A stretch of DNA of 64,000 bases, taken from Gilliamella sp. App4-10. Lineage in GTDB: Bacteria; Pseudomonadota; Gammaproteobacteria; Enterobacterales; Orbaceae. Position numbers and translations under genes: made by a program. Below are positions 1 to 64,000 of this stretch, piece by piece. The notes below the pieces were generated by a model. The model saw only the letters and a program-made list of their open reading frames with translations, ran no database searches and was not told the origin of the DNA. The stretch lies in contig NZ_LZGS01000018.1 in the NCBI RefSeq assembly GCF_001690495.1, forward strand, positions 62,001-126,000. Direction: 5' to 3'. Numbering within the stretch: the stretch's first letter is position 1; the number at the start of each line of letters is the position of its first letter.

Positions 1-1
1 T

Positions 2-199
2 ATTGCTAACTTTGTAACTGGACCAGGTGCTATGACGTTACCTAAATTGATATTTTCAAAAGTACGTTTAGGAGTCGATCCACAGATCAATGCTTTAGCC
101 ACCATTATATTGTTAATTGTTGGTATTATTGGCTTTATTTCTTGGTTGTGGATGCGTAAAGCAGAACGACGTCACATCCATGAAACTCGTATGAGTTAA
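2..199 (+). CDS. potI: Polyamine ABC transporter permease, C-terminal end (PotI-like)
   Basis: The first 65 residues visible are the tail of an inner-membrane permease. They begin IANFVTGPGAMTLPKLIFS, continue into VRLGVDPQINALAT and one last membrane helix (about residues 36-52), and end in a basic cytoplasmic tail. This matches the end of PotI/PotC-type permeases, which form the membrane channel of putrescine/spermidine ABC importers. The 5' part lies outside the window, so the choice between PotI and PotC rests on this short tail; the GVDPQINALAT stretch fits PotI best. A terminator follows 13 bases after the stop, so it is probably the last gene of its operon. Confidence 0.75.
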   Translation: MANFVTGPGAMTLPKLIFSKVRLGVDPQINALATIILLIVGIIGFISWLWMRKAERRHIHETRMS

Positions 200-212
200 T
201 CCTTTCCTTTAT

Positions 213-246
213 AAATATTGCCGCATTTTGTGGCAATATTTCGTTT
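213..246 (+). terminator. Rho-independent terminator after potI
   Basis: AAATATTGCCGC pairs with GTGGCAATATTT (one mismatch in twelve) around a four-base loop, followed by CGTTTT. It sits directly after the permease stop codon and separates it from the riboswitch. Confidence 0.7.
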
Positions 247-310
247 TAAAATCTCTGTGTTTTTTAGCTATTTTGTATTATAGTGTGATGAGTCAAATTT
301 TTTGGCAAAA

Positions 311-546
311 TTCTCAGGGCGGGGTGTAAGTCCCCACCGGTGGTATAGCCCACGAGCGCTTAATCTAAATTGTTAACTGCAGCAATTGTTTTTATTGCTT
401 GGTTAGGTCTGTTAGATTAAGGACAAGCAGATTTGGTGAAATTCCAAAGCCGACAGTTACAGTCTGGATAAAAGAGAGTTGCTTATCTTTCCAATATTTG
501 CTGAAAGGCAAATTCTCGCTGGTCAAGCACTGCCCTGATTCTGGTA
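311..546 (+). promoter_or_regulatory. FMN riboswitch (RFN element) in the ribB leader
   Basis: The element opens with TTCTCAGGGCGGGGTGTAAG and closes with GCCCTGATTCTGGTA, the two invariant ends of the RFN aptamer; GGGC and GCCC form the closing P1 stem. The inner conserved pieces CCCCACCGGTGGTATAGCCCACGAGC, GGTGAAATTCC and GCCGACAGTTACAGTC are present in the expected order. The P2-P6 arm contains an extra AT-rich hairpin (about 360-420). It lies 100 bases upstream of ribB and is expected to lower ribB expression when FMN is plentiful. No clear intrinsic terminator is visible between aptamer and gene, so control may act on translation; that last point is inference. Confidence 0.96.
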
Positions 547-645
547 TTTTTGTTTATACTTAATTATTTGGATAGCTAAATAGCCATTTAAATCTAATTA
601 GGTAAATAATGAAATGAGCAAGTTAAAAATATATAGGTATTTACC

Positions 646-1290
646 ATGAATCAGTTTAATTTAAATGAGTTTGGAACTCCTATTGAACGTGTTAAAAAAG
701 CTATTGCATCGATTCAAGCTGGCCAAGGTGTGTTGGTTTTAGACGATGAAGACCGTGAAAACGAAGGCGATATTATTTGGGCTGCTGAGTCTATTACAAG
801 TCAGCAAATGGCGCTGACGATTCGTTATGGCAGTGGCATTGTTTGTTTATGTTTGCCACAAAAACGTTGTGATGAGTTACATTTGCCAATGATGGTGGCA
901 AATAACACCAGTAAAAACAATACAGCATTTACTATTTCGATTGAAGCCGCTAATGGAGTTACAACAGGCGTATCAGCTGCTGATCGCGTTACTACCATTA
1001 AAGCAGCAGTGAATGATAACGCTAAGCCTAGTGATCTTAATCACCCTGGGCATGTGTTTCCTTTAGTTGCTAAAGAAGGCGGTGTATTAGTTCGCCGAGG
1101 CCATACCGAAGCATCAATTGATTTAGTGACATTAGCTGGTTTAAAACCTGCAGCTGTATTGTGCGAATTGACGAATGATGATGGCACTATGGCAAGAGCG
1201 CCAGAGGTAGTTGAATTCGCTAAGCAATTTCATATGCCAGTTGTGACTATTGAAGATATTGTTGAGTATCGTAAATCATTAACAGCATAG
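646..1290 (+). CDS. ribB: 3,4-dihydroxy-2-butanone-4-phosphate synthase
   Basis: RibB converts ribulose 5-phosphate to 3,4-dihydroxy-2-butanone 4-phosphate plus formate, supplying the four-carbon unit of riboflavin. The 214-residue length matches the stand-alone enterobacterial enzyme. The metal/substrate loop [10 protein letters not shown] (about residues 33-42) and the HPGHVFPL and RRGHTEA motifs are intact. There is no fused GTP cyclohydrolase II domain. The FMN riboswitch directly upstream independently confirms the assignment. It appears to be transcribed alone. Confidence 0.97.
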
Positions 1291-1341
1291 TAAAATTTTC
1301 AATTTTAAAATGTTTAGTGTTTATTAACAAATGTTATGCAA

Positions 1342-1425
1342 AGTAGGGAGAGACCTACTGTTTGAGATTAATGTCGTCATCTTCCGCCGAAGATACCGGC
1401 GGAATCAGGCTGAAATTAATCAGAT
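1342..1425 (+). ncRNA. Unassigned structured element with weak glycine-riboswitch likeness
   Basis: Several nested complementary segments occur here: AGTAGG/CCTACT (1342-1359), an outer pair GATTAAT/ATTAATC (1366-1372 with 1415-1421) and an inner pair CCGCCG/CGGCGG (1384-1389 with 1397-1402). CCGCCG can instead be the loop of an ATCTT/AAGAT hairpin, giving two exclusive folds. The fragments GGGAGAGACC, CGCCGAAG and CAGGC occur in the order seen in gcvT-type glycine aptamers, but the P3 region and the usual AAAGGAC end are not evident. No intact gene follows for 540 bases. It could be a decayed riboswitch, an sRNA or the 3' UTR of ribB. Confidence 0.3.
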
Positions 1426-1968
1426 ACTTTTAAAACATAACTTTTTCTTATTTTAACGCCTTTTTCTAATCCCGAAGTATCAAATTTAATTTCTAAGTGC
1501 TATCCTAGCAACACAAATACAACGCGTTGCTTTGGCACTAATTCTATAAAGATTCGGAATAAACTTGAAAAGGTATAACTATATTTTATATCTTGCCAAA
1601 ATGATACGATATATATAAAGCAAAAAGGATGGGGATGAAGAAAGCTAAACTACATAAACAGTTAAACATTGAATTATACCATTTTGTTCTTGCCATTTAG
1701 ATTTCTCCATTATTTAATTATTTAATTATTTGACAAATAAGAATAAAATTTGTAAAAATATTTCATAAATGTTAGTGTTTTGTTTTAATGATTAAGAACA
1801 TATAACAATTAAGATCTTTTGGTGGCAAATGTTCTGTTTGCGAACCATCTTTTGTTTTGTCGTTGCTTATTGGCAATAGAGCATAGTCAATAGTCAAACA
1901 TTATACTTACAACAGATTGTAACAAAAATTTATTACGGCCTAAATTAAAGTGAAAAATTGAGGTGGCT
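1426..1968. other. Gene-free stretch upstream of the SMR pair
   Basis: Very AT-rich with stops in all frames. The only structure seen is a small hairpin GCAAA/TTTGC near 1823-1842. No guanidine riboswitch of a class I recognise was seen, although the downstream genes could be guanidine exporters. It presumably holds the promoter of the transporter pair. Confidence 0.5.
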
Positions 1969-2292
1969 ATGTTTAGCATGAATAAAGAGTGGGCATTTGT
2001 GATGCTAACTTGTTTTTTTGAATTATGTTGGATCTTAGGGTTTAGCATCGCAACTGAGCTGTGGCAGTGGGTTATCATTGTTTCGCTTATTATTGTTGAT
2101 TTTACATTTTTGACCAATGCTTGTAAGACAATACCTACTAGCACAGTTTATGCCATTTTTTCGGGGGTTGGTGCGGTTGGCGCAACGGTGATTGATATTT
2201 TGCTTTTTGATAAAGAGATTAAGGTAATTCAACTGTTTTTTGTAGTGCTAATTATTATTGGTGTTGTACAACTCAAACGTGCCGACAGTTAA
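1969..2292 (+). CDS. SMR-family transporter subunit, first of a pair
   Basis: A 107-residue, four-helix membrane protein of the small multidrug resistance family. The conserved glutamate sits in the first helix (TCFFELCW), and TSTVYAIFSGVGAVGATV in helix 3 matches the family's helix-packing/Tyr motif. Two-gene SMR systems (YkkCD, EbrAB or MdtIJ type) assemble as hetero-oligomers that exchange protons for cations such as quaternary ammonium compounds, guanidinium or spermidine. The substrate cannot be read from sequence. ATG 1969 is chosen because AGG at 1961-1963 is correctly spaced; a GTG at 1963 and an ATG at 1978 are also in frame. The second subunit follows 26 bases downstream. Confidence 0.85.
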   Translation: MFSMNKEWAFVMLTCFFELCWILGFSIATELWQWVIIVSLIIVDFTFLTNACKTIPTSTVYAIFSGVGAVGATVIDILLFDKEIKVIQLFFVVLIIIGVVQLKRADS

Positions 2293-2318
2293 TTTTAGAA
2301 TAAAGGACAATTTTAATC

Positions 2319-2633
2319 ATGGGATGGCTGTTGATATTAATTGCGTCAGTTTTTGAAGTGCTTGGTGCGATTGGCCTTAAGCTATATGCTCAGCAAAAAA
2401 GTCTATTTAGGCTTGCTTTGTATTGGGGGGGATTTTTTGTCTCTTTTGTACTTTTTTACTTTTCGCTCCATTATCTTGATTTGAGTATAGTGTATCCTGT
2501 TTGGGTTGGTCTTGGTACATCGGGGGCGGTATTAGCTAATATGTTATTATTTAATGAACCTAAAAACTTGCCTCGTTTATTGGGACTTACCATTATTATT
2601 ATTGGTGTGATTGGATTACATGCTACTTTATGA
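2319..2633 (+). CDS. SMR-family transporter subunit, second of a pair
   Basis: A 104-residue four-helix SMR protein. The key glutamate is in IASVFEVLGAIGLK in the first helix, and SIVYPVWVGLGTSGAV is the helix-3 signature. It pairs with the gene just upstream (26-base gap, good AAAGGA ribosome site), as in YkkCD-type heteromeric exporters. The two subunits differ clearly in loop charge, as expected when the partners insert in opposite topologies. Likely role: proton-coupled efflux of small cations at the inner membrane. Confidence 0.85.
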   Translation: MGWLLILIASVFEVLGAIGLKLYAQQKSLFRLALYWGGFFVSFVLFYFSLHYLDLSIVYPVWVGLGTSGAVLANMLLFNEPKNLPRLLGLTIIIIGVIGLHATL

Positions 2634-2657
2634 ATATTTTAGATTAAGCGTATTGAT

Positions 2658-2682
2658 AAAAAAACCGGAGACTATCTCCGGC
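2658..2682 (-). terminator. Terminator of the peroxiredoxin gene
   Basis: CCGGAG/CTCCGG stem with a five-base loop. Read on the minus strand it is followed by a run of seven T, directly downstream of the peroxiredoxin stop. Confidence 0.8.
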
Positions 2683-2724
2683 TACGCAAAGCGTAAATTA
2701 AGATATGGATGAATAAAAAAGAAA

Positions 2725-3327
2725 TTAAATTTCATCAGCATGTTGTTTTAAGAAACTGGCAACACCATTTGGATTTGCTTGCATGCCTTTTTTACCTTTT
2801 GTCCATTGTGCAGGGCAAACTTCACCATGTTCTTCATGGAATTGGAACGCATCAACAATACGAATCATTTCGTCAATGTTGCGACCAATTGGTAAATCAT
2901 TAATTGTTTCGTGGCGTACAATACCTGATTTATCAATAAAGAAAGAAGCACGTAGTGCAACACCAGCTTCAGGGTGTTCAACACCATAATCTTGCATTAT
3001 TGAGTGTTTGATATCGGCAACAATAGGGAATTTAACTTCGCCAATTCCACCTTTCTCTTGTGGTGTATTACGCCATGCATTATGTACGTATTCAGAGTCC
3101 ATTGAAACACCGATTACTTCCACGCCACGTTTTTTGAATTCTTCTAGGCGGTGATCAAATGCGATAATTTCTGATGGACAAACAAAAGTAAAGTCCATTG
3201 GCCAAAAAAATACAACAGCATATTTACCATTAATATGTTGTGATAAATTGAAATTGCTAACAATTTCACCAGAACCTAAAACAGCTGCTGATGTAAAATC
3301 GGGTGCTTTGCGAGTGACTAATGTCAT
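2725..3327 (-). CDS. 2-Cys peroxiredoxin (AhpC/TSA family)
   Basis: A cytoplasmic thiol peroxidase reducing hydrogen peroxide and organic hydroperoxides. The peroxidatic cysteine is in DFTFVCPSE (about Cys50) and the resolving cysteine in GEVCPAQW near residue 170, typical of the 2-Cys class. The length of 200 and the start MTLVTRKAPDF resemble the peroxiredoxin C/TsaA type rather than the 187-residue AhpC that partners AhpF; no ahpF lies nearby. An AGGAG site precedes the ATG and a strong terminator follows. It is a single-gene unit. Confidence 0.93.
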   Translation of the reverse strand: MTLVTRKAPDFTSAAVLGSGEIVSNFNLSQHINGKYAVVFFWPMDFTFVCPSEIIAFDHRLEEFKKRGVEVIGVSMDSEYVHNAWRNTPQEKGGIGEVKFPIVADIKHSIMQDYGVEHPEAGVALRASFFIDKSGIVRHETINDLPIGRNIDEMIRIVDAFQFHEEHGEVCPAQWTKGKKGMQANPNGVASFLKQHADEI

Positions 3328-3446
3328 AGTATTTCTCCTTTTTAGTTAAATGCAATTCACTTTGCGTAGCATTATAGCAATTAAAATTTATTGTCCAAGT
3401 TGTTATAAACAATCGATATCATAAGTTTTAGCTATTAAATATATTA

Positions 3447-4760
3447 TTATTGTTTGGTGTTAGTAATTAATCTTTTAGGTTTACCTTTATTTTTAGTATC
3501 ACGATGGCGCTGTTTTACTTTTTTCTTTTTTGCCTGTTCTTGTTTTTTGATTGTACTTTTTTGTTTGGCTTTTTGTGAAGGCTTTTTCTTAGTAGCTGGT
3601 TTTGGCGCTTTAGTTTTAGGGCGTAATGCATCAATCGTTCTTAATTTAATCGGCTCTTGAATATAGCGTTCAATTTTTTGAAGTAATTCGTTATCATGCG
3701 CCTCGACTAGCATAATCGCTGTACCTTTTTTGCCGGCACGGGCGGTGCGCCCAATTCTATGCAAATAAACATCAGCAGTTCTTGGTGCATCAAAATTAAT
3801 AACATGAGTGATATCATCAATATCAATACCTCGTGCTGCAACATCGGTTGCAATAAGTACATTAACTGTATTATTACTAATTCTTTTGATTGCTTCGTTG
3901 CGTTTTGCTTGCACCATTTCACCTTCTAAATAGCAACTATAAATGCCCGCTTGATGTAATAGGCTAACTAATTCATGCACACGCTCACGTTTACGAACAA
4001 ATACAATCGTTTTTTTTAATTCCTCTTGTTTTAATAAGTAAGTAAGTAGTGCCACTTTATGAGTTAAATCGTCGGCACGATAATAAAATTGTAATATTTT
4101 TTTACGCTCTTTACGCGATGGATCGGCAGTAATTTCAATTGGGTCATTCAATATACGGCTAGCAAAATTATGCAGTCCTTCACCTTCCAGTGTGGCTGAA
4201 AATAATAAGGTTTGTTTACGCCAGCGTGTTTCTCCTGATATAGTTTCGACATCTTGCGAAAAGCCCATGTCTAGCATGCGATCAGCTTCATCTAAAATAA
4301 GCATTTCAACTGCACGGCAATCAAAGTTCTCTTCTTTTATATACTGTAATAAGCGGCCAGTTGTAGCAATAACAATATCTTGATTTTTACTAAATATTTC
4401 AGCATGGTTCATATAAGCAACGCCGCCAGTAATAGTTGCAATACTTAAATGGGTGGATTCCGTTAATAATTTGGCTTGCTCGGCAATTTGTATGGCTAGT
4501 TCACGGGTTGGGGTTAAAATCAAAATGCGTGGCGGGCCAGGTTTGCGACGTGGAAAGTCCAATAAATGTTGTACAGCAGGAATTAAAAAAGCCAGTGTCT
4601 TGCCGGTACCCGTAGGCGCGGAACCTAAAATATCTTTGCCATCTAAAGCAACGGGGATGGTTTGCGCTTGGATAACTGTTGGAGTATTTATATTTTGTGC
4701 TTGAAGATTGTGAATTAATATATCATCTAATTCTAAATCAGAAAAAGTGTGTGCTGTCAT
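3447..4760 (-). CDS. srmB: DEAD-box RNA helicase SrmB
   Basis: An ATP-dependent RNA helicase that in E. coli helps early assembly of the 50S ribosomal subunit. Motifs appear in order: Q-motif region, APTGTGKT (Walker A), PTRELA, TGG, DEAD, SAT, VFV, ARGIDI and HRIGRTARAG. The C-terminal tail (last 70 or so residues) is extremely lysine-rich, as in RNA-binding tails of this family. The start is placed at ATG 4760 (MTAHTFSDLELD); an in-frame upstream ATG at 4823 would add 21 hydrophobic residues not seen in SrmB and lacks a ribosome site. It is divergent from trmA. Confidence 0.93.
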   Translation of the reverse strand: MTAHTFSDLELDDILIHNLQAQNINTPTVIQAQTIPVALDGKDILGSAPTGTGKTLAFLIPAVQHLLDFPRRKPGPPRILILTPTRELAIQIAEQAKLLTESTHLSIATITGGVAYMNHAEIFSKNQDIVIATTGRLLQYIKEENFDCRAVEMLILDEADRMLDMGFSQDVETISGETRWRKQTLLFSATLEGEGLHNFASRILNDPIEITADPSRKERKKILQFYYRADDLTHKVALLTYLLKQEELKKTIVFVRKRERVHELVSLLHQAGIYSCYLEGEMVQAKRNEAIKRISNNTVNVLIATDVAARGIDIDDITHVINFDAPRTADVYLHRIGRTARAGKKGTAIMLVEAHDNELLQKIERYIQEPIKLRTIDALRPKTKAPKPATKKKPSQKAKQKSTIKKQEQAKKKKVKQRHRDTKNKGKPKRLITNTKQ

Positions 4761-5120
4761 AGTATTCTTTTTGTCTAAAATTATGATACACATTATAACG
4801 TCAATCGTTATAACTACAATCAATAAAAGCGTGATGGCTTATTATTCGATCTTTATGGAGTGGTTATTTGTAGACAAATTATTGCAATGTAAAGTTTAGT
4901 TTTCATACCTAAAGATTAGGCGCTTTATCTAAGCAAAACTTATCATCATTGGCTATTTGTGATAAGATTAGAACCCTAATAATGGCATTTATAATGACTA
5001 TTTAGTTATACTGCTAAGGTTAACTTAGTTTAAATAGTTTGTGTTTAACTATTTTGTGACTTAATGCAGATTGACTCAAAATTCCATATTAAATAATACT
5101 TCAATAATACCTATTAGATA
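4761..5120. other. Divergent srmB/trmA promoter region
   Basis: 360 AT-rich bases between two divergent genes. No ORF or strong hairpin is seen. It should contain both promoters, but no individual -35/-10 pair stands out enough to call. Confidence 0.5.
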
Positions 5121-6224
5121 ATGACTATGACTGAATGCTTCTCGAATGATAACTATAAACAACAGTTAGCAAAAAAAGTAGATAATTTAAAAACATTGTT
5201 ATCAGACTTTTTACTTCCCGAATTAGCAGTATATTCATCGCCCATTAACCATTACCGTATGCGTGCCGAGTTTAGAGTTTGGCATGATGGCGAAGACCTT
5301 TATCATATTATGTATGATCAAAAGACAAAAAAACGGGTAAGGATTGATGAATTTCCTATCGCCACTAAACTCATTAATCAAGCTATGCAGTCGATTTTGC
5401 CTTTGTTACAACATAATCAGTTACTTCGTCATTTGTTGTTTCAAATCGATTATTTTTCGACTTTAAGTGGTCAGTTATTAATTACGCTTTTGTATCATAA
5501 AAAATTAAATGATGAATGGATCACCGAAGCAAAAAATTTAAAAACACAATTAGCTGAGCAGGGAATAGATGCGAATATTGTTGGGCGAGCAAGTAATCAA
5601 AAGATAGCAATTGATGTAGATTATGTTGATGAAGTTTTGCCAGTAATGGATAAAACGTTTATTTATCGCCAAGTCGAGAATAGTTTTACCCAACCCAATG
5701 CAGTGGTAAATATTAAAATGCTACAGTGGGCTGTCTCGGTCACTAAAAATGCGTCCGGTGATTTACTCGAGTTTTATTGTGGTAATGGTAACTTTTCGAT
5801 TGCACTGGCACAAAACTTTCGCAAAGTATTGGCAACCGAAATAGCTAAAGCATCGGTTTATTCTGCTCAGCATAATATTGTTGTGAATCAAGTTGATAAT
5901 CTTAATATTGTACGGTTATCGGCCGAAGAGTTTACTAGTGCAATTAAAAAAGAGCGTGAGTTTAATCGTTTAAAAGGAATTAATTTAGATGATTATCAGT
6001 GTGATACGGTACTTGTTGATCCACCACGCGCGGGAGTGGATTTAAATACTATTAATATATTGAAAACCTATAAAACTATTATTTATATTTCGTGTAATCC
6101 TTATACTTTGCGTGACAATTTGAAGTTATTGACTAAAACACATTCAATTCAACATATTGCAATGTTTGATCAGTTTCCTTATACCGATCATATCGAAACG
6201 GGTATTGTGTTGTGTAAAAAATAA
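5121..6224 (+). CDS. trmA: tRNA (uracil-5-)-methyltransferase
   Basis: TrmA makes 5-methyluridine at position 54 of the T-loop of tRNAs, using S-adenosylmethionine. The 367-residue protein shows [20 protein letters not shown] near the N-terminus, the cofactor loop [19 protein letters not shown], and the catalytic cysteine in YISCNPYTL. It aligns along its whole length with E. coli TrmA from memory and has no TRAM domain, which separates it from RlmC/RlmD. The start could be ATG 5121 or ATG 5127. A minus-strand sRNA candidate lies just downstream. Confidence 0.96.
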
Positions 6225-6328
6225 AATGATGTGATATTCAATATAGGATATTTTTGCTAGAATATCCTTAAATCTATATCTAACTAATTATTGTTTCAAG
6301 CATATATACAAATCTATAGCTTTATAAC

Positions 6329-6430
6329 AAAAAAAAACCCTAGATAAACTAGGGCTGCATTAAATTGCAAGGAATGGATGAAAGGAAATAAAACAATGAA
6401 ACAATAATGTCTAGCCTCATGAATCATTGT
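6329..6430 (-). ncRNA. Candidate small RNA with intrinsic terminator
   Basis: On the minus strand a perfect six-pair hairpin CCCTAG/CTAGGG with loop TTTAT is followed by nine T, a textbook sRNA terminator, though no minus-strand ORF precedes it. About 100 bases upstream a promoter-like TTAATA-17-TATAGT is in place (6437-6465). The predicted 100-nt transcript has a pyrimidine-rich single-stranded stretch (TTTATTTCCTTTCATCC) that could pair with ribosome-binding sites, as Hfq-dependent sRNAs do. I do not recognise it as a named enterobacterial sRNA. It is divergent from the response-regulator gene at 6587. Confidence 0.6.
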
Positions 6431-6436
6431 GTGGCT

Positions 6437-6465
6437 ACTATAACAAAGAATAACCAACTTATTAA
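6437..6465 (-). promoter_or_regulatory. Promoter for the sRNA candidate
   Basis: Minus-strand TTAATA (-35, 4/6 match) and TATAGT (-10, 5/6 match) separated by 17 bases. They predict a start near 6430, which fits a roughly 100-nt RNA ending at the T-run at 6329. Confidence 0.45.
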
Positions 6466-6586
6466 TGACATACTCATTACAAAATAGTCATTAAACTATC
6501 ATGATTGGTTTGGTGTCTATCACTTATTCTATAGCTGTATTATGCAATTTCGACAACCAGAAAAATAACAAAGGAAGTATTCAAAT

Positions 6587-7273
6587 ATGAAATTGTTAGT
6601 AGTTGAAGATGAGCAAAAAACAGGTGAGTATCTTCGCCAAGGTTTAGTGGAATCTGGATTTGTTGTTGATCTAACAAATAATGGTCTTGATGGTTATCAT
6701 AGAGCCATGACAGAAGATTATGATCTAATTATTCTAGATGTCATGTTACCAGATATTGTTGGATGGAAAATTGTTCAGTCACTGCGTGAAGCAGGTAAAG
6801 AGACCCAAATTATGCTACTGACCGCTATGGGTAGTGTAGAAGATAAAGTAAAAGGTCTTAACTTAGGTGCTGATGATTATTTAGTAAAACCTTTTTCGTT
6901 TGCTGAATTATTGGCGCGAGTTAAATCTATGCTTCGACGTAATGTACCCCAAGTCAATAATTCTCAATTGAGTATTGCTGATCTAGTCATGGATCTTCCA
7001 AAACGAATGGTAACACGTGGGGATAAGCGTATTGATTTAACCAATAAAGAGTTTTTATTATTAGAGTATTTTTTACGTTATCCTGGTGAAGTCTTACCTC
7101 GTTCGTTAATTGCTTCTCAAGTTTGGGATATGAATTTTGATAGCGATACTAATGTGATTGATGTTGCGATTAGACGATTACGTAATAAAATCGATGCTGA
7201 TTTTGAACCAAAATTGATTCATACAGTCCGAGGAATGGGGTATAAGTTAGATGTCTTGGATGAAGCCGAATAA
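6587..7273 (+). CDS. OmpR-family response regulator (CusR/heavy-metal type)
   Basis: A 228-residue regulator: receiver domain (residues 1-115, phospho-acceptor Asp51 in IILDVMLPD, Lys in DDYLVKPF) followed by a winged-helix DNA-binding domain ending [14 protein letters not shown] and TVRGMGYKL. The sequence is closest in style to CusR/CopR metal regulators. It overlaps the sensor-kinase gene that follows. No copper or silver efflux gene is adjacent, so its targets are not evident. AAGGAAG precedes the ATG at good spacing. Confidence 0.88.
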
Positions 7274-8678
7274 GTTAATCACGTTCCGTTTGCCTCTTGT
7301 TGTTTGTTTGTTAACGTGTGGTTTACTCTATTGTTTCAGTTTTTTTATTGAGCGCTCTTTTGAAAAACTTTCAATTCAACGAAATGTATCCGAGCTTAAT
7401 TCGGTAATTGATTCTATTGAACGTGAACTTGTTTATTATTCTCCAGATGAAAATCGTGACGAATTTATTCAAAATTTGTTATTAATTTTAACTGGGCATC
7501 ATCGTCTATTTGTTTATGTCATTGATGAAAGTGGTAAAATTGTCTATCGAACACGTGGACCAAATTTAGCCGTTGCTAAAACTCAGATTGGTTTTGATAC
7601 TATTATTGAAAATCACAACACTGATATTTGGAATCAAGATAAAGTATCATATCGAGTTGCTGCTTCACGCGTTATTATTGAAAATGGTAAACAATATACC
7701 ACTATAGTTGCTGTTAGCCGTGATTTACATATTGAATTTATTCGGCGATTACACGATGGTTTAGGTTTACTTATTGGTATTGCTTGTATTTTGGCATTAA
7801 TTGGTTCTTTTATTAGTATCTATTTTACTCAAAAACCAATCAATCGATTGATTAAAAAGATCGAAAAAATTAATCTTAAAAGCTTGAATTACCGCATTCC
7901 TACCTCTTTAGTACCAATGAAATACGTCAGTTTAGTGAAAGCATTTAATGATATGCTTAATCGAATAGAAGATGTATTTCAACGTCAACGTAATTTTACT
8001 GCGGATATCGCTCATGAGATGCGAACACCCATTACCAATCTAACAACGCAAACACAAATTGTGTTGAGTAATGCTAGATCGACGAATGAATATCGCGAGA
8101 TTTTATATTCTAATTTAGAAGAATACGAAAAAATGTCGCAGATGATTTCTGACATGCTATTTTTAGCTCAAGCTGATAATCGTCAATTGGTGCCCAATTT
8201 AATTGATATTGATTTACATAATATGATGACAATGATGTGTGAGTATTTTGAACCACTTACTGATGAGAAAAATATTATCTTTAATCTTGAAGGAAATTGT
8301 TCTCATATTCAAGGTGATAAGTTGATGTTAGGGCGAGCAATTAGTAATATTTTATCCAATGCAATTCGTTATACATCAGAAAATCAAATTATTACGATAG
8401 CTTTAAGTCAAGTTAGCGAAAAACGCGTTAGGATTGTTATCTCTAATCCGGGCAAAAAAATTGACAATAAACATTTGCCGCATCTTTTTGAGCGGTTTTA
8501 TCGAGTTGATGAATCACGCCATCGTAATGGTAATGATAATTCGGGTACAGGCATAGGGCTGGCGATCGTTAAATCCATTGTTGAAACGCATAAAGGTTCG
8601 ATTTATGCTGAATCCGATGAACGATCTACGCGATTTATCATTAATTTACCAACGGCTATTTTACATCAAAGTCGCTGA
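7251..8678 (+). CDS. Sensor histidine kinase (CusS/heavy-metal type)
   Basis: An inner-membrane sensor kinase of 475 residues. One membrane helix lies near residues 13-32, then a periplasmic domain of about 135 residues, a second helix near 172-192, HAMP, the phospho-accepting H-box [13 protein letters not shown], an N-box ([12 protein letters not shown]) and the G-box [18 protein letters not shown]. This is the layout of CusS-like metal sensors. It overlaps the regulator gene by 23 bases (ATG 7260 is an alternative start), implying coupled translation. Its 3' end also overlaps the convergent yaeP gene by 23 bases. Confidence 0.88.
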
Positions 8679-8856
8679 TCAATAAATTAGCTGCGGCATA
8701 AGCAGCTTTATCTTTCAGATCTTGTGGTACTTGATTGTTACGAACAACTTCATCTAATACTTGCATAACGGCGCCTAAAGCATCTTCAATATAACCGAGG
8801 TCATTACTGCCAATTTGCGCATACTTTTCACAAACAAGTGCACTATATTTATTCAT
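8656..8856 (-). CDS. yaeP: UPF0253 family protein YaeP
   Basis: A 66-residue protein of unknown function. MNKYSALVCEKYAQIGSNDL, then DALGAVMQVLDE and [14 protein letters not shown], match enterobacterial YaeP along the full length. Start ATG 8856 gives the family length; in-frame ATG 8865 and GTG 8880 would add 3 or 8 residues. It is the last gene of the heptose operon, and its stop codon lies inside the 3' end of the convergent kinase gene. Confidence 0.85.
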   Translation of the reverse strand: MNKYSALVCEKYAQIGSNDLGYIEDALGAVMQVLDEVVRNNQVPQDLKDKAAYAAANLLISDFDVK

Positions 8857-8880
8857 TAGATTCATTTCTTTTGATTCCAC

Positions 8881-9843
8881 TTATAAAAATTTAACTAACT
8901 GTTGATAAACCTGTTCGGCTTGAATGGTTTGCATATTTTTTTCGTTTGATATAATGCTGAATTGATTTTTTCCATAGCCGCCTATCAAATTTGGATCGGT
9001 TTTGCCAAATAAAGTAATGTTAGGACGATCTAATGCGGCTGTTAGGTGACTTAATCCTGTATCAACCGAAACAACCGCTTTTGCTCCAGCAATAATCGTT
9101 GCTATGTTAGAAAGTGGAAGTTTGGGAAGTACTTCGACATGTTGAAAGCCTTGAGCTAAGCGAATTGCTCTTGCTTGTTCATGTGGCGCCCCCCATGGTA
9201 GCTTTATTTTTAATCCTGTCGGTTCAACTAATTTAATTAATTTTCGCCAAGCATCTTCATTCCAATGCTTTTCATCGCGTGTTGTTGCGTGTAAAAAAAT
9301 CAGATACTGCTGATTATCGCTAGGTAGTGAAGATAAAAAGTGGCGTGCAATAGCATAATCACCCATTGAATTAGGTAGCTTGTACTGTAGGCTTTGCGCA
9401 AACAGCAATCTAATGCGCTCAATAGCATGCATCTGTTTGGGTACATTGTGTTTTATATCATAAAACCAACTGGCAATAGGTTCTTTGATACTTTTTCGAT
9501 CCAAACCATGCTTAATGCCTTGGGTTTTACGAGTAATAAGAAATGCACTTTTAATGAGTCCTTGCGCATCAATAATTACATCATATTGTTGTTGCCTTAA
9601 GGTATGAATAAAATCATGCCGCTCTTGGCGAATTGCTTTGGCAAACCAATTTTTTCGCCAGCGTCTTATTGCAACGGGGATCACTTTATTGACTGCAAAG
9701 TGCCAGCTGGGTATTTGGGCAAAATTTTCTTCTACTACCCAATCAAAGGTGATATCAGGTAAGTTGTTGGTAGCATCCGTTAATGCCGGTAGAGTATGAA
9801 GCACATCCCCCATGGATGACGTTTTAACCACTAATACTCGCAT
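8881..9843 (-). CDS. waaC: Lipopolysaccharide heptosyltransferase I
   Basis: WaaC transfers the first L-glycero-D-manno-heptose onto Kdo of lipid A-core at the cytoplasmic face of the inner membrane (GT9 family). The N-terminus MRVLVVKTSSMGDVLHTLPAL is the family signature, and VSVDTGLSHLTAALDRPNITLFGKTDP is the nucleotide-sugar-binding end. The length of 320 matches. It overlaps waaF by one base, so it is translated as part of hldD-waaF-waaC. Confidence 0.95.
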   Translation of the reverse strand: MRVLVVKTSSMGDVLHTLPALTDATNNLPDITFDWVVEENFAQIPSWHFAVNKVIPVAIRRWRKNWFAKAIRQERHDFIHTLRQQQYDVIIDAQGLIKSAFLITRKTQGIKHGLDRKSIKEPIASWFYDIKHNVPKQMHAIERIRLLFAQSLQYKLPNSMGDYAIARHFLSSLPSDNQQYLIFLHATTRDEKHWNEDAWRKLIKLVEPTGLKIKLPWGAPHEQARAIRLAQGFQHVEVLPKLPLSNIATIIAGAKAVVSVDTGLSHLTAALDRPNITLFGKTDPNLIGGYGKNQFSIISNEKNMQTIQAEQVYQQLVKFL

Positions 9844-10892
9844 TATTCATTACTCTTTTGGCAACGGATAATAAGTTTCATCAAGGTTTCAAATACAGTA
9901 TCGGGTTTAATATCGATTAGACTTTGATGATAACCTTGTTCGGCATCGCCTTTACGGACGCGATGGTATCCGGTAATTAGGCGGATAACTTCGGCTTTAT
10001 CAGACAGTGGTGGGGTAAAATCAGGGCTACTTGGTCCATAAAGTGCAACTAGTGGTCTGTCTAATGCGGCAGCAATATGCATTAATCCTGAGTCATTAGT
10101 CACAATGGCTTTACAAGCTGCAATGAGACTAACTGCTTGCTCTAATTGGGTTTGCCCCGCTAAATTGATGCATTTATCACGATGAATCATTTTGGTAATA
10201 ATTTGCTCACCTACTTCGCGATCATTTTGGGAACCAAAAATAATAATTTTAGCATGCTGTTTAACTAACATATCGGCAAGTGCTGCGTAATGATAATCAG
10301 GCCAACGTTTTGCTGGACCAAATTCAGCGCCTGGGCAAAAGCCAATTAAAGGTTCATCTTGTGTAATAGCAAAGGTTGAAAGGGCGTGGATTATCTCATC
10401 TTGTTCGACATTAAGTTTAGGCCGCAATAGTGGTTGTGGTAAATCAGAAGCCGCATGAATTTGATCTTTAGGATAAGCTAGAGCAATATAGCGTTCAACC
10501 ATTAACGGAAACGCTTGCTTATCGAGTTTACGCAGATCGTTTAATAAACCGTAACGAATTTCGCCTTTCCAGCCTGTACGCTTAGGAATTTTTGCAAAAA
10601 AAGGGATCAATGCTGATTTGAATGAATTAGGTAATACAATTGCCTGATCATAATGGTTATTACCCAGTGATTTTCCTATTTCGCGACGTTTTGTTAAAGC
10701 AAACTCACCATGGCCTAATGGCATTGCAATTGCTTGATTCACTTCTGGCATTTTATTTAATAGAGTTCGACACCAAGCAGGCGCTAAGACGTCAATTTGG
10801 TTGTTTGAATCAAGTTGTTTTAATGTACGATATAAGCTCTGTGACATCATCATATCACCAACCCATGAAGGACCAATAATGAGTGTTTTCAT
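9843..10892 (-). CDS. waaF: ADP-heptose:LPS heptosyltransferase II
   Basis: WaaF adds the second heptose to the inner core. The 349-residue GT9 protein begins MKTLIIGPSWVGDMMMSQSL, shows FCPGAEFGPAKRWP (acceptor/phosphate region), and carries TNDSGLMHIAAALDRPLVALYGPSSP near its C-terminus. It sits between hldD (15-base gap) and waaC (1-base overlap), the classic order for this operon. Confidence 0.96.
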   Translation of the reverse strand: MKTLIIGPSWVGDMMMSQSLYRTLKQLDSNNQIDVLAPAWCRTLLNKMPEVNQAIAMPLGHGEFALTKRREIGKSLGNNHYDQAIVLPNSFKSALIPFFAKIPKRTGWKGEIRYGLLNDLRKLDKQAFPLMVERYIALAYPKDQIHAASDLPQPLLRPKLNVEQDEIIHALSTFAITQDEPLIGFCPGAEFGPAKRWPDYHYAALADMLVKQHAKIIIFGSQNDREVGEQIITKMIHRDKCINLAGQTQLEQAVSLIAACKAIVTNDSGLMHIAAALDRPLVALYGPSSPDFTPPLSDKAEVIRLITGYHRVRKGDAEQGYHQSLIDIKPDTVFETLMKLIIRCQKSNE

Positions 10893-10907
10893 TCAATTAA
10901 TTCCTTT

Positions 10908-11834
10908 CTATTGTTCGTTGAGCCATTTCATATATTCAGCAGTTCCTTCAGCAACAGTTTTAAATTCGATTGAACATTTTGTTTGTCTAAATTTAGTTAG
11001 ATCAGCTTGGGTATAGCTTTGGTAGCGTCCTTTTAGATGATCAGGGAAAGGGATATAATCAATCTCATCTTTTTTATGGTAATTAAGTACTGCATCAGCG
11101 ACCGCTTGGAATGATTCTGCTCGACCTGTTCCACAGTTAAAAATTCCTGAAATTTTGTTTTTCCAGAACCATAAATTGACCGCAACGACATCACCAACAT
11201 AAATAAAGTCACGTTTAAAATTCTCACTGCCAGCAAAAAGTTTTGGTTTTTCACCTTTGTTAATTTGTTCATTTAAATGAAATGCAACACTAGCCATACT
11301 GCCTTTGTGTGATTCGCGTGGTCCATAGACATTAAAATAACGAAATCCGCAAATGGGTGAATTAGCTTGGGGTAATTGCTGTCTTACATATTGATCAAAT
11401 AAGAATTTAGAATATCCATAAACATTTAATGGTTTTTCGTAAGCGCGTTCTTCAATAAAGTTATCACTGCGTCCACCATAAGTCGCGGCAGATGATGCAT
11501 ATAAAAATGGAATGTTGAAGTCTAAACAGTAATGTAGCAAGTCTTTGGAATAGTTATAGTTGTTTTCCATCATAAATTTGCCATCCCATTCCGTAGTGGA
11601 TGAGCAAGCGCCTTGATGAAATACAGCTTCAATATCCCTATCTTCCCCTGCGATGGCGATTGAAATAAACTCGTCTTTATCCATATAATCGGCAATATCT
11701 AAATCAGCTAAATTAGCAAATTTAGTGCCGTCAGTTAAATCATCAACAACTAAAATGTCTTTATGTCCTAGATCATTCAAACCTTTAACAATATTACTGC
11801 CAATAAATCCAGCGCCGCCTGTTACAACAATCAT
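10908..11834 (-). CDS. hldD: ADP-L-glycero-D-manno-heptose-6-epimerase
   Basis: HldD inverts C6 of ADP-D-glycero-D-manno-heptose, producing the donor used by the two downstream heptosyltransferases. It is an extended short-chain dehydrogenase fold: [10 protein letters not shown] binds NADP, and the catalytic tyrosine/lysine pair is in YGYSKFLFD after ASSAATYGG. The length of 308 matches the E. coli enzyme. It is the first gene of hldD-waaF-waaC-yaeP. Confidence 0.97.
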
Positions 11835-11936
11835 GCTTATTTTCCTTAACCAATAAAATTAATCTACTTATAATACAGATTTATGACAAAATTTTCGAGT
11901 AATCATTTAAAAAAGCATAAGCGAGTGCGGGTTTAT

Positions 11937-12716
11937 TTACGAGTTTATTTTATTTTTTGCGGTAACTAATATATATCTTGCTAAATTAAGATAAGGTTCA
12001 GTTTGGCAGTATTTTTGTTCAAGTTCTAATAACTGTTCAAAGTGGGTTTCTGCTTTGGATTTGTTGGTTAGATAATCGTGGAAAATACGAATTCCAGTTT
12101 TTTGTAATATATTAAAATCTAGTTGTGTAAGCCAGTGATATACGTCATTAGGCACTCTTGGAAAATCCGGCGACAGTGTCTTTTTCTTACGTTTAGCTAA
12201 GCCCGACTGTATGTAACCAAAATTGCCTAATGTGACAGTTTTAAATAAAAGTGCATGATAGTTATAAAACATTAACGATAAATAACCATCAGATTTAAGG
12301 TGTTTTTTTAATGAATTTATTAATTCAATTGGTTCAGCTACCCATTCTAATACCGCATGGCAAATGACTAAATCAAACTGTTTATTAATTAAGTTATCAA
12401 GTTGTTGAATAGGGCAGCAAAGACAATTTATACATACCTTTTCTGCTTGAGCCTTTTGTTTTGCCTGTTCTAGCATTTGTTCAGAGATATCACAAAGCGT
12501 TACTTTATGACCGAGGTTGGCCAGTCGCAGGGCAATCTGACCTTGCCCACCGCCGGCATCAAGTATGGTTAGTGGTTTATCAGATGGGTAGGTTGCTAAG
12601 ATCTTTTCTAGTGTTTGCCATACTATTGCTTCACGAATTTTACCTTTGGTTGTACCATAAATGTTTTGTGCAAACTTGTTGCTAATATCATCAAAATTAC
12701 GGTCTTGTATAGTCAT
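11937..12716 (-). CDS. cmoM: tRNA 5-carboxymethoxyuridine methyltransferase
   Basis: CmoM methylates the carboxyl group of cmo5U34 in certain tRNAs, using S-adenosylmethionine, and so helps wobble decoding. The 259-residue sequence opens QDRNFDDISNKFAQNIYGTT, has the cofactor loop LDAGGGQGQ, and shows CHAVLEWVAEP and SLMFYN further on, matching E. coli CmoM. It follows plsC by three bases, so the two are co-transcribed. Confidence 0.94.
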   Translation of the reverse strand: MTIQDRNFDDISNKFAQNIYGTTKGKIREAIVWQTLEKILATYPSDKPLTILDAGGGQGQIALRLANLGHKVTLCDISEQMLEQAKQKAQAEKVCINCLCCPIQQLDNLINKQFDLVICHAVLEWVAEPIELINSLKKHLKSDGYLSLMFYNYHALLFKTVTLGNFGYIQSGLAKRKKKTLSPDFPRVPNDVYHWLTQLDFNILQKTGIRIFHDYLTNKSKAETHFEQLLELEQKYCQTEPYLNLARYILVTAKNKINS

Positions 12717-12719
12717 AAG

Positions 12720-13451
12720 TTATTTTTGATTGTTCAGTTGTTTTGCTTCATCGTTTATTTGCGCTATTTTAGTAGCCATTTGGTTATAACATTGTTCCAT
12801 TAAGGCTCCAGCATCTTCTTTGCTTAGAACTTTGGTTTCAATAGGCTCTAACATTTCAACAATGATATGTCCATTGTTTAGGCGATTTAATTTAATATCA
12901 TTGGTTTGCGATACACAAATTGGCACAATGGGGACACCAGCTGCAATTGCAGCTTTAAATGCGCCCGTTTTAAATGGTAACAATCCACGACCTCTACTAC
13001 GAGTCCCTTCTGGAAACATCCAAATGGATATGCCTCGTTTTTTGATTTCATCAACTATTTGCCCAATCGTGTCGTGAGCTTTTGATTTATTATTGCGATC
13101 GATAAGAATGTTGCCTGTAAGGTAGTAAAGTTGCCCAAAAAATGGAATCCAAGCGAGACTTTTCTTCCCAACTGTTACTGTTTTTGGCTGTACCACATCA
13201 GCGGCTACGACGATGTCATAGTTATCTTGATGATTAGCAATATAAACACAGCTGCCTATTTTATTAATACCAGGAACTAAGCGAGTATCAACTTTTACAC
13301 CTAATAGAGGTTTAAAGAAATAACTAAATAAATGAGCAAATCTTGCTACATTTTTAGGATTCCTTGGGTTGAATAAGCAAAAGATGATGCCTAATAAACA
13401 AACGACAACACCAATTATCACAACACTAATTAAGCGAAAAAGAAATACCAT
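12720..13451 (-). CDS. plsC: 1-acyl-sn-glycerol-3-phosphate acyltransferase
   Basis: PlsC acylates lysophosphatidic acid to phosphatidic acid at the inner membrane. An N-terminal hydrophobic segment (residues 1-27) anchors the protein. The catalytic block is NHQDNYD (HX4D), with FPEGTRSRGRG as the phosphate-binding motif and PIVPICVS as block IV. The length of 243 matches. It is the first gene of a plsC-cmoM unit and divergent from the MnmC-like gene. Confidence 0.96.
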   Translation of the reverse strand: MVFLFRLISVVIIGVVVCLLGIIFCLFNPRNPKNVARFAHLFSYFFKPLLGVKVDTRLVPGINKIGSCVYIANHQDNYDIVVAADVVQPKTVTVGKKSLAWIPFFGQLYYLTGNILIDRNNKSKAHDTIGQIVDEIKKRGISIWMFPEGTRSRGRGLLPFKTGAFKAAIAAGVPIVPICVSQTNDIKLNRLNNGHIIVEMLEPIETKVLSKEDAGALMEQCYNQMATKIAQINDEAKQLNNQK

Positions 13452-13539
13452 AATTTACCTCATAATTTAACTTGGTGTATTATATACATAATCTACGCTA
13501 ATATACAGTGTGTTAAATGCTTCTGTTTAAAGGATAAGC

Positions 13540-14250
13540 ATGCATAAATTGACTATTACTTGGGACGAAAATCAAACTCCAATGTCTACCTATTTTGATG
13601 ATGTGTATTTTAATACTAAAGGGGCAATTGACGAAACCACTTACGTATTTATTGATGGTAATGATTTATATCAGCGTTTTTTACGGCATAAACAAGATAC
13701 ATTTATCGTTGGCGAAACAGGTTTTGGGTCCGGACTCAGCTTTTTGCTTTTATGGCAAACATTTTTACATTTTAGAAGTCAACATCCAAATCATATACTT
13801 AAGTATCTTGCATTTTTTAGTGTCGAAAAATACCCGTTATCATCAGATGAATTAATAAAAGTTCACAATAATGTGATTTCGGATGATAGTTTATTACTAT
13901 TAGCTAAGCAGCTTCAGACTCATTTAATTGATTCTACCTGTCAGTTTGACAACGTTAGTTTGACGATATGTTATGATGATATTAGCAATTTTTCGAAATT
14001 TTTAGCTAAGCGAAATGTATTGATTGATGCTTGGTTTTTTGATGGTTTTTCGCCAGCTAAGAACCCTGATATGTGGGCAGAATCATTATTCAAAGATTGT
14101 TACGCATTAACGGCATTAAATGGCACTTTCGCTACTTTTACTGCGGCTGGATTTGTGCGACGAAATTTGCTTAATGCTGGATTCAAAGTGCGTAAACGCA
14201 AAGGTTTTGGGGTGAAGCGTGAAATGTTAATTGGTTATAGAGATGAATAA
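13540..14250 (+). CDS. Single-domain MnmC-type tRNA methyltransferase (MnmD)
   Basis: The protein covers only the methyltransferase half of E. coli MnmC: the N-terminal ITWDENQTPMSTYFDDVYF, cofactor loop GETGFGSGLSF, FDGFSPAKNPDMW and TFTAAGFVRRNL are all present. That half methylates 5-aminomethyl-uridine-34 to mnm5U. The FAD-dependent C-terminal half, which removes the carboxymethyl group, is absent: the gene stops at residue 236 and a terminator follows immediately. Stand-alone versions are known in other bacteria as MnmD. With MnmEG supplying nm5U by the ammonium route, one domain could suffice. Confidence 0.88.
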   Translation: MHKLTITWDENQTPMSTYFDDVYFNTKGAIDETTYVFIDGNDLYQRFLRHKQDTFIVGETGFGSGLSFLLLWQTFLHFRSQHPNHILKYLAFFSVEKYPLSSDELIKVHNNVISDDSLLLLAKQLQTHLIDSTCQFDNVSLTICYDDISNFSKFLAKRNVLIDAWFFDGFSPAKNPDMWAESLFKDCYALTALNGTFATFTAAGFVRRNLLNAGFKVRKRKGFGVKREMLIGYRDE

Positions 14251-14286
14251 CCTTGCCAAGGAAATTGGCAAGGCAAAACGCTTTTT
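14251..14286 (+). terminator. Terminator after the MnmD gene
   Basis: CCTTGCCAA/TTGGCAAGG nine-pair stem with a five-base loop, then CAAAACG and five T. It begins right at the stop codon. Confidence 0.65.
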
Positions 14287-14301
14287 CAAGTTTTAGCACA
14301 G

Positions 14302-17300
14302 TTAAAAATCAAATTGATAAATGATATCCAATGTTTGTGCTAAGCTTGATGTGGCATCTAAATAAAGGCTGGGCATTAGCCGGTAACGCAAAGTAAACGT
14401 GGCCAGTGAATCAAATATACCAACACCATATTTGAGTTGTAAGTTAGGTAATATGTAACCACTAACTACAACTTTAGAGTTATTACCTGCGCCTTGCGTA
14501 TCAAGTGTTAGATTTTTGATACCAAATACATTACCGATATCACCAATATATTTACCTGTTTTTGCTGTACCAATACCAACCAGCAGTGCTGTCATCATAT
14601 CACTATCACTTTGTTCTGTGCTATCAAGACTGTGCCCACGAATTAAGTAGGACAGCGCTTCTTGCTGTGACATGGTTGGGTCTGAAAAAACTTCAATTTT
14701 AGGTGACTCTGAGGATCCTGTAACACGAATTCCCGCTGTGACATTGCTATTTTCCATTGATTCAGGATTGCGGATTGCTTCGATGTCCAGTATTGCTTGA
14801 TCTGTCGCTCCTGAAAATGTAATGATGCCTTTGTGAATAATCAAATCTTGTCCATAGGCATGAAATCGACCTGTTGGAATCAAAACTTCACCATGCAGAT
14901 CAAGCCCTTTGTTAGTTTGTGCCGCTATTAAGTTACCTTTAAGCGAGGCTTTTAATCCAAAAGCATCGACAGTCACATTATCACCAATATTGATTTCAAG
15001 ATGACTATTGATTTTAATACCAAATTCTTGAGGTTTAATTTCTTTTCGATTTATATCGAGCATTACTTCATCTGATGAAACATCAACACTTGATGCCGGA
15101 AGCGATTCAACTGTTATTTTTCCTTTTGGAATGCTAACTTTACCTAATAAAGTTAATTCATCTTGTGTTGCATTGATTTTAATATCTGGAACAATGGACA
15201 TAATAATCATTGGCGGTACTGAAACTTCCATGGCAGCTCCATTAACTATTAACGAAGCTTGCCATTTATCTAAGGTATTCCAGCTAGCATTACCATTAAT
15301 ATTAACATTGCCGGCTTGAGTGGTTAAAATACCTTTTAATGAAGATGATTTACCATTGAAATTGATATCAAATTTAGCTGATTTAACATCAATCGGTAAT
15401 TGGCTTGATTTTATTTCGCTATTTTGTAAATTAATGCTACCAGTCAGCAATGGGGCATTTAATGATCCAGAAAATCTAACCTGACCATTAATGGCTCCTT
15501 TAGCATAATCTTTGCTGTTTAATAACGGATTAATAATTGCTAACGCTAAATGATCGATATTCAATTGACCACCTAATTTTTTTTGTTCGATTGGATCAGT
15601 AATAACAAAATTACCGCTGATTTTTCCGAGTTTATTCAGACCAAAATTCCAATCTAATTTAGCTTGCTGTTCATTAAATTCTGCATCAATCTTGAAAAGA
15701 TCGAAAGGCAGTGGTAACGACTGCGAGGTCACCATTTGTTGAATATAAACATCATGACTGGTTATATTCGCTTTTATTGATGGTATTTTACTGTCATTTT
15801 TAAATTGGATGATGACTTTACCATTTACATTACCCGCAAGTTTGGTTTCACTATCGTTAGGTATCGGTAGTTTAGATAGATTAATTTCTTTTAAAGTAAT
15901 ACTCGTATCGCTGTTTTTAGTTAGCAAAAATTGTTTATCAAGGCAAATAGTTGACTTACCATTTATCCAGCAATGGGCATTAATGGCTGGGATTTGATTA
16001 TTCACATCATAAGCTAAGTCTACAGATTTAGCGAGTTGCCAATTGTTGTTATTGCCTAAATTGAGTAGGGCGTGAGGGATGGTCCCGTGCCATTTTGTGC
16101 GTGCTTTATCAAGCTGTCCTGTTAACGAAGTTTTTAATGATGCTGGTTCACCATCAATATTAACGGTTAAAGTATGCTGGCTTTCACTACCATACAGATC
16201 AATAGTTGCTTTTTTGATGGTTTGGCTTGGAAGTTCTATTGATTGACCAGTTAGCATGATGTTACCACTAACTTGATTTTTATATTCAACTTTGCCAACA
16301 AGATTAGCTTTAGCAACTTTTATCGTGTCAAAAGATAGTGAATTAATGGTTAAATTGGTATCTATGATTGCGTTATTAGGTGTGCTATTGAGTTTTATAT
16401 TACCCGCAATTGATCCCTGCATATCATCAACCAATAAAGATAATGATTCTAGATTTAACTTCGCAATTAAATTGCCTTTTTCAGTTGATCCATTTGAATC
16501 GATCTGATTTTTACCCCATTGAATCGTAAAATTATTCGCTGTGGCTTTATTTTCAGAATTAATAAACACGCTACCAGATGCCAATAAATCAGCATGCTTG
16601 ATATTACCTTTTAGTTGTAGATCGGATAAATTAAATGCCCATTTATCGTTCTCTAGTATACCTTTCGTTTTCAATTGACCGTTTAATCGAATTGGGTTCG
16701 TTGGCAGTTCTTTAGTGAGATCAACATTATTGAGTTTTATATTGGTATCCCATTGTAATGCTTGTGACCAACTTATATTTCCCGCTATATTAACCTCACC
16801 TTGAGGTAATTTAACGATGCCGTGATCAATGCTTGCATCTTGATTGGTTCCTTTTCCTGCAATATCAAACATAGTATTGCCTAGTTGTTCCCCTTGTATA
16901 TTACCTTTGGCTGATATTTGATATCGCTTTACATTACCATTTATTGATGCAGCAAAATCATTTAATTCATATTGCGCTTTTCCTTCAATTGGCCATTGGA
17001 TATGTTTACCTTCGAGTTGGATCATGATAGGCAGGTATTTTTCAATAAAATTGATGTGTCCACTTAGTTTCATCTGATTTGAACCATCAAGAGTTGTGTT
17101 GGCCAACAACTCACCCAGCAATTTGCCTGAAAACTGTGCATCAAATTGGTTTTGCTCAGTATTCGCTTTTACTAGCGCTAATACCGGCCAGTCATCGCGT
17201 AATGTGATTTCGCCCGAAACCGAAGCATGTCCGCTTGCGTAAGGGGTGGTAGCATCCGTGTCTAATTGTTTTATAATGATACGGCTATTAACAATATTGG

Positions 17301-18102
17301 TTTGAATGGCTACATTATTGAAACGATAATCTTGGCCTCCTATATGTAATAACCAGTTATTACCCTTAAAACAGGTTACATTAATATCTAATGGAATATT
17401 AATTTGAGGCAATGAGTCAAACAGTGGTTGATTAAAAATTTGGCTAATTTTTTCATTAATCGCGATATCTTCTGCTGTTGTTTTAACAGGTACATTGGTT
17501 ATTTTATTATCGGCAAAGATAGCGCTTAAATCTGTTGCCACAGTAGGATAAACATAAATCTGATTGTTAACCCAAGTGGCTTTACCTATAAAGTCTGACA
17601 TGCCAAATTGCATATCATCAATAGTGATTTTGACATCGGTTAGGTGGGTATTTTTAAGATCTATAGGTAACGGTGTTTTGAGCACAAAATGTTTTTCGGA
17701 AGTAGGTTCGTCAGGCAAACTTTCGTTTTGTTTAGCATTAATTGAAACTTTTATACCATTGGCATTAAATTGATTGATACAGACTTCAGTTTTTAATAAA
17801 CAAAGTCCAGAAAGTGAAAAAGATGCATCATTGACTTGAACATTAACACTTGGTAATTCAAGCGAGAGTCCTTGGATATGCAGGTCATGAAATGAACCTT
17901 CAACTTGCGTTATCTTTAACTCAGGTAAAAATTTATTTAAAACATACGTGGTTAACTTTAAACCAACACTAGTGTATATAAATATAATAATAAAAAAAAT
18001 TAGAAAAACAATAATAGATAAAATGGCAATACTTCGCTTTTTCCATTTATGTATCGGTTTTGATTTTTTTTCTTTTTTAATTTTAACTGTATTTCTAGTC
18101 AT
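14302..18102 (-). CDS. tamB: Translocation and assembly module inner-membrane component TamB
   Basis: A 1,266-residue protein with one N-terminal membrane anchor (about residues 25-48) followed by a very long stretch of alternating beta-strand sequence and the C-terminal DUF490/TamB domain (ending IIYQFDF). TamB spans the periplasm as a hydrophobic groove between inner and outer membranes and works with TamA in lipid transport and assembly of some outer-membrane proteins. It starts one base after the tamA stop. It has the size of its homologues and no internal break. Confidence 0.96.
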   Translation of the reverse strand: MTRNTVKIKKEKKSKPIHKWKKRSIAILSIIVFLIFFIIIFIYTSVGLKLTTYVLNKFLPELKITQVEGSFHDLHIQGLSLELPSVNVQVNDASFSLSGLCLLKTEVCINQFNANGIKVSINAKQNESLPDEPTSEKHFVLKTPLPIDLKNTHLTDVKITIDDMQFGMSDFIGKATWVNNQIYVYPTVATDLSAIFADNKITNVPVKTTAEDIAINEKISQIFNQPLFDSLPQINIPLDINVTCFKGNNWLLHIGGQDYRFNNVAIQTNIVNSRIIIKQLDTDATTPYASGHASVSGEITLRDDWPVLALVKANTEQNQFDAQFSGKLLGELLANTTLDGSNQMKLSGHINFIEKYLPIMIQLEGKHIQWPIEGKAQYELNDFAASINGNVKRYQISAKGNIQGEQLGNTMFDIAGKGTNQDASIDHGIVKLPQGEVNIAGNISWSQALQWDTNIKLNNVDLTKELPTNPIRLNGQLKTKGILENDKWAFNLSDLQLKGNIKHADLLASGSVFINSENKATANNFTIQWGKNQIDSNGSTEKGNLIAKLNLESLSLLVDDMQGSIAGNIKLNSTPNNAIIDTNLTINSLSFDTIKVAKANLVGKVEYKNQVSGNIMLTGQSIELPSQTIKKATIDLYGSESQHTLTVNIDGEPASLKTSLTGQLDKARTKWHGTIPHALLNLGNNNNWQLAKSVDLAYDVNNQIPAINAHCWINGKSTICLDKQFLLTKNSDTSITLKEINLSKLPIPNDSETKLAGNVNGKVIIQFKNDSKIPSIKANITSHDVYIQQMVTSQSLPLPFDLFKIDAEFNEQQAKLDWNFGLNKLGKISGNFVITDPIEQKKLGGQLNIDHLALAIINPLLNSKDYAKGAINGQVRFSGSLNAPLLTGSINLQNSEIKSSQLPIDVKSAKFDINFNGKSSSLKGILTTQAGNVNINGNASWNTLDKWQASLIVNGAAMEVSVPPMIIMSIVPDIKINATQDELTLLGKVSIPKGKITVESLPASSVDVSSDEVMLDINRKEIKPQEFGIKINSHLEINIGDNVTVDAFGLKASLKGNLIAAQTNKGLDLHGEVLIPTGRFHAYGQDLIIHKGIITFSGATDQAILDIEAIRNPESMENSNVTAGIRVTGSSESPKIEVFSDPTMSQQEALSYLIRGHSLDSTEQSDSDMMTALLVGIGTAKTGKYIGDIGNVFGIKNLTLDTQGAGNNSKVVVSGYILPNLQLKYGVGIFDSLATFTLRYRLMPSLYLDATSSLAQTLDIIYQFDF

Positions 18103-18103
18103 T

Positions 18104-19825
18104 TTATAATTCGCTTCCTAAACCAATATATAGGTGAACAGAACCACTGTTTTTGCTCAATGGTGTTGCTAAATCGATTTTTATTGGCCCAATTGGAGAG
18201 GCCCAACGAATGCCAAAACCTGCTCCTGTATAAAATTTGGTTTTATCAACTTTGTCTATCGCTTCACCTGTATCTACAAATGTAGCTCCCCACCATGATC
18301 CGGCTAAATTATATTGATATTCAAATGAACCAGTGATGAGTTTAGATGCACCTTTTAACTTGCCTTTTTTATCCTTAGGCGAGATAGACTGATAACTGTA
18401 ACCCCGGATACTGCGTTCACCACCAGCAAAAAATCTAAATGATGGTGGAACACGATCAAAATTGCTTGCTTGTATAATGCCAAAATTACCACGGGCTATA
18501 AATCGATGTGACTTTAGTAACGATCGAATCCAGGTTTGTTGTGCTTGAAAGCGTACTAGATTAATATCGGAACCTAATGACTCTCCAGCAGCTTCAACAG
18601 AATAACGTTGTGAATCGCCCCACATTGCTAATAAATCACCATCAGAACGGATTCTTGATAAGCTCAGCGAAGGATAATACAAAAATGTTTTAAAACTTGC
18701 ATCACCTTGAGTAAAATCATCACTTAATACATTAAAACCTAGTGACGTTTGCCATCCATAAAAATTATCCCAGTTGCGTAAAGCTCCAAACGTATAAGAA
18801 CGAGAATAGGTATCATTATTATTAATTTTTTTATACCCACCCTGAATGGTGTAATATTGCTCAAGAGGTGATTTTTTTAATGGAATTTTGTAACTCATGG
18901 TCACTAATTGTTCTGGTGAAGATAGTGATAAGTTACTTTGAAAACTTTGTCCTCGGCTATTGATCCAAGGTTTATTCCAACCAATTTTACCATGCACGCC
19001 GTTATCAGTTGAAAAGCCTAACCCTAAATCCATGTTATTTTTTTTGCGAGGTGAGGTTTCTACATCAATGGGAAGAACTTTATCTTCTGTTACATGAGGA
19101 AAATCTGGGACAACCACAACCGAATTAAACCAGTTTGTTGAGGTAAGGCGTCTATTTAATAATGACAACTGTTCTGCAGTATATTCCTCTCCCACTTTAA
19201 ATGGCACAATATTAGCTAAATAATCATCACGGATTTTGGCATTATGAAAAGTCACTTTCCCAAATCGATAACGCTGACCTGTTGTATAATCAATATTCCA
19301 AAAGGCCTGATGCTCGGACATCAAAATAGCTAACTGATGTTTTGGCATATTGGCATCAAAGTAACCTTTTTTTAATGATAAATTTTGTAGACTTTTCTTA
19401 AATGATTCATAAATACCATGATTTAACACATCACCAATGTTGGGCAATTCGTGGTTTAGTAAATATTCAAAATCGGGGTCTTGTTGACCGTCATCGATAA
19501 TATTAACATTAAGTTGCTCAACTAATACGGGCTTGCCTGGTGATATTCTGACAACAAGTACTTTAGGATCTTGTGCATTGTATTCAAAGGTTGGCGAGTA
19601 ATAACCTAATGCGCGTAGTGCTTTTTTTGCTTCGCTTTCAAAATAACGTTTAAAATTCGGGTTATCACTAACTTTGTCTGGTGTAATTAATGAAGTTCGT
19701 GCCTCAACATTTTCAGCAAGCTCTCCCTTTAATCCCTTGATGGATAATTTCATGTCAGCATAACTTGATGTTGCTGTCATCACCAAAAGTAAACCTAATG
19801 AACAGGAAAATCGTGACACATACAC
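18104..19825 (-). CDS. tamA: Translocation and assembly module outer-membrane protein TamA
   Basis: An Omp85-family protein of 573 residues. Signal peptide about residues 1-23 (ending SSYADM), three POTRA domains, then a 16-strand barrel containing the family motif (residues near AGGERSIRGYSYQSISP) and the terminal barrel strand HLYIGLGSEL. It is the outer-membrane partner of TamB, encoded immediately downstream, and hpt lies 11 bases after tamA's start on the upstream side. Confidence 0.96.
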   Translation of the reverse strand: MYVSRFSCSLGLLLVMTATSSYADMKLSIKGLKGELAENVEARTSLITPDKVSDNPNFKRYFESEAKKALRALGYYSPTFEYNAQDPKVLVVRISPGKPVLVEQLNVNIIDDGQQDPDFEYLLNHELPNIGDVLNHGIYESFKKSLQNLSLKKGYFDANMPKHQLAILMSEHQAFWNIDYTTGQRYRFGKVTFHNAKIRDDYLANIVPFKVGEEYTAEQLSLLNRRLTSTNWFNSVVVVPDFPHVTEDKVLPIDVETSPRKKNNMDLGLGFSTDNGVHGKIGWNKPWINSRGQSFQSNLSLSSPEQLVTMSYKIPLKKSPLEQYYTIQGGYKKINNNDTYSRSYTFGALRNWDNFYGWQTSLGFNVLSDDFTQGDASFKTFLYYPSLSLSRIRSDGDLLAMWGDSQRYSVEAAGESLGSDINLVRFQAQQTWIRSLLKSHRFIARGNFGIIQASNFDRVPPSFRFFAGGERSIRGYSYQSISPKDKKGKLKGASKLITGSFEYQYNLAGSWWGATFVDTGEAIDKVDKTKFYTGAGFGIRWASPIGPIKIDLATPLSKNSGSVHLYIGLGSEL

Positions 19826-19836
19826 CTCGTATAATA

Positions 19837-20376
19837 TTAAGATTCAAGTAAAGTGACATGACCAATATAAGGTAAGTGACGGTAGTGTTGAGCATAGTCA
19901 ATACCATAACCCACAACAAACTCGTCAGGAATGGAAAATCCGATATATTTAACAGGAACGTTTACTTCACGCCGTGAAGGTTTATCTAAAAGTGTACAAA
20001 TTTCAATACTGCGTGGATGACGCAATTTTAAAATAGCCATGACTTTGCTGAGAGTATTGCCCGTATCTATAATATCTTCGATAATCAATACATCTTTATC
20101 ACGGATATCTTCGTCTAAGTCTTTTAATATTTTAACATCACGGTTACTAATAACAGCATTACCATAGCTTGATGCTGTCATAAAATCAACCTCGTGGCCG
20201 ACGTTAATTGCCCTACTTAAATCGGCCATAAAAATGAAAGAACCACGTAAAAGTCCTACTAAGATCAGTTCATTTTGGCTATGTTGATAATCTTTGCTGA
20301 TTTGTGTACCTAATTCGATTATTCGTTTTTGGATATCCTCAGCGGATATCATCATTTCTAATGTGTGTTTTTTCAT
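19837..20376 (-). CDS. hpt: Hypoxanthine phosphoribosyltransferase
   Basis: Hpt salvages hypoxanthine (and guanine weakly) to the nucleotide using PRPP. The PRPP-binding motif [15 protein letters not shown] (about residues 99-113) is intact, as are the flexible-loop region SSYGNAV and the C-terminal [22 protein letters not shown]. The length of 179 matches. It lies 11 bases upstream of tamA in the same direction, so it may share a transcript with tamAB. Confidence 0.95.
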
Positions 20377-20507
20377 TAATAATGCTCAAATTTACTTATA
20401 AAAAATTAAATTAGATTCTAGCAATATTCCTTGCTAAAAAGAATAAGTGAATCCATATTTTATTATGCTAAGATGGGGGCGGATTATAGCATTTTTTACT
20501 CAAGCGC

Positions 20508-21912
<1,405 letters not shown>

Positions 21913-21971
21913 CTAAACTTTAATGCTACAATTTTTGATCCGTTTTCTATAAAAAATAATCAGGAGTTAAT

Positions 21972-23168
21972 ATGCGATCTCCGTGGTATTTTGGTTGGAA
22001 TATCGTTATTGCAGCTTCTTTTCTTACTTTACTTTCCAGTGGGTTGAGAATGAGTATGGGGGTCTTTTTTTTTCCCATTGCAAATGATCTCGGTTTTAGC
22101 CGTAGCGTCCTTTCTGGAATTATTGCTATAGGTATGCTTTTTTCAGGTATTGCAATGCCAATAGCCGGATATTTAGTGGGTAAATATAGCACTCGTTTTG
22201 TCCTAATATTAGGCGCGATCATTATTATTATCTCGACAGTTTGGTCAGCTAACTCAACTGATTATTGGAGCTTTTTACTATCTTTCGGTATTGCATTATC
22301 TTTTGGTACTTCTTTTGTGGGGTCAGTTAGCTTTACGCCCATTATAGCGCGTTGGTTTATTAAACGCAGAGGATTGGCCTTATTTATTTTATCAACAGGA
22401 AGTATGGCAGGTATTGCAGTGATGTTACCTGTTTTTGCATTCTTCATTCCTATTTATGGATGGCAAACAACGCTAATTTCGTTTGCTGTAATTTTTATGA
22501 TTATCGCCTTGCCTATTGCTTTGTTTATTATGGAAGATAATCAATCTGAGATCGAAAATTCTAGTATAGAGCCTGTTATCAATCAAAAAATAGAGTTTAG
22601 TATCAAACTTATAGATGTGTTAAAAACACGTCCATTTTGGCAACTGAGTTTTGGGCTTTTTACGTGTGGCTTCAGTATGAATTTATTAGGAACACATGGT
22701 GTCCCAATGCTTATCGATCATGGTTTTGATCCTATCACCAGTTCTAATGGTATTGGTTTGATTGGTTTAGTCGCTATTTTTAGTACCTTAGTTTTGGGTT
22801 ATCTATCTGATATAGTACAACGAAAAAACATTTTGATGATGGTCTATTTAATACGAGGCTTAGGTTTTATTACTCTTGTTTTAGCATCAACTAAATGGCA
22901 GCTTTTTACTATTGCAGCAGCAGGTGGTTTGGTTTGGGCTGGCGCTTTGTCAATGTCTGGCGCTATTACAGCAGATATTTATGGTGTAAAAATTGTGGGA
23001 TTACTTTCTGGATTAACCTATTTGGGGCATCAAATTGGTGCGATGATGGGTTCATGGTTAGGTGGATGGGCTTACGATCACTTACACACTCATTTAGTTG
23101 CGTTTGGTACGGCGAGTATTTTATTATTACTGGCGGCATTTAGCGCCTATCTTCTTCCCAAACGATAA
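21972..23168 (+). CDS. MFS transporter of the monocarboxylate/oxalate-formate type
   Basis: A 398-residue protein with twelve predicted membrane helices and a cytoplasmic central loop near residues 195-215. The N-terminal WYFGWNIVIAASFLTLLSSGLRMS and the GLRMSMGVFFFP stretch resemble the MCT/OFA branch of the major facilitator superfamily, which carries small organic anions. The substrate is not evident from sequence. AGGAG precedes the ATG. A shared terminator separates it from convergent fklB. Confidence 0.82.
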   Translation: MRSPWYFGWNIVIAASFLTLLSSGLRMSMGVFFFPIANDLGFSRSVLSGIIAIGMLFSGIAMPIAGYLVGKYSTRFVLILGAIIIIISTVWSANSTDYWSFLLSFGIALSFGTSFVGSVSFTPIIARWFIKRRGLALFILSTGSMAGIAVMLPVFAFFIPIYGWQTTLISFAVIFMIIALPIALFIMEDNQSEIENSSIEPVINQKIEFSIKLIDVLKTRPFWQLSFGLFTCGFSMNLLGTHGVPMLIDHGFDPITSSNGIGLIGLVAIFSTLVLGYLSDIVQRKNILMMVYLIRGLGFITLVLASTKWQLFTIAAAGGLVWAGALSMSGAITADIYGVKIVGLLSGLTYLGHQIGAMMGSWLGGWAYDHLHTHLVAFGTASILLLLAAFSAYLLPKR

Positions 23169-23180
23169 TACTTAAAACAA

Positions 23181-23204
23181 ATGGACGCCAAATAGCGTCC
23201 ATTC
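23181..23204. terminator. Bidirectional terminator between MFS gene and fklB
   Basis: ATGGACGC/GCGTCCAT eight-pair hairpin with an eight-base loop, with short T/A runs on either side, lying between two convergent stop codons. Confidence 0.65.
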
Positions 23205-23208
23205 TTGC

Positions 23209-23820
23209 TTATAAAACTTTTAATAATTCAACATCAAAAATTAATGCGCTGTATGGTGGAATTGATGCGCCAGCTCCCTGAGCACCATAGGCTAACTCTT
23301 GAGGAATATATAAACGCCATTTTGAACCTTCAGGCATCAGTTGTAGCGCTTCAACCCAGCCTTGAATTACACCATTGACAGGGAACTCAGCCGGTTGTCC
23401 ACGCTCTACTGAGCTATCAAATACAGTACCATCAATCAATTGCCCCGTATAATGGACTTGAACACGATCTGTTGCTTTAGGTAAGGCACCATCACCTTGT
23501 TGGATGATTTCATACTGTAGACCAGATTCAGTCGATTTAATGCCATCTTTATCAAGGTTTTTGGCAAGAAAATCTTTACCTGCTTGAGCAATTTTTTCTG
23601 CTTGTTTGGCTTTTTCTTTTGTTGCTTGTTCGTGTACATGACGTAGTGCATCATGTAGTTCTTGCAAAGGTAGTGCAGGCGGATTACCGGCTAAAACATC
23701 TTCCATTGCTTGTTTTAATGCGTTGAGTTCTAAATTATTTAAGCCTGATTCTTTCAATTGTTGTCCAATTTGTAATCCAATAGCATAACTTGCTTTTTGA
23801 TCTATTGTCTCTAGTTTCAT
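23209..23820 (-). CDS. fklB: FKBP-type peptidyl-prolyl cis-trans isomerase FklB
   Basis: A cytoplasmic prolyl isomerase of 203 residues: an N-terminal dimerisation domain (residues 1-85) and a C-terminal FKBP domain with [35 protein letters not shown] and [14 protein letters not shown]. No signal peptide is seen, which separates it from periplasmic FkpA. The match to E. coli FklB runs the whole length. Confidence 0.94.
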
Positions 23821-24028
23821 TTTTTACCTTTTATTGTTTAAAAATAGCGTTTATTGTGACTGTATTAAGTTGTTTGATACAAGAATAAAAGTCAAGTAAT
23901 AATTCATAGAATGATTTAATGATAACTTGATTGTTGTCTAATAGTGAAAGAATATATCAATTTGGCTAGCACTTAGGGAAAATATCAGCGATAATACACC
24001 CTATTATTTTTTTAATGGATAAAGTTAG

Positions 24029-24445
24029 ATGCCGTTTCGTAAATTTACCGCTTTTGCAATTGTAACTAGTGTTTTATTAACTGGTTGTTCAGTCGTTGAT
24101 CGTTGGGTTTATAGACCTGATATCAACCAAGGTAATTATGTAACACAAGATGCTATTGATCTATTACAAGTTGGTCAAAATAAAAAACAGGTTGTATTTA
24201 TTATGGGTGCGCCCATGTTAACTTCAGTTTTTGGTGGTAATGTGTGGTATTATGTTTTCCGTCAACAACCACAGCATGGAGCTGTAAGCCAAAGAATGTA
24301 TGCAGTTTATTTTGATGAAAAGGGCATAGTAAAAGATATCAAAGCTTCAGCGCTAGCTGAATCTAAATCATTAGATGAAATGAATAAACAAGATATATCA
24401 GACCCAATTGATACAAAATCTGACGATGATAATACTGAATCTTAA
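24029..24445 (+). CDS. bamE: Outer-membrane assembly lipoprotein BamE
   Basis: BamE is the small lipoprotein of the BAM complex that inserts beta-barrel proteins. A signal peptide ends in the lipobox LLTGC (Cys about residue 20). The family block VYRPDINQGNYV is exact, followed by VGQNKKQVVFIMGAPML and WYYVFRQQP. The length of 138 is slightly longer than E. coli's because of an acidic tail. A terminator follows. Confidence 0.96.
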   Translation: MPFRKFTAFAIVTSVLLTGCSVVDRWVYRPDINQGNYVTQDAIDLLQVGQNKKQVVFIMGAPMLTSVFGGNVWYYVFRQQPQHGAVSQRMYAVYFDEKGIVKDIKASALAESKSLDEMNKQDISDPIDTKSDDDNTES

Positions 24446-24452
24446 TAGGAAT

Positions 24453-24485
24453 AAAAACCTCATAGTTAACGAGGTTTTTACTTTT
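24453..24485 (+). terminator. Terminator of bamE
   Basis: AAAAACCTC/GAGGTTTTT hairpin with a nine-base loop, followed by ACTTTTC, eight bases after the stop. Confidence 0.8.
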
Positions 24486-24535
24486 CTAAATTCTTAATTA
24501 ATAAATTTAAATTTTCACTAAAAAGTTGTTACGGG

Positions 24536-24910
24536 TTAATAACCGTATATTGCGGAAGATACTAATGCCGTAAAAAGAAATAACATTGTGATAAACATAG
24601 CTACAGATAATATGAAAGTAATTAGCATAAACATCCAATATCCATGAAGTCCATTAATTGCATTTACAAGATCATCGTTATGTTTTAATTTTGCAGTTAA
24701 AATAAAAGAACTACCTGATTGGAAAAGTTTAATACCACCAATGATCACTGGCACGCCGACAATAGCAGAAATGATTCCTAAACAAGCGATTGCTCCACTA
24801 ATTATTACTAAGACACCGAAAATTTGTTGCATAACACCGATGAAACGCAGGCATTTTTGCAGTAAATCGCTTACTTGTAACGAAATGGTATTTGTTTCAT
24901 TGTTATTCAT
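24536..24910 (-). CDS. Small membrane protein, DUF5362-like
   Basis: A 124-residue protein with an amphipathic start, a glycine/isoleucine-rich hydrophobic hairpin (residues 25-60, IFGVLVIISGAIACLGIISAIVG) and another hydrophobic segment near 90-118. The layout and the GGIKLFQSGSSFI motif resemble DUF5362 membrane proteins of unknown function. It stands alone, with a reasonable start (minus-strand AGGGAATAAAA before ATG). Family assignment is tentative. Confidence 0.6.
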   Translation of the reverse strand: MNNNETNTISLQVSDLLQKCLRFIGVMQQIFGVLVIISGAIACLGIISAIVGVPVIIGGIKLFQSGSSFILTAKLKHNDDLVNAINGLHGYWMFMLITFILSVAMFITMLFLFTALVSSAIYGY

Positions 24911-25332
24911 TTTTATTCCCTATGTATGTATTTATTTATTACATGATCAAAAATCGGTAGCTAGAATAGCAATTTTTAATTAATTGTCGAGATTTTTTTG
25001 CTCGTAAAATCTATACTTAATTGTTTTTCCATTGCTCCAATGCTTAATAGGGCAAACATCGTTGAAATTTTAAAGTTACTGATCATGTTAGGATCTCATT
25101 GGGAACTTTCATAAAAATATTAAACTTCTTGTAATAAATCTCCATTTCAATCAATAGGGTATTTATTATCACTGAAAACGGTATAAGATAACTTGTATTT
25201 AATTTATGTGTAGAAGGAGGATATATTTGTTAACTCCTTTTTGGTAGTGCGGTAAAAAGATGCGAATTGATCTTGGAATGTTTGTGTCTGAAATCCTAAG
25301 AGAGCCCAAAAACATCAAGTTAGCTACTTAAT

Positions 25333-25395
25333 CTGACAGACATTAATGATTCATGGATTTAATTTTAGTCAAATGTGCGTCTGCTGAGTACAATA
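25333..25395 (+). repeat. 63-bp repeat, copy 1 (probable IS terminal segment)
   Basis: This segment resembles 26315-26379 at roughly 70% by eye, including the shared TTGA/CTGACA start, ATTCAT, ATTTTAG, AAATGTG and GTCTG/GTCCG blocks. Copy 2 borders an IS481-type transposase remnant, so both are read as ends of the same kind of insertion sequence. Confidence 0.5.
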
Positions 25396-25612
25396 ATTTA
25401 TCCAGTTGCTTTGCTCATACAACTTTCTGAAGGGTTAATAACTGTTATGAATATTCCCCATCATCTTACAGACTTGTTGAACGTTTCCCAATTATTTAGC
25501 AAGCTCTAAAAGTCCTAATTTGTGTTTGAAGATTTTTGCTGTTTGATTTATTTCTGACTATTTTTTAGTTATAAAATAAGTTAAGTGTCAGACTAAATCA
25601 AAACTAGAGCAT

Positions 25613-25822
25613 ATGATTACAGCTCAAATTATTTCAGGTATGGCTCATAGTGGTATTGAATGTATTCTTATAGAAGGTACTTGGTTAGTTAATAAAGGTA
25701 AGTGTGTTGTTGATACTAGAGCGAACACTGATTTAAAGGAGCTTTTACAAGATCCTAAATCAGGTGGTAATCTAGCTATCCATTGGCCAATAAATATTGG
25801 TAACGGTAGATTATCAATATAA
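25613..25822 (+). pseudogene. Orphan reading-frame fragment of unknown origin
   Basis: A 69-codon open frame without a ribosome site. The text reads as protein-like (for example ECILIEGTWLVNKGK and LAIHWPINIGNG), and after the TAA the same frame continues for 25 more sensible codons (RQGDRADDKIITVIDIRV) to another stop. This suggests the C-terminal remnant of a larger decayed gene. I do not recognise the family. Confidence 0.3.
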
Positions 25823-25970
25823 AAACGACAAGGTGATCGAGCTGATGATAAAATAATCACTGTTATCGATATTAGAGTAGCAGACTCGACCTAATGAGCG
25901 GCTAAATAAGCATTGATTTGTTTAATTAAATTTTATACTATGATGTTAATTTAATTAACAAGGATATGAC

Positions 25971-26285
25971 ATGAAAAAAATAATTTTTTTATTTTGTCTT
26001 ACTATTGGATTTGGAGTGTATGCTGATAATGATGCTGAGATGCAAGAAATGAAGCAGCAGCAACTAGCAAGGGAATATTTAACACCCCACTTAAAAGACC
26101 CAGATAGTGCCGAATTTAGAAACCAAAAGGGGTTTTGCGGTGAGGTTAATTCAAATAATTCTTTGGGAGATAAAACGGGTTTTCAAAGATTTATTGTTAG
26201 CGATAAAGATTTATATGTTTTAGAACAGGATTCAGGTTTTTTCGGTGTTGATTTTGAAAGCCTATGGAACAAAATGTGTAATTAG
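25971..26285 (+). CDS. Small exported protein of unknown function
   Basis: A 104-residue protein with a clear signal peptide (MKKIIFLFCLTIGFGVYA, cleavage predicted after residue 18). The mature part has the sequence EYLTPHLKDPDSAEFRNQKGFCGEVN, resembling small periplasmic proteins of phage or island origin that share an LKDPdSAkFrn motif, and two cysteines (about residues 56 and 103) that could form a disulfide. AAGGA lies seven bases before the ATG. It sits between two copies of an IS-like repeat, so it may have arrived with mobile DNA. No function is proposed. Confidence 0.65.
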   Translation: MKKIIFLFCLTIGFGVYADNDAEMQEMKQQQLAREYLTPHLKDPDSAEFRNQKGFCGEVNSNNSLGDKTGFQRFIVSDKDLYVLEQDSGFFGVDFESLWNKMCN

Positions 26286-26314
26286 TTTTATAAACTGTAT
26301 TAGCTCAAATTTAA

Positions 26315-26379
26315 TTTGACAAACACTTATTATTCATCGGAATTCATTTTAGCAAAATGTGTGTCCGATGTGTAAAATA
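26315..26379 (+). repeat. 65-bp repeat, copy 2 (probable IS end)
   Basis: Direct-orientation relative of 25333-25395. It lies 44 bases from the 3' end of the transposase remnant at 26423-26690, where the terminal sequence of that element should be. Confidence 0.5.
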
Positions 26380-26422
26380 AATTTTTTAATTATTTTTCTC
26401 TCGCGAGCTCTTTTACGCTTAG

Positions 26423-26690
26423 CTAAGTTTGTTTCGGTGTTTTGTCATAAGAATACTTAACTGAATGTACTCTTTCCTTATTATAAAATTCAAGCCATTG
26501 CTCAATATCGTATTGAGTTTCAGACAATTCATTATACATCTTGCGCTTGAACATAATGTTATAATATTTGATTTTCATCGTTTTATGGAATCGCTCATAC
26601 ATCTCGTTTGGTTGCAGAGTATAGGCCTTGGTTTTGGTATGCTCAAACTTTTCGATACCTAGTTTGTACCTCATGTTTTGCTAGCTGTTG
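26423..26690 (-). pseudogene. IS481-type transposase, C-terminal remnant
   Basis: The minus-strand frame contains the end of a DDE integrase core: YTLQPNEMYERFHKTMK (the region of the third catalytic acid; normally a YTPQTNG-ERFHRTMK pattern), then WLEFYNKERVHSVKYSYDKTP. The N-terminal two thirds of the enzyme are missing, so the element is dead. Confidence 0.75.
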
Positions 26691-26852
26691 CGTCTGCACG
26701 GACACGTTTCTCTATGATATAATGGGTCATCTTTTGCCTTAAATTATTCGTCCTATCGGCGTGGAAGCCTGATAATGAAAAAATATATTAAAATAGGCAA
26801 AAATAATTTTATGAGATAAACAATAAAAACAGCTATAAACATTGGTGTATCA

Positions 26853-27815
26853 ATGAATTCAACAAAGAATAAATTTTCCGTTGCCCCTATGCTTGATTGG
26901 ACCGATAAGCATTGCCGCTATTTTCATCGAATTTTAACCAAACAAACATTGCTCTATACCGAAATGGTGACCACTGGCGCGATTTTATTTGGAAAAGGTG
27001 ATTATTTAGCTTTCAATAATGAAGAGCATCCAGTTAGCTTGCAACTAGGTGGTAGCGATCCTAAAGCATTAGCACAATGTGCAAAATTAGCGCAAGAACG
27101 TGGTTATGACGAAATAAATTTAAATGTGGGTTGTCCATCCGATCGTGTACAAAATGGTATGTTTGGCGCTTGCCTAATGGGCAATGCCGATTTGGTTGCT
27201 AACTGTATTGCACAGATGCAAGAACAGGTGGATATCCCCGTCACAGTAAAAACCCGAATTGGTATTGATAACTTTGATAGTTATGCATTTTTATGCCAAT
27301 TTATTGAAAAAGTCATGCCCTATACTAACACGTTCATTGTGCATGCGCGCAAAGCGTGGTTATCAGGATTAAGCCCAAAGGAAAATCGGGAAATCCCTCC
27401 GCTTGACTATGATCGTGTTTATAAACTCAAACAAGATTATCCCGATTTAACGATAGCCATTAATGGTGGTATTAAAACGATTGATGAAATAAAATACCAC
27501 TTGCAGTATGTTGATGGTGTAATGATAGGACGAGAAGCATATCAAAACCCACTATTACTTACTGAAATTGATACGCAAATTTTTGGCACAAATACTTCCG
27601 TCATCGACCCTCTATCTGCTATTCGTGCACTTTACCCTTATATCGAACAGCAGCTAATGCAAGGCGCACAACTTAACCATATTATGCGCCATACTTTAGG
27701 TATATTTAATGGACGTAAAGGGGCAAGGCAATGGCGACGTTATCTTAGTGAGAATGCCCATAAAAAAGCAGCTGGGGTCGAAGTAGTAGAACAGGCTTTA
27801 ACATTCATTCAATAA
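26853..27815 (+). CDS. dusA: tRNA-dihydrouridine synthase A
   Basis: DusA reduces U20/U20a in the tRNA D-loop with an FMN cofactor. [20 protein letters not shown] is the DusA-specific start, with [28 protein letters not shown] (catalytic Cys), [22 protein letters not shown] and INGGI. The length of 320 matches. It is transcribed toward rep, 104 bases away; a CTAGTATA/TATACTAG inverted repeat lies between them (27871-27892). Confidence 0.97.
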
Positions 27816-27919
27816 TATTCCATAAAAAAGCAATTATATTCGCTTTATAATGGCGCTAATTGCACATAGCTAGTATATCGTTATATACTAGCCCACAATT
27901 TTCTTAATGGTTTTATTCT

Positions 27920-29935
27920 GTGCGTTTAAATTCAAGTCAACAAAAAGCGGTTGAATATGTTTCAGGACCTTGCCTTGTTTTAGCTGGGGCTGGTTCTGGA
28001 AAAACTCGGGTTATCATCAACAAAATTGCTTATTTAATTCGCGTTAAAGAATATTTGCCACGTCATATTGTTGCTGTTACTTTTACCAATAAAGCCGCGC
28101 GCGAAATGAAAGAACGCATTGCCCAATCGCTTAGTAAACAAGAGGCAAGGGGGCTTAAAATCTCAACATTCCATACATTGGGATTGGATATTGTTCGCCG
28201 AGAGTATAGACATCTAGGCATTAAATCCAACTTTTCATTGTTTGATGATCATGATCAAACCGCCTTACTCAAAGAATTAACTTATCAATGGTTAGAGGGT
28301 GATAAGGATCTGATTAATCAATTACGCTCAACAATCTCAAATTGGAAGAATGATATCGTTGATTCAACTATTGCGATGGCAAGTGCGCAAACCAACAAGG
28401 AAAAATTATTTGCTCACTGTTATCAATTGTATGAGAAACAATTAAAAGCTTGCAGCATTTTAGATTTTGATGATCTTATTTTATTACCCACACTCTTATT
28501 AAAAAATAATGAAGAAGTTCGCGAAAAATGGCAAAACAGAGTTCGTTACTTGCTAGTTGATGAATATCAAGATACTAATACCAGTCAGTACGAATTTATC
28601 AAATTACTGGTTGGCAACCGAGCCAAATTTACTGTCGTTGGTGATGATGATCAGTCAATCTATTCTTGGCGTGGTGCACGACCACAAAATTTAGTATTAC
28701 TCAAACAAGATTTTCCAACATTAGAAGTCATCAAACTAGAACAAAATTACCGATCATCGGGCCGAATTTTAAAAGTGGCGAATATTTTAATCGAAAATAA
28801 TCCACACATCTTTGAAAAAAAATTGTTTTCAGAATTAGGTTATGGCGAAACATTAAAAGTCATTTCTGCTGATAGTGAAGAGCACGAAGCCGAAAAAGTC
28901 ATTAATGATCTTATTGGTCATCGCTTTGCGCATAACGGTCAATATGGTCAATATGCTATTTTATATCGTGGTAATCATCAGGCTCGGCTAATTGAAAAAA
29001 TATTAATGCAATATCGCATACCCTATCGAATCTCCGGCGGAACATCGTTTTTTGCGCGAATTGAAATTAAAGATTTAATGGCGTATTTGCGGTTATTAAC
29101 TAATCCTGATGATGACAATGCGTTTATTCGCATTATCAATACCCCCAAACGAGAAATTGGCCCAGCAACCATCCAAAAACTAGGGGAGTGGGCAAATCAC
29201 CGTGGTGTTAGCCTATATCAAGCAAGTCATGATATGGGGCTAACTCAACTACTATCAGGCAAGCGCATGGAATCATTACAAGTATTTATCCATTGGTTTG
29301 ATACGCTTATTCAAAAATCGCACCATGAACCGATGGACGTGATTTATGAACTGCTGCATGGTATCAATTATGAAAGCTGGATTTATGAAACATCGTCATC
29401 CCCAGCTGCGGGGCAAATGCGCATGCGCAATGTCGAACAATTGATCAGTTGGTTAAATGGGATGTTGCAAGGTGATGATATTGATGAAGCCATGACACTT
29501 GAACAAGCTGTTGCCAGATTTACCTTACGAGACATGCTAGAACGTAACGAAGCCGAAGAAGAGCTTGATCAAGTTCAACTTATGACGCTACATGCCTCAA
29601 AAGGGCTAGAGTTCCCTTACGTCTATTTAGTTGGCATGTCCGAAGGACTATTACCACATCAAAACAGTATTGATGAAGACAATATCGAAGAGGAGCGCCG
29701 CCTAGCCTATGTAGGCATCACTCGAGCCCAACAAGAGCTCACATTTTCATTTAGCCGACAACGTAAACAATTTGGCGAAACACTGCAAGTTGAACCGAGT
29801 CGATTCTTATTAGAACTGCCACAAGACGACTTAGTCTGGCAAGATCAACGTAACGAACTATCTCCCGAAAAAAAAATGCAACAAGGACAAAGCAGAATAG
29901 CCATGCTAAAAGCACAAATCGACAAAGCTAAATAA
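27920..29935 (+). CDS. rep: ATP-dependent DNA helicase Rep
   Basis: Rep is a 3'-5' UvrD-family helicase that clears proteins ahead of the replication fork. The start codon is GTG ([21 protein letters not shown]). Motifs: [10 protein letters not shown] (Walker A), [58 protein letters not shown] and YVGITRAQ. The length of 671 is that of E. coli Rep, and the C-terminal [15 protein letters not shown] is characteristic. Confidence 0.97.
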
Positions 29936-30252
29936 ATGAATATTAAAAAGAATAGAGAATAAAGAAATATGAAATTTATAATTAGTATCCGTTAATTTTT
30001 AAGCTAATCCATCGTCTGAAAACTTAAAATTATTAATAAATAATATGTTAAATATCTTTTTAAAGATGAAATTCAGATGGTAATGTTAATTAAATTGATT
30101 GTAAGTTGATTATATTCATGACCAAAATGAATATAATAAAAAACTAAATTGATGATATTTTGTTAATCCAATGCGATAAACCATTAAAAATCATTGACGA
30201 ATTGAAATAGCTTTATATAATACTCTGCGTCTAATCGACAAATCCTATCTAA

Positions 30253-30329
30253 GTCTCCTTAGCTCAGCTGGATAGAGCAACGGCCTTCTAAGCCGTAGGT
30301 CACAGGTTCGAATCCTGTAGGGGACGCCA
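30253..30329 (+). tRNA. tRNA-Arg (anticodon TCT)
   Basis: A 77-nt cloverleaf: acceptor GTCTCCT/AGGGGAC (one G-T pair), D-loop AGCTCAGCTGGATAGAGC, anticodon stem ACGGC/GCCGT around CTTCTAA (anticodon TCT), and T-loop GGTTCGAATCC. CCA is encoded. It reads AGA/AGG codons, which are frequent in AT-rich genomes. Confidence 0.97.
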
Positions 30330-31645
30330 TTGAAATGAAATATAAACAACGGGTTATAGAACTGAAGTTTAATCTTTGATTATCGTTATTTTCGTTGTGT
30401 GACACAAATTGTGGCTGTATTAGAAAAGTTATTTTAATGAGCAGCGTTTAAATACCGCAAGCAGGCCAACGATAAATTCTATTGAATCAGCAAAAACTAA
30501 AATTAATTTCTTCAAAACATTCCCAAATAGCAAATGGTCTCTTTATGTAATTAGTAAATCAGTAACTCAATGCGTACTTAATTAAGGCGATTTTTGGTTT
30601 ATTGAAGATCTAAAGCGACAATTTTTTTAAGTGTGTTGTGATAGAACAAGGGTATGTTTTCATTAAAAATAATTAAATAAAATCAATACTCTACCTGATT
30701 ATTTTTTAGAAAAATAATAAGCCATTTTATTTACAGTTAAAAATCCATATCTAATTGGAATGTTCTGGTTAGGGCGGTAAACATTTCTAGATATTTATGC
30801 CTAATGTTTTGTATAATTTATTGTTACATTCTTCTTTTACTGTATATACCGTCCATTCGTCATGAATTGATTTCATGACAATTTCAAGCCTAGCATTAAT
30901 TAATTTAAAAGGAAGATGTTTAATTTGATAATAAAAAGTACTCGGTGATAATGATAGGCAACGACAGATTTAAGCTGTTTCATTTCCGGCCTTCTTCAGA
31001 ATCAACGTTATTTGTTGCTGTTTGTCATTTCGATTGCGAAGAAGGCAGAAGCCTTTTTTAAAACTGTTTATCGCTTTGTCATTGCTTAACTTGTTTTCTA
31101 ACGCTTGGATCCTTTTTTTACTTAGGAGTCAACGTACTACTTTAAAGCGTACCTTGCCTTTCTTTTCTATATTGCGTTACCCAACGCTGGATTGATGAGA
31201 TACTGACACTCATTTTTTTGCAGCATCTTTATGTATATAACCATAATTTAGAACGAGCCCTGCACATTCTCGTTTAAATTCGATATTTAGTTATCTTGCC
31301 ACTAGTAAATCTCATTAGTTGAAGGTTTATTATACCGCTAAGGATGTCTCCAATAAAAGTATACTGTTACAGTTTTGCATGATCTCAATGTAGCCGTATT
31401 ATATGCTGTTCAAATCCTATTAATTTATCGTGGGCAAATAGTTGAGTTGAGCAAGGCAGGCCGAAAGACTTTTAATCGCAGACAATATTAATCGCTGGTA
31501 TGGGATAAAATTGGGCGTTTTTCACCACCCAGATAATTATTATGTACCACAAATCTGCCTAATGCTTTAAGCAAAATAAATAAACACTAATTATTGGCTC
31601 CATTTTAATCTAAATTCAGTATATAATTTGAAAAAACAATAACAA
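30330..31645. other. Gene-poor region between tRNA-Arg and zntB
   Basis: 1.3 kb without an intact gene. Its centre holds an IS3-type transposase remnant (annotated separately). The outer parts are AT-rich with no recognisable coding; the last 200 bases should include the zntB promoter. Confidence 0.5.
30790..31300 (-). pseudogene. IS3-family transposase remnant (OrfA end plus OrfB start)
   Basis: On the minus strand the frames read first an OrfA helix-turn-helix (FKRECAGLVLNYGYIHKDAAKKMSVS and SSIQRWVTQY), then RIQALENKLSNDKAINSFKKG, then the start of OrfB (ICRCLSLSPSTFYYQIKHLP), with stops and frame changes between them. The catalytic core is missing. It is a dead insertion sequence. Confidence 0.65.
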
Positions 31646-32659
31646 ATGGGGCTAGTAATGATGAACCAAGGTAGTGAAAGTGTGATTTCTGTTTCTCATC
31701 TTTTAGAGGCTCAACCTGCTTTTGTCTGTCAATTAGACGGTAAAGGCAAAGCAATGCCTCTCAATGAGCAGAGTAAGCCCTCCATTTCGCAGCCATTTTG
31801 GATCCATTTAGATTTTGCCAAGCAAGAAACTATCAATTGGATAAATACCACAGATCTTGTCCCTGATTTGATCAAAAACGAATTGGTAAAACCAAACCAA
31901 ATATCTAAAGAAATTCGTTTTGAATCGGGGGTTTTAGTGGTTTTAAAAGGCGTTAACTTTATCCCCAATGAGCTCCCCGATCCTATTGTTACCTTTCGTT
32001 TTTTTATTACTGATAACACGATCATTTCAACTCGACATCAAGAAATTGCAGCTATTACTGAATTAAAAGATCGTTTAGAAAAAGGTATTGGGCCTGTAGA
32101 TGTGGCTGATTGGTTGATTCAAATATCTGATTTAATTAGTGATCAAGTTAACTTATCGTTTGATAGTGTGCACAATAAAATCATTAAGTTAGAGAATTCG
32201 GTATTAAATCAACGTATTTTTTCTTATAAAGAAATAGGCCGTGTTCGTAAGCAGTTGATCGTTTTACGCCGGTTATTATCGCCACAACGTGATATTTTTG
32301 TGAAAATTTCGACGGAAAGAGTATCATGGATCGACGATAATGACCGCCAACGATTACACGATATTTCCTATCAACAAAACCATTATGTCTCTGATATTGA
32401 TAGCTGTTTATTAAGAATAGCCTCAATCATGGAACAAATTAATAGCTTTTTGGCCGAGTCAACCAATAAGAGAATCTACTTAATGTCTCTTTTTACCATT
32501 ATATTTACGCCGATTACTTTTTTAACCAGTTTGCTGGGTGTCAATTTAGCTGGTATTCCCTTTAGCGAACAAGGATGGTCTTTTGTTGGATTAATCGTAC
32601 TGCTTGTTGTTATTTGTATAGTTTCAGTCATTTGGCTTAAATATAAAAAATGGTGGTAA
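31646..32659 (+). CDS. zntB: Zinc transporter ZntB (CorA family)
   Basis: A 337-residue CorA-family metal transporter. A large N-terminal cytoplasmic domain rich in helices precedes two C-terminal membrane helices (about residues 277-297 and 307-327). The pore-loop motif reads GVNLAGIP, where ZntB proteins usually have GVNVGGIP, rather than the GMN of CorA, so ZntB fits. The family moves Zn2+ across the inner membrane. Start is ATG 31646 or, with a better-spaced GGGG, ATG 31658. Confidence 0.88.
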   Translation: MGLVMMNQGSESVISVSHLLEAQPAFVCQLDGKGKAMPLNEQSKPSISQPFWIHLDFAKQETINWINTTDLVPDLIKNELVKPNQISKEIRFESGVLVVLKGVNFIPNELPDPIVTFRFFITDNTIISTRHQEIAAITELKDRLEKGIGPVDVADWLIQISDLISDQVNLSFDSVHNKIIKLENSVLNQRIFSYKEIGRVRKQLIVLRRLLSPQRDIFVKISTERVSWIDDNDRQRLHDISYQQNHYVSDIDSCLLRIASIMEQINSFLAESTNKRIYLMSLFTIIFTPITFLTSLLGVNLAGIPFSEQGWSFVGLIVLLVVICIVSVIWLKYKKWW

Positions 32660-32747
32660 TTAAGCTCTCTTTTAAAAATTGGATTAAAGGTTATGAGCAT
32701 TTGTTCAAGCTTATGTTATTTGGAATTTTTAGTGAATAATCATTTTT

Positions 32748-34640
32748 ATGCAATTTAATCAATCTTATCGTTTATTTATTGCTGAAAAACCCAGCTTAGC
32801 GAGGGCTATTGCTGAAGTATTACCTAAACCTCATCAAAAAGGTAATGGTTTTATCAAAGCAAGTAATGGTGATGTTGTGAGCTGGTGTATTGGGCATCTA
32901 TTAGAGCAAGCCACACCAGAAGTTTATGATCCTCGATATAAAAAATGGGTGATTAATGATTTACCCATAGTGCCTGAAAAATGGATATTAATGCCTAAAG
33001 GCAATACACAAAAACAATTTAATATTTTGGTAGATCTGATTAAGTCAGCAGAGCAAATAGTACACGCTGGTGACCCAGATAGGGAAGGGCAGTTATTGGT
33101 TGATGAAGTTTTAAATTATTGCCAATTATCGCCAGATAAGCGCAAAGCAATTCAACGCTGTTTAATTAGTGATTTGAATGCTAGTGCTGTTGAAAAGTCA
33201 TTGCAACAATTACGCAACAATCAAGATTTTATTCCTTTATCAACCTCGGCATTAGCAAGGGCTAGAGCCGATTGGCTGTATGGAATTAATATGAGTCGGC
33301 TTTGTACTATTGTTGGGCAAAAAAACGGTTATCGAGGCGTATTATCAATAGGGCGAGTGCAAACGCCTATTTTAGGATTGGTGGTTAGGCGAGATTTAGA
33401 GATAACGCAATTTGTACCTAAACCATTTTATGAAGTTTTTGCTGTGCTGCAAACCAAAGATAATGAAATATTCAAAGCGAAATGGCAACCCAGCGAAGCC
33501 TGTGCGCCTTATCAGGATGATGAAGGGCGTGTATTAGTCAAAAAATTAGCCGAAAATGTTTGTCAGCGCATTAATAATCAATCCGGAAAAATTGATAAAG
33601 TCAGTAATAAAAAGAAAGAACTAGCGCCACCAATGCCATTTAATTTATCGGCATTGCAAATTGAAATGGCCCAAAAAAATGGATTGAGCGCTCAAGATGT
33701 GCTCGACATTTGCCAATCGTTATATGAAAAACACAAATTAATCACCTATCCAAGGTCGGATTGTCGCTTTCTACCCGAAGAACATTTAAAACAAATTACA
33801 GGCGTAAAGTCCGCCATTGAAAATAATTGTCCTGAACTACAATCTGCTATTGGTGATGCTAATTTTACTTTACGTTCCAAGGCTTGGAATGATAAAAAAG
33901 TTGAAGCGCATCACGCCATTATTCCAACTTTGCGCAAAGCTAAAATGGAAAGCTTAACCGATAACGAAAAAGCAGTGTATCAAGTTGTAGCAACGCAATA
34001 TTTAGCTCAATTTTATCCAGCTTATAAATATGCTGAATTGCAAATTGATGTTGACATTCAAGGGGGAAAATTTATTTCTAAAGCCAACCAGATGCTTGAC
34101 GACGGTTGGAAGGTTTTATTTAGAAGTAAAAACTACCAAGTTGAAACCGAGACAAATAATAATGAAAGTAATGGCCTATTAACTAAATTAGTTAAAAAGG
34201 GCGAAACTGTGCAATGTATTGATACTGAGCTGGTTAGTAAAGAAACCCAACCGCCAAGACCTTTTACCGATGCCACATTATTGTCTGCCATGACAGGAAT
34301 TGCCCGATTTGTTAAAGATCCCGAAATCAAAAAAATATTGCGAGAAACCGATGGCTTAGGCACAGAAGCAACAAGGGCTGGTATTATTGAGTTGTTATTT
34401 AAACGCCAATTTTTAACTCGTCAAGGTAAAGCAATTCGCTCAACTGACGTAGGTAAAAATCTGATTTTATCGCTACCTGATATCATGTCGATGCCTGACA
34501 TGACCGCACATTGGGAATTACAATTAGATGAAATTAGTAAAAAAGCGTTTTCATACCAACAGTTTATGCATCAACTCAATTTATCACTGTTAGATCTTGT
34601 TAATCAGTTAAAAAATACAAGGTTGAATATTCGAGCCTAA
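32748..34640 (+). CDS. topB: DNA topoisomerase III
   Basis: A type IA topoisomerase that decatenates DNA. Toprim motifs are FIAEKPSLARAIAEVLP and HAGDPDREGQLLVDEVL; the catalytic tyrosine is in ITYPRSDCRFLP; QTPILGLVVRRD and TDATLLSAMTGIARFV are family blocks. At 630 residues it is about 20 shorter than E. coli TopB, lacking most of the basic C-terminal tail. It starts at ATG 32748, seven residues longer than the usual MRLFIAEK start. Confidence 0.95.
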   Translation: MQFNQSYRLFIAEKPSLARAIAEVLPKPHQKGNGFIKASNGDVVSWCIGHLLEQATPEVYDPRYKKWVINDLPIVPEKWILMPKGNTQKQFNILVDLIKSAEQIVHAGDPDREGQLLVDEVLNYCQLSPDKRKAIQRCLISDLNASAVEKSLQQLRNNQDFIPLSTSALARARADWLYGINMSRLCTIVGQKNGYRGVLSIGRVQTPILGLVVRRDLEITQFVPKPFYEVFAVLQTKDNEIFKAKWQPSEACAPYQDDEGRVLVKKLAENVCQRINNQSGKIDKVSNKKKELAPPMPFNLSALQIEMAQKNGLSAQDVLDICQSLYEKHKLITYPRSDCRFLPEEHLKQITGVKSAIENNCPELQSAIGDANFTLRSKAWNDKKVEAHHAIIPTLRKAKMESLTDNEKAVYQVVATQYLAQFYPAYKYAELQIDVDIQGGKFISKANQMLDDGWKVLFRSKNYQVETETNNNESNGLLTKLVKKGETVQCIDTELVSKETQPPRPFTDATLLSAMTGIARFVKDPEIKKILRETDGLGTEATRAGIIELLFKRQFLTRQGKAIRSTDVGKNLILSLPDIMSMPDMTAHWELQLDEISKKAFSYQQFMHQLNLSLLDLVNQLKNTRLNIRA

Positions 34641-34659
34641 TCTCCAGATAAACGACATA

Positions 34660-34690
34660 GGATGAAACATAACAATGAACGTTTCATCCT
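34660..34690. terminator. Hairpin between topB and the convergent membrane-protein gene
   Basis: GGATGAAAC/GTTTCATCC nine-pair stem with a 12-base loop located 20 bases after the topB stop. It lacks a good T-run on the plus strand, so its strength as a terminator is uncertain. Confidence 0.5.
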
Positions 34691-34747
34691 GTTGATTAAG
34701 ATAGTTATACTATCTGAATAATGATTTTAAGATTGATGCTTATTTTG

Positions 34748-35425
34748 TTATTTTTCTGATTCGGTGATTTCTTCTAAAATATCGGTGCTTACTCTATTTT
34801 TATCTTTGATTATTTTAGCTAATTCATTATTCGCTCTTTGTAAAAAGGCATTGTCTTTTAGAATTGAAAGATAGATTTTGAGTCGTTTAATTGGTTGTAA
34901 AGTAAAGCTAAACAGAGCGATTATAATGATAACGTTTGTCAAAATAGCAACAATAACATTAATTATCCAAGGTGAACTAAAGACGGTAATAATATTAGAC
35001 AGCAACATAATCGATGCTAACATAAATTCAACACAGCTAACCATAACTTCTTTAATGAAATAGGGTTTAAGTGGCGTAATGCGTTTTTCTGTGATCTTAA
35101 AATATTGTGTTAATAAATCTAATTGAGTCAGCTCAATAAGATTATGAACATCAGCATTTACTAGCGAAATAGCAATACTTTCTTTGTCGATGTTGCCTGC
35201 TTTATAAAAGCAGACTTTCTCCCAAATAAGTTTTTTTTTAATATTATTTAAATAATCTATTTGATATTTTGGTTGAGGTGTTTTTTCTAAAATAACGGCA
35301 TATTTAATAATATTATCAAAATAGTTATTTTTACCCCGTTTTTTATAAATAATTGCGACAAAAGAGAGCACTAAAAAAATGACCAAATTTAACCAATTAT
35401 CATGGATTAATTCAGAAAGTTCCAT
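34748..35425 (-). CDS. Membrane protein of unknown function
   Basis: A 225-residue protein with an N-terminal helix (residues 12-27), a soluble segment, a hydrophobic pair near 128-148 and 152-177, and a basic/acidic helical C-terminus. No conserved catalytic motif is seen and the family is not recognised. It is a monocistronic gene convergent with topB. Base composition is more AT-rich than its neighbours. Confidence 0.65.
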   Translation of the reverse strand: MELSELIHDNWLNLVIFLVLSFVAIIYKKRGKNNYFDNIIKYAVILEKTPQPKYQIDYLNNIKKKLIWEKVCFYKAGNIDKESIAISLVNADVHNLIELTQLDLLTQYFKITEKRITPLKPYFIKEVMVSCVEFMLASIMLLSNIITVFSSPWIINVIVAILTNVIIIIALFSFTLQPIKRLKIYLSILKDNAFLQRANNELAKIIKDKNRVSTDILEEITESEK

Positions 35426-36136
35426 TTAAAAATACTCACATTAATTAATCGTGCAGTGATTGTATCTTATATTGGATAATAGGGATATCAATTCCATATA
35501 AAAATGAAGAAAAAAATGGCGATAAGTGCTGTTTTTCAACAATTACCACTCTTTTAAGGCTGTAAAGGTTGACTTCTGTTTGTTAAAGGCGTATAAAGTG
35601 CCCGCCTTTTGAGCTTTTCTTCCTTTTTTAGCTATTATGGAAGTTAAAAATGAGGGTGAAGGGAAGTTGAAATACAAAGCGAAGAGTTCAATTTACAGGA
35701 GAAATATGGACACTCAATCGGGTCACCCCACAATGCGGGGAGACAAATATAAACACATCATTATCGGTTAATGAACCTGTCTAAATCACCATTTTTTCAG
35801 TTCACAAGCCGAAATTGATAAAACGGTAATGGTGAACGATATGCATTTTTTTACACGCTATCACACAAACTCAAAACATCAATACGCACAAAGCTTAATG
35901 TTGCGTGTTCTACATCTTTCAGAAAAACATTTAGAACCACCGAGTTGTATCTAAATTCTTAATTAATTCTATTTGCTAATTAAATTTAATGTTCAGCACT
36001 AGCTATACAAAATAGTTTTATGGGCTAGTTTTGCTATGCACTAAAAATTTTAGCTCATTCCAACATTTAATAACTTATCGTTACTGGGTAACAATGAGTT
36101 GGCATGCTTTTGCCAAAATTAAGAATATAGGTACTC
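35426..36136 (+). promoter_or_regulatory. Long leader region of mgtA
   Basis: About 700 bases before the magnesium ATPase. It holds an AAAGGCG/CGCCTTT hairpin followed by T-rich sequence (35585-35640), a 21-codon ORF with a good AGGAG site (35706-35771), an inverted repeat GTTCAC/GTGAAC enclosing CCG/CGG (35800-35837), and a 41-codon frame without a ribosome site (35829-35954). In enteric bacteria mgtA is controlled through a long structured leader with a short peptide gene. Whether this region works that way is inference; its sequence is not recognisably similar. Confidence 0.4.
35706..35771 (+). CDS. Possible 21-residue leader peptide upstream of mgtA
   Basis: ATG follows ACAGGAGAAAT, a strong ribosome site. 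The peptide is MDTQSGHPTMRGDKYKHIIIG. A CCCC/GGGG hairpin lies within the coding sequence. It lacks the run of acidic and proline codons that makes E. coli MgtL sensitive to low magnesium, so it could equally be the relic of another gene. Confidence 0.3.
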   Translation: MDTQSGHPTMRGDKYKHIIIG

Positions 36137-38848
36137 ATGATGACAAAAAATACATCAAAAACCAAAGCACAAAATAGTGTAGATATCAAAGCTATCAACG
36201 AAGCACAAAATAGTCTTGATAATATTTTATCTAAATTTCAATCCAGCCTTTCAGGATTAACACAAGAAAGTGCCAAATCGAGAATTGAAAAATATGGTAA
36301 AAACGAAGTCGCACGAGAAAAAGTACCATCAGTGATAGTGCAACTATTAATGGCATTTAATAATCCATTTATATTTGTATTATTAGCATTGGCCATTGTC
36401 AGTTTTGTAACTGACTTTTGGTTGCCTTTGCAAAATGGTGAAGAGACCGATTTAACTGGGATTATTATTATCCTAACTATGGTATCGCTAAGTGGTTTAC
36501 TGCGTTTTTGGCAGGAATTTAGGTCGAACAAAGCAGCCGAAGCATTAAAATCAATGATTCGCACAACCGCAACCGTGCTAAGACGTGCGCATAAAGACAT
36601 GAGTCCTGAACGCATTGAAATTCCATTAAATGAAATCGTTCCGGGAGATATTGTTTATTTATCGGCTGGTGACATGATCCCAGCAGATATCCGATTAATC
36701 GAATCTCGTGACTTATTTGTTAGTCAAGCTGTACTCACTGGCGAATCAATTCCGGTTGAAAAATATGACACATTAGGTGCGGTAACACAAAAAAATACCG
36801 ATAATATCGAAGCATCAGACATTAATAAAGATAATTTGCTTGATGTTAATAACATCTGTTTTATGGGTACCAATGTTGTCAGTGGCACTGCTACTGCCAT
36901 TGTGGTTGCAACGGGTGCCGATACGCATTTTGGCTCATTAGCGAAATCGATTGTCGGATCGCGTGCTGAGACTTCGTTTGATCGGGGGGTTAATAGCGTT
37001 AGCTGGTTGCTTATTCGTTTTATGCTAATCATGGTGCCAATTGTCTTTTTTATTAACGGTTTTTCAAAAAATGATTGGGGCGATGCGGCACTTTTTGCAT
37101 TAGCTGTTGCGGTTGGTTTAACGCCTGAAATGTTACCAATGATTGTCAGCGCTAACTTAGCCAAAGGAGCTGTTAGTATGGCAAAGCGTAAAGTGGTTGT
37201 AAAGCGACTTAATGCTATCCAAAATTTTGGTGCGATGGACATTTTATGTACCGATAAAACAGGTACCCTAACGCAAGATAAAATCATTTTAGAACATCAC
37301 CTTAATATAAATGGTGAAGCTGATTCAACAGTTTTAGAGCTCGCTTGGCTTAATAGCTATTATCAAAGTGGCATGAAAAACTTGATGGATAAAGCGATCA
37401 TCCGTTTTACTGAAGAAAAGACCAATATGAAAAAGGTGGGTGCTGGTTTATACAAAAAAATTGATGAGTTACCGTTTGATTTTGTGCGTCGTCGTTTATC
37501 GGTGGTTGTGCAAAATGGCAGTGATAACCATTTAATGATCTGTAAAGGCGCAGTTGAAGAAATGCTCTCTATTGCCAGTTATGTTTATGAAAATGGCGAA
37601 TATTTACCATTAGATGAAAAACGAAAACAAGCTTTAATTGCACTCGCGCATGACTATAACAAAGAAGGTTTTAGAGTATTAGCGGTTGGTGTAAAAGATA
37701 TTCCAGCTAGCGAAACAAAAACACAATACACAGTGCAAGACGAAACAGCACTTGCTATTCGTGGCTTTTTAACCTTTTTAGACCCTCCAAAAGAAAGTGC
37801 GCTCGAAGCGATTTCAGCCTTGAATGAACATGGTGTGGGCGTTAAAGTCTTAACAGGTGATAACGAAATCATCACCATCAAAGTCTGCCGAGAAGTTGGT
37901 TTAGAGCCGGGCTCCCCATTACTTGGCACTGAAATTGAAAAAATGGATGATAGCGAGCTTAAAATCAAAATCGAACAACATACTATTTTTGCTAAATTAA
38001 CACCACTACAAAAATCGAGAATTATCCGATTATTGCAAGATAACGGTCATACCGTTGGTTTTTTAGGTGATGGTATAAACGATGCCCCGGCACTACGTGA
38101 CGCTGATGTGGGTATATCTGTCGATACTGCAACTGACATTGCCAAAGAATCTGCCGATATTATTCTGCTTGAAAAGAGCCTAATGGTATTGGAAGAAGGT
38201 GTAATATGCGGTCGCGAAACCTTTGGCAATATTATGAAATATCTAAACATGACCGCAAGTTCGAATTTTGGAAATATTTTTTCAGTATTAGTGGCTAGTG
38301 CGTTTCTACCTTTTTTGCCTATGCTAGCGATACATTTACTTATTCAAAACTTACTGTATGATATTTCTCAACTCTCATTACCATGGGATAAAATGGACGA
38401 TGAGTTTTTACAAAAACCACGCAAATGGGATGCACTAAATATTAGACGTTTTATGATTTGGATTGGACCAACATCGTCTATTTTTGATATCACAACCTAT
38501 GCACTAATGTGGTTTGTATTCAGTGCAAACAGTGTGGAAGCGCAATCGCTGTTTCATTCAGGCTGGTTTATTGAGGGGTTATTGTCACAAACATTGGTGG
38601 TGCATATGCTTAGAACACAAAAAATTCCATTTGTGCAAAGCACCGCAGCATTTCCTGTTATTGTGATGACATTGTTAATTATGGCTGTAGGTATTTATAT
38701 TCCGTTTTCTCCACTGGGTGGATTAATTGGTTTACAACCATTACCTTGGTCATACTTTCCATGGCTTTTAGCAACCCTATTTAGCTATTGCTGTGTTGCA
38801 CAATTGATGAAACGCATTTATATCAAACGCTTTGGTCAATGGTTTTAA
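36137..38848 (+). CDS. mgtA: Magnesium-translocating P-type ATPase
   Basis: A 903-residue P3B ATPase importing Mg2+. Landmarks: AVLTGESIPVEKYD (actuator TGES), DKTGTLTQDKIILE (phosphorylated Asp near residue 378), LTGDNEIITIKV, FLGDGINDAPALRDADVGISVDTATDIAKESADIILLEKSL, and about ten membrane helices with GLTPEMLPMIVSANLA in helix 4. It matches MgtA/MgtB in full. No mgtC is adjacent. The promoter region is unusually long. Confidence 0.96.
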   Translation: MMTKNTSKTKAQNSVDIKAINEAQNSLDNILSKFQSSLSGLTQESAKSRIEKYGKNEVAREKVPSVIVQLLMAFNNPFIFVLLALAIVSFVTDFWLPLQNGEETDLTGIIIILTMVSLSGLLRFWQEFRSNKAAEALKSMIRTTATVLRRAHKDMSPERIEIPLNEIVPGDIVYLSAGDMIPADIRLIESRDLFVSQAVLTGESIPVEKYDTLGAVTQKNTDNIEASDINKDNLLDVNNICFMGTNVVSGTATAIVVATGADTHFGSLAKSIVGSRAETSFDRGVNSVSWLLIRFMLIMVPIVFFINGFSKNDWGDAALFALAVAVGLTPEMLPMIVSANLAKGAVSMAKRKVVVKRLNAIQNFGAMDILCTDKTGTLTQDKIILEHHLNINGEADSTVLELAWLNSYYQSGMKNLMDKAIIRFTEEKTNMKKVGAGLYKKIDELPFDFVRRRLSVVVQNGSDNHLMICKGAVEEMLSIASYVYENGEYLPLDEKRKQALIALAHDYNKEGFRVLAVGVKDIPASETKTQYTVQDETALAIRGFLTFLDPPKESALEAISALNEHGVGVKVLTGDNEIITIKVCREVGLEPGSPLLGTEIEKMDDSELKIKIEQHTIFAKLTPLQKSRIIRLLQDNGHTVGFLGDGINDAPALRDADVGISVDTATDIAKESADIILLEKSLMVLEEGVICGRETFGNIMKYLNMTASSNFGNIFSVLVASAFLPFLPMLAIHLLIQNLLYDISQLSLPWDKMDDEFLQKPRKWDALNIRRFMIWIGPTSSIFDITTYALMWFVFSANSVEAQSLFHSGWFIEGLLSQTLVVHMLRTQKIPFVQSTAAFPVIVMTLLIMAVGIYIPFSPLGGLIGLQPLPWSYFPWLLATLFSYCCVAQLMKRIYIKRFGQWF

Positions 38849-38966
38849 TTGACTAATAATAGCTAAGTGATATTAACATCGCTTAGCTATCTTAAAATTT
38901 ATATAGTAAAAATTATTAAAAAATTAATTTATTCACCCTATAATTATAACTAAAAGGAAATAATCT

Positions 38967-39047
38967 ATGAAAACACCACATAAAAATTTAATTATGCTAA
39001 TTAAAAGCCGAAAACAAAAGAAGGCTCAGGAAAAATTAAATCATTAA
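38967..39047 (+). CDS. 26-residue basic small protein
   Basis: A short ORF with a strong AAGGAAA site seven bases before the ATG: MKTPHKNLIMLIKSRKQKKAQE then KLNH. It is lysine-rich with a short hydrophobic LIMLI stretch, predicted mainly helical. It lies 118 bases after mgtA and a strong terminator follows 43 bases later, so it is either the last gene of the mgtA transcript or its own unit. I do not recognise it. It is unlike MgtS, which is a membrane peptide. Confidence 0.5.
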   Translation: MKTPHKNLIMLIKSRKQKKAQEKLNH

Positions 39048-39090
39048 ATACAAAATAATTAATGCAAAGCTTTTCAGTTAACACATAATA

Positions 39091-39117
39091 AAAACCCCAA
39101 TAATTGGGGTTTTTATT
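39091..39117 (+). terminator. Terminator after the small ORF
   Basis: AAAACCCCAAT/ATTGGGGTTTT stem with a tiny loop, followed by TTATTT. It can work in both directions and also serves convergent ydcH. Confidence 0.85.
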
Positions 39118-39175
39118 TGAGCGCTTTTTAATATTAAAAAAGCTATTGATTAAAATAATTACAAGTTGTAGCTGA

Positions 39176-39406
39176 TTATAGGTTTAGATGTGTTTCAGAC
39201 GCTTTTCTTAAAATTCTATGAATTTCGTCTTTAATTTTAAGCTTTTGTTTTTTCAATACCTCTATCGTTTCAGTGGTATTGACAATAATTCCTGATTCAA
39301 TGTTTTTAATCTTTTGATCAAGCTCATTATGTTGATCGAACAATTTTTGAAAACGTAAATCGGTATTTTTTAATTTAGAAATTATTTCTCGATATTCTGG
39401 AAACAT
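39176..39406 (-). CDS. ydcH: DUF465 family protein YdcH
   Basis: A 76-residue predicted coiled-coil hairpin. MFPEYREIISKLKNTDLRF, FDQHNELDQKI and KKQKLKIKDEIHRIL match YdcH/DUF465 closely. Function is unknown in the family. GGAGG lies before the ATG on the minus strand. Confidence 0.9.
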   Translation of the reverse strand: MFPEYREIISKLKNTDLRFQKLFDQHNELDQKIKNIESGIIVNTTETIEVLKKQKLKIKDEIHRILRKASETHLNL

Positions 39407-39580
39407 AGTGCCTCCTTATATGGGATATGGGTTAGATAATATAATAACAATAGCAGCTATTGCTAATTCAGAATACAATATTATTTGTAGCTTTAATAGA
39501 AAAATTGTTTTAATAGAGAAATTATTTTTATAACAAAATAGTATTAAGTACAAAGCAAAAATAAAAAAAGGGGTTAATCC

Positions 39581-41110
39581 ATGAGTGAATCGATTGTAAT
39601 TGCCAAAAGCCATGGTAAAGATTTATCTATTATAGCTGCATTAGCTAATCGTCATGGTTTAATTACGGGTGCAACGGGTACCGGTAAAACAGTTACTCTA
39701 CAAAAAATGGCTGAAAGCTTTTCAAAAATAGGTGTGCCAGTCTTTCTTGCTGATGTTAAAGGCGACCTAACAGGAATTGGCGAAAAAGGTATATTAACTG
39801 ATAAACTACAGGCTCGTTTAGTTAGCATTGAAGCCGATAGTTGGCAACCAGAATTATCACCCATTGAATTATGGGACGTTTTTGCCGAAAAAGGGATCCC
39901 CGTTCGCTGTACCGTGTCAGATATAGGACCAATTTTACTTGGTCGTTTGCTCGATTTAAACAGTGTACAAGTAGGCGTGTTACAGCTGATATTTAAAATT
40001 GCGGATGATAACAGTCTATTATTAATTGATTTAAAAGATCTTCGAGCTTTAATTCAATTTGTGGGTGATAATGCTAAAAAATTCACCACACAATACGGAA
40101 ACATTTCGGTATCGTCAATTGGCGCAATCCAACGTGGTTTATTAACACTAGAACAACAAGGCGCAGAATTATTTCTTGGCGAACCAATGCTCGATATTCA
40201 AGACTTAATACAAGTTGATTCTGAAGGTCGCGGCATAGTTAACATTTTATCGGCCGAAAAATTATATAACTCACCTAAATTATATTCGTTTTTTTTATTA
40301 TGGCTATTGTCAGAACTTTTTGAGCATTTGCCAGAAGTCGGTGATCTTGATAAACCTAAACTTGTTTTCTTTTTTGATGAAGCACACTTACTTTTTAATG
40401 ACATTTCGCCTGCATTATTAAAAAAAATAGAACAAGTTGTGCGACTAATCCGCTCGAAAGGGGTAGGGGTTTATTTTGCCTCGCAAAACCCGAGCGATAT
40501 TCCCGATACAATTTTAGGGCAATTAGGCAATCGTGTGCAGCATGCCTTGCGCGCATTTACTCCTAAAGATCAAAAAGCGGTAAAAACAGCCGCCCAAACC
40601 ATGCGCGCGAATCCATGTTTTGATACTGAAAAAGCGATAATGGAATTAGGCGTTGGCGAAGCGCTTATCTCGTTTTTAGACGAAAAAGGTCGCCCAAACA
40701 TGGTTGAGCGTGGTTATATTATTGCGCCAGGTTCAAAAATGGGACCAATGTCACCAGACAATCAATCATTTATTATTCATCAATCCCATTTTTACAATAA
40801 ATATGTGCAAACCTTAGATCGACAATCCGCTTATGAAATATTGAAAAATGGATTTTTGTTAGATAGCTTGTCTAATCAAAACACAAATACAAATAATGGC
40901 AATACAAAAACAGACGGTGATAAAAATAATAAACAAAGTAATGGTGGATTGCTTAATTGTTTAAGTTCGCTTCTTTTTGGGACAAAAGGGCCAAGAGGTG
41001 GACAACGTGATGGTATCACTCAAAAAATAGCTAAAAGTGCGACTAGGCAAGTTGTCAATCAAATTTGTAAGCAGATCACTCGAGGCATATTTGGTGGCTT
41101 TAAAAAATAA
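39581..41110 (+). CDS. yjgR: HerA-like ATPase of the YjgR/DUF853 family
   Basis: A 509-residue P-loop ATPase. Walker A is [16 protein letters not shown] with the family start [21 protein letters not shown] follows, Walker B is [12 protein letters not shown], and [36 protein letters not shown] is the sensor/arginine-finger region. The C-terminal low-complexity N/T/K linker (residues about 437-460) is characteristic. Family function is unproved; related ATPases move DNA. It precedes perM by 48 bases and may form an operon with it. Confidence 0.92.
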
Positions 41111-41158
41111 TCAAACTGAGATTATTATCCGCAAAGTGAGCAAAATAGGAGTATTTTA

Positions 41159-42232
41159 ATGTTAAAAATGTTTATGGAATGGTATAAAAAGCGTTTTAGC
41201 GATCCACATGTTGTTTCGTTAATGGCTGTTATTCTTGGCCTGTTTATTATCATCTATTTTTTCAATAAAATTCTTTTGCCTGTATTAATTGCTATTGTGC
41301 TTTCTTATTTGTTAGATAGCCCAGTTAACTTTCTACATAAAAAAAATATCCCAAGAACGCTGGCTGTTGTGATGGTATTACTGCTTTTTTTAATGGTTGT
41401 ATTAGTCGGGTTTATGATTTTATTACCATTAATTTGGCAACAAAGTATAAGTTTAATCACCAATATTCCAAACATGCTAAATTTTGCTAACAACTTCCTA
41501 ACCACCTTGCCAGAACATTATCCAGAATTAATTGATGTTGGGTTATTTGATTCGGTCATCCAAGGCATTACCGATAAAGTTGTACAAACGGGTAATTCAT
41601 TATTACAATTTTCAATTGTTTCTTTATTAGGATTAGTATCTATTGCAATTAATGCGGTATTAGTGCCAATAATGATGTTCTTTTTATTAAAAGACAAAGC
41701 AAAAATTTTGGGATACTGTTCAAAAATTTTACCAAAAAACCGCACAATTTTAAGCAAAGTTGCCACTGAAATGGATATGCAAATATCCAATTATATTGTT
41801 GGTAACGTTCTGCACATTATTATTTTATCGGTTTGTGTCTATATTCCTTTTTGGTATTTTAGCTTAGATTATGGACTTTTATTAGCCGTGCTTGTTGGGT
41901 TATCCGTATTAGTACCGTATGTTGGTATTATTATTTCAAGTATTCCCGTTGTATTAATTGCACTATTTCAATGGGGATTAACTGCACAATTTGGTTATTT
42001 GCTATTTTGCTATGTTTTGATTCAAGCATTAGATGGAAATTTATTAGTGCCTTGCTTATTTTCGGAAAAGCTCAATTTACATCCACTTGTGATTATTTTA
42101 GCGGTGATTGTGTTTGGTGGTTTATGGGGATTTTGGGGAATATTTTTTGCAATACCCTTAGCTACATTAGTTAAAGCAATTATAAATGCTTGGCCAAAAT
42201 TAGACGAATTAAATAATACCAGTACGAAGTAA
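41159..42232 (+). CDS. perM: AI-2E family transporter PerM
   Basis: A 357-residue membrane protein with eight predicted helices and a periplasmic/cytoplasmic middle domain. RRFSDP-like WYKKRFSDP at the start, FFLLKDK, QALDGNLLVPCLFSEKLNLHPL and GGLWGFWGIFFAIPLATL are diagnostic of PerM (YfgO). Transport substrate is not established. bcp lies convergent next door, a neighbourhood also seen in enteric bacteria. Confidence 0.93.
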   Translation: MLKMFMEWYKKRFSDPHVVSLMAVILGLFIIIYFFNKILLPVLIAIVLSYLLDSPVNFLHKKNIPRTLAVVMVLLLFLMVVLVGFMILLPLIWQQSISLITNIPNMLNFANNFLTTLPEHYPELIDVGLFDSVIQGITDKVVQTGNSLLQFSIVSLLGLVSIAINAVLVPIMMFFLLKDKAKILGYCSKILPKNRTILSKVATEMDMQISNYIVGNVLHIIILSVCVYIPFWYFSLDYGLLLAVLVGLSVLVPYVGIIISSIPVVLIALFQWGLTAQFGYLLFCYVLIQALDGNLLVPCLFSEKLNLHPLVIILAVIVFGGLWGFWGIFFAIPLATLVKAIINAWPKLDELNNTSTK

Positions 42233-42259
42233 AAGCAGATTATAATTTAATCTGCTTTT
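42231..42259. terminator. Bidirectional terminator between perM and bcp
   Basis: AAAAGCAGATT/AATCTGCTTTT eleven-pair palindrome with a seven-base loop; runs of T are available on both strands. Confidence 0.85.
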
Positions 42260-42267
42260 AAGCAAAA

Positions 42268-42744
42268 CTATTTACTGTGGTTTTGAAGATAATCTAAAAC
42301 TACTTCGTGATGGTTAGATGTTTTAAAATCATCAAACACTTTTTCTATTTTACCGTCTTTGCCAATTAAAAAGCTTATACGGTGAATTCCTTCATAGGTT
42401 TTACCCATAAATTCCTTTTCTCCCCAAGTACCGAATGCTTGGGCAACCTCGTGATTTTCATCTGAAAGCAACGTAAAATTTAATAATTCTTTATCAAAAA
42501 ATCGAGATAACTTTTCTGGTTTATCGGTACTAATACCAAGGATCACCACATTGTATTTTTTAAACTCGTCCTGACAATCACGCAAATTACATGCTTGCAC
42601 TGTACAACCAGGAGTCATCGCTTTTGGGTAAAAATAAATTAAAATACGTTGACCTTCAAAGTCTTTCAAGCTTATTTGCTCTCCATCTTGGTCTGGCAAC
42701 GAAAACTGAGGTGCTTTTTCACCTTCTTTAAGTGGATTAACCAT
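42268..42744 (-). CDS. bcp: Thioredoxin-dependent thiol peroxidase Bcp
   Basis: A 158-residue PrxQ-type peroxiredoxin. The peroxidatic cysteine is in KAMTPGCTVQACNLRD, with the resolving cysteine five residues later. It reduces peroxides using thioredoxin in the cytoplasm. Length and motifs match E. coli Bcp. Confidence 0.95.
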   Translation of the reverse strand: MVNPLKEGEKAPQFSLPDQDGEQISLKDFEGQRILIYFYPKAMTPGCTVQACNLRDCQDEFKKYNVVILGISTDKPEKLSRFFDKELLNFTLLSDENHEVAQAFGTWGEKEFMGKTYEGIHRISFLIGKDGKIEKVFDDFKTSNHHEVVLDYLQNHSK

Positions 42745-42808
42745 ATAATTATTACCTATTTTAATAGTTTAATTTTTTCTTTTGGGTATATAAAACAGTA
42801 TTATACTT

Positions 42809-44101
42809 TTAAATTAAGTTACTAAAAAAACGACTTGCTGCATCAATTGTGTGATTGATCTCTTTTTCTGTGTGCTTAAGTGACATGAAACCAGCTTCGA
42901 AAGCTGACGGTGCAAAGTAAACACCTTCAGTTAGCATATAATGATAGAATTTTTTGAATAATTCAACATCACACTGCATAACATCTTGATAACTGGTTAC
43001 TTCAGAAGCAGTTGTAAAAAATAATCCAAACATCCCACCAGCATAATTCACCACGAATGGCACATTATGCTTTTTAGCGACCGATAATAATCCGTTGGCA
43101 AGCGATGCAGTTTTATCTGCTAACGCTTGATAGATCCCAACGTCCATTAACTTGGTTAAAGTTGTATAACCTGCTGTCATTGCAATAGGATTGCCTGAAA
43201 GGGTACCTGCTTGATATATTGGACCGGTTGGCGCTAATTGCATCATAATATCCGCACGACCTCCAAATGCTCCAACAGGCATACCTCCGCCAATAATCTT
43301 GCCTAAACAAGTCAGATCCGGCACCACATCATAATAATCTTGAGCACCGCCAAGGGCGACTCTAAAGCCAGTCATCACTTCGTCAATGATTAATAGCGCA
43401 CCATACTTATCGCAAAGTGCACGTAATCCATGTAGAAACTCTTTTTTGGCTGGCACGCAATTCATATTGCCTGCGACTGGCTCAATAATAATAGCGGCGA
43501 TTTCATCGGGGTATTGCTCAAATTGCTTTTTGACCGATTCTAAGTTGTTATAATCACAAACTAATGTATGTTTAACAAAATCATCAGGCACACCAGGTGA
43601 AGTCGGGTGGCCAAAAGTAAGGGCGCCCGAACCCGCTTTAACTAACAAATAATCGGCATGACCGTGATAACAACCTTCAAACTTAATAATCTTATCACGA
43701 CCAGTAAAACCACGAGCAACACGAATGGCACTCATGGTTGCTTCAGTTCCCGAATTTACCATTCGCACCATTTCAATTGAAGGTATTAATTGTGTGACTA
43801 AATCGGCAACTTTGGTTTCAATTTCGGTTGGAGCTCCATAACTTAACCCATTGCGCACAGCATTAATTACCGCATTGGCAACATCAGGATCGTTATGCCC
43901 AAGAATCATAGGTCCCCAAGAACCGACATAATCGATATAAGCTTTATCGTCTACATCATAAATATATGCACCGTTGGCTCGTTCAATAAATAAAGGCGAT
44001 CCACCCACACCATTAAAAGCACGTACAGGTGAATTAACACCGCCAGGCATGACAGATAACGCTTGTTGATAAAGCTTTTCTGATTTGAAATTGTTTAGCA
44101 T
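42809..44101 (-). CDS. hemL: Glutamate-1-semialdehyde 2,1-aminomutase
   Basis: HemL makes 5-aminolevulinate from glutamate-1-semialdehyde, completing the C5 route to haem. The 430-residue PLP enzyme starts with the family block [20 protein letters not shown]. Further landmarks are [37 protein letters not shown] and the cofactor lysine in [17 protein letters not shown]. Single gene, divergent from erpA. Confidence 0.97.
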
Positions 44102-44260
44102 AATCGAGATAATCTCTCTAAAAAATTTTGTTGTATTTATTCATAAAATCAAAATAAATTCAAGCTAGCTATGAAAAATTTATTTAATAGAGGTTTTCTA
44201 TTTTGTATTTTCATCTAGCAAAGGTATATAATACATAGGTAAATATATTAGGAGAAGAAT

Positions 44261-44602
44261 ATGAGCGACAACGCTTTACCGATTCACTTTACTGACGCAG
44301 CAGCAAATAAAGTTAAATCACTAGTTACCGAAGAAGAAAACCCAAATCTAAAATTAAGGGTGTATATAACAGGCGGTGGTTGTAGTGGATTTCAGTATGG
44401 TTTTACTTTCGATGAGAAAGTGAACGAAGACGATCTAGCTATCGAAAAAAATGGTGTATCGCTTATTATTGATCCTATGAGCTTACAATATCTTGTCGGT
44501 GGTACAATCGATTATGTAGAAGGTTTACAAGGCTCTCGCTTTGTAGTCGACAATCCTAATGCAACAACAACGTGTGGTTGTGGATCATCTTTTAGTGTTT
44601 AA
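44261..44602 (+). CDS. erpA: Iron-sulfur cluster insertion protein ErpA
   Basis: A 113-residue A-type Fe-S carrier. The three cluster cysteines are in [10 protein letters not shown] and in TTCGCGSSF near the C-terminus. It delivers clusters to apo-proteins such as IspG/IspH. AGGAGAAGAAT precedes the ATG. The hemL-erpA neighbourhood is also found in enteric bacteria. Confidence 0.97.
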
Positions 44603-44761
44603 TTGGTATTTAAGCTTTTTAAAAACAGATTAATAAACCGATAAAATGTGACAAACATTGAGCAGTTAAACAATATTTTTGATTTTTTAGTTGACGATAA
44701 ATTTTAGATGGGTAAAATGCACAGCATTCAAAGCGAATTGCTTCTTAGTAATCAGTTTTGA

Positions 44762-44849
44762 GCCCGGGTGGTGAAATCGGTAGACACAAGGGATTTAAAA
44801 TCCCTCGGCCTTTTTGGCCGTGCGAGTTCAAGTCTCGCCCCGGGCACCA
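44762..44849 (+). tRNA. tRNA-Leu (anticodon TAA)
   Basis: An 88-nt class II tRNA: acceptor GCCCGGG/CCCGGGC, anticodon stem AGGGA/TCCCT around TTTAAAA (anticodon TAA), long variable arm CTCGGCC-TTTTT-GGCCG, T-loop AGTTCAAGTCT, CCA encoded. Twelve bases upstream of tRNA-Gly. Confidence 0.97.
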
Positions 44850-44861
44850 CTTCTTACCTAT

Positions 44862-44937
<76 letters not shown>

Positions 44938-45050
44938 ATTCATAATATATAGAGCTGTACTATAATATACAACTTAATAATTTTTAATTAATATTTAGTT
45001 GTTTTTCGTATGCTGAGATGTACCCAAATATACCCACAGGGACTCAAATT

Positions 45051-45081
45051 TAGTACACTTCGAGTTCGAGCTAGTACACTT
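45051..45081 (+). repeat. Paired TAGTACACTT repeats inside attL
   Basis: TAGTACACTT occurs at 45051-45060 and 45072-45081, 21 bases apart (two helical turns). The same word recurs inside the right end (58790-58799, with a truncated copy at 58802). This is the arrangement expected of integrase arm-type binding sites. The role is inferred. Confidence 0.5.
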
Positions 45082-45156
45082 TTATCTTTTAAACGAACCT
45101 CTTATTTTATATAATAATTCTGCCTTTTAGTTTGATTTCTAAAGGAGAGTTTTATT

Positions 45157-46453
45157 ATGGCTTTAACTGAAATTGCCGTTCGTAATGCCAAACCAAAACA
45201 AAAAAGATATACCCATCAATGATGATGAAGGTTTAAGCCTTTGTGTCGCCCCTTGTGGCGGTAAATGTTGGCACTTTCGATTCAGTTGGCAAGGGAAACA
45301 ACCGAGAATCTCATTGGCACCTATCCAGAACTTGTTGTCACTGAAAGAAGTAAGATTGAAGCGTGATGATTACCGCGCTGATTATTGCCAAAGGAACAGA
45401 TCCCCGTCCAGGGCACCGTCGTGCTGCTCAAGCTAAAATGGAAATCTTGGACGAAGAAGGATATGAAGCACATCATAACACTTCATTGACATTGGAAATG
45501 TTTATCCCAAGATGGAAAGCCCTAAAATTTAAAAGTTGGGCATTGATGACCCTAAACGTCGTAATTCGACTAAAACTCAAATTGAACGTTATTTAAAAAA
45601 AGATATATTACCGATACTGGGCATTATTCCTATTGAGAAAATCACCCTGAGAGATATTCAGCAAGTGTTGCGTAAAGTAGAAAATCGTGGTGCATTGTCG
45701 ATTGCTGAGAAGCTGCGATGTTGGCTAATTGATATTTTCCGACATGCCATGCTCGATGGGTTAATCAAAACCAATCCAACCACGGATATTGGTTTTTTAG
45801 CTCTCCCTAAACCAGCCCCAAAAAATAACTCTCACTTGGAGATGCAGGATATTCCTAGGTTTTTAATAGCGTTATCTCGTTATCCGGGGGATATACAAAC
45901 TAAACTGGCACTCAAGTTGTTGTTATTAACTGGGGGTAGACCAGGTGAGTTAAGGTTTTCAAAACTAGAACAATTTGATTTAGATAATCAGGTATGGACG
46001 ATCCCCGCAGGGGAAATTAAACAATTTAAGCGTTTAGTCAACGCTGGGCACGTTATTCCAGATTATGTCATTCCGCTATCAAGACAAGCCGTCAATATTG
46101 TTAGAGAATTATTATCGCTGCGTTATGCTAATCAGCCCTATTTGCTGTGTGGTCGAGGCAAGCCTCATCAGCCCGTAAGTGAAAACACGTTTAATCAAGG
46201 GATTAAACGCATTGGGTATGATAAAAAACTGACGGCTCACGGCTTAAGAGGAATGCTTTCTACTGCACTCTATGAGCTCGATTATGAAGGATGATGGATT
46301 GAAGCTCAGCTTTCTCATCAGGATAAAAATCAAGTCAGACGGGCTTACAATCACGCTAAGTATATTCCTCAGCGTCAACGAATGATGCAAGAATGGGCAG
46401 ATAGACTTGATAAGTGGCAACAAGAAGCCCTAGATAAACGTCCTAATCAATAA
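45157..46453 (+). pseudogene. P4-type tyrosine integrase, disrupted
   Basis: Starts at ATG 45157 after AAAGGAGAG with MALTEIAVRNAKPKQK, the usual start of tRNA-targeting integrases. Reading then needs several frame changes (near 45215, 45320-45360 and 45530). The catalytic domain (GGRPGELRFSKLEQFDLDN, with the first Arg; AHGLRGMLSTALYE; SHQDKNQVRRAYNHAKYI) is complete except for a TGA at 46292-46294, where the family has glycine-tryptophan-type sequence. It lies directly next to attL in the expected orientation. It cannot make a functional recombinase as written. Confidence 0.88.
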
Positions 46454-46582
46454 TCCATACAATAAGGGCGCTTTTAGAGTACCATTTTTATTTGATCGAC
46501 AAAACAGATTAATAGTATCTTTCTTGATTCATTTAAACGATTTTTATATCACGCCATAGTTTGTTATAACAAAAAGAAAACC

Positions 46583-46771
46583 ATGAGCTTTCACTATGCC
46601 TAATGTCGAAGTTATTCGTTCAGTTTTACTTATCAAGGAGTGTATGGCTATCACTCACGCGGCTTAAATACGCAGCATCCCATTCAACGTGAGCTGTTGC
46701 TTTATGTTTTGAGTGAAAAGCAAAGAGAATTGGCATTGGTATTAAGTCCTCCCAAAACAAAAGATGACTGA
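46583..46771 (+). pseudogene. Small island ORF with internal stop
   Basis: A 63-codon frame from ATG 46583 has a TAA at codon 7 but then stays open with protein-like text (TYQGVYGYHSRGLNTQHPIQ, then LLLYVLSEKQRELALVLSPP) to a TGA at 46771. I do not recognise the family; it may be a small phage/island accessory gene that has lost its start. Flanking sequence (46454-46582 and 46772-46884) shows nothing else. Confidence 0.4.
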
Positions 46772-46884
46772 TTTCATTCACGTAAAATTTTGCATTGATG
46801 TGTTAACGATGCTCGATCCATTTAACTTATTTTGTGTGCTATTTCAATTTTTTTACACTAAAATCGATTGAAATTCGCATTTTA

Positions 46885-46904
46885 TACTGTATGTTTATAC
46901 ACAT
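46885..46904 (+). promoter_or_regulatory. LexA operator (SOS box) upstream of umuD
   Basis: TACTGTATGTTTATACACAT fits the SOS-box pattern CTG-N10-CAG with one mismatch (CAC) and keeps the AT alternation. It lies 69 bases before the umuD start, so the pair should be induced by DNA damage. Confidence 0.7.
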
Positions 46905-46972
46905 TCTTTTTTTACTACGATAATTAAAATAACAGTGGTGATGTTCTTTACTTTAGTTTTAGGAGTCGTTTC

Positions 46973-47422
46973 TTGCACAAATCAGGTTGTATTGTGCTTG
47001 GCCGTGTTGACGTTTCTATTTTAAATCAGTTGCCTTTAGTGGAGACACCTGTTAGAGCAGGTTTCCCCTCGCCTGCGGATGATTATTTGGAAGCTAAACT
47101 GGATTTAACTGAGCATTTAGTCAAACACCAAAGCGCGACTTATTATATTAAAGCGATGGGCGATTCGATGATAGATTACGGTATTTTTAGTGGTGATTTA
47201 CTGACCGTTGATCGTTCTTTAACCCCACAGGTTGATGATGTGGTGATTGCGGCCATTGATGGTGAGTTCACCTGTAAGTGCCTTGGCGTAATGAATGGTC
47301 AATATCATTTATTAGCCGGTAATGCGCTTTATCCGCCGATCCCGTTGATGGATAAAGAGGTGCATATTTGGGGTGTGGTGATTCATACCATCCATTCATT
47401 ACGCGGGCGTGGTCATTCGTGA
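46973..47422 (+). CDS. umuD: UmuD-like translesion polymerase subunit
   Basis: A 149-residue LexA/UmuD-type self-cleaving serine peptidase. The cleavage site is RAGFPSPADDY (Ala-Gly), catalytic Ser in KAMGDSMIDYG and catalytic Lys in DGEFTCKCLG. After RecA-stimulated cleavage UmuD' joins UmuC to form polymerase V. The start codon is TTG, with AGGAG nine bases upstream. Sequence is nearer to mobile-element versions (RumA/MucA type). An SOS box lies upstream, and the umuC start overlaps its stop (GTGA). Confidence 0.9.
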   Translation: MHKSGCIVLGRVDVSILNQLPLVETPVRAGFPSPADDYLEAKLDLTEHLVKHQSATYYIKAMGDSMIDYGIFSGDLLTVDRSLTPQVDDVVIAAIDGEFTCKCLGVMNGQYHLLAGNALYPPIPLMDKEVHIWGVVIHTIHSLRGRGHS

Positions 47423-48681
47423 TTGGGTTAGTGGATTGTAATAATTTTTATGCCTCTTGTGAACGGGTATATAATCCTAAGCTTGAGGGACAACCGATTG
47501 GTATTTTATCTAATAATGATGGTTGTGTGATAGCGCGTTCGAATGAATTAAAACCACTTGTTCCGATGGGGATGCCTGCCTTTAAGATTCTACCGGCTAT
47601 TCGTAAGCAAGTGACGTTATTAAGCTCTAATTACGTGTATGGTGATATGAGTCGGCGTGTCTTTAATACGGTACGTGATTACACAGCAGATGTAGAATCT
47701 TATTCTATTGATGAAGCATTTATTGCATTAGATGGATTTTCTGATGTTATTTCGCATTGTCAGCACATCCGAGCGGTGGTGAAACGTGACACGGGTATAC
47801 CCGTTAGTATTGGTATTGCTTCCACGCGGACTTTAGCCAAAGTGGCGAATCATATCGCTAAAAAACAAACCAGCTATCTAGGTGTCTGTTATTTAGCAAA
47901 TGACAGCGCTTTGTTGACTGAAACTTTAAAGCAGTTTACTGTCGGTGAAGTATGGGGTGTTGGACGGTGTATTGCCGAGAAACTACAAACGTTAGGTATT
48001 CATACTGCATGGGATTTACGCCAAGCGAATACTAAACAAATTCGGCAGCAGTTTTCGGTGGTGCTTGAGCATACGGTGTTAGAATTACAAGGCGCTTCTT
48101 GCATCGAATTAGATGATGTATCAACGCCAAAACAAAATATAATGACTTCGCGTAGCTTTGGTCAGCTAACTGGTGAGTTATTTGATTTACAAGAAGCCAT
48201 ACGTGTACACGCCAGTCGAGTTGCTGAAAAACTCCGACATCAACACTCGGTTGCCAGTGCCGTGCTGGTCTTTTTAAAAACCAATCGTTTTCGTGAGGAT
48301 GTTGTGCAATATCATCCCTCTATCGTGGTGTCTCTCTCCCTACCTACTGATAATTCACGACTGATTATTCAAGCCGCACAAAAAGGATTATAGGCTATTT
48401 ACAGAAAAGGTTTTTTGTTTATGAAGGCTGGGGTGATGTTGCTTGACTTACGCACTAAGTATATGGATTCGCAGTTTGATTTATTTGAAACATCCCATAA
48501 TGTAGTGCAAAAGCAAAAAAGTGATAGGTTGATGCAGACACTCGATGCGATCAATCAGAAGATGGGTAAACATACTGTGCAGTTAGGTGGTATTAGAAAA
48601 CAAGCCCCTTGGCAAATTAAACATGAATTACTGAGTCCGCGTTATACCACACGGTGGGATGAGTTGTTAGTGGTTAAATAA
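47419..48681 (+). pseudogene. umuC: UmuC-like translesion polymerase, interrupted by an amber codon
   Basis: A Y-family DNA polymerase. The start GTG 47419 overlaps the umuD stop; ALVDCNNFYASCERV-type GLVDCNNFYASCERVYNP, SNNDGCVIARSNE, YSIDEAFIAL and SIGIASTRTLAKVANH give the catalytic palm and fingers. After residue 324 (AAQKGL) an in-frame TAG (48391-48393) interrupts the gene, and the same frame continues with AIYRKGFLFMKAGVMLLDL to 48681, the normal end. The little-finger/UmuD'- and beta-clamp-binding end is therefore lost unless the amber codon is read through. No frameshift is needed. Confidence 0.85.
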
Positions 48682-48774
48682 ACGAAGCATTATTGCGTTT
48701 ATATAAACCAAATTGTGTTATTTAAAATACAATGTGTTTTATTCAGTTCAACAATTTTTATAATTCAATTGAAA

Positions 48775-50296
48775 TTATATCGTTTTGTTTTTATTGGTAA
48801 TAATCTTTAAATAGGGATTGTTATAAACAATATCAGGAATAAGCATTGTCGGGTCATCAAATAAATAACCATGTGCTTTTTTAGTACTTTTGGGGCCTTC
48901 AACCGCACAAGTCCAGATACTATAGCCATCTTCTAATCGTTTGTGGTATTTGAGCTTTTCAAAGGCTTTTTGCATATATCGCCAGGCAGGTGTTTTGTCA
49001 GCTTTAGCAACCTGTTGCACTTGAGGAAATTCCATCACGTAACGCATAAAAATACCGGGTGTAACAATAAAAATCGTTTCATCCACCGTATGAATAACGC
49101 TTGGGGTTCGTTAATGATGAGTTTTTGCATTAAGATAGCTTCTTTTACCAGTGCATAAAATGCTCACCCGAGGGAGGTTATTTCATCGATTTGCTTCATT
49201 ACTTGTTTTTCCATTGCGGTAAATTCAACGACAGGGGTTCCTTTTTCAGTATTCGCTTCCAATATTAAATTTTGCTGATTTATTTGATTAGCAGTGATTG
49301 GATTATCAATGATTGGGTGGGGGTCATTTTGATTGATTTCAGTGACAATAAATTGATTGGGCGTGGCTTCTGACTCCGTTTGTTCATTATCATTCATACC
49401 TAATAAATTGAATACTGCATCTAAGCTATCCGCTAGTGGTGGATGACTGTTTGGTGTATTAACCGTGTCAAGTTCATCAATTATGTTGGGTGTATTTTTC
49501 TTTGAGGTTATGGTCGGTATGTCTTGTACGGGCGTTTCATCTACAGTTTCGGTTGTATTGCTGTCATCTTTTGACAGATTTATGACGACTGTTCCATCAA
49601 AAGCAGATGGTTTTTCTTCTGGCCATATCAATGAAGGCATCACTTTTAAAAAGGTAAAGGGTTGAGACCAACCATTACTGTGACTTGTAACGGTGGCGTT
49701 CCAAATGGCTTTATCTTCAGTTATGCTTAAAATAATATGATGTTCTTGTAAAGTGGTGAAGAGTATCGAATTTTTGGAGGGAATACCTTCAATGCCTTGG
49801 GATAATAAATAAGCTCTGAGCTATCGGAAACGGTTTTGCTCACTAACCACAAACTATCTTCAGTTAACCAACCATCACTCGGTCCACTGTTGTTCAGTTT
49901 AAGTTCTTCTTTAACCAGGTAACGTAACTCATCAAGCAGTTTGCGTTGCAGTGAATGTTTAGGTGAGTTCATCACTTGGTCGATATTACCGCCTAACGAA
50001 TGTGAGACGGACGCTTGATCAGCTTTAGTAACAAGTTCACCAACAACACCAGAAAGTTCCGTTTGCCCGGCCACAAAATAAGTAAACAATGGCCATAATT
50101 CGTGACTTTCGGCTAACCAATCGAGTAACTGAGTATCAATTATTTGCCGATATAACAGTCCAATACTGACGCTGTGCAAACGATACTCACGATTTTTACG
50201 ATATTGAAATCGATAAGGTGCTTTCAAAGCGCCTTGCCACGGATGCCATGCTAAGCCATCTTGGTATTCAACATGGATATCAACGGCAATCTTACC
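48775..50296 (-). pseudogene. MobH-type relaxase (TraI_2/DUF1528), decayed and truncated
   Basis: Read on the minus strand, GKIAVDIHVEYQDGLAWHPWQG leads to PYRFQYRKNREYRLHSVSIG, then WLTEDSLWLVSKTVSD, PSKNSILFTTLQEH, MPSLIWPEEKPSAFDGTVV and finally DGYSIWTCAVEGPKSTKKAHGYLFDDP. These blocks are typical of the relaxase of SXT/R391-like and related integrative conjugative elements. A frameshift near 49800, a TGA at 49164 and another frameshift near 49085 break the frame. The 5' part is replaced by an IS3 transposase fragment. The protein would have nicked oriT to start conjugative transfer. Confidence 0.75.
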
Positions 50297-51239
50297 ATCA
50301 TACGGGCACCCTTTACGGATTAATGAGCGTTTAATACCAAATTCGGTTAAACATTCATCAATTAGATGATTATCGAACTCTTTTCCTCTATCTGAGTGAA
50401 AAACTCAATAGACTGTAAGTTCATGGGTATTTGACTGATGGCTTGCATGACCAATGTCGATGTTTTATGCCTACCAGCACTTCGCCCAATTATCTCTCGA
50501 TTACTGATATCAACGATGACACACAGGTAGTGCCAACGTTGTTTAACCCTCACATAGGTTAAATCAGTCACCAAAATTTTTCGTGGTTGACCTATCTCAA
50601 ACTCACGATTAAGTTCATTCCCCACTCTCGATTCATTACTTTTTTCTGCATGAAAACGGTATTTTTTGCTGGTGTATTTTTACACCCAGCCATTTTTCGC
50701 CATGATTCGACCTGTTCGCCGGCGGGATAAGGCTATACCTTGCTTGCTAAGCGCTGCTTTCATGCGCCTTGTACCATAGGATTGATAATTATCATCAAAG
50801 ATTTTAGCCACTATTTCGCTGAGCACGATATCTTGTCGTTGCCCGGGCAATTGCCGTTGATAATAGAAACGATTTCTTGCTATGTTTAAGCACCGACATA
50901 ATGCACGTAAAGGGTATCGATGCTGATTGTCTGCAATTAACTTGATTTTCGTCCCATTATCAACGCTGCTTGCTTTAGGATATCATTCTCCATTAACAAA
51001 CGTTTGTTCTCTTTGCGTATTGCGATAAGCTCGTTCTCTTCAGCGCTACGATTGTCTTTTGCTGTGAATGCGCCGGTAGTTTGGTATTGCGTTATCCACT
51101 TATCTAATGCCGATTTGGTGAGGTCATATTCGGCAACGATATCAGCGCGTTTTTTGCCATTTTGATACAGCATGACCATCTGTTTTTTAAATTCATTGGT
51201 GAATGTTCGTTTTTCTCTTCGGATTAAATTGATTGTCAT
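50297..51239 (-). mobile_element. IS3-family element, truncated
   Basis: OrfA is intact (50937-51239, 100 residues: FTNEFKKQMVMLYQNGKK, then a helix-turn-helix and leucine-zipper helix). OrfB follows (YPLRALCRCLNIARNRFYYQ, GTRRMKAALSKQG, VTDLTYVRVKQRWHYLCVIVD, HSDRGKEFDNHLIDECL) but has an in-frame TAA after NGWV (about 50680), a frameshift near 50395, and stops abruptly at KGCPYD, where it joins the relaxase remnant. The third catalytic residue and right inverted repeat are gone. It cannot transpose alone. Confidence 0.85.
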
Positions 51240-51329
51240 TGTTGGTACCTTCTTTTATTTTTAGGTTATCATAACAATGACCTTATAAAACTGGTACTAA
51301 TTAGGGTAGGCTATCCAAGATATGGTTGA

Positions 51330-51516
51330 ATATGCACGAGGTCAATCTATCTTTTCCAATAGCCTAAAGGAAAAGATAGGGAGTGAAACGTGTGGCCTAA
51401 AACAGACATTGCAAGACTACCAGCCCCTAATCCGATACGACTATGGAATTGGATCAGCATCATGGTACTGGTATTTGTGTGTGTATTATTTTTTATGCTG
51501 TTTATTACTCCTGTGA
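51330..51516 (+). pseudogene. Possible conjugation-gene remnant cut by the IS6 element
   Basis: A GTG at 51390, with AGGGAGTGAAAC before it, opens MWPKTDIARLPAPNPIRLWN followed by a membrane helix (WISIMVLVFVCVLFFMLFI), and runs into the IS6 left end. An overlapping upstream frame (VEYARGQSIFSNSLKEKIG) could be the tail of the preceding gene. Position beside a MobH relaxase and the overlapping-gene style suggest transfer genes (coupling protein end and small membrane protein). The family is not firmly recognised. Confidence 0.35.
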
Positions 51517-52319
51517 GGGTACTGTCAAATTAACTTCCAATGACGAATTTTAATTTAGCTGGTTAATCTCTAGTTTTGAATTTTAGGCACAACTTGGGTA
51601 ATTATGCCCCATTCCTTAAATCGACGTTCAACTAAAATACGAAAGGTTTTAGCTGAACATAAATACCTGGTACAATTGAAATAATCGTAAATATTGCCAA
51701 AACACGATAAGAATATTGAGCTTGTTTTAAGGATTTAAATCTACGCATTTTCTTTTCTCTCAGCCTTGTTGGTTGATGAGAATTTTCAGCGCGATTATTC
51801 GCGTATCGTTGAGTCACATACGGCACATTAAAAAGTAATGTTTTAAACGGTTTGATATAGCTTTTAAGCTTATCCGTCACTACTTTAGAAATAGATTTTG
51901 TAGCGGATTTTCTTATCTTTTTAATAAATCTTGAAGCAGCTTTACTGTCCCTTTTTTCTTGAACTAGCACATCGATCGTTTGGCTATCTTGATCAACCGC
52001 TCGCCATAAATAAACACGTTTACCGTTAATTTTACAAAAAACTTCATCGATATAAACATCATCGCCATACCGTTTGGTCTTTTTAATTCTTTTAGCATAA
52101 AGCGTTCCAAATTTAACACACCAATAATGAATGGATTCATAAGTAACAGAAATGCCTTTTTGCATCATAATAAGTTCAATATTGCGATAGCTTAAGGCGA
52201 AGCGATAATAGAGCCAGACACAATGACTAATAATAGCTGCTGGATAACGATGACGTTGATAGATTTTATTTGTTTTCATCTGTATGATTATACAAAAGAT
52301 GAGTTAACTTGACAGTACC
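51517..52319 (-). mobile_element. IS6-family insertion sequence
   Basis: 803 bp bounded by near-perfect inverted repeats GGTACTGTCAAATTAACT (left) and GGTACTGTCAAGTTAACT (right, on the opposite strand), one mismatch in 18. It encodes one transposase. The eight bases outside each end (CCTGTGAG and GCAATCAG) do not match, so there is no target-site duplication. Confidence 0.92.
51632..52279 (-). CDS. IS6-family transposase
   Basis: A 215-residue DDE transposase. RHRYPAAIISHCVWLYYRF is the family start; VYIDEVFCKINGKRVYLWRAVDQD holds the first and second acidic residues, VVTDKLKSYIKPF the second D block, and RAENSHQPTRLREKKMRRFKS the glutamate and R/K motif. It appears full length, so the element may be active. 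The IS6 family moves by cointegrate formation or targeted replicative transposition. Confidence 0.93.
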   Translation of the reverse strand: MKTNKIYQRHRYPAAIISHCVWLYYRFALSYRNIELIMMQKGISVTYESIHYWCVKFGTLYAKRIKKTKRYGDDVYIDEVFCKINGKRVYLWRAVDQDSQTIDVLVQEKRDSKAASRFIKKIRKSATKSISKVVTDKLKSYIKPFKTLLFNVPYVTQRYANNRAENSHQPTRLREKKMRRFKSLKQAQYSYRVLAIFTIISIVPGIYVQLKPFVF

Positions 52320-52327
52320 GCAATCAG

Positions 52328-52350
52328 AGGTGCTTTTAAAGCACCTTTTT
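52328..52350 (+). terminator. Terminator of a lost plus-strand gene
   Basis: AGGTGCTTT/AAAGCACCT stem followed by five T on the plus strand, lying just outside the IS6 right end. There is no plus-strand gene left upstream, so it is probably the relic end of an older transcription unit. It now separates the IS from the minus-strand metabolic operon. Confidence 0.65.
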
Positions 52351-52457
52351 ATTTCAATTGATAAAACTGATCGATTATTCAATTTATTTACTTAGGACTT
52401 TAGGTATGTTAAAAATCTCGAGTAAACAAAGAATACTTTTAAATTAAGAAAGTCGAT

Positions 52458-52739
52458 TTATTTTGAAGATAGACTCGGCGATAATTTCGTTGCATTAAAC
52501 AACGTGTAGTCAAAATCTACGAGGTCATAAATATAAAAAGGATCATTTTTCATAATATCTTTTGCTTCTTCAATCGAATCACTCATTACTAAAATTATAC
52601 CGCTTGTTTTACTCTCTAAAAGTCCAGATGCCAAAAATTTATTTTGAGCGAAATAATTATCTAAAAACACATTATGTTCGTCCAGTTTTGCAAGAATTTC
52701 AGGCATCGGTTTTTTAAACTTTAGGGCTGCAATTATCAC
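52458..52739 (-). CDS. YciI-like (DGPF/dimeric alpha-beta barrel) protein
   Basis: A 93-residue protein of the YciI fold. The pattern is FLDNYFAQNKFLASGLLESKTSGIILV, then ...SIEEAKDIMKNDPFYIYDLVDFDYTLF, where the conserved ND-PF turn is typical. YciI-like proteins are small dimeric barrels; some act in secondary metabolism as dehydratase/chlorohydrolase-like enzymes. It is the last gene of the AfsA-like operon, 30 bases after the second dehydrogenase. Role unknown. Confidence 0.75.
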   Translation of the reverse strand: MIIAALKFKKPMPEILAKLDEHNVFLDNYFAQNKFLASGLLESKTSGIILVMSDSIEEAKDIMKNDPFYIYDLVDFDYTLFNATKLSPSLSSK

Positions 52740-52769
52740 TTTATTCTCCTTGTATAATAAAAACTAAAT

Positions 52770-53513
52770 TTAACGTAGTAGGTTTCGTATCTCAAAAAAA
52801 TCACCAGATGTGATTTGTAAGTTTTCAATGTTATTTAAAACATAAATCAATTCCTGTGCTCGCTGTTGGGCGGTTACTATATAGCCCTCAATTTTAGATA
52901 AACGTTCAGCTAGCTTTTTTAGTTCTAAAAACTGGTCTATATCTGGATTATCTAAAGCCATCACACGAGAAACAGTTGAATCAAAAATACACAATCCAAT
53001 GGCTGCAAAAAATAGATGCGGATTTTCTAGTGCATATATTTTTATCATCATATTTAATGCCGCTTTAGACACAGCATAAACAGACATTCCTTCTCTCGGA
53101 CGAACTCCGGCAATGGAACTTGATATTATAATTTGTTCTAGCAACAGCTTTTCATTATTTAGAAAAAAATCTAGTAATACTTTATAAGAAAATAGATTTA
53201 CTGACATAACGTAGTTAAAATCGTCAAGACACAATTTATCTAATCGGCTAAGTTTATGAATCAAACCAGCATTTAAATACAAACGATCGATCTTTGTAAT
53301 TTGCTTTAATGCAGAAAACTCTTCTAAATGTTCAATTATATATTTTGATTGTGATAAATCGATACTATGATGGTAAAAATGCTCATATTCTTGTAGATCA
53401 TCACATTTACTACGCGAAATGCCATACACGCGGTCACCCTGTTCTAGGTGATAAAGAGCGAGTTCTCGACCGATTCCCTTGCTTACACCAGAGATAAAAA
53501 TATTTTTTTGCAT
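52770..53513 (-). CDS. Short-chain dehydrogenase/reductase (second of two)
   Basis: A 247-residue classical SDR. GVSKGIGRELA binds NAD(P), NAGL is the structural motif, SSSIAGVRPREGMSVYAVSKAALN holds the catalytic Ser and Tyr-x3-Lys. It lies 11 bases after the first SDR. In gamma-butyrolactone pathways a ketoreductase of this fold reduces the acyl side-chain ketone; that role here is inferred from the operon. Confidence 0.85.
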   Translation of the reverse strand: MQKNIFISGVSKGIGRELALYHLEQGDRVYGISRSKCDDLQEYEHFYHHSIDLSQSKYIIEHLEEFSALKQITKIDRLYLNAGLIHKLSRLDKLCLDDFNYVMSVNLFSYKVLLDFFLNNEKLLLEQIIISSSIAGVRPREGMSVYAVSKAALNMMIKIYALENPHLFFAAIGLCIFDSTVSRVMALDNPDIDQFLELKKLAERLSKIEGYIVTAQQRAQELIYVLNNIENLQITSGDFFEIRNLLR

Positions 53514-53524
53514 AGTATTTACTT

Positions 53525-54310
53525 CTAATTAAATTTACCCGAGCTAAAACCGCCGTCAACAGGTAATATAATACCTGTGGTGTATGATGATTGTTGGCTT
53601 AATAACCACAAAATACTATTAGCTACTTCTTCTGCTGTGCCAAACTTTTTCATTGCTGTAATTGATAATTTTCTTTGAGTCTTCTCTGGGTTCTTTTTCA
53701 AATTTTCATCATTATTCATTCCGCCCAGTATAGGTCCTGGGGCTACAGCGTTGATGCGAATTGAGTGAGCATCATCATGATCAATAGCGCATTCTATAGC
53801 AGCGACTTGAGTTAACATATTCACTGCTGCTTTACTTACCGAATACGCTGCTTGCATTTTTAATGCCTGTAACCCTGCACAGGATGATACATTTACAATT
53901 GCACCATTTTTATTCTGAGAAATTAATTGAATCTCCCGTTTCAAACAATGTGCAGTTCCTGTTAGATTAATATCAATAATTTTTTTCCACTGGATAATAT
54001 CTAGCTCTGAAATATTGCTATAAGGGGCGGTCACCCCGGCATTATTTACAGCAAAATGCAAGGTACTATATTTGCTTTTAATCCGTTCAAAAGTATCATC
54101 AACATCTTCAGTATTTGCTATATTACACATAAAAAAGTCACATTTACCTTTTAACTCTTTTAATTCAGGCTTATCAACATTTCGTCCCAGCACTATTACA
54201 TTTGCTTTTAATTCAATGAGCTTTTGTACTAAATAAAGTCCCATACCATTTGTGCCGCCAACAACAACAATATTCTTATTTTCAAAATCGATATATTTCA
54301 TTTTAGTCAC
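53525..54310 (-). CDS. Short-chain dehydrogenase/reductase, FabG-like (first of two)
   Basis: A 261-residue SDR. The cofactor motif reads VVGGTNGMGLYLVQKL (GGTNGMG in place of TGxxxGIG), with NNAG, the catalytic block NVSSCAGLQALKMQAAYSVSKAAVN, and a C-terminus YTTGIILPVDGGFSSG typical of the FabG/3-ketoacyl reductase branch. Its GTG start overlaps the stop of the upstream reductase (GTGA); ATG 54301 is an alternative. Probably acts on a ketone in the operon's pathway. Confidence 0.87.
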   Translation of the reverse strand: MTKMKYIDFENKNIVVVGGTNGMGLYLVQKLIELKANVIVLGRNVDKPELKELKGKCDFFMCNIANTEDVDDTFERIKSKYSTLHFAVNNAGVTAPYSNISELDIIQWKKIIDINLTGTAHCLKREIQLISQNKNGAIVNVSSCAGLQALKMQAAYSVSKAAVNMLTQVAAIECAIDHDDAHSIRINAVAPGPILGGMNNDENLKKNPEKTQRKLSITAMKKFGTAEEVANSILWLLSQQSSYTTGIILPVDGGFSSGKFN

Positions 54311-55467
54311 TCATATTTAGTTTGAGGGTCTCTCAAATAATCCGGGTTAACACAACAATAAACTTGGTCTAATTTTGGATTGCTTTTATCTTGAAAACAA
54401 AAGCCATCAAATCTACAAGCATTCACTTTACTATTTTCGAAAAATTTGGGTAACAGCCTAGGATCGGCAAACAATGCTCTCGACATACCTATATAGTCGA
54501 TTTTATATCTTTGGAGTAATTCTTCTGCATCCGCTATTGAACTTACCAATCCCGTACAACCGACAGGAATTTTGGTTGTAAAAGACTTGATTATACTTGC
54601 ACCGGAGAAAATTCGATCTTTAATATCTTGATGATAACCGCTTAAAAATCGATGAAATGTCTCTCCTACGCACATCGAACATTCTATTCCGTCAATATTT
54701 AATTGTTCTAAATCACGGATTACTTCTTGCAAATATTCCGGTTTTTGTCCTTCCCCATTATCAAAGCAATCATCAATTCCTAGACGAACGAAAATACTTA
54801 AATTATTGTTTGTTTTAGCTTGAATCGCCTTAATTATTTTTATTAGTATGAGGGATCTTTTTTGAGGGGTTCCACCATAATCATCAACTCTTTTATTGGT
54901 ATATGGTGATAAAAAGCTACTTATCAAATACCCGTTAGCGGCCTGAATTTGAATGGCTTTTCCACCTGCCTGCTGAACTAACCATGCGGAATGAGCAAAT
55001 TCTTCGATTACAGTTTCAATATCATTTGATGACATTGCTATTACGCTATCCTCTGGGAATTTCTTTTTCATTTTTTGACAAAATTGCCCGCTAGGTGATA
55101 AGAGAGGGCAACCCGTGTACTTGGAAGAACCTTGAGCGCCATAATGTTGAAGCTGAACCACGACTAAAGCATTTTTTTCATGTGCATATTCAAAAATAGG
55201 CTTTAAAGCTTGCGCATGTTTCAATTCATATAAAGCTAATCCTCTTTCATGTAAATGAGAAAATGGTGATACTGTTGAATTGCCGATTTTTATCATACCA
55301 ACACCGCCGTCGATAATCTTTTTATAAAAATTGATTAATTCGTCGGAACATTCGCCAGAATGGTTTGCTAAATCTAGCCCTATTGATGATAAAAATAGTC
55401 TATTTTTAATTGAAATCCCACTTGCCAGTTTTAGAGATGACAAGAGGTATAAATCATTCATATGCAT
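54307..55467 (-). CDS. Old-yellow-enzyme family NADH:flavin oxidoreductase
   Basis: A 386-residue FMN TIM-barrel reductase. IKNRLFLSSIG near the start, VVQLQHYGAQG (FMN/substrate loop), IQIQAANGYLISSFLSPYTNKRVDDYGG and IGMSRALFADPRL are family blocks. The C-terminal cysteines (CRFDGFCFQ and VYCCVNPDY) recall the 4Fe-4S motif of the 2,4-dienoyl-CoA reductase branch, but the flavoprotein/NADPH domain of those enzymes is absent. It could reduce an activated C=C such as a butenolide. It overlaps the downstream SDR. Confidence 0.85.
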   Translation of the reverse strand: MHMNDLYLLSSLKLASGISIKNRLFLSSIGLDLANHSGECSDELINFYKKIIDGGVGMIKIGNSTVSPFSHLHERGLALYELKHAQALKPIFEYAHEKNALVVVQLQHYGAQGSSKYTGCPLLSPSGQFCQKMKKKFPEDSVIAMSSNDIETVIEEFAHSAWLVQQAGGKAIQIQAANGYLISSFLSPYTNKRVDDYGGTPQKRSLILIKIIKAIQAKTNNNLSIFVRLGIDDCFDNGEGQKPEYLQEVIRDLEQLNIDGIECSMCVGETFHRFLSGYHQDIKDRIFSGASIIKSFTTKIPVGCTGLVSSIADAEELLQRYKIDYIGMSRALFADPRLLPKFFENSKVNACRFDGFCFQDKSNPKLDQVYCCVNPDYLRDPQTKYE

Positions 55468-55482
55468 TTTTATCTCACTTTA

Positions 55483-56219
55483 TTAAATATCCAATGCTTC
55501 AAACATGGGGCGCTGGAAAAAAGAAGTATTGATCATATTATTTAATGTAAGTAATTGAGATTTAGATAAATCGTCGAATATTAAATGATGCCAATTATTA
55601 TTTGCTTCTTTTACTTCATATTGTTTTATTGAAAACTCGTACTTATCTTGTAGGATGACACTGGAAATATTTGTGATATCGTTTTCATCATCTTCGATTG
55701 TAACCCCTGTCAATGACAGAGATACTATTTTTTTACATAACTCCTTGCCGCTATCGCTCAATACTTTCAACGAAATATCTTTATTAAAGGGATAAAAATC
55801 ATGCGCCTTAGCATAATTTTCATTTCTCAAACGAGAGAAGATACTCATAGGAATAATTCCACCAACCAAACAGAATGTTCCTGTGAGTTTACCCCTTTGA
55901 TAAAACCAGGCTTTCTTTTCAATGGTCTTGGGTTTATATCTACGAACATGATCCTTATGAGAAAATAGCAACTCCACAGGATAAGACGAGACTGTATAGC
56001 CTAGAAAATTGACTTCGAGACTCGTCATAGAGATAGAAACTTCTTTGAATACATGCCCTGATATTGAGTAAACATAATCATATACTGCCTGCCTCGCAGC
56101 CTCGATCAACATCATTCCAGGAACGTGTTCATGGTTCTTTTTATAAAAATATTGATTTTCTGTATCATTGAATAAGAAATAAGAATAAACTGTAGCCGCA
56201 CTTTGTATGGCGGAAATTA
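55483..56219 (-). CDS. AfsA-like protein, C-terminal hotdog half (no ordinary start codon)
   Basis: The second AfsA (A-factor biosynthesis) hotdog domain. The family signature reads NHEHVPGMMLIEAARQA, followed by EVNFLGY, SYPVELLF and GKLTGTFCLVGG. The first ATG (56115) lies inside this signature, so translation must begin upstream, yet the frame back to a TGA holds no ATG, GTG or TTG; only ATA or ATT codons (56212-56219) are available. Adding one base to the A-run at 56220-56225 would join it to the upstream half in one frame. AfsA condenses a 3-oxoacyl chain with dihydroxyacetone phosphate. Homology is strong in the signature and weak elsewhere. Confidence 0.75.
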
Positions 56220-56621
56220 TTTTTTGTCATCATTACTAATTGAAGGAATATCTGGTAACAATCTGCTTCTAATTACCTCTTCTAAATGTAAAGGCATATA
56301 AGAGACAATCAATTCTAGAGTTTCATCATCACTTTTTTCATAAAAGCCAGATAACTGTATATCGGAAAAGAGTGTGCAAGCGAGGTCTTTTGTTATCTCT
56401 AACGGCAAGGTTCTGAGTATATAGACATAGTGATCTTCAGATTTACACTGTTTATAAACAGATCTAAATAAGTGCTCTTGCTCAGGATTATGTAGTATTA
56501 AATCATTAAAATCGTTTTCTTCAATTTTATTAATTAATACAATATTCGACTCATAAATAAGTACATCTTCTAATTCTGATTTATGAACTAGATAAGAATT
56601 AACAAGCTTTTTCTTGCACAT
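56217..56621 (-). CDS. AfsA-like protein, N-terminal half (ends at A-run then stop)
   Basis: 134 residues from ATG 56621 (AAAGG site eight bases before). It begins KKKLVNSYLVHKSELEDVLI, which resembles the start of AfsA/ScbA proteins (LVHR-x-VQDAF pattern). It ends in ISNDDKK with the codons GAC AAA AAA TAA. The next frame (-1) then carries the C-terminal AfsA domain. A single missing A, a programmed -1 shift, or coupled re-initiation would each explain this. If joined the protein is about 380 residues, longer than typical AfsA (about 300). Confidence 0.65.
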   Translation of the reverse strand: MCKKKLVNSYLVHKSELEDVLIYESNIVLINKIEENDFNDLILHNPEQEHLFRSVYKQCKSEDHYVYILRTLPLEITKDLACTLFSDIQLSGFYEKSDDETLELIVSYMPLHLEEVIRSRLLPDIPSISNDDKK

Positions 56622-56635
56622 GTTCACTACCTTTG

Positions 56636-57148
56636 TTAACAATTAATATTTCCAAATAATTTATAAACAATATATGGATGTATAATAGAAACAGGCGCTA
56701 TATATAGTTTTCCCAAAAAATGATGAATCTTAACTGAAGTAATGAAGTATAATTTTTTTTTATGATCATTAGTTTCAATAATACGTATACATATACAAAC
56801 ATCGAGATGAAAATCTTTTACAATTAATGTAAGCGTATCTCTTTCTTTCTCGATAATTGTAAAAAAATGAACTGTACTGCCTATATCGTGTTCTTTTTCT
56901 TTCAGATTATCAAATCCATTAATAGGTTTGATTCCGACTCTTTTTCCTAAAAAATCCCTAATTCTAAACAGTCCCTCCATCCATTTTGGTTGGCAAGACG
57001 TCATCATTTTATAAGCCTCGTATGCAGTAACATTTTTGCAAATATCCAAACATTGATAACTTAAATAATCAACACTTTCGTCTATTAATGTTATGTTATT
57101 CAATAGACCATTGAGTGTTTTAATAGTAGCCTTTTGCTTTTTGTTCAT
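56636..57148 (-). CDS. DUF2867 family protein
   Basis: A 170-residue protein with the DUF2867 pattern: AYEAYKMMTSCQPKWMEGLF, RIRDFLGKRVGIK, then ...TVHFFTIIEKERDTLTLIVKD and HHFLGKLYIAPVSIIHPYIV. Function is unknown; the fold is thought to be SRPBCC-like and members often neighbour oxidoreductases. Its start overlaps the end of the upstream oxidoreductase gene by 29 bases; its stop lies 14 bases before the AfsA-like start. Confidence 0.75.
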   Translation of the reverse strand: MNKKQKATIKTLNGLLNNITLIDESVDYLSYQCLDICKNVTAYEAYKMMTSCQPKWMEGLFRIRDFLGKRVGIKPINGFDNLKEKEHDIGSTVHFFTIIEKERDTLTLIVKDFHLDVCICIRIIETNDHKKKLYFITSVKIHHFLGKLYIAPVSIIHPYIVYKLFGNINC

Positions 57149-57740
57149 AAGCTAAATTAATTAATTTTTTATATTGTTTTTCCTTCGGAATATATTCTGA
57201 AAAAATATACTCCTGGTAATCTTTAAAAATAGCATCTAATTGAGCTTGTTCTTTAATAAAAGCTGAACCGTAAATAAAAAAAGGATAGGTATATATACCA
57301 CCAACATATTCAATTGTTGTCTGCAAATTTCTTAATAACTCATTAATAGACACCCCTACAATACCGCCGGGAGTGTGCATTTGTTCTGTTCCGCCAATAG
57401 AAACGATGATGCTGAATTGCTTTCCAATGAGTTTCGTTCCCAATTGTTCGCCCTTTCTGCCGTAGGCAAAGCCAGGCAGAAAAACTTCATCAATCCATTT
57501 TTTTAATATTGCAGGGCAAGAATACCAATATAACGGGAATTGAAAGATGACACGTTCGGAATTTGATAAATGAAATTGTTCATCTTCTATATTGAAGTGA
57601 TTATCTATACAAGACTCTGAGATATTGCGAATAATCAGGTTTTCTGAAGTAAATGGAGTTAATTTTTCTATTAAGGTTCTATTAACAATAGATACATCTA
57701 GATTTGGGTGAGCAAGCAAAAGTAATGATTTCTTGATTAT
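57120..57740 (-). CDS. Flavodoxin-fold NAD(P)H oxidoreductase with apparent ATA start
   Basis: A Flavodoxin_2-type quinone/flavin reductase. After a beta-strand LLLLAHPNLDVS (phosphate-binding start), FQFPLYWYSCPAILKKWIDEVFLPGFAYG is diagnostic, with GGTEQMHTPGG later. The frame upstream of residue 1 contains ATAATCAAGAAATCA preceded by AGGGG at ideal spacing, so the natural start is ATA (57738-57740). The first conventional codon, TTG 57719, has no good ribosome site and would cut the first strand. Length 206. First gene of the operon. Confidence 0.8.
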   Translation of the reverse strand: MIKKSLLLLAHPNLDVSIVNRTLIEKLTPFTSENLIIRNISESCIDNHFNIEDEQFHLSNSERVIFQFPLYWYSCPAILKKWIDEVFLPGFAYGRKGEQLGTKLIGKQFSIIVSIGGTEQMHTPGGIVGVSINELLRNLQTTIEYVGGIYTYPFFIYGSAFIKEQAQLDAIFKDYQEYIFSEYIPKEKQYKKLINLAYEQKAKGYY

Positions 57741-57814
57741 CTAAGTCCCCTAATTTTAGCCAACTGTGATACTCCAGTTAACTATTAATAACTTTTTTGA
57801 TTAATTTAATTACC

Positions 57815-57820
57815 ATTATA
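57815..57820 (-). promoter_or_regulatory. -10 element of the AfsA-like operon
   Basis: A perfect minus-strand TATAAT about 75 bases upstream of the first gene. A TTGTAG 19 bases further back is a weak -35. No operator repeat typical of a butyrolactone receptor is obvious. Confidence 0.4.
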
Positions 57821-57922
57821 GTGTATTTTCGTTAATTTGCTACAATAATTATTATAAATATTAATTTTTCAAAATTATGTAAAAATTTGTTTTACTGAAA
57901 ACTATTCCTTTCCACGAACTGA

Positions 57923-58639
57923 ATGAAAAAATTTCAGAAGCCCAATTTAGAGCCATGGTTAATTAAGTTCACATGAGTATCTTTACCACTCAAACATGAA
58001 GAAGGACTTTTTGAAGCGGCTTATTTGACCATAGCTAAAAATGTTGGAATCAATGTTCCTGATTGGTCGATTATCCCCGTAAAATCATTCAACTGGCTAG
58101 CAACGAAGCGTTTTGACTGTACTCCAATGGGGGGATGATATCACTTACAAAGTCTATGCTCCTTACTTAATGCAGACTTTAGAACACTTTTCCTCGATTA
58201 TATTGATCTGATTAAAGCGGGTCAAATACTATGTAAGAGTCCTGTTGTTGGTCAATTGCTATTTAGACGTGCTTTATTCAATCTTTTTAGTGCAAATCAG
58301 GATGACCACACTAAAAACTGGGCTTTTTTACAAAATGATGAAGGAGAATGGCGTCTATCACCTTTTTATGATATTACTTTTAGCCCAAGTATCAACGGTG
58401 AACACTGCACCGCATTTTGCGGTTATGGTAAAACCCCACCTAAAAAAGCAGTCCAAGAATTAGCAAATAAATCCAACTTTAATTGGATTCAGGCCAAACA
58501 AGTCATCGAAGAAATTGTGACTGAAATTCAATCTTTTCCTATAATCGCAAAAGATTTTGATATATCAAAAAATACAATAAAAATGATTAGTCGCTATCAA
58601 AATGATCTTTATATAAGCAATAAAGCGCTTCTGAAATAA
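57923..58639 (+). pseudogene. HipA-like kinase, decayed
   Basis: Three frames together read EAQFRAM, EAAYLTIAKNVGINVPDWSI, ATKRFDC, then NADFRTLFLDYIDLI, GQLLFRRALFNLFSANQDDHTKNWAFL (HipA catalytic motif N-DDH-KN) and WRLSPFYDITFSP. The kinase N-terminus is missing and frameshifts occur near 58000, 58100 and 58180-58260. Only the last 127 codons (58256-58639) are open. HipA kinases phosphorylate glutamyl-tRNA synthetase as toxin of hipBA; no hipB is seen. Confidence 0.8.
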
Positions 58640-58789
58640 ACGATGAATAATTGATTTTAAAAACACAGATTACACGACTCATATAACAAATATCCTTATA
58701 GTATTGGCCCAAGAAATACTATAAAGATAAGCATACTCACATCTTGTTTTTCACTCTGTATCTGTTATTATTTCACAACGTTATGAATT

Positions 58790-58810
58790 TAGTACACTTC
58801 TTAGTACACC
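58790..58810 (+). repeat. TAGTACAC repeats inside attR
   Basis: TAGTACACTT at 58790 and TAGTACACC at 58802, the same word as at 45051 and 45072 near attL; probable integrase arm sites. Confidence 0.5.
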
Positions 58811-58869
58811 AAGTTATATAGCGTAAATAATATGTATTAATAACAGCAGGTTATATATAAAATTTGAGG

Positions 58870-58886
58870 CTCGTTTCCCGCTCCAA
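58870..58886 (+). repeat. Right attachment site (attR)
   Basis: Exact 17-bp copy of the tRNA-Gly 3' end, not preceded by the rest of a tRNA. It closes the island. Confidence 0.9.
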
Positions 58887-60065
58887 ATTTACTCTTTCTT
58901 CAATATCGTTTCTAGAATTACATAATGCGTTGTTTTCAAAAGAAATTATACTATTCTACTTTCCAGTCCAGTATAGAACAAAATAATTCGGAGTTATCCA
59001 AGAAAATTTAGTTCAAACTCCATTGAGTTGTCTTTGAACTTGTCAAAAATAAGCTATTGCAATAATATATTTTTTGAACAATTAATCTATAATATTGACT
59101 AACCATCATTACGTTTATTAAAAATATATGGTGTTTATTATGACGAGGTACTTACTGAATATATCATTAAGGTAACATAAGTTGAATGTCCGACATTAAT
59201 TGTAGTGTTCCACGTTTAAATTCATGCTTAGCCAAAATTTTTGGTAGTTATAGGTGATAGTAAATAGGCGAAGCAACAATCTCTGTTTCAAGCAAAATAC
59301 TACAAGCTCCCTAAGTGTAAATAATTGCTATATATCATAATGAGGCCTAAAAATAGACATCAAATTTTTAAGTCGAAAACGTTAATTGGGCGCAAAATAA
59401 TAATGTATTAAACTATCCTTTAACTATCACCATGGAAATAGATGAGATAACGATTAGTAATTGTAGTATGAGAAACTAAATTTTCTAATCGGTTTTTATT
59501 GAATGAAGTCAATTAATAAATATCTTAACTAGAAATATTATTAATCATGCCATAGTAACTCGATATTTTAGGTCGCATATCTAAGTCGATTAATAAAACT
59601 TTCAGTGCATAATCGGACATAAAACAACCAAGTTTGCCACTACACCATTAAAGTGGTATTACCCATGCTTCTTTTGGTAGCAAATCGTTCAGTAATCCAA
59701 TTATCAATATCTGTTGAATTCAAAACAACAGCAAGTACACTAATACGAATTGAATGGAGGGAACTGATTTTCTTGATAAGTTTGTTCGTTATTTATCATA
59801 GTAGATAGACCTAGGTTAGTGATTGCATTTGTTGTTACTGCACATAACTTCACACAAGTAGATCATTGAAGAATAAATACAAAATCGTGAATGTTTTTAT
59901 GATAAGGGGAAAATAAACGAAAAGCGATGTTGTTTTAGCATTGTTACGTATTATATACAATAACATTCAGTGTGATTAAGTCGCTGTGCTGACTATAATC
60001 TCTAAGTTATCGGATGATTCAATGATTATTCCGATATTGATTGATATGTCTGAAAGGTAATTTCG

Positions 60066-60248
60066 TTGGGGGGAGCTAAGTATTTTTATCGTATCCGCAA
60101 GCTCGGCTATACATGGGATCATAAACGTATTTATCGGGTGTATTGCGAATTAAAACTTAATCTCAGGGTAAAACGTAAACAACGTATTCTACCCCGAAGT
60201 CTGGATAAAATATTGGCGCCCAATAAAAAAGTGAATGTTGGTCACTGA
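60066..60248 (+). pseudogene. IS3-family OrfB fragment
   Basis: About 55 codons of the OrfB N-terminal region: KYFYRIRKLGYTWDHKRIYR, then VYCELKLNLRVKRKQRILPR. No catalytic core follows. A relic. Confidence 0.7.
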
Positions 60249-60419
60249 ATTTTATAAGTGACAGTAGTCGCAAGCAACGACGTTTTAGAACATTCAATAT
60301 AATCAATAAGTTTAATCTAGAAGGAGGCATTAAATAACATGACGCCTATTGTATTTAAAACATGAAAATAAGTAGTGTAATTTTCTACGTTAACATTGTA
60401 CTAGCTATGGGGGTGTTTA

Positions 60420-60615
60420 CAAAGCTTACGGTTTTCCGCCTCTAACTTCTTTAAACATTTAATATCCGAATTTTCCATACAGCCGTATTTATCTTGCCAT
60501 TTATAAAAAATTGTCTTGCCTATATCAAATTTATGGTAACACTCTGTAATCGGAATGTTGGCTTCAGTTTCTTAATATGGATACGATTTGATACTTTGTC
60601 ATTTTTTCATATTTA
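60420..60615 (-). pseudogene. IS3-family OrfA fragment
   Basis: Minus-strand frame with EANIPITECYHKFDIGKTIF, YKWQDKYGCMENSDIKCLKK and LEAENRKL, the helix-turn-helix and zipper start of an IS2/IS911-like OrfA, with stops in its first codons. It points the opposite way from the OrfB scrap at 60066, so the two are not one simple element. Confidence 0.65.
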
Positions 60616-61034
60616 AATCCTCTGTTACTTTTATTATAGAAAATTTTCTACTTTTTAGTTGTACTATTTTAAGGGATAGTTACAAGATAAAACCAATTGT
60701 TCATATAAAACAAAAGCATTAACAAAAAAACGGTTGAAATTTGTTTTAAAGTAGATTATTATTTGATCTAAATGCCGCTGTTTATGCTGAAACAATACCC
60801 ATATAACGATGAATAAATAACACATTTAAAAATAGAATGTGTGCATTTTAGGGGAAATAGAATAACAATCTCGCTAATGAATGTTTTGGATGGAACCAGC
60901 CATAATCGCAATATCTTAACCATTGTTAGGTCTGCTTCGTCAATTTCTGTTTTGAACATTGAGTGCAATGAGTCGTTAAATCAGCCTTAGCGTTATATAA
61001 ATAATTATAACAAAACTAACTGGAGTGTTAGATT

Positions 61035-64000
61035 ATGGATAATAAATACGGAGATTTAAAGGCTAATAATGACTTTGTAATGCCCTTAACACCAGGCCAG
61101 CATGGTTTTTTATTTCATGCATTGGCAGATGAAGGAAATAGTAATTACCACGAACAATTTATTTGCCGGTTTTCACGACGTGTCGATGTTGAACTTTTCC
61201 GATGGGTTATAGAGACTTTATTTAGTAAACATGATTGTTTCCGAACTCACTTCCTCTGGCATAAGGGTGAGCTGCCCTGTCAAATTGTTAATCATGATAT
61301 TTTGCCAGCATTTTATGTGGTTAATATCGATTCAAATAATGATAAACAAAATTTTCCACTAAACTACAAAATTAAATTAGATTACCCTCAAAATGATGAT
61401 ATAGAGGAATTTATAAATCAATTTCTCCGCATTGATTTACAATATGTGTTTGACTTAAGTGCAATTCCAGTTAGAGCTTACCTAATCCAATTACCAAAAG
61501 AAAGTGTGTTTGTGCTGGCGTATCACCATATTGTGATGGATGGTTGGAGCTTAGCAATTTTTGTACAGCAACTTTTAACAATTTATAACGTTGGACAAAA
61601 AACTGGTATCCAAGATACTGATGTAATAACGGCATTACCACTCAAACCATTCATGCAACAAATTGCTAAATGTCAACAAACTTTTCAACGTGACTATTGG
61701 GCTACTTATCTACAAAATTTGGTACCAAGCCATTTTGAGCCATTGTCGTTACTAACCCATTCAAGTGATGATTTATCAGCAAGTTCAGTTGGTTGGTTAG
61801 AAACTACATTACCGCAGACGATAAATCAAAAGATTCAACAATTATGTGGTCAATACCGAATAACTTCAGCTTCACTGTTCTATGTAGCTTGGGGAGTTTT
61901 GTTGCAACGTTGGCTTTATAGTGATGATGTTGTATTTGGTGCTACCTTTTCGGGTAGAAATGCTGCCATTGAAGGTATTGATAGCGCTTTGGGATTATTC
62001 ATTAATACTTTACCGTTAAGGTTGAAAGATGATGGTTCAAGTTCATTGATTGAATATTTTCAACAGATGCATGATAGGTTAATGGGTCATTATGAGCATG
62101 AATATGATTCATTAGCGAAAATTAAGCAAGTCACATTACAAGCTGATTATCAAGGTGATTTATTTGATTCGTTAGTAGTGATTGAGAACTACCCAATTGA
62201 CTCATCTCAATTATTTCAAGATGGACAAATTGGTATCCAAAGTATGCGTGTTCAGGAGCAAACTCACTATCCATTATCGGTGAGTGTTATCAATCAGACT
62301 GGTTTTTTAATTAAGATTGGTTATTCTCGGCAGTATTTTACTGACAGAATGGCACAAACCATGTTTGATCATTTGCAGTATTTACTTGAGCAAATAGTCG
62401 ATAATCCCCAATGTACGCTAGCTTCATTACGTAATATTTCGCCTGAACAACAGCAACGCTATATACAATCACAAATTGATTCAATGGCGGGACAACAGTG
62501 GGATCGACAATCAAATATTATCGAGCAGTTTTATCATGTTGTAGAAAGCGAAAATGAGCGAGTCGCAGTGGTTGATGAACAGCAATCATTAACTTATCGG
62601 CAATTAGCTGATAAAGCCGATCTCATTGCTCGATTCCTCATTCAGCAGGGTATTAAAGTTGGTGATTTTATTGGTATTATTAGCGAACGTACTATTGATA
62701 CTGTTGCCGCAATTGTTGGCGTAATGCGTGCTGGAGCGGCTTATATTCCAATCAGCTCTGAATACCCCCTTGGGCGCATTCAGGAAATTATCGACGATAG
62801 CCAATTATCAATATTATTGGTACAACAAAAAAAATTTGATGTTTCAGTAAAACAATATGATCTATTGACTTTACCAGATGCACCGGTAGCTGATTTTCCT
62901 AAGATAACACGTGATGACCACGCCTACATGATTTACTCGTCAGGCTCTACCGGTAAACCAAAGGGGATATTGGTTTCACATCGTGGTTTATTGCGCATTA
63001 TTCAAGTGGAAAGTCCGATTAAACTACCAACCTATACCAATACTTTATTAGTGTCACCGTTTGAGTTTGATGCATCCGTTTATGAAGTTTGGGCGACATT
63101 AATTAATCGTGGTAAGTTAGTTCTGCTTAGTCGCCAGTCATTATTTGATATTGATAATATGACTAGCACTATCATAGAACACAACGTTAGCCACGCATTG
63201 ATAACAACGGCATTATTAAATACCTATATTGCAGAAGGCGCCGTTTTTTTTACCTATTTAAAACATATTATTTCTGGCGGTGAACCGCTATCAGCTCGTC
63301 ATATTAATCAGTTGATTACACAGTATCCCCATTTGCAGGTTGTTAATGGTTATGGACCAACAGAAAATACCGTGTTCACCACAACCTATTTAATAGAGCA
63401 CCTAGTTCCTGATCGGGTGCCAATCGGTTATGCAGCACCAGGGTCTTCAATCTATGTGGTTGATCTTTATGGTCACCTGTTACCGATAGGTGCGATAGGT
63501 GAGCTAGTAAGTGGTGGTGACGGTGTCGCGTTGGGTTATTTAAATAGACCACAATTGACCGAAACAGTGTTTACACCAGATCCTTTTATTTCAGGCGGTT
63601 TGATGCATAAAACAGGTGATTACGCACGCTTGTTGGATGATGGTTGTGTTGAATTATTTGGTCGCAAAGATGGTCAAGTTAAAATAAATGGTCAGCGTAT
63701 TGAAATAGAAGAGATCACTCAACGATTACTTAACTGTCAAGGCATTGTTGAAGCGGTGGTATTAACGTATACTTTGCGAAATAATCGTCATATTGGCGCA
63801 GTAATTTGTGTTGATGATCACTATGACGAAGCAGGCACCCAAGTCTATTTAACAGCGACGCTACCGTCATTTGCATTGCCACAACCAATTATGGTGGTGG
63901 ATGCGATTCCGAAGAATCATAATGGCAAGTCGGATCTTGAGCAATTACGTAGTTTACTACTGATTAAACAACAGAATAAAACGCAAGCAACAAACATCAT
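61035..64000 (+). CDS. Non-ribosomal peptide synthetase, 5' part (C-A...)
   Basis: An uninterrupted frame from ATG 61035 (GGAG nine bases before) to the window edge, 988 residues so far. Condensation domain about residues 15-440: LTPGQHGFLFHAL start and active site YHHIVMDGWS (His164-Gly169 area). Adenylation domain about residues 490-970: YSSGSTGKPKG (A3, residues 634-644), FEFDASVYEVW (A4), NGYGPTENTVFTT (A5), KTGDYARLLDDG (A7), GRKDGQVKINGQRIEIEEI (A8) and the lysine in NGKSDLEQL (A10). All catalytic residues are present. My reading of the specificity pocket is D-A-Y-T-I-G-G-V-F-K, which I cannot assign firmly. A gene that begins with a condensation domain either starts a lipopeptide or takes its substrate from another synthetase. 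The carrier domain lies beyond the window. Confidence 0.93.
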   Translation, partial: MDNKYGDLKANNDFVMPLTPGQHGFLFHALADEGNSNYHEQFICRFSRRVDVELFRWVIETLFSKHDCFRTHFLWHKGELPCQIVNHDILPAFYVVNIDSNNDKQNFPLNYKIKLDYPQNDDIEEFINQFLRIDLQYVFDLSAIPVRAYLIQLPKESVFVLAYHHIVMDGWSLAIFVQQLLTIYNVGQKTGIQDTDVITALPLKPFMQQIAKCQQTFQRDYWATYLQNLVPSHFEPLSLLTHSSDDLSASSVGWLETTLPQTINQKIQQLCGQYRITSASLFYVAWGVLLQRWLYSDDVVFGATFSGRNAAIEGIDSALGLFINTLPLRLKDDGSSSLIEYFQQMHDRLMGHYEHEYDSLAKIKQVTLQADYQGDLFDSLVVIENYPIDSSQLFQDGQIGIQSMRVQEQTHYPLSVSVINQTGFLIKIGYSRQYFTDRMAQTMFDHLQYLLEQIVDNPQCTLASLRNISPEQQQRYIQSQIDSMAGQQWDRQSNIIEQFYHVVESENERVAVVDEQQSLTYRQLADKADLIARFLIQQGIKVGDFIGIISERTIDTVAAIVGVMRAGAAYIPISSEYPLGRIQEIIDDSQLSILLVQQKKFDVSVKQYDLLTLPDAPVADFPKITRDDHAYMIYSSGSTGKPKGILVSHRGLLRIIQVESPIKLPTYTNTLLVSPFEFDASVYEVWATLINRGKLVLLSRQSLFDIDNMTSTIIEHNVSHALITTALLNTYIAEGAVFFTYLKHIISGGEPLSARHINQLITQYPHLQVVNGYGPTENTVFTTTYLIEHLVPDRVPIGYAAPGSSIYVVDLYGHLLPIGAIGELVSGGDGVALGYLNRPQLTETVFTPDPFISGGLMHKTGDYARLLDDGCVELFGRKDGQVKINGQRIEIEEITQRLLNCQGIVEAVVLTYTLRNNRHIGAVICVDDHYDEAGTQVYLTATLPSFALPQPIMVVDAIPKNHNGKSDLEQLRSLLLIKQQNKTQATNI

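Follow-up and report, generated by a model that had tools for sequence, protein, structure and literature searches.

A laterally moving seven-gene operon with an AfsA-like gene in bee-gut Gilliamella and its possible small-molecule product

We describe a seven-gene operon on an integrative island of Gilliamella sp. App4-10. Our preferred reading is that this operon is accessory in bee-gut Gilliamella, is passed on horizontally and serves biosynthesis; it would encode an AfsA-type pathway whose product is a small lactone, furan or cyclopentenone. We give this reading a probability of about 0.5. The best-known AfsA-type pathways are those of Streptomyces hormones. A core bee-gut symbiont with a compact and laterally moving one, intact in the named strain Gilliamella sp. 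wkB308, would be tractable for studying small-molecule roles in the animal gut.

The operon, its island and its spread

The window analysed here is the whole stretch of 64,000 nucleotides. The operon occupies positions 52458-57719 of its minus strand (Table 1). The original prediction had placed seven functions on one strand at this locus, and the ORF coordinates and Pfam families confirm them: Flavodoxin_2, DUF2867, AfsA-like, OYE-family, SDR1, SDR2 and YCII. The packing is also as tight as claimed. According to the ORF coordinates, the junctions range from a 29-bp overlap (Flavodoxin_2/DUF2867) to a 30-bp gap (SDR2/YCII). Between these extremes are overlaps of 7 bp (DUF2867/AfsA) and 4 bp (OYE/SDR1) and gaps of 15 bp (AfsA/OYE) and 11 bp (SDR1/SDR2). 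None of the seven genes encodes a regulator, a transporter, a phosphatase or an acyl-supply enzyme. The upstream regions of the four operon copies align poorly, and no shared operator is identifiable in them.

The operon lies on an island of about 14 kb, at whose two ends the same 16 bp of the tRNA-Gly 3' end stand without mismatch. In 200 mononucleotide shuffles of the window sequence, the second copy never appeared. The integrase next to the tRNA and this direct repeat mark the region as an integrative island; an island had been proposed for the operon. The tRNA-Gly stands beside the operon in three of the four genomes that carry it.

Table 1. Features of the island and the operon, in window coordinates.
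Feature	Position	Strand	Evidence or remark
tRNA-Gly(GCC), island insertion site	44862..44937	+	left repeat at 44922-44937 (its final 16 bases)
Tyrosine integrase, 252-aa ORF, adjoins tRNA	45536..46294	+	Phage_int_M 8.3e-17, Phage_integrase 3.9e-15
UmuD/UmuC-like pair	46973..48393	+	Peptidase_S24 1.3e-25, IMS 2.7e-30
TraI_2-type relaxase/helicase pieces: 48775-49086 (C-terminal domain), 49727-50227	48775..50227	-	TraI_2_C 6.6e-27, TraI_2 4.8e-34
Transposase ORFs 50362-50625, 50937-51239, 51632-52279, beside operon	50362..52279	-	rve, HTH_Tnp_1, DDE_Tnp_IS240
YCII-family protein, 93 aa	52458..52739	-	Pfam 3.3e-5, 24.7 bits (cut-off 24)
SDR2, benzil-reductase-like, YxxxK present	52770..53513	-	Pfam adh_short 9.9e-20
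SDR1, FabG/glucose-dehydrogenase-like, YxxxK present	53525..54310	-	Pfam adh_short_C2 1.5e-48
OYE-family flavoprotein, 386 aa	54307..55467	-	Pfam Oxidored_FMN 6.9e-40
AfsA-like gene, main piece, open frame 247 aa	55483..56223	-	PF03756 38.5 bits, profile 12-126 of 133, cut-off 24
PilZ-like C-terminal part of AfsA-like protein (putative)	about 55507-55791	-	place transferred from wkB308 model
AfsA hotdog with single ExxRQ motif	55876-56217	-	PF03756
AfsA-like gene, N-terminal piece before frame shift	56217..56642	-	83% identity to wkB308 residues 2-139
DUF2867 protein, 170 aa	56636..57148	-	Pfam PF11066 1.5e-19
Flavodoxin_2 protein, KefF/quinone-reductase type	57120..57719	-	Pfam 1.9e-33
HipA C-terminal fragment at island right end	58256..58639	+	HipA_C 5e-18, profile 122-210 of 213
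Second exact copy of 16-bp tRNA-Gly 3' end, island right end	58870..58885	+

Four of 35 Gilliamella genomes (one genome per species) carry the operon. The order of the seven genes is identical in wkB308 (G013 in our set) and G008. G005 shares it, with a decayed DUF2867 gene that has stops in all three frames. Seven genes recurring in the same order across genomes are more than chance. The original prediction of an operon stands, and the set is conserved. The AfsA and OYE genes co-occur in the same four genomes. All seven genes are intact in wkB308 and G008. One gene is broken in each of the two other copies, AfsA in the window genome and DUF2867 in G005.

The pairwise dN/dS values are 0.07-0.32 for all genes compared across copies. 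The pieces of the split AfsA gene show 0.09-0.26 in pairs with the window. Judging from these ratios, the operon is under purifying selection. Between the window and wkB308, dS is 0.27-0.72 in the operon, whereas two core genes reach 1.61 and 1.91. This large difference indicates lateral transfer in that pair. For the window and G008, the operon dS (0.89-1.58) is not clearly lower than the core dS (1.34-1.57).

Plasmids gave no operon match by megablast or tblastn, and phages none by tblastn. The 171 pattern matches in viral contigs contained no true relative, and PHROGs gave no meaningful match. Among 369 genomes of the class and 398 of the phylum, which are even samples of larger groups, the A1 profile found its own genome only. 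PF03756 itself has matches in 11 of 149 relatives and in 5 of the 369 class genomes (4 above the cut-off). The seven-gene set is absent from all the PF03756 neighbourhoods fetched outside the four genomes. A weak match in G224 was set aside; its locus, judged by eye, has lipid A/outer membrane genes. The original prediction depended on there being no homologous operon tied to a known, unrelated product, and the collections searched (samples and scans of close relatives) contain none. Since the operon was not found outside the four Gilliamella genomes, no comparison reveals its product. The titles among the literature matches listed, many of them unrelated and all from outside the subscription literature, include none that describes this operon.

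The AfsA-like protein and its partner enzymes

The AfsA-like gene of the window is in two pieces, with a frame shift near 56217. A programmed frameshift was ruled out, because three relatives carry one continuous ORF of 379-381 aa. The shift may be a sequencing error. The main piece shares 87% identity with residues 135-381 of the intact protein of wkB308. When only the ATG-started ORF 55483-56115 is scored, PF03756 gives just 13.6 bits, against the score of the full open frame given in Table 1. The three intact relatives score 32.1, 32.8 and 32.1 bits (gathering score 24). The original AfsA-like call hung on a match extending past the short signature. Such a match is present in the window and in the relatives, so the call survives.

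Synthases of the ScbA/BarX type have two hotdog repeats, with ExxRQ in each. This architecture is absent from the three intact proteins, which have a single PF03756 stretch and a single ExxRQ each. The motif falls in the stretch aligned to residues 187-259 of the 290-residue ScbA model, in its second half. The ScbA/BarX equivalog NF041195 gives 34.8, 35.3 and 31.1 bits, on these model residues only, and its cut-off is 200 bits. One ExxRQ and an equivalog score far under the cut-off set the synthase apart from a canonical AfsA. No family match covers its N-terminal 135 residues. The three intact proteins have no Pfam match to AvrD at E<=1, and profile A1 has no relative among solved structures at E<=1.

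The PilZ fold is a barrel of six to seven strands with a C-terminal helix. The C-terminal part may resemble PilZ at the level of the fold, according to a single model of low confidence for the wkB308 protein; the absence of a family from the VIA-align list does not exclude that family. PF07238 gives no PilZ match for the C-terminal piece of L014 at E<=10. Our own profile of 27 PilZ domains scores weakly (5.3, 3.9, 2.7 and 0.5 bits), and 2, 3, 18 and 68 of 500 shuffles reach those scores, respectively. With a 12-sequence profile, hhalign gives PilZ a probability of 0.3% against this part. The c-di-GMP receptors of the PilZ family carry the motifs RxxxR and [DN]xSxxG. Here, SxSxxG is found in the window and SxTxxG in wkB308, and RLRNExYxK replaces RxxxR. 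No GGDEF protein was detected in the 35 Gilliamella genomes. Should the PilZ-like part be confirmed, a lactone synthase would carry a fold that is chiefly associated with c-di-GMP sensing, in a genus with no detected GGDEF protein.

The Flavodoxin_2 ORF of the window starts at an internal TTG. The ATG of three relatives is absent here, and the homology to them continues to about 57737, past the start of the ORF. Because the synthase gene is split and this start is lost, the pathway is probably off in the window genome. The Flavodoxin_2 orthologue of L014 scores 116 bits with the NCBIfam KefF model, under the 210-bit cut-off. In the PDB, the Flavodoxin_2 protein matches 5lva (1.4e-31).

In classical and thermophilic-like OYEs, the substrate site has a His/His (or His/Asn) pair and a Tyr. 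The OYE-family protein of the operon (PF00724 137.8 bits, cut-off 27) keeps the Tyr. However, it has QxxN where five aligned PDB sequences have HxxH. This replacement is conserved in the four operons and suggests a special substrate. The protein also has a conserved C-terminal Cys cluster. The YCII protein reaches 30 bits in wkB308. Neither YCII nor DUF2867 has a solved relative in the PDB at E<=0.1.

Proposed pathway and alternative explanations

In A-factor-type pathways, the later steps after AfsA are a C=C reduction and a ketone reduction. In the pathway that we propose, the AfsA-like protein would take a 3-oxoacyl thioester supplied by fatty-acid metabolism, condense it with dihydroxyacetone phosphate or a different keto-sugar, and then close the butenolide. 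The OYE-family flavoprotein would reduce or dehydrate the enone, and the two SDRs would set the carbonyl and alcohol states. The Flavodoxin_2 protein could supply reduced flavin or reduce a quinone-like intermediate. YCII and DUF2867 may contribute an isomerase, dehydratase or cyclase step. The resulting small molecule would serve in dealings with neighbours or the host. In favour of this reading are the PF03756 scores, the place of the ExxRQ motif, the co-occurrence of AfsA and OYE, the shared gene order, the low dN/dS, the low operon dS between the window and wkB308 and the neighbouring tRNA-Gly, with the gladiostatin and methylenomycin systems as precedents. Some observations go against it: the lack of phosphatase, acyl supply, transporter and regulator, the weak equivalog match, the N-terminal region without a family match, the restriction to four Gilliamella genomes among those searched, the window-G008 dS, and two broken copies out of four.

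The original prediction was a butyrolactone or butenolide type of signal pathway. Its AfsA-like synthase, operon and island are retained, and its signal is not supported. The operon has an AfsA-type synthase together with candidates for ene-reductase and ketoreductase, which speaks for a quorum signal of the Streptomyces kind with a dedicated receptor. However, the synthase is non-canonical, the operon has no regulator and its presence is sporadic. The model of the ScbR/ArpA-type receptor (NF041196) finds no protein over 150 bits in the 35 Gilliamella genomes, with 58 bits as the best score. Its generic, TetR-level matches appear in every one of the 35, and 13 of 14 control genomes have them too; the three of the window genome are not on the contig of the window. 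A true quorum signal is thus quite unlikely. The operon could instead serve detoxification or catabolism, with the OYE, quinone-reductase-like and SDR enzymes clearing reactive enones and quinones of pollen or host origin and the hotdog protein acting as thioesterase or hydratase. Enzymes of the KefF/NQO and OYE/NamA types are known for xenobiotic reduction. Relatives of both types are present, redox enzymes make up four of the seven genes, and phosphatase and transporter are lacking. Nevertheless, the OYE has lost the classical His/His pair in all four operons, and the AfsA family members of shown activity make butenolides, one of them the domain described in the excerpt of PMC7756379. We regard detoxification as unlikely.

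The operon might also be a remnant that was once cargo of a now degraded integrative element and has no function in its present hosts. The relaxase is in pieces and transposases adjoin the operon. In the window genome AfsA is split and the Flavodoxin_2 start lost, and in G005 DUF2867 is decayed. However, the low dN/dS across copies, split AfsA pieces included, and the two fully intact copies make a relic rather improbable. Within the biosynthetic reading, a more specific version is rather unlikely. The AfsA-like protein would be a new butenolide-synthase architecture, a single-ExxRQ hotdog with a PilZ fold without c-di-GMP signature. The lost signature and the lack of detected diguanylate cyclases in the genus would mean that this fold is repurposed, and it may act, for example, as a dimer or substrate-docking module. 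The QxxN OYE would possibly be redox-neutral, as proposed for MmyE. With it, the synthase would yield a small antibiotic or signal, methylenomycin-like and moving laterally among the symbionts of the bee gut.

Comparison with known systems

The A-factor/GBL synthases AfsA, ScbA and BarX share with the Gilliamella protein an AfsA hotdog with ExxRQ, above the Pfam cut-off. In contrast, the Gilliamella protein has one ExxRQ instead of two hotdog repeats, an extra N-terminal region and a putative PilZ-like C-terminal part, and it reaches 31-35 of the 200 bits. The gladiostatin PKS of Burkholderia gladioli is another AfsA-type case in a Gram-negative. According to the excerpt of PMC7756379, its phosphorylated butenolide synthase domain condenses 3-ketothioesters with DHAP in vitro. 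There, the AfsA-like domain is C-terminal in a PKS, whereas the Gilliamella protein is free, among redox enzymes and with no PKS.

In methylenomycin biosynthesis, the flavoenzyme MmyE works in the same pathway as a butenolide synthase and apparently brings about no net redox change (PMC12593393, in excerpt). Methylenomycin (mmyD/mmyE) and AvrD/syringolide resemble the operon in that genes for flavoenzymes and further redox enzymes accompany that of a butenolide synthase, leading to a small lactone or cyclopentanone antibiotic. However, MmyD is AvrD-like, and the Gilliamella protein matches only PF03756 in Pfam. The likeness of the gene sets does not imply homology of the sets; a carrier protein and a ketosynthase are absent from the operon.

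Other AfsA-type proteins are present in Gilliamella and relatives, at loci without the seven-gene set. The protein of G027 has two PF03756 stretches (two hotdogs, with ExxRQ in each). A second type, 250 aa long and present in wkB308 among other genomes, matches the hotdog of the operon protein with 94% probability in profile comparison, and its neighbours are thiolase, HAD, tautomerase, MFS and SDR genes. In antiSMASH, the butyrolactone class is called from AfsA-type genes. Clusters of this class have already been reported in Gilliamella (PMC9598484, in excerpt), the same genus, and the operon may be among them.

Operon composition and distribution

The seven ORFs of the original prediction were all recovered on the minus strand (52458-57719). 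Neighbouring genes either overlap or are spaced apart, in no case by more than 30 bp. The Pfam families found are Flavodoxin_2, DUF2867, Oxidored_FMN (the old-yellow-enzyme reductase, OYE), SDR (twice) and YCII. The third gene is the AfsA-like one, and it is in two pieces in the window. More precisely, an ORF (56217-56642) is followed by an open frame (55483-56223), and this frame scores 38.5 bits against PF03756, covering profile positions 12-126. The AfsA-like assignment thus holds. The ATG-started short part of this frame by itself reaches just 13.6 bits, so the family is easily overlooked here.

A scan with one genome per species gave a single close relative of the OYE, at 93% identity, in Gilliamella sp. 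wkB308. Within the genus, 4 of 35 genomes encode the AfsA-like protein: the window's own, wkB308, G008 and G005. The OYE occurs in exactly these four among 119 relatives. The entire operon is intact in wkB308, and G008 also has all seven genes; in G005, none of the three frames at the DUF2867 position is free of stop codons. Profiles of the AfsA-like protein matched only the own genome in the class sample (1/369 genomes) and in the phylum sample (1/398).

Selection, transfer and the tRNA-Gly island

Pairwise dN/dS values lie between 0.07 and 0.32 for every operon gene compared, both pieces of the split gene included. It means that the operon has been maintained by selection, and that the lesion of the window copy is either recent or a sequencing error. 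A possible second lesion is at 57720-57740, where the window lacks the Flavodoxin_2 ATG start of three relatives.

The dS values of the operon between the window and wkB308 are 0.27-0.72, whereas two core genes reach 1.61 and 1.91. This difference points to lateral transfer within the genus. Between the window and G008, operon (0.89-1.58) and core genes (1.34-1.57) show no clear difference.

In the window, the operon is bracketed by a tRNA-Gly and an exact copy of its last 16 bases at 58870. The island so delimited also contains an integrase, a UmuDC-like pair, relaxase pieces, transposases and a HipA fragment. It is a degraded integrative element. A tRNA-Gly of the same kind lies beyond the operon in wkB308 (at 599 bp) and in G008 (at 352 bp), and G008 repeats the window's order of erpA-like gene, tRNA-Leu, tRNA-Gly and operon. 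A second copy of the 16-bp repeat was not seen in the stretches fetched from wkB308 and G008, and the fetched G005 stretch has no tRNA.

Further AfsA-type loci in the genus

At least two further AfsA types are present in Gilliamella, a two-hotdog type in G027 and a 250-aa type in wkB308.

Positions of the island and of AfsA-type loci outside the operon (L codes are loci fetched from the genomes)
Feature	Position	Genome	Remark
Island	44922-58885	App4-10 (window)	bounded by two copies of the last 16 bp of the tRNA-Gly
Two-hotdog AfsA protein	L015:7270-8503	G027	106.7 bits
Second AfsA-type locus	L021:1898-10134	wkB308	250-aa PF03756 protein
Truncated AfsA-like ORF	L016:5242-5586	G034	114 aa
Truncated AfsA-like ORF	L022:8204-8437	G022	77 aa

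The two-hotdog gene of G027 is followed by a small carrier-protein-like ORF. A tRNA-Gly stands some 5 kb away from this locus, and transposase ORFs occupy part of the interval. A tRNA-Gly of the same kind is thus host to two unrelated AfsA lineages, that of the window operon and that of G027. The truncated ORFs of G034 and G022 are apparently remnants of the two-hotdog type.

The neighbours of the 250-aa gene in wkB308 encode a thiolase, a HAD hydrolase, a tautomerase, an MFS protein, an SDR, an aldo-keto-reductase-like protein and unknown products. Loci of the same family (L018 and L019) resemble it. PF03756 proteins of about this length were also found in G142, G120, G444 and G440.

Proposed chemistry and the question of a signal

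Among the tailoring enzymes, both SDRs retain YxxxK. In the OYE, QxxN replaces the HxxH of five aligned PDB relatives, and the Tyr is retained. This QxxN and a C-terminal cysteine pattern (CRxDGFC...CC) are both kept in all four operons. Matches to long, enoate-reductase-like NCBIfam models extend through the cysteine region, and these cysteines may derive from an Fe-S site.

A Gram-negative AfsA-like domain condenses 3-ketothioesters with DHAP in vitro (PMC7756379), and in the methylenomycin pathway a flavoenzyme works after the butenolide synthase, apparently with no net redox change (PMC12593393). By analogy, the AfsA-like protein would form a butenolide, the enone would then be reduced or dehydrated, and a carbonyl reduction would follow. 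Acyl groups would be provided by primary metabolism. We infer this whole scheme, acyl supply included.

The original prediction of a butenolide-type signal pathway stands in part. The AfsA-family gene and the maintenance of the operon favour a pathway of this kind. However, the signal itself is not favoured: none of the 35 Gilliamella genomes has an ScbR-type receptor over the cut-off, and the operon contains neither regulator nor transporter.

The synthase of the operon is unusual. The most interesting point of this enzyme is also the least certain one: its putative PilZ-like C-terminal part, called at fold level from a low-confidence model of the wkB308 protein. Neither a GGDEF nor a PilZ (PF07238) protein turned up in the 35 Gilliamella genomes, so the genus seems to be without a c-di-GMP system.

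Butyrolactone is one of eight antiSMASH cluster types in a pan-genome survey of 147 Gilliamella genomes (PMC9598484), and the present operon may be among those clusters. The 250-aa locus of wkB308 looks nearer to a full butyrolactone-like pathway than the seven-gene operon does.
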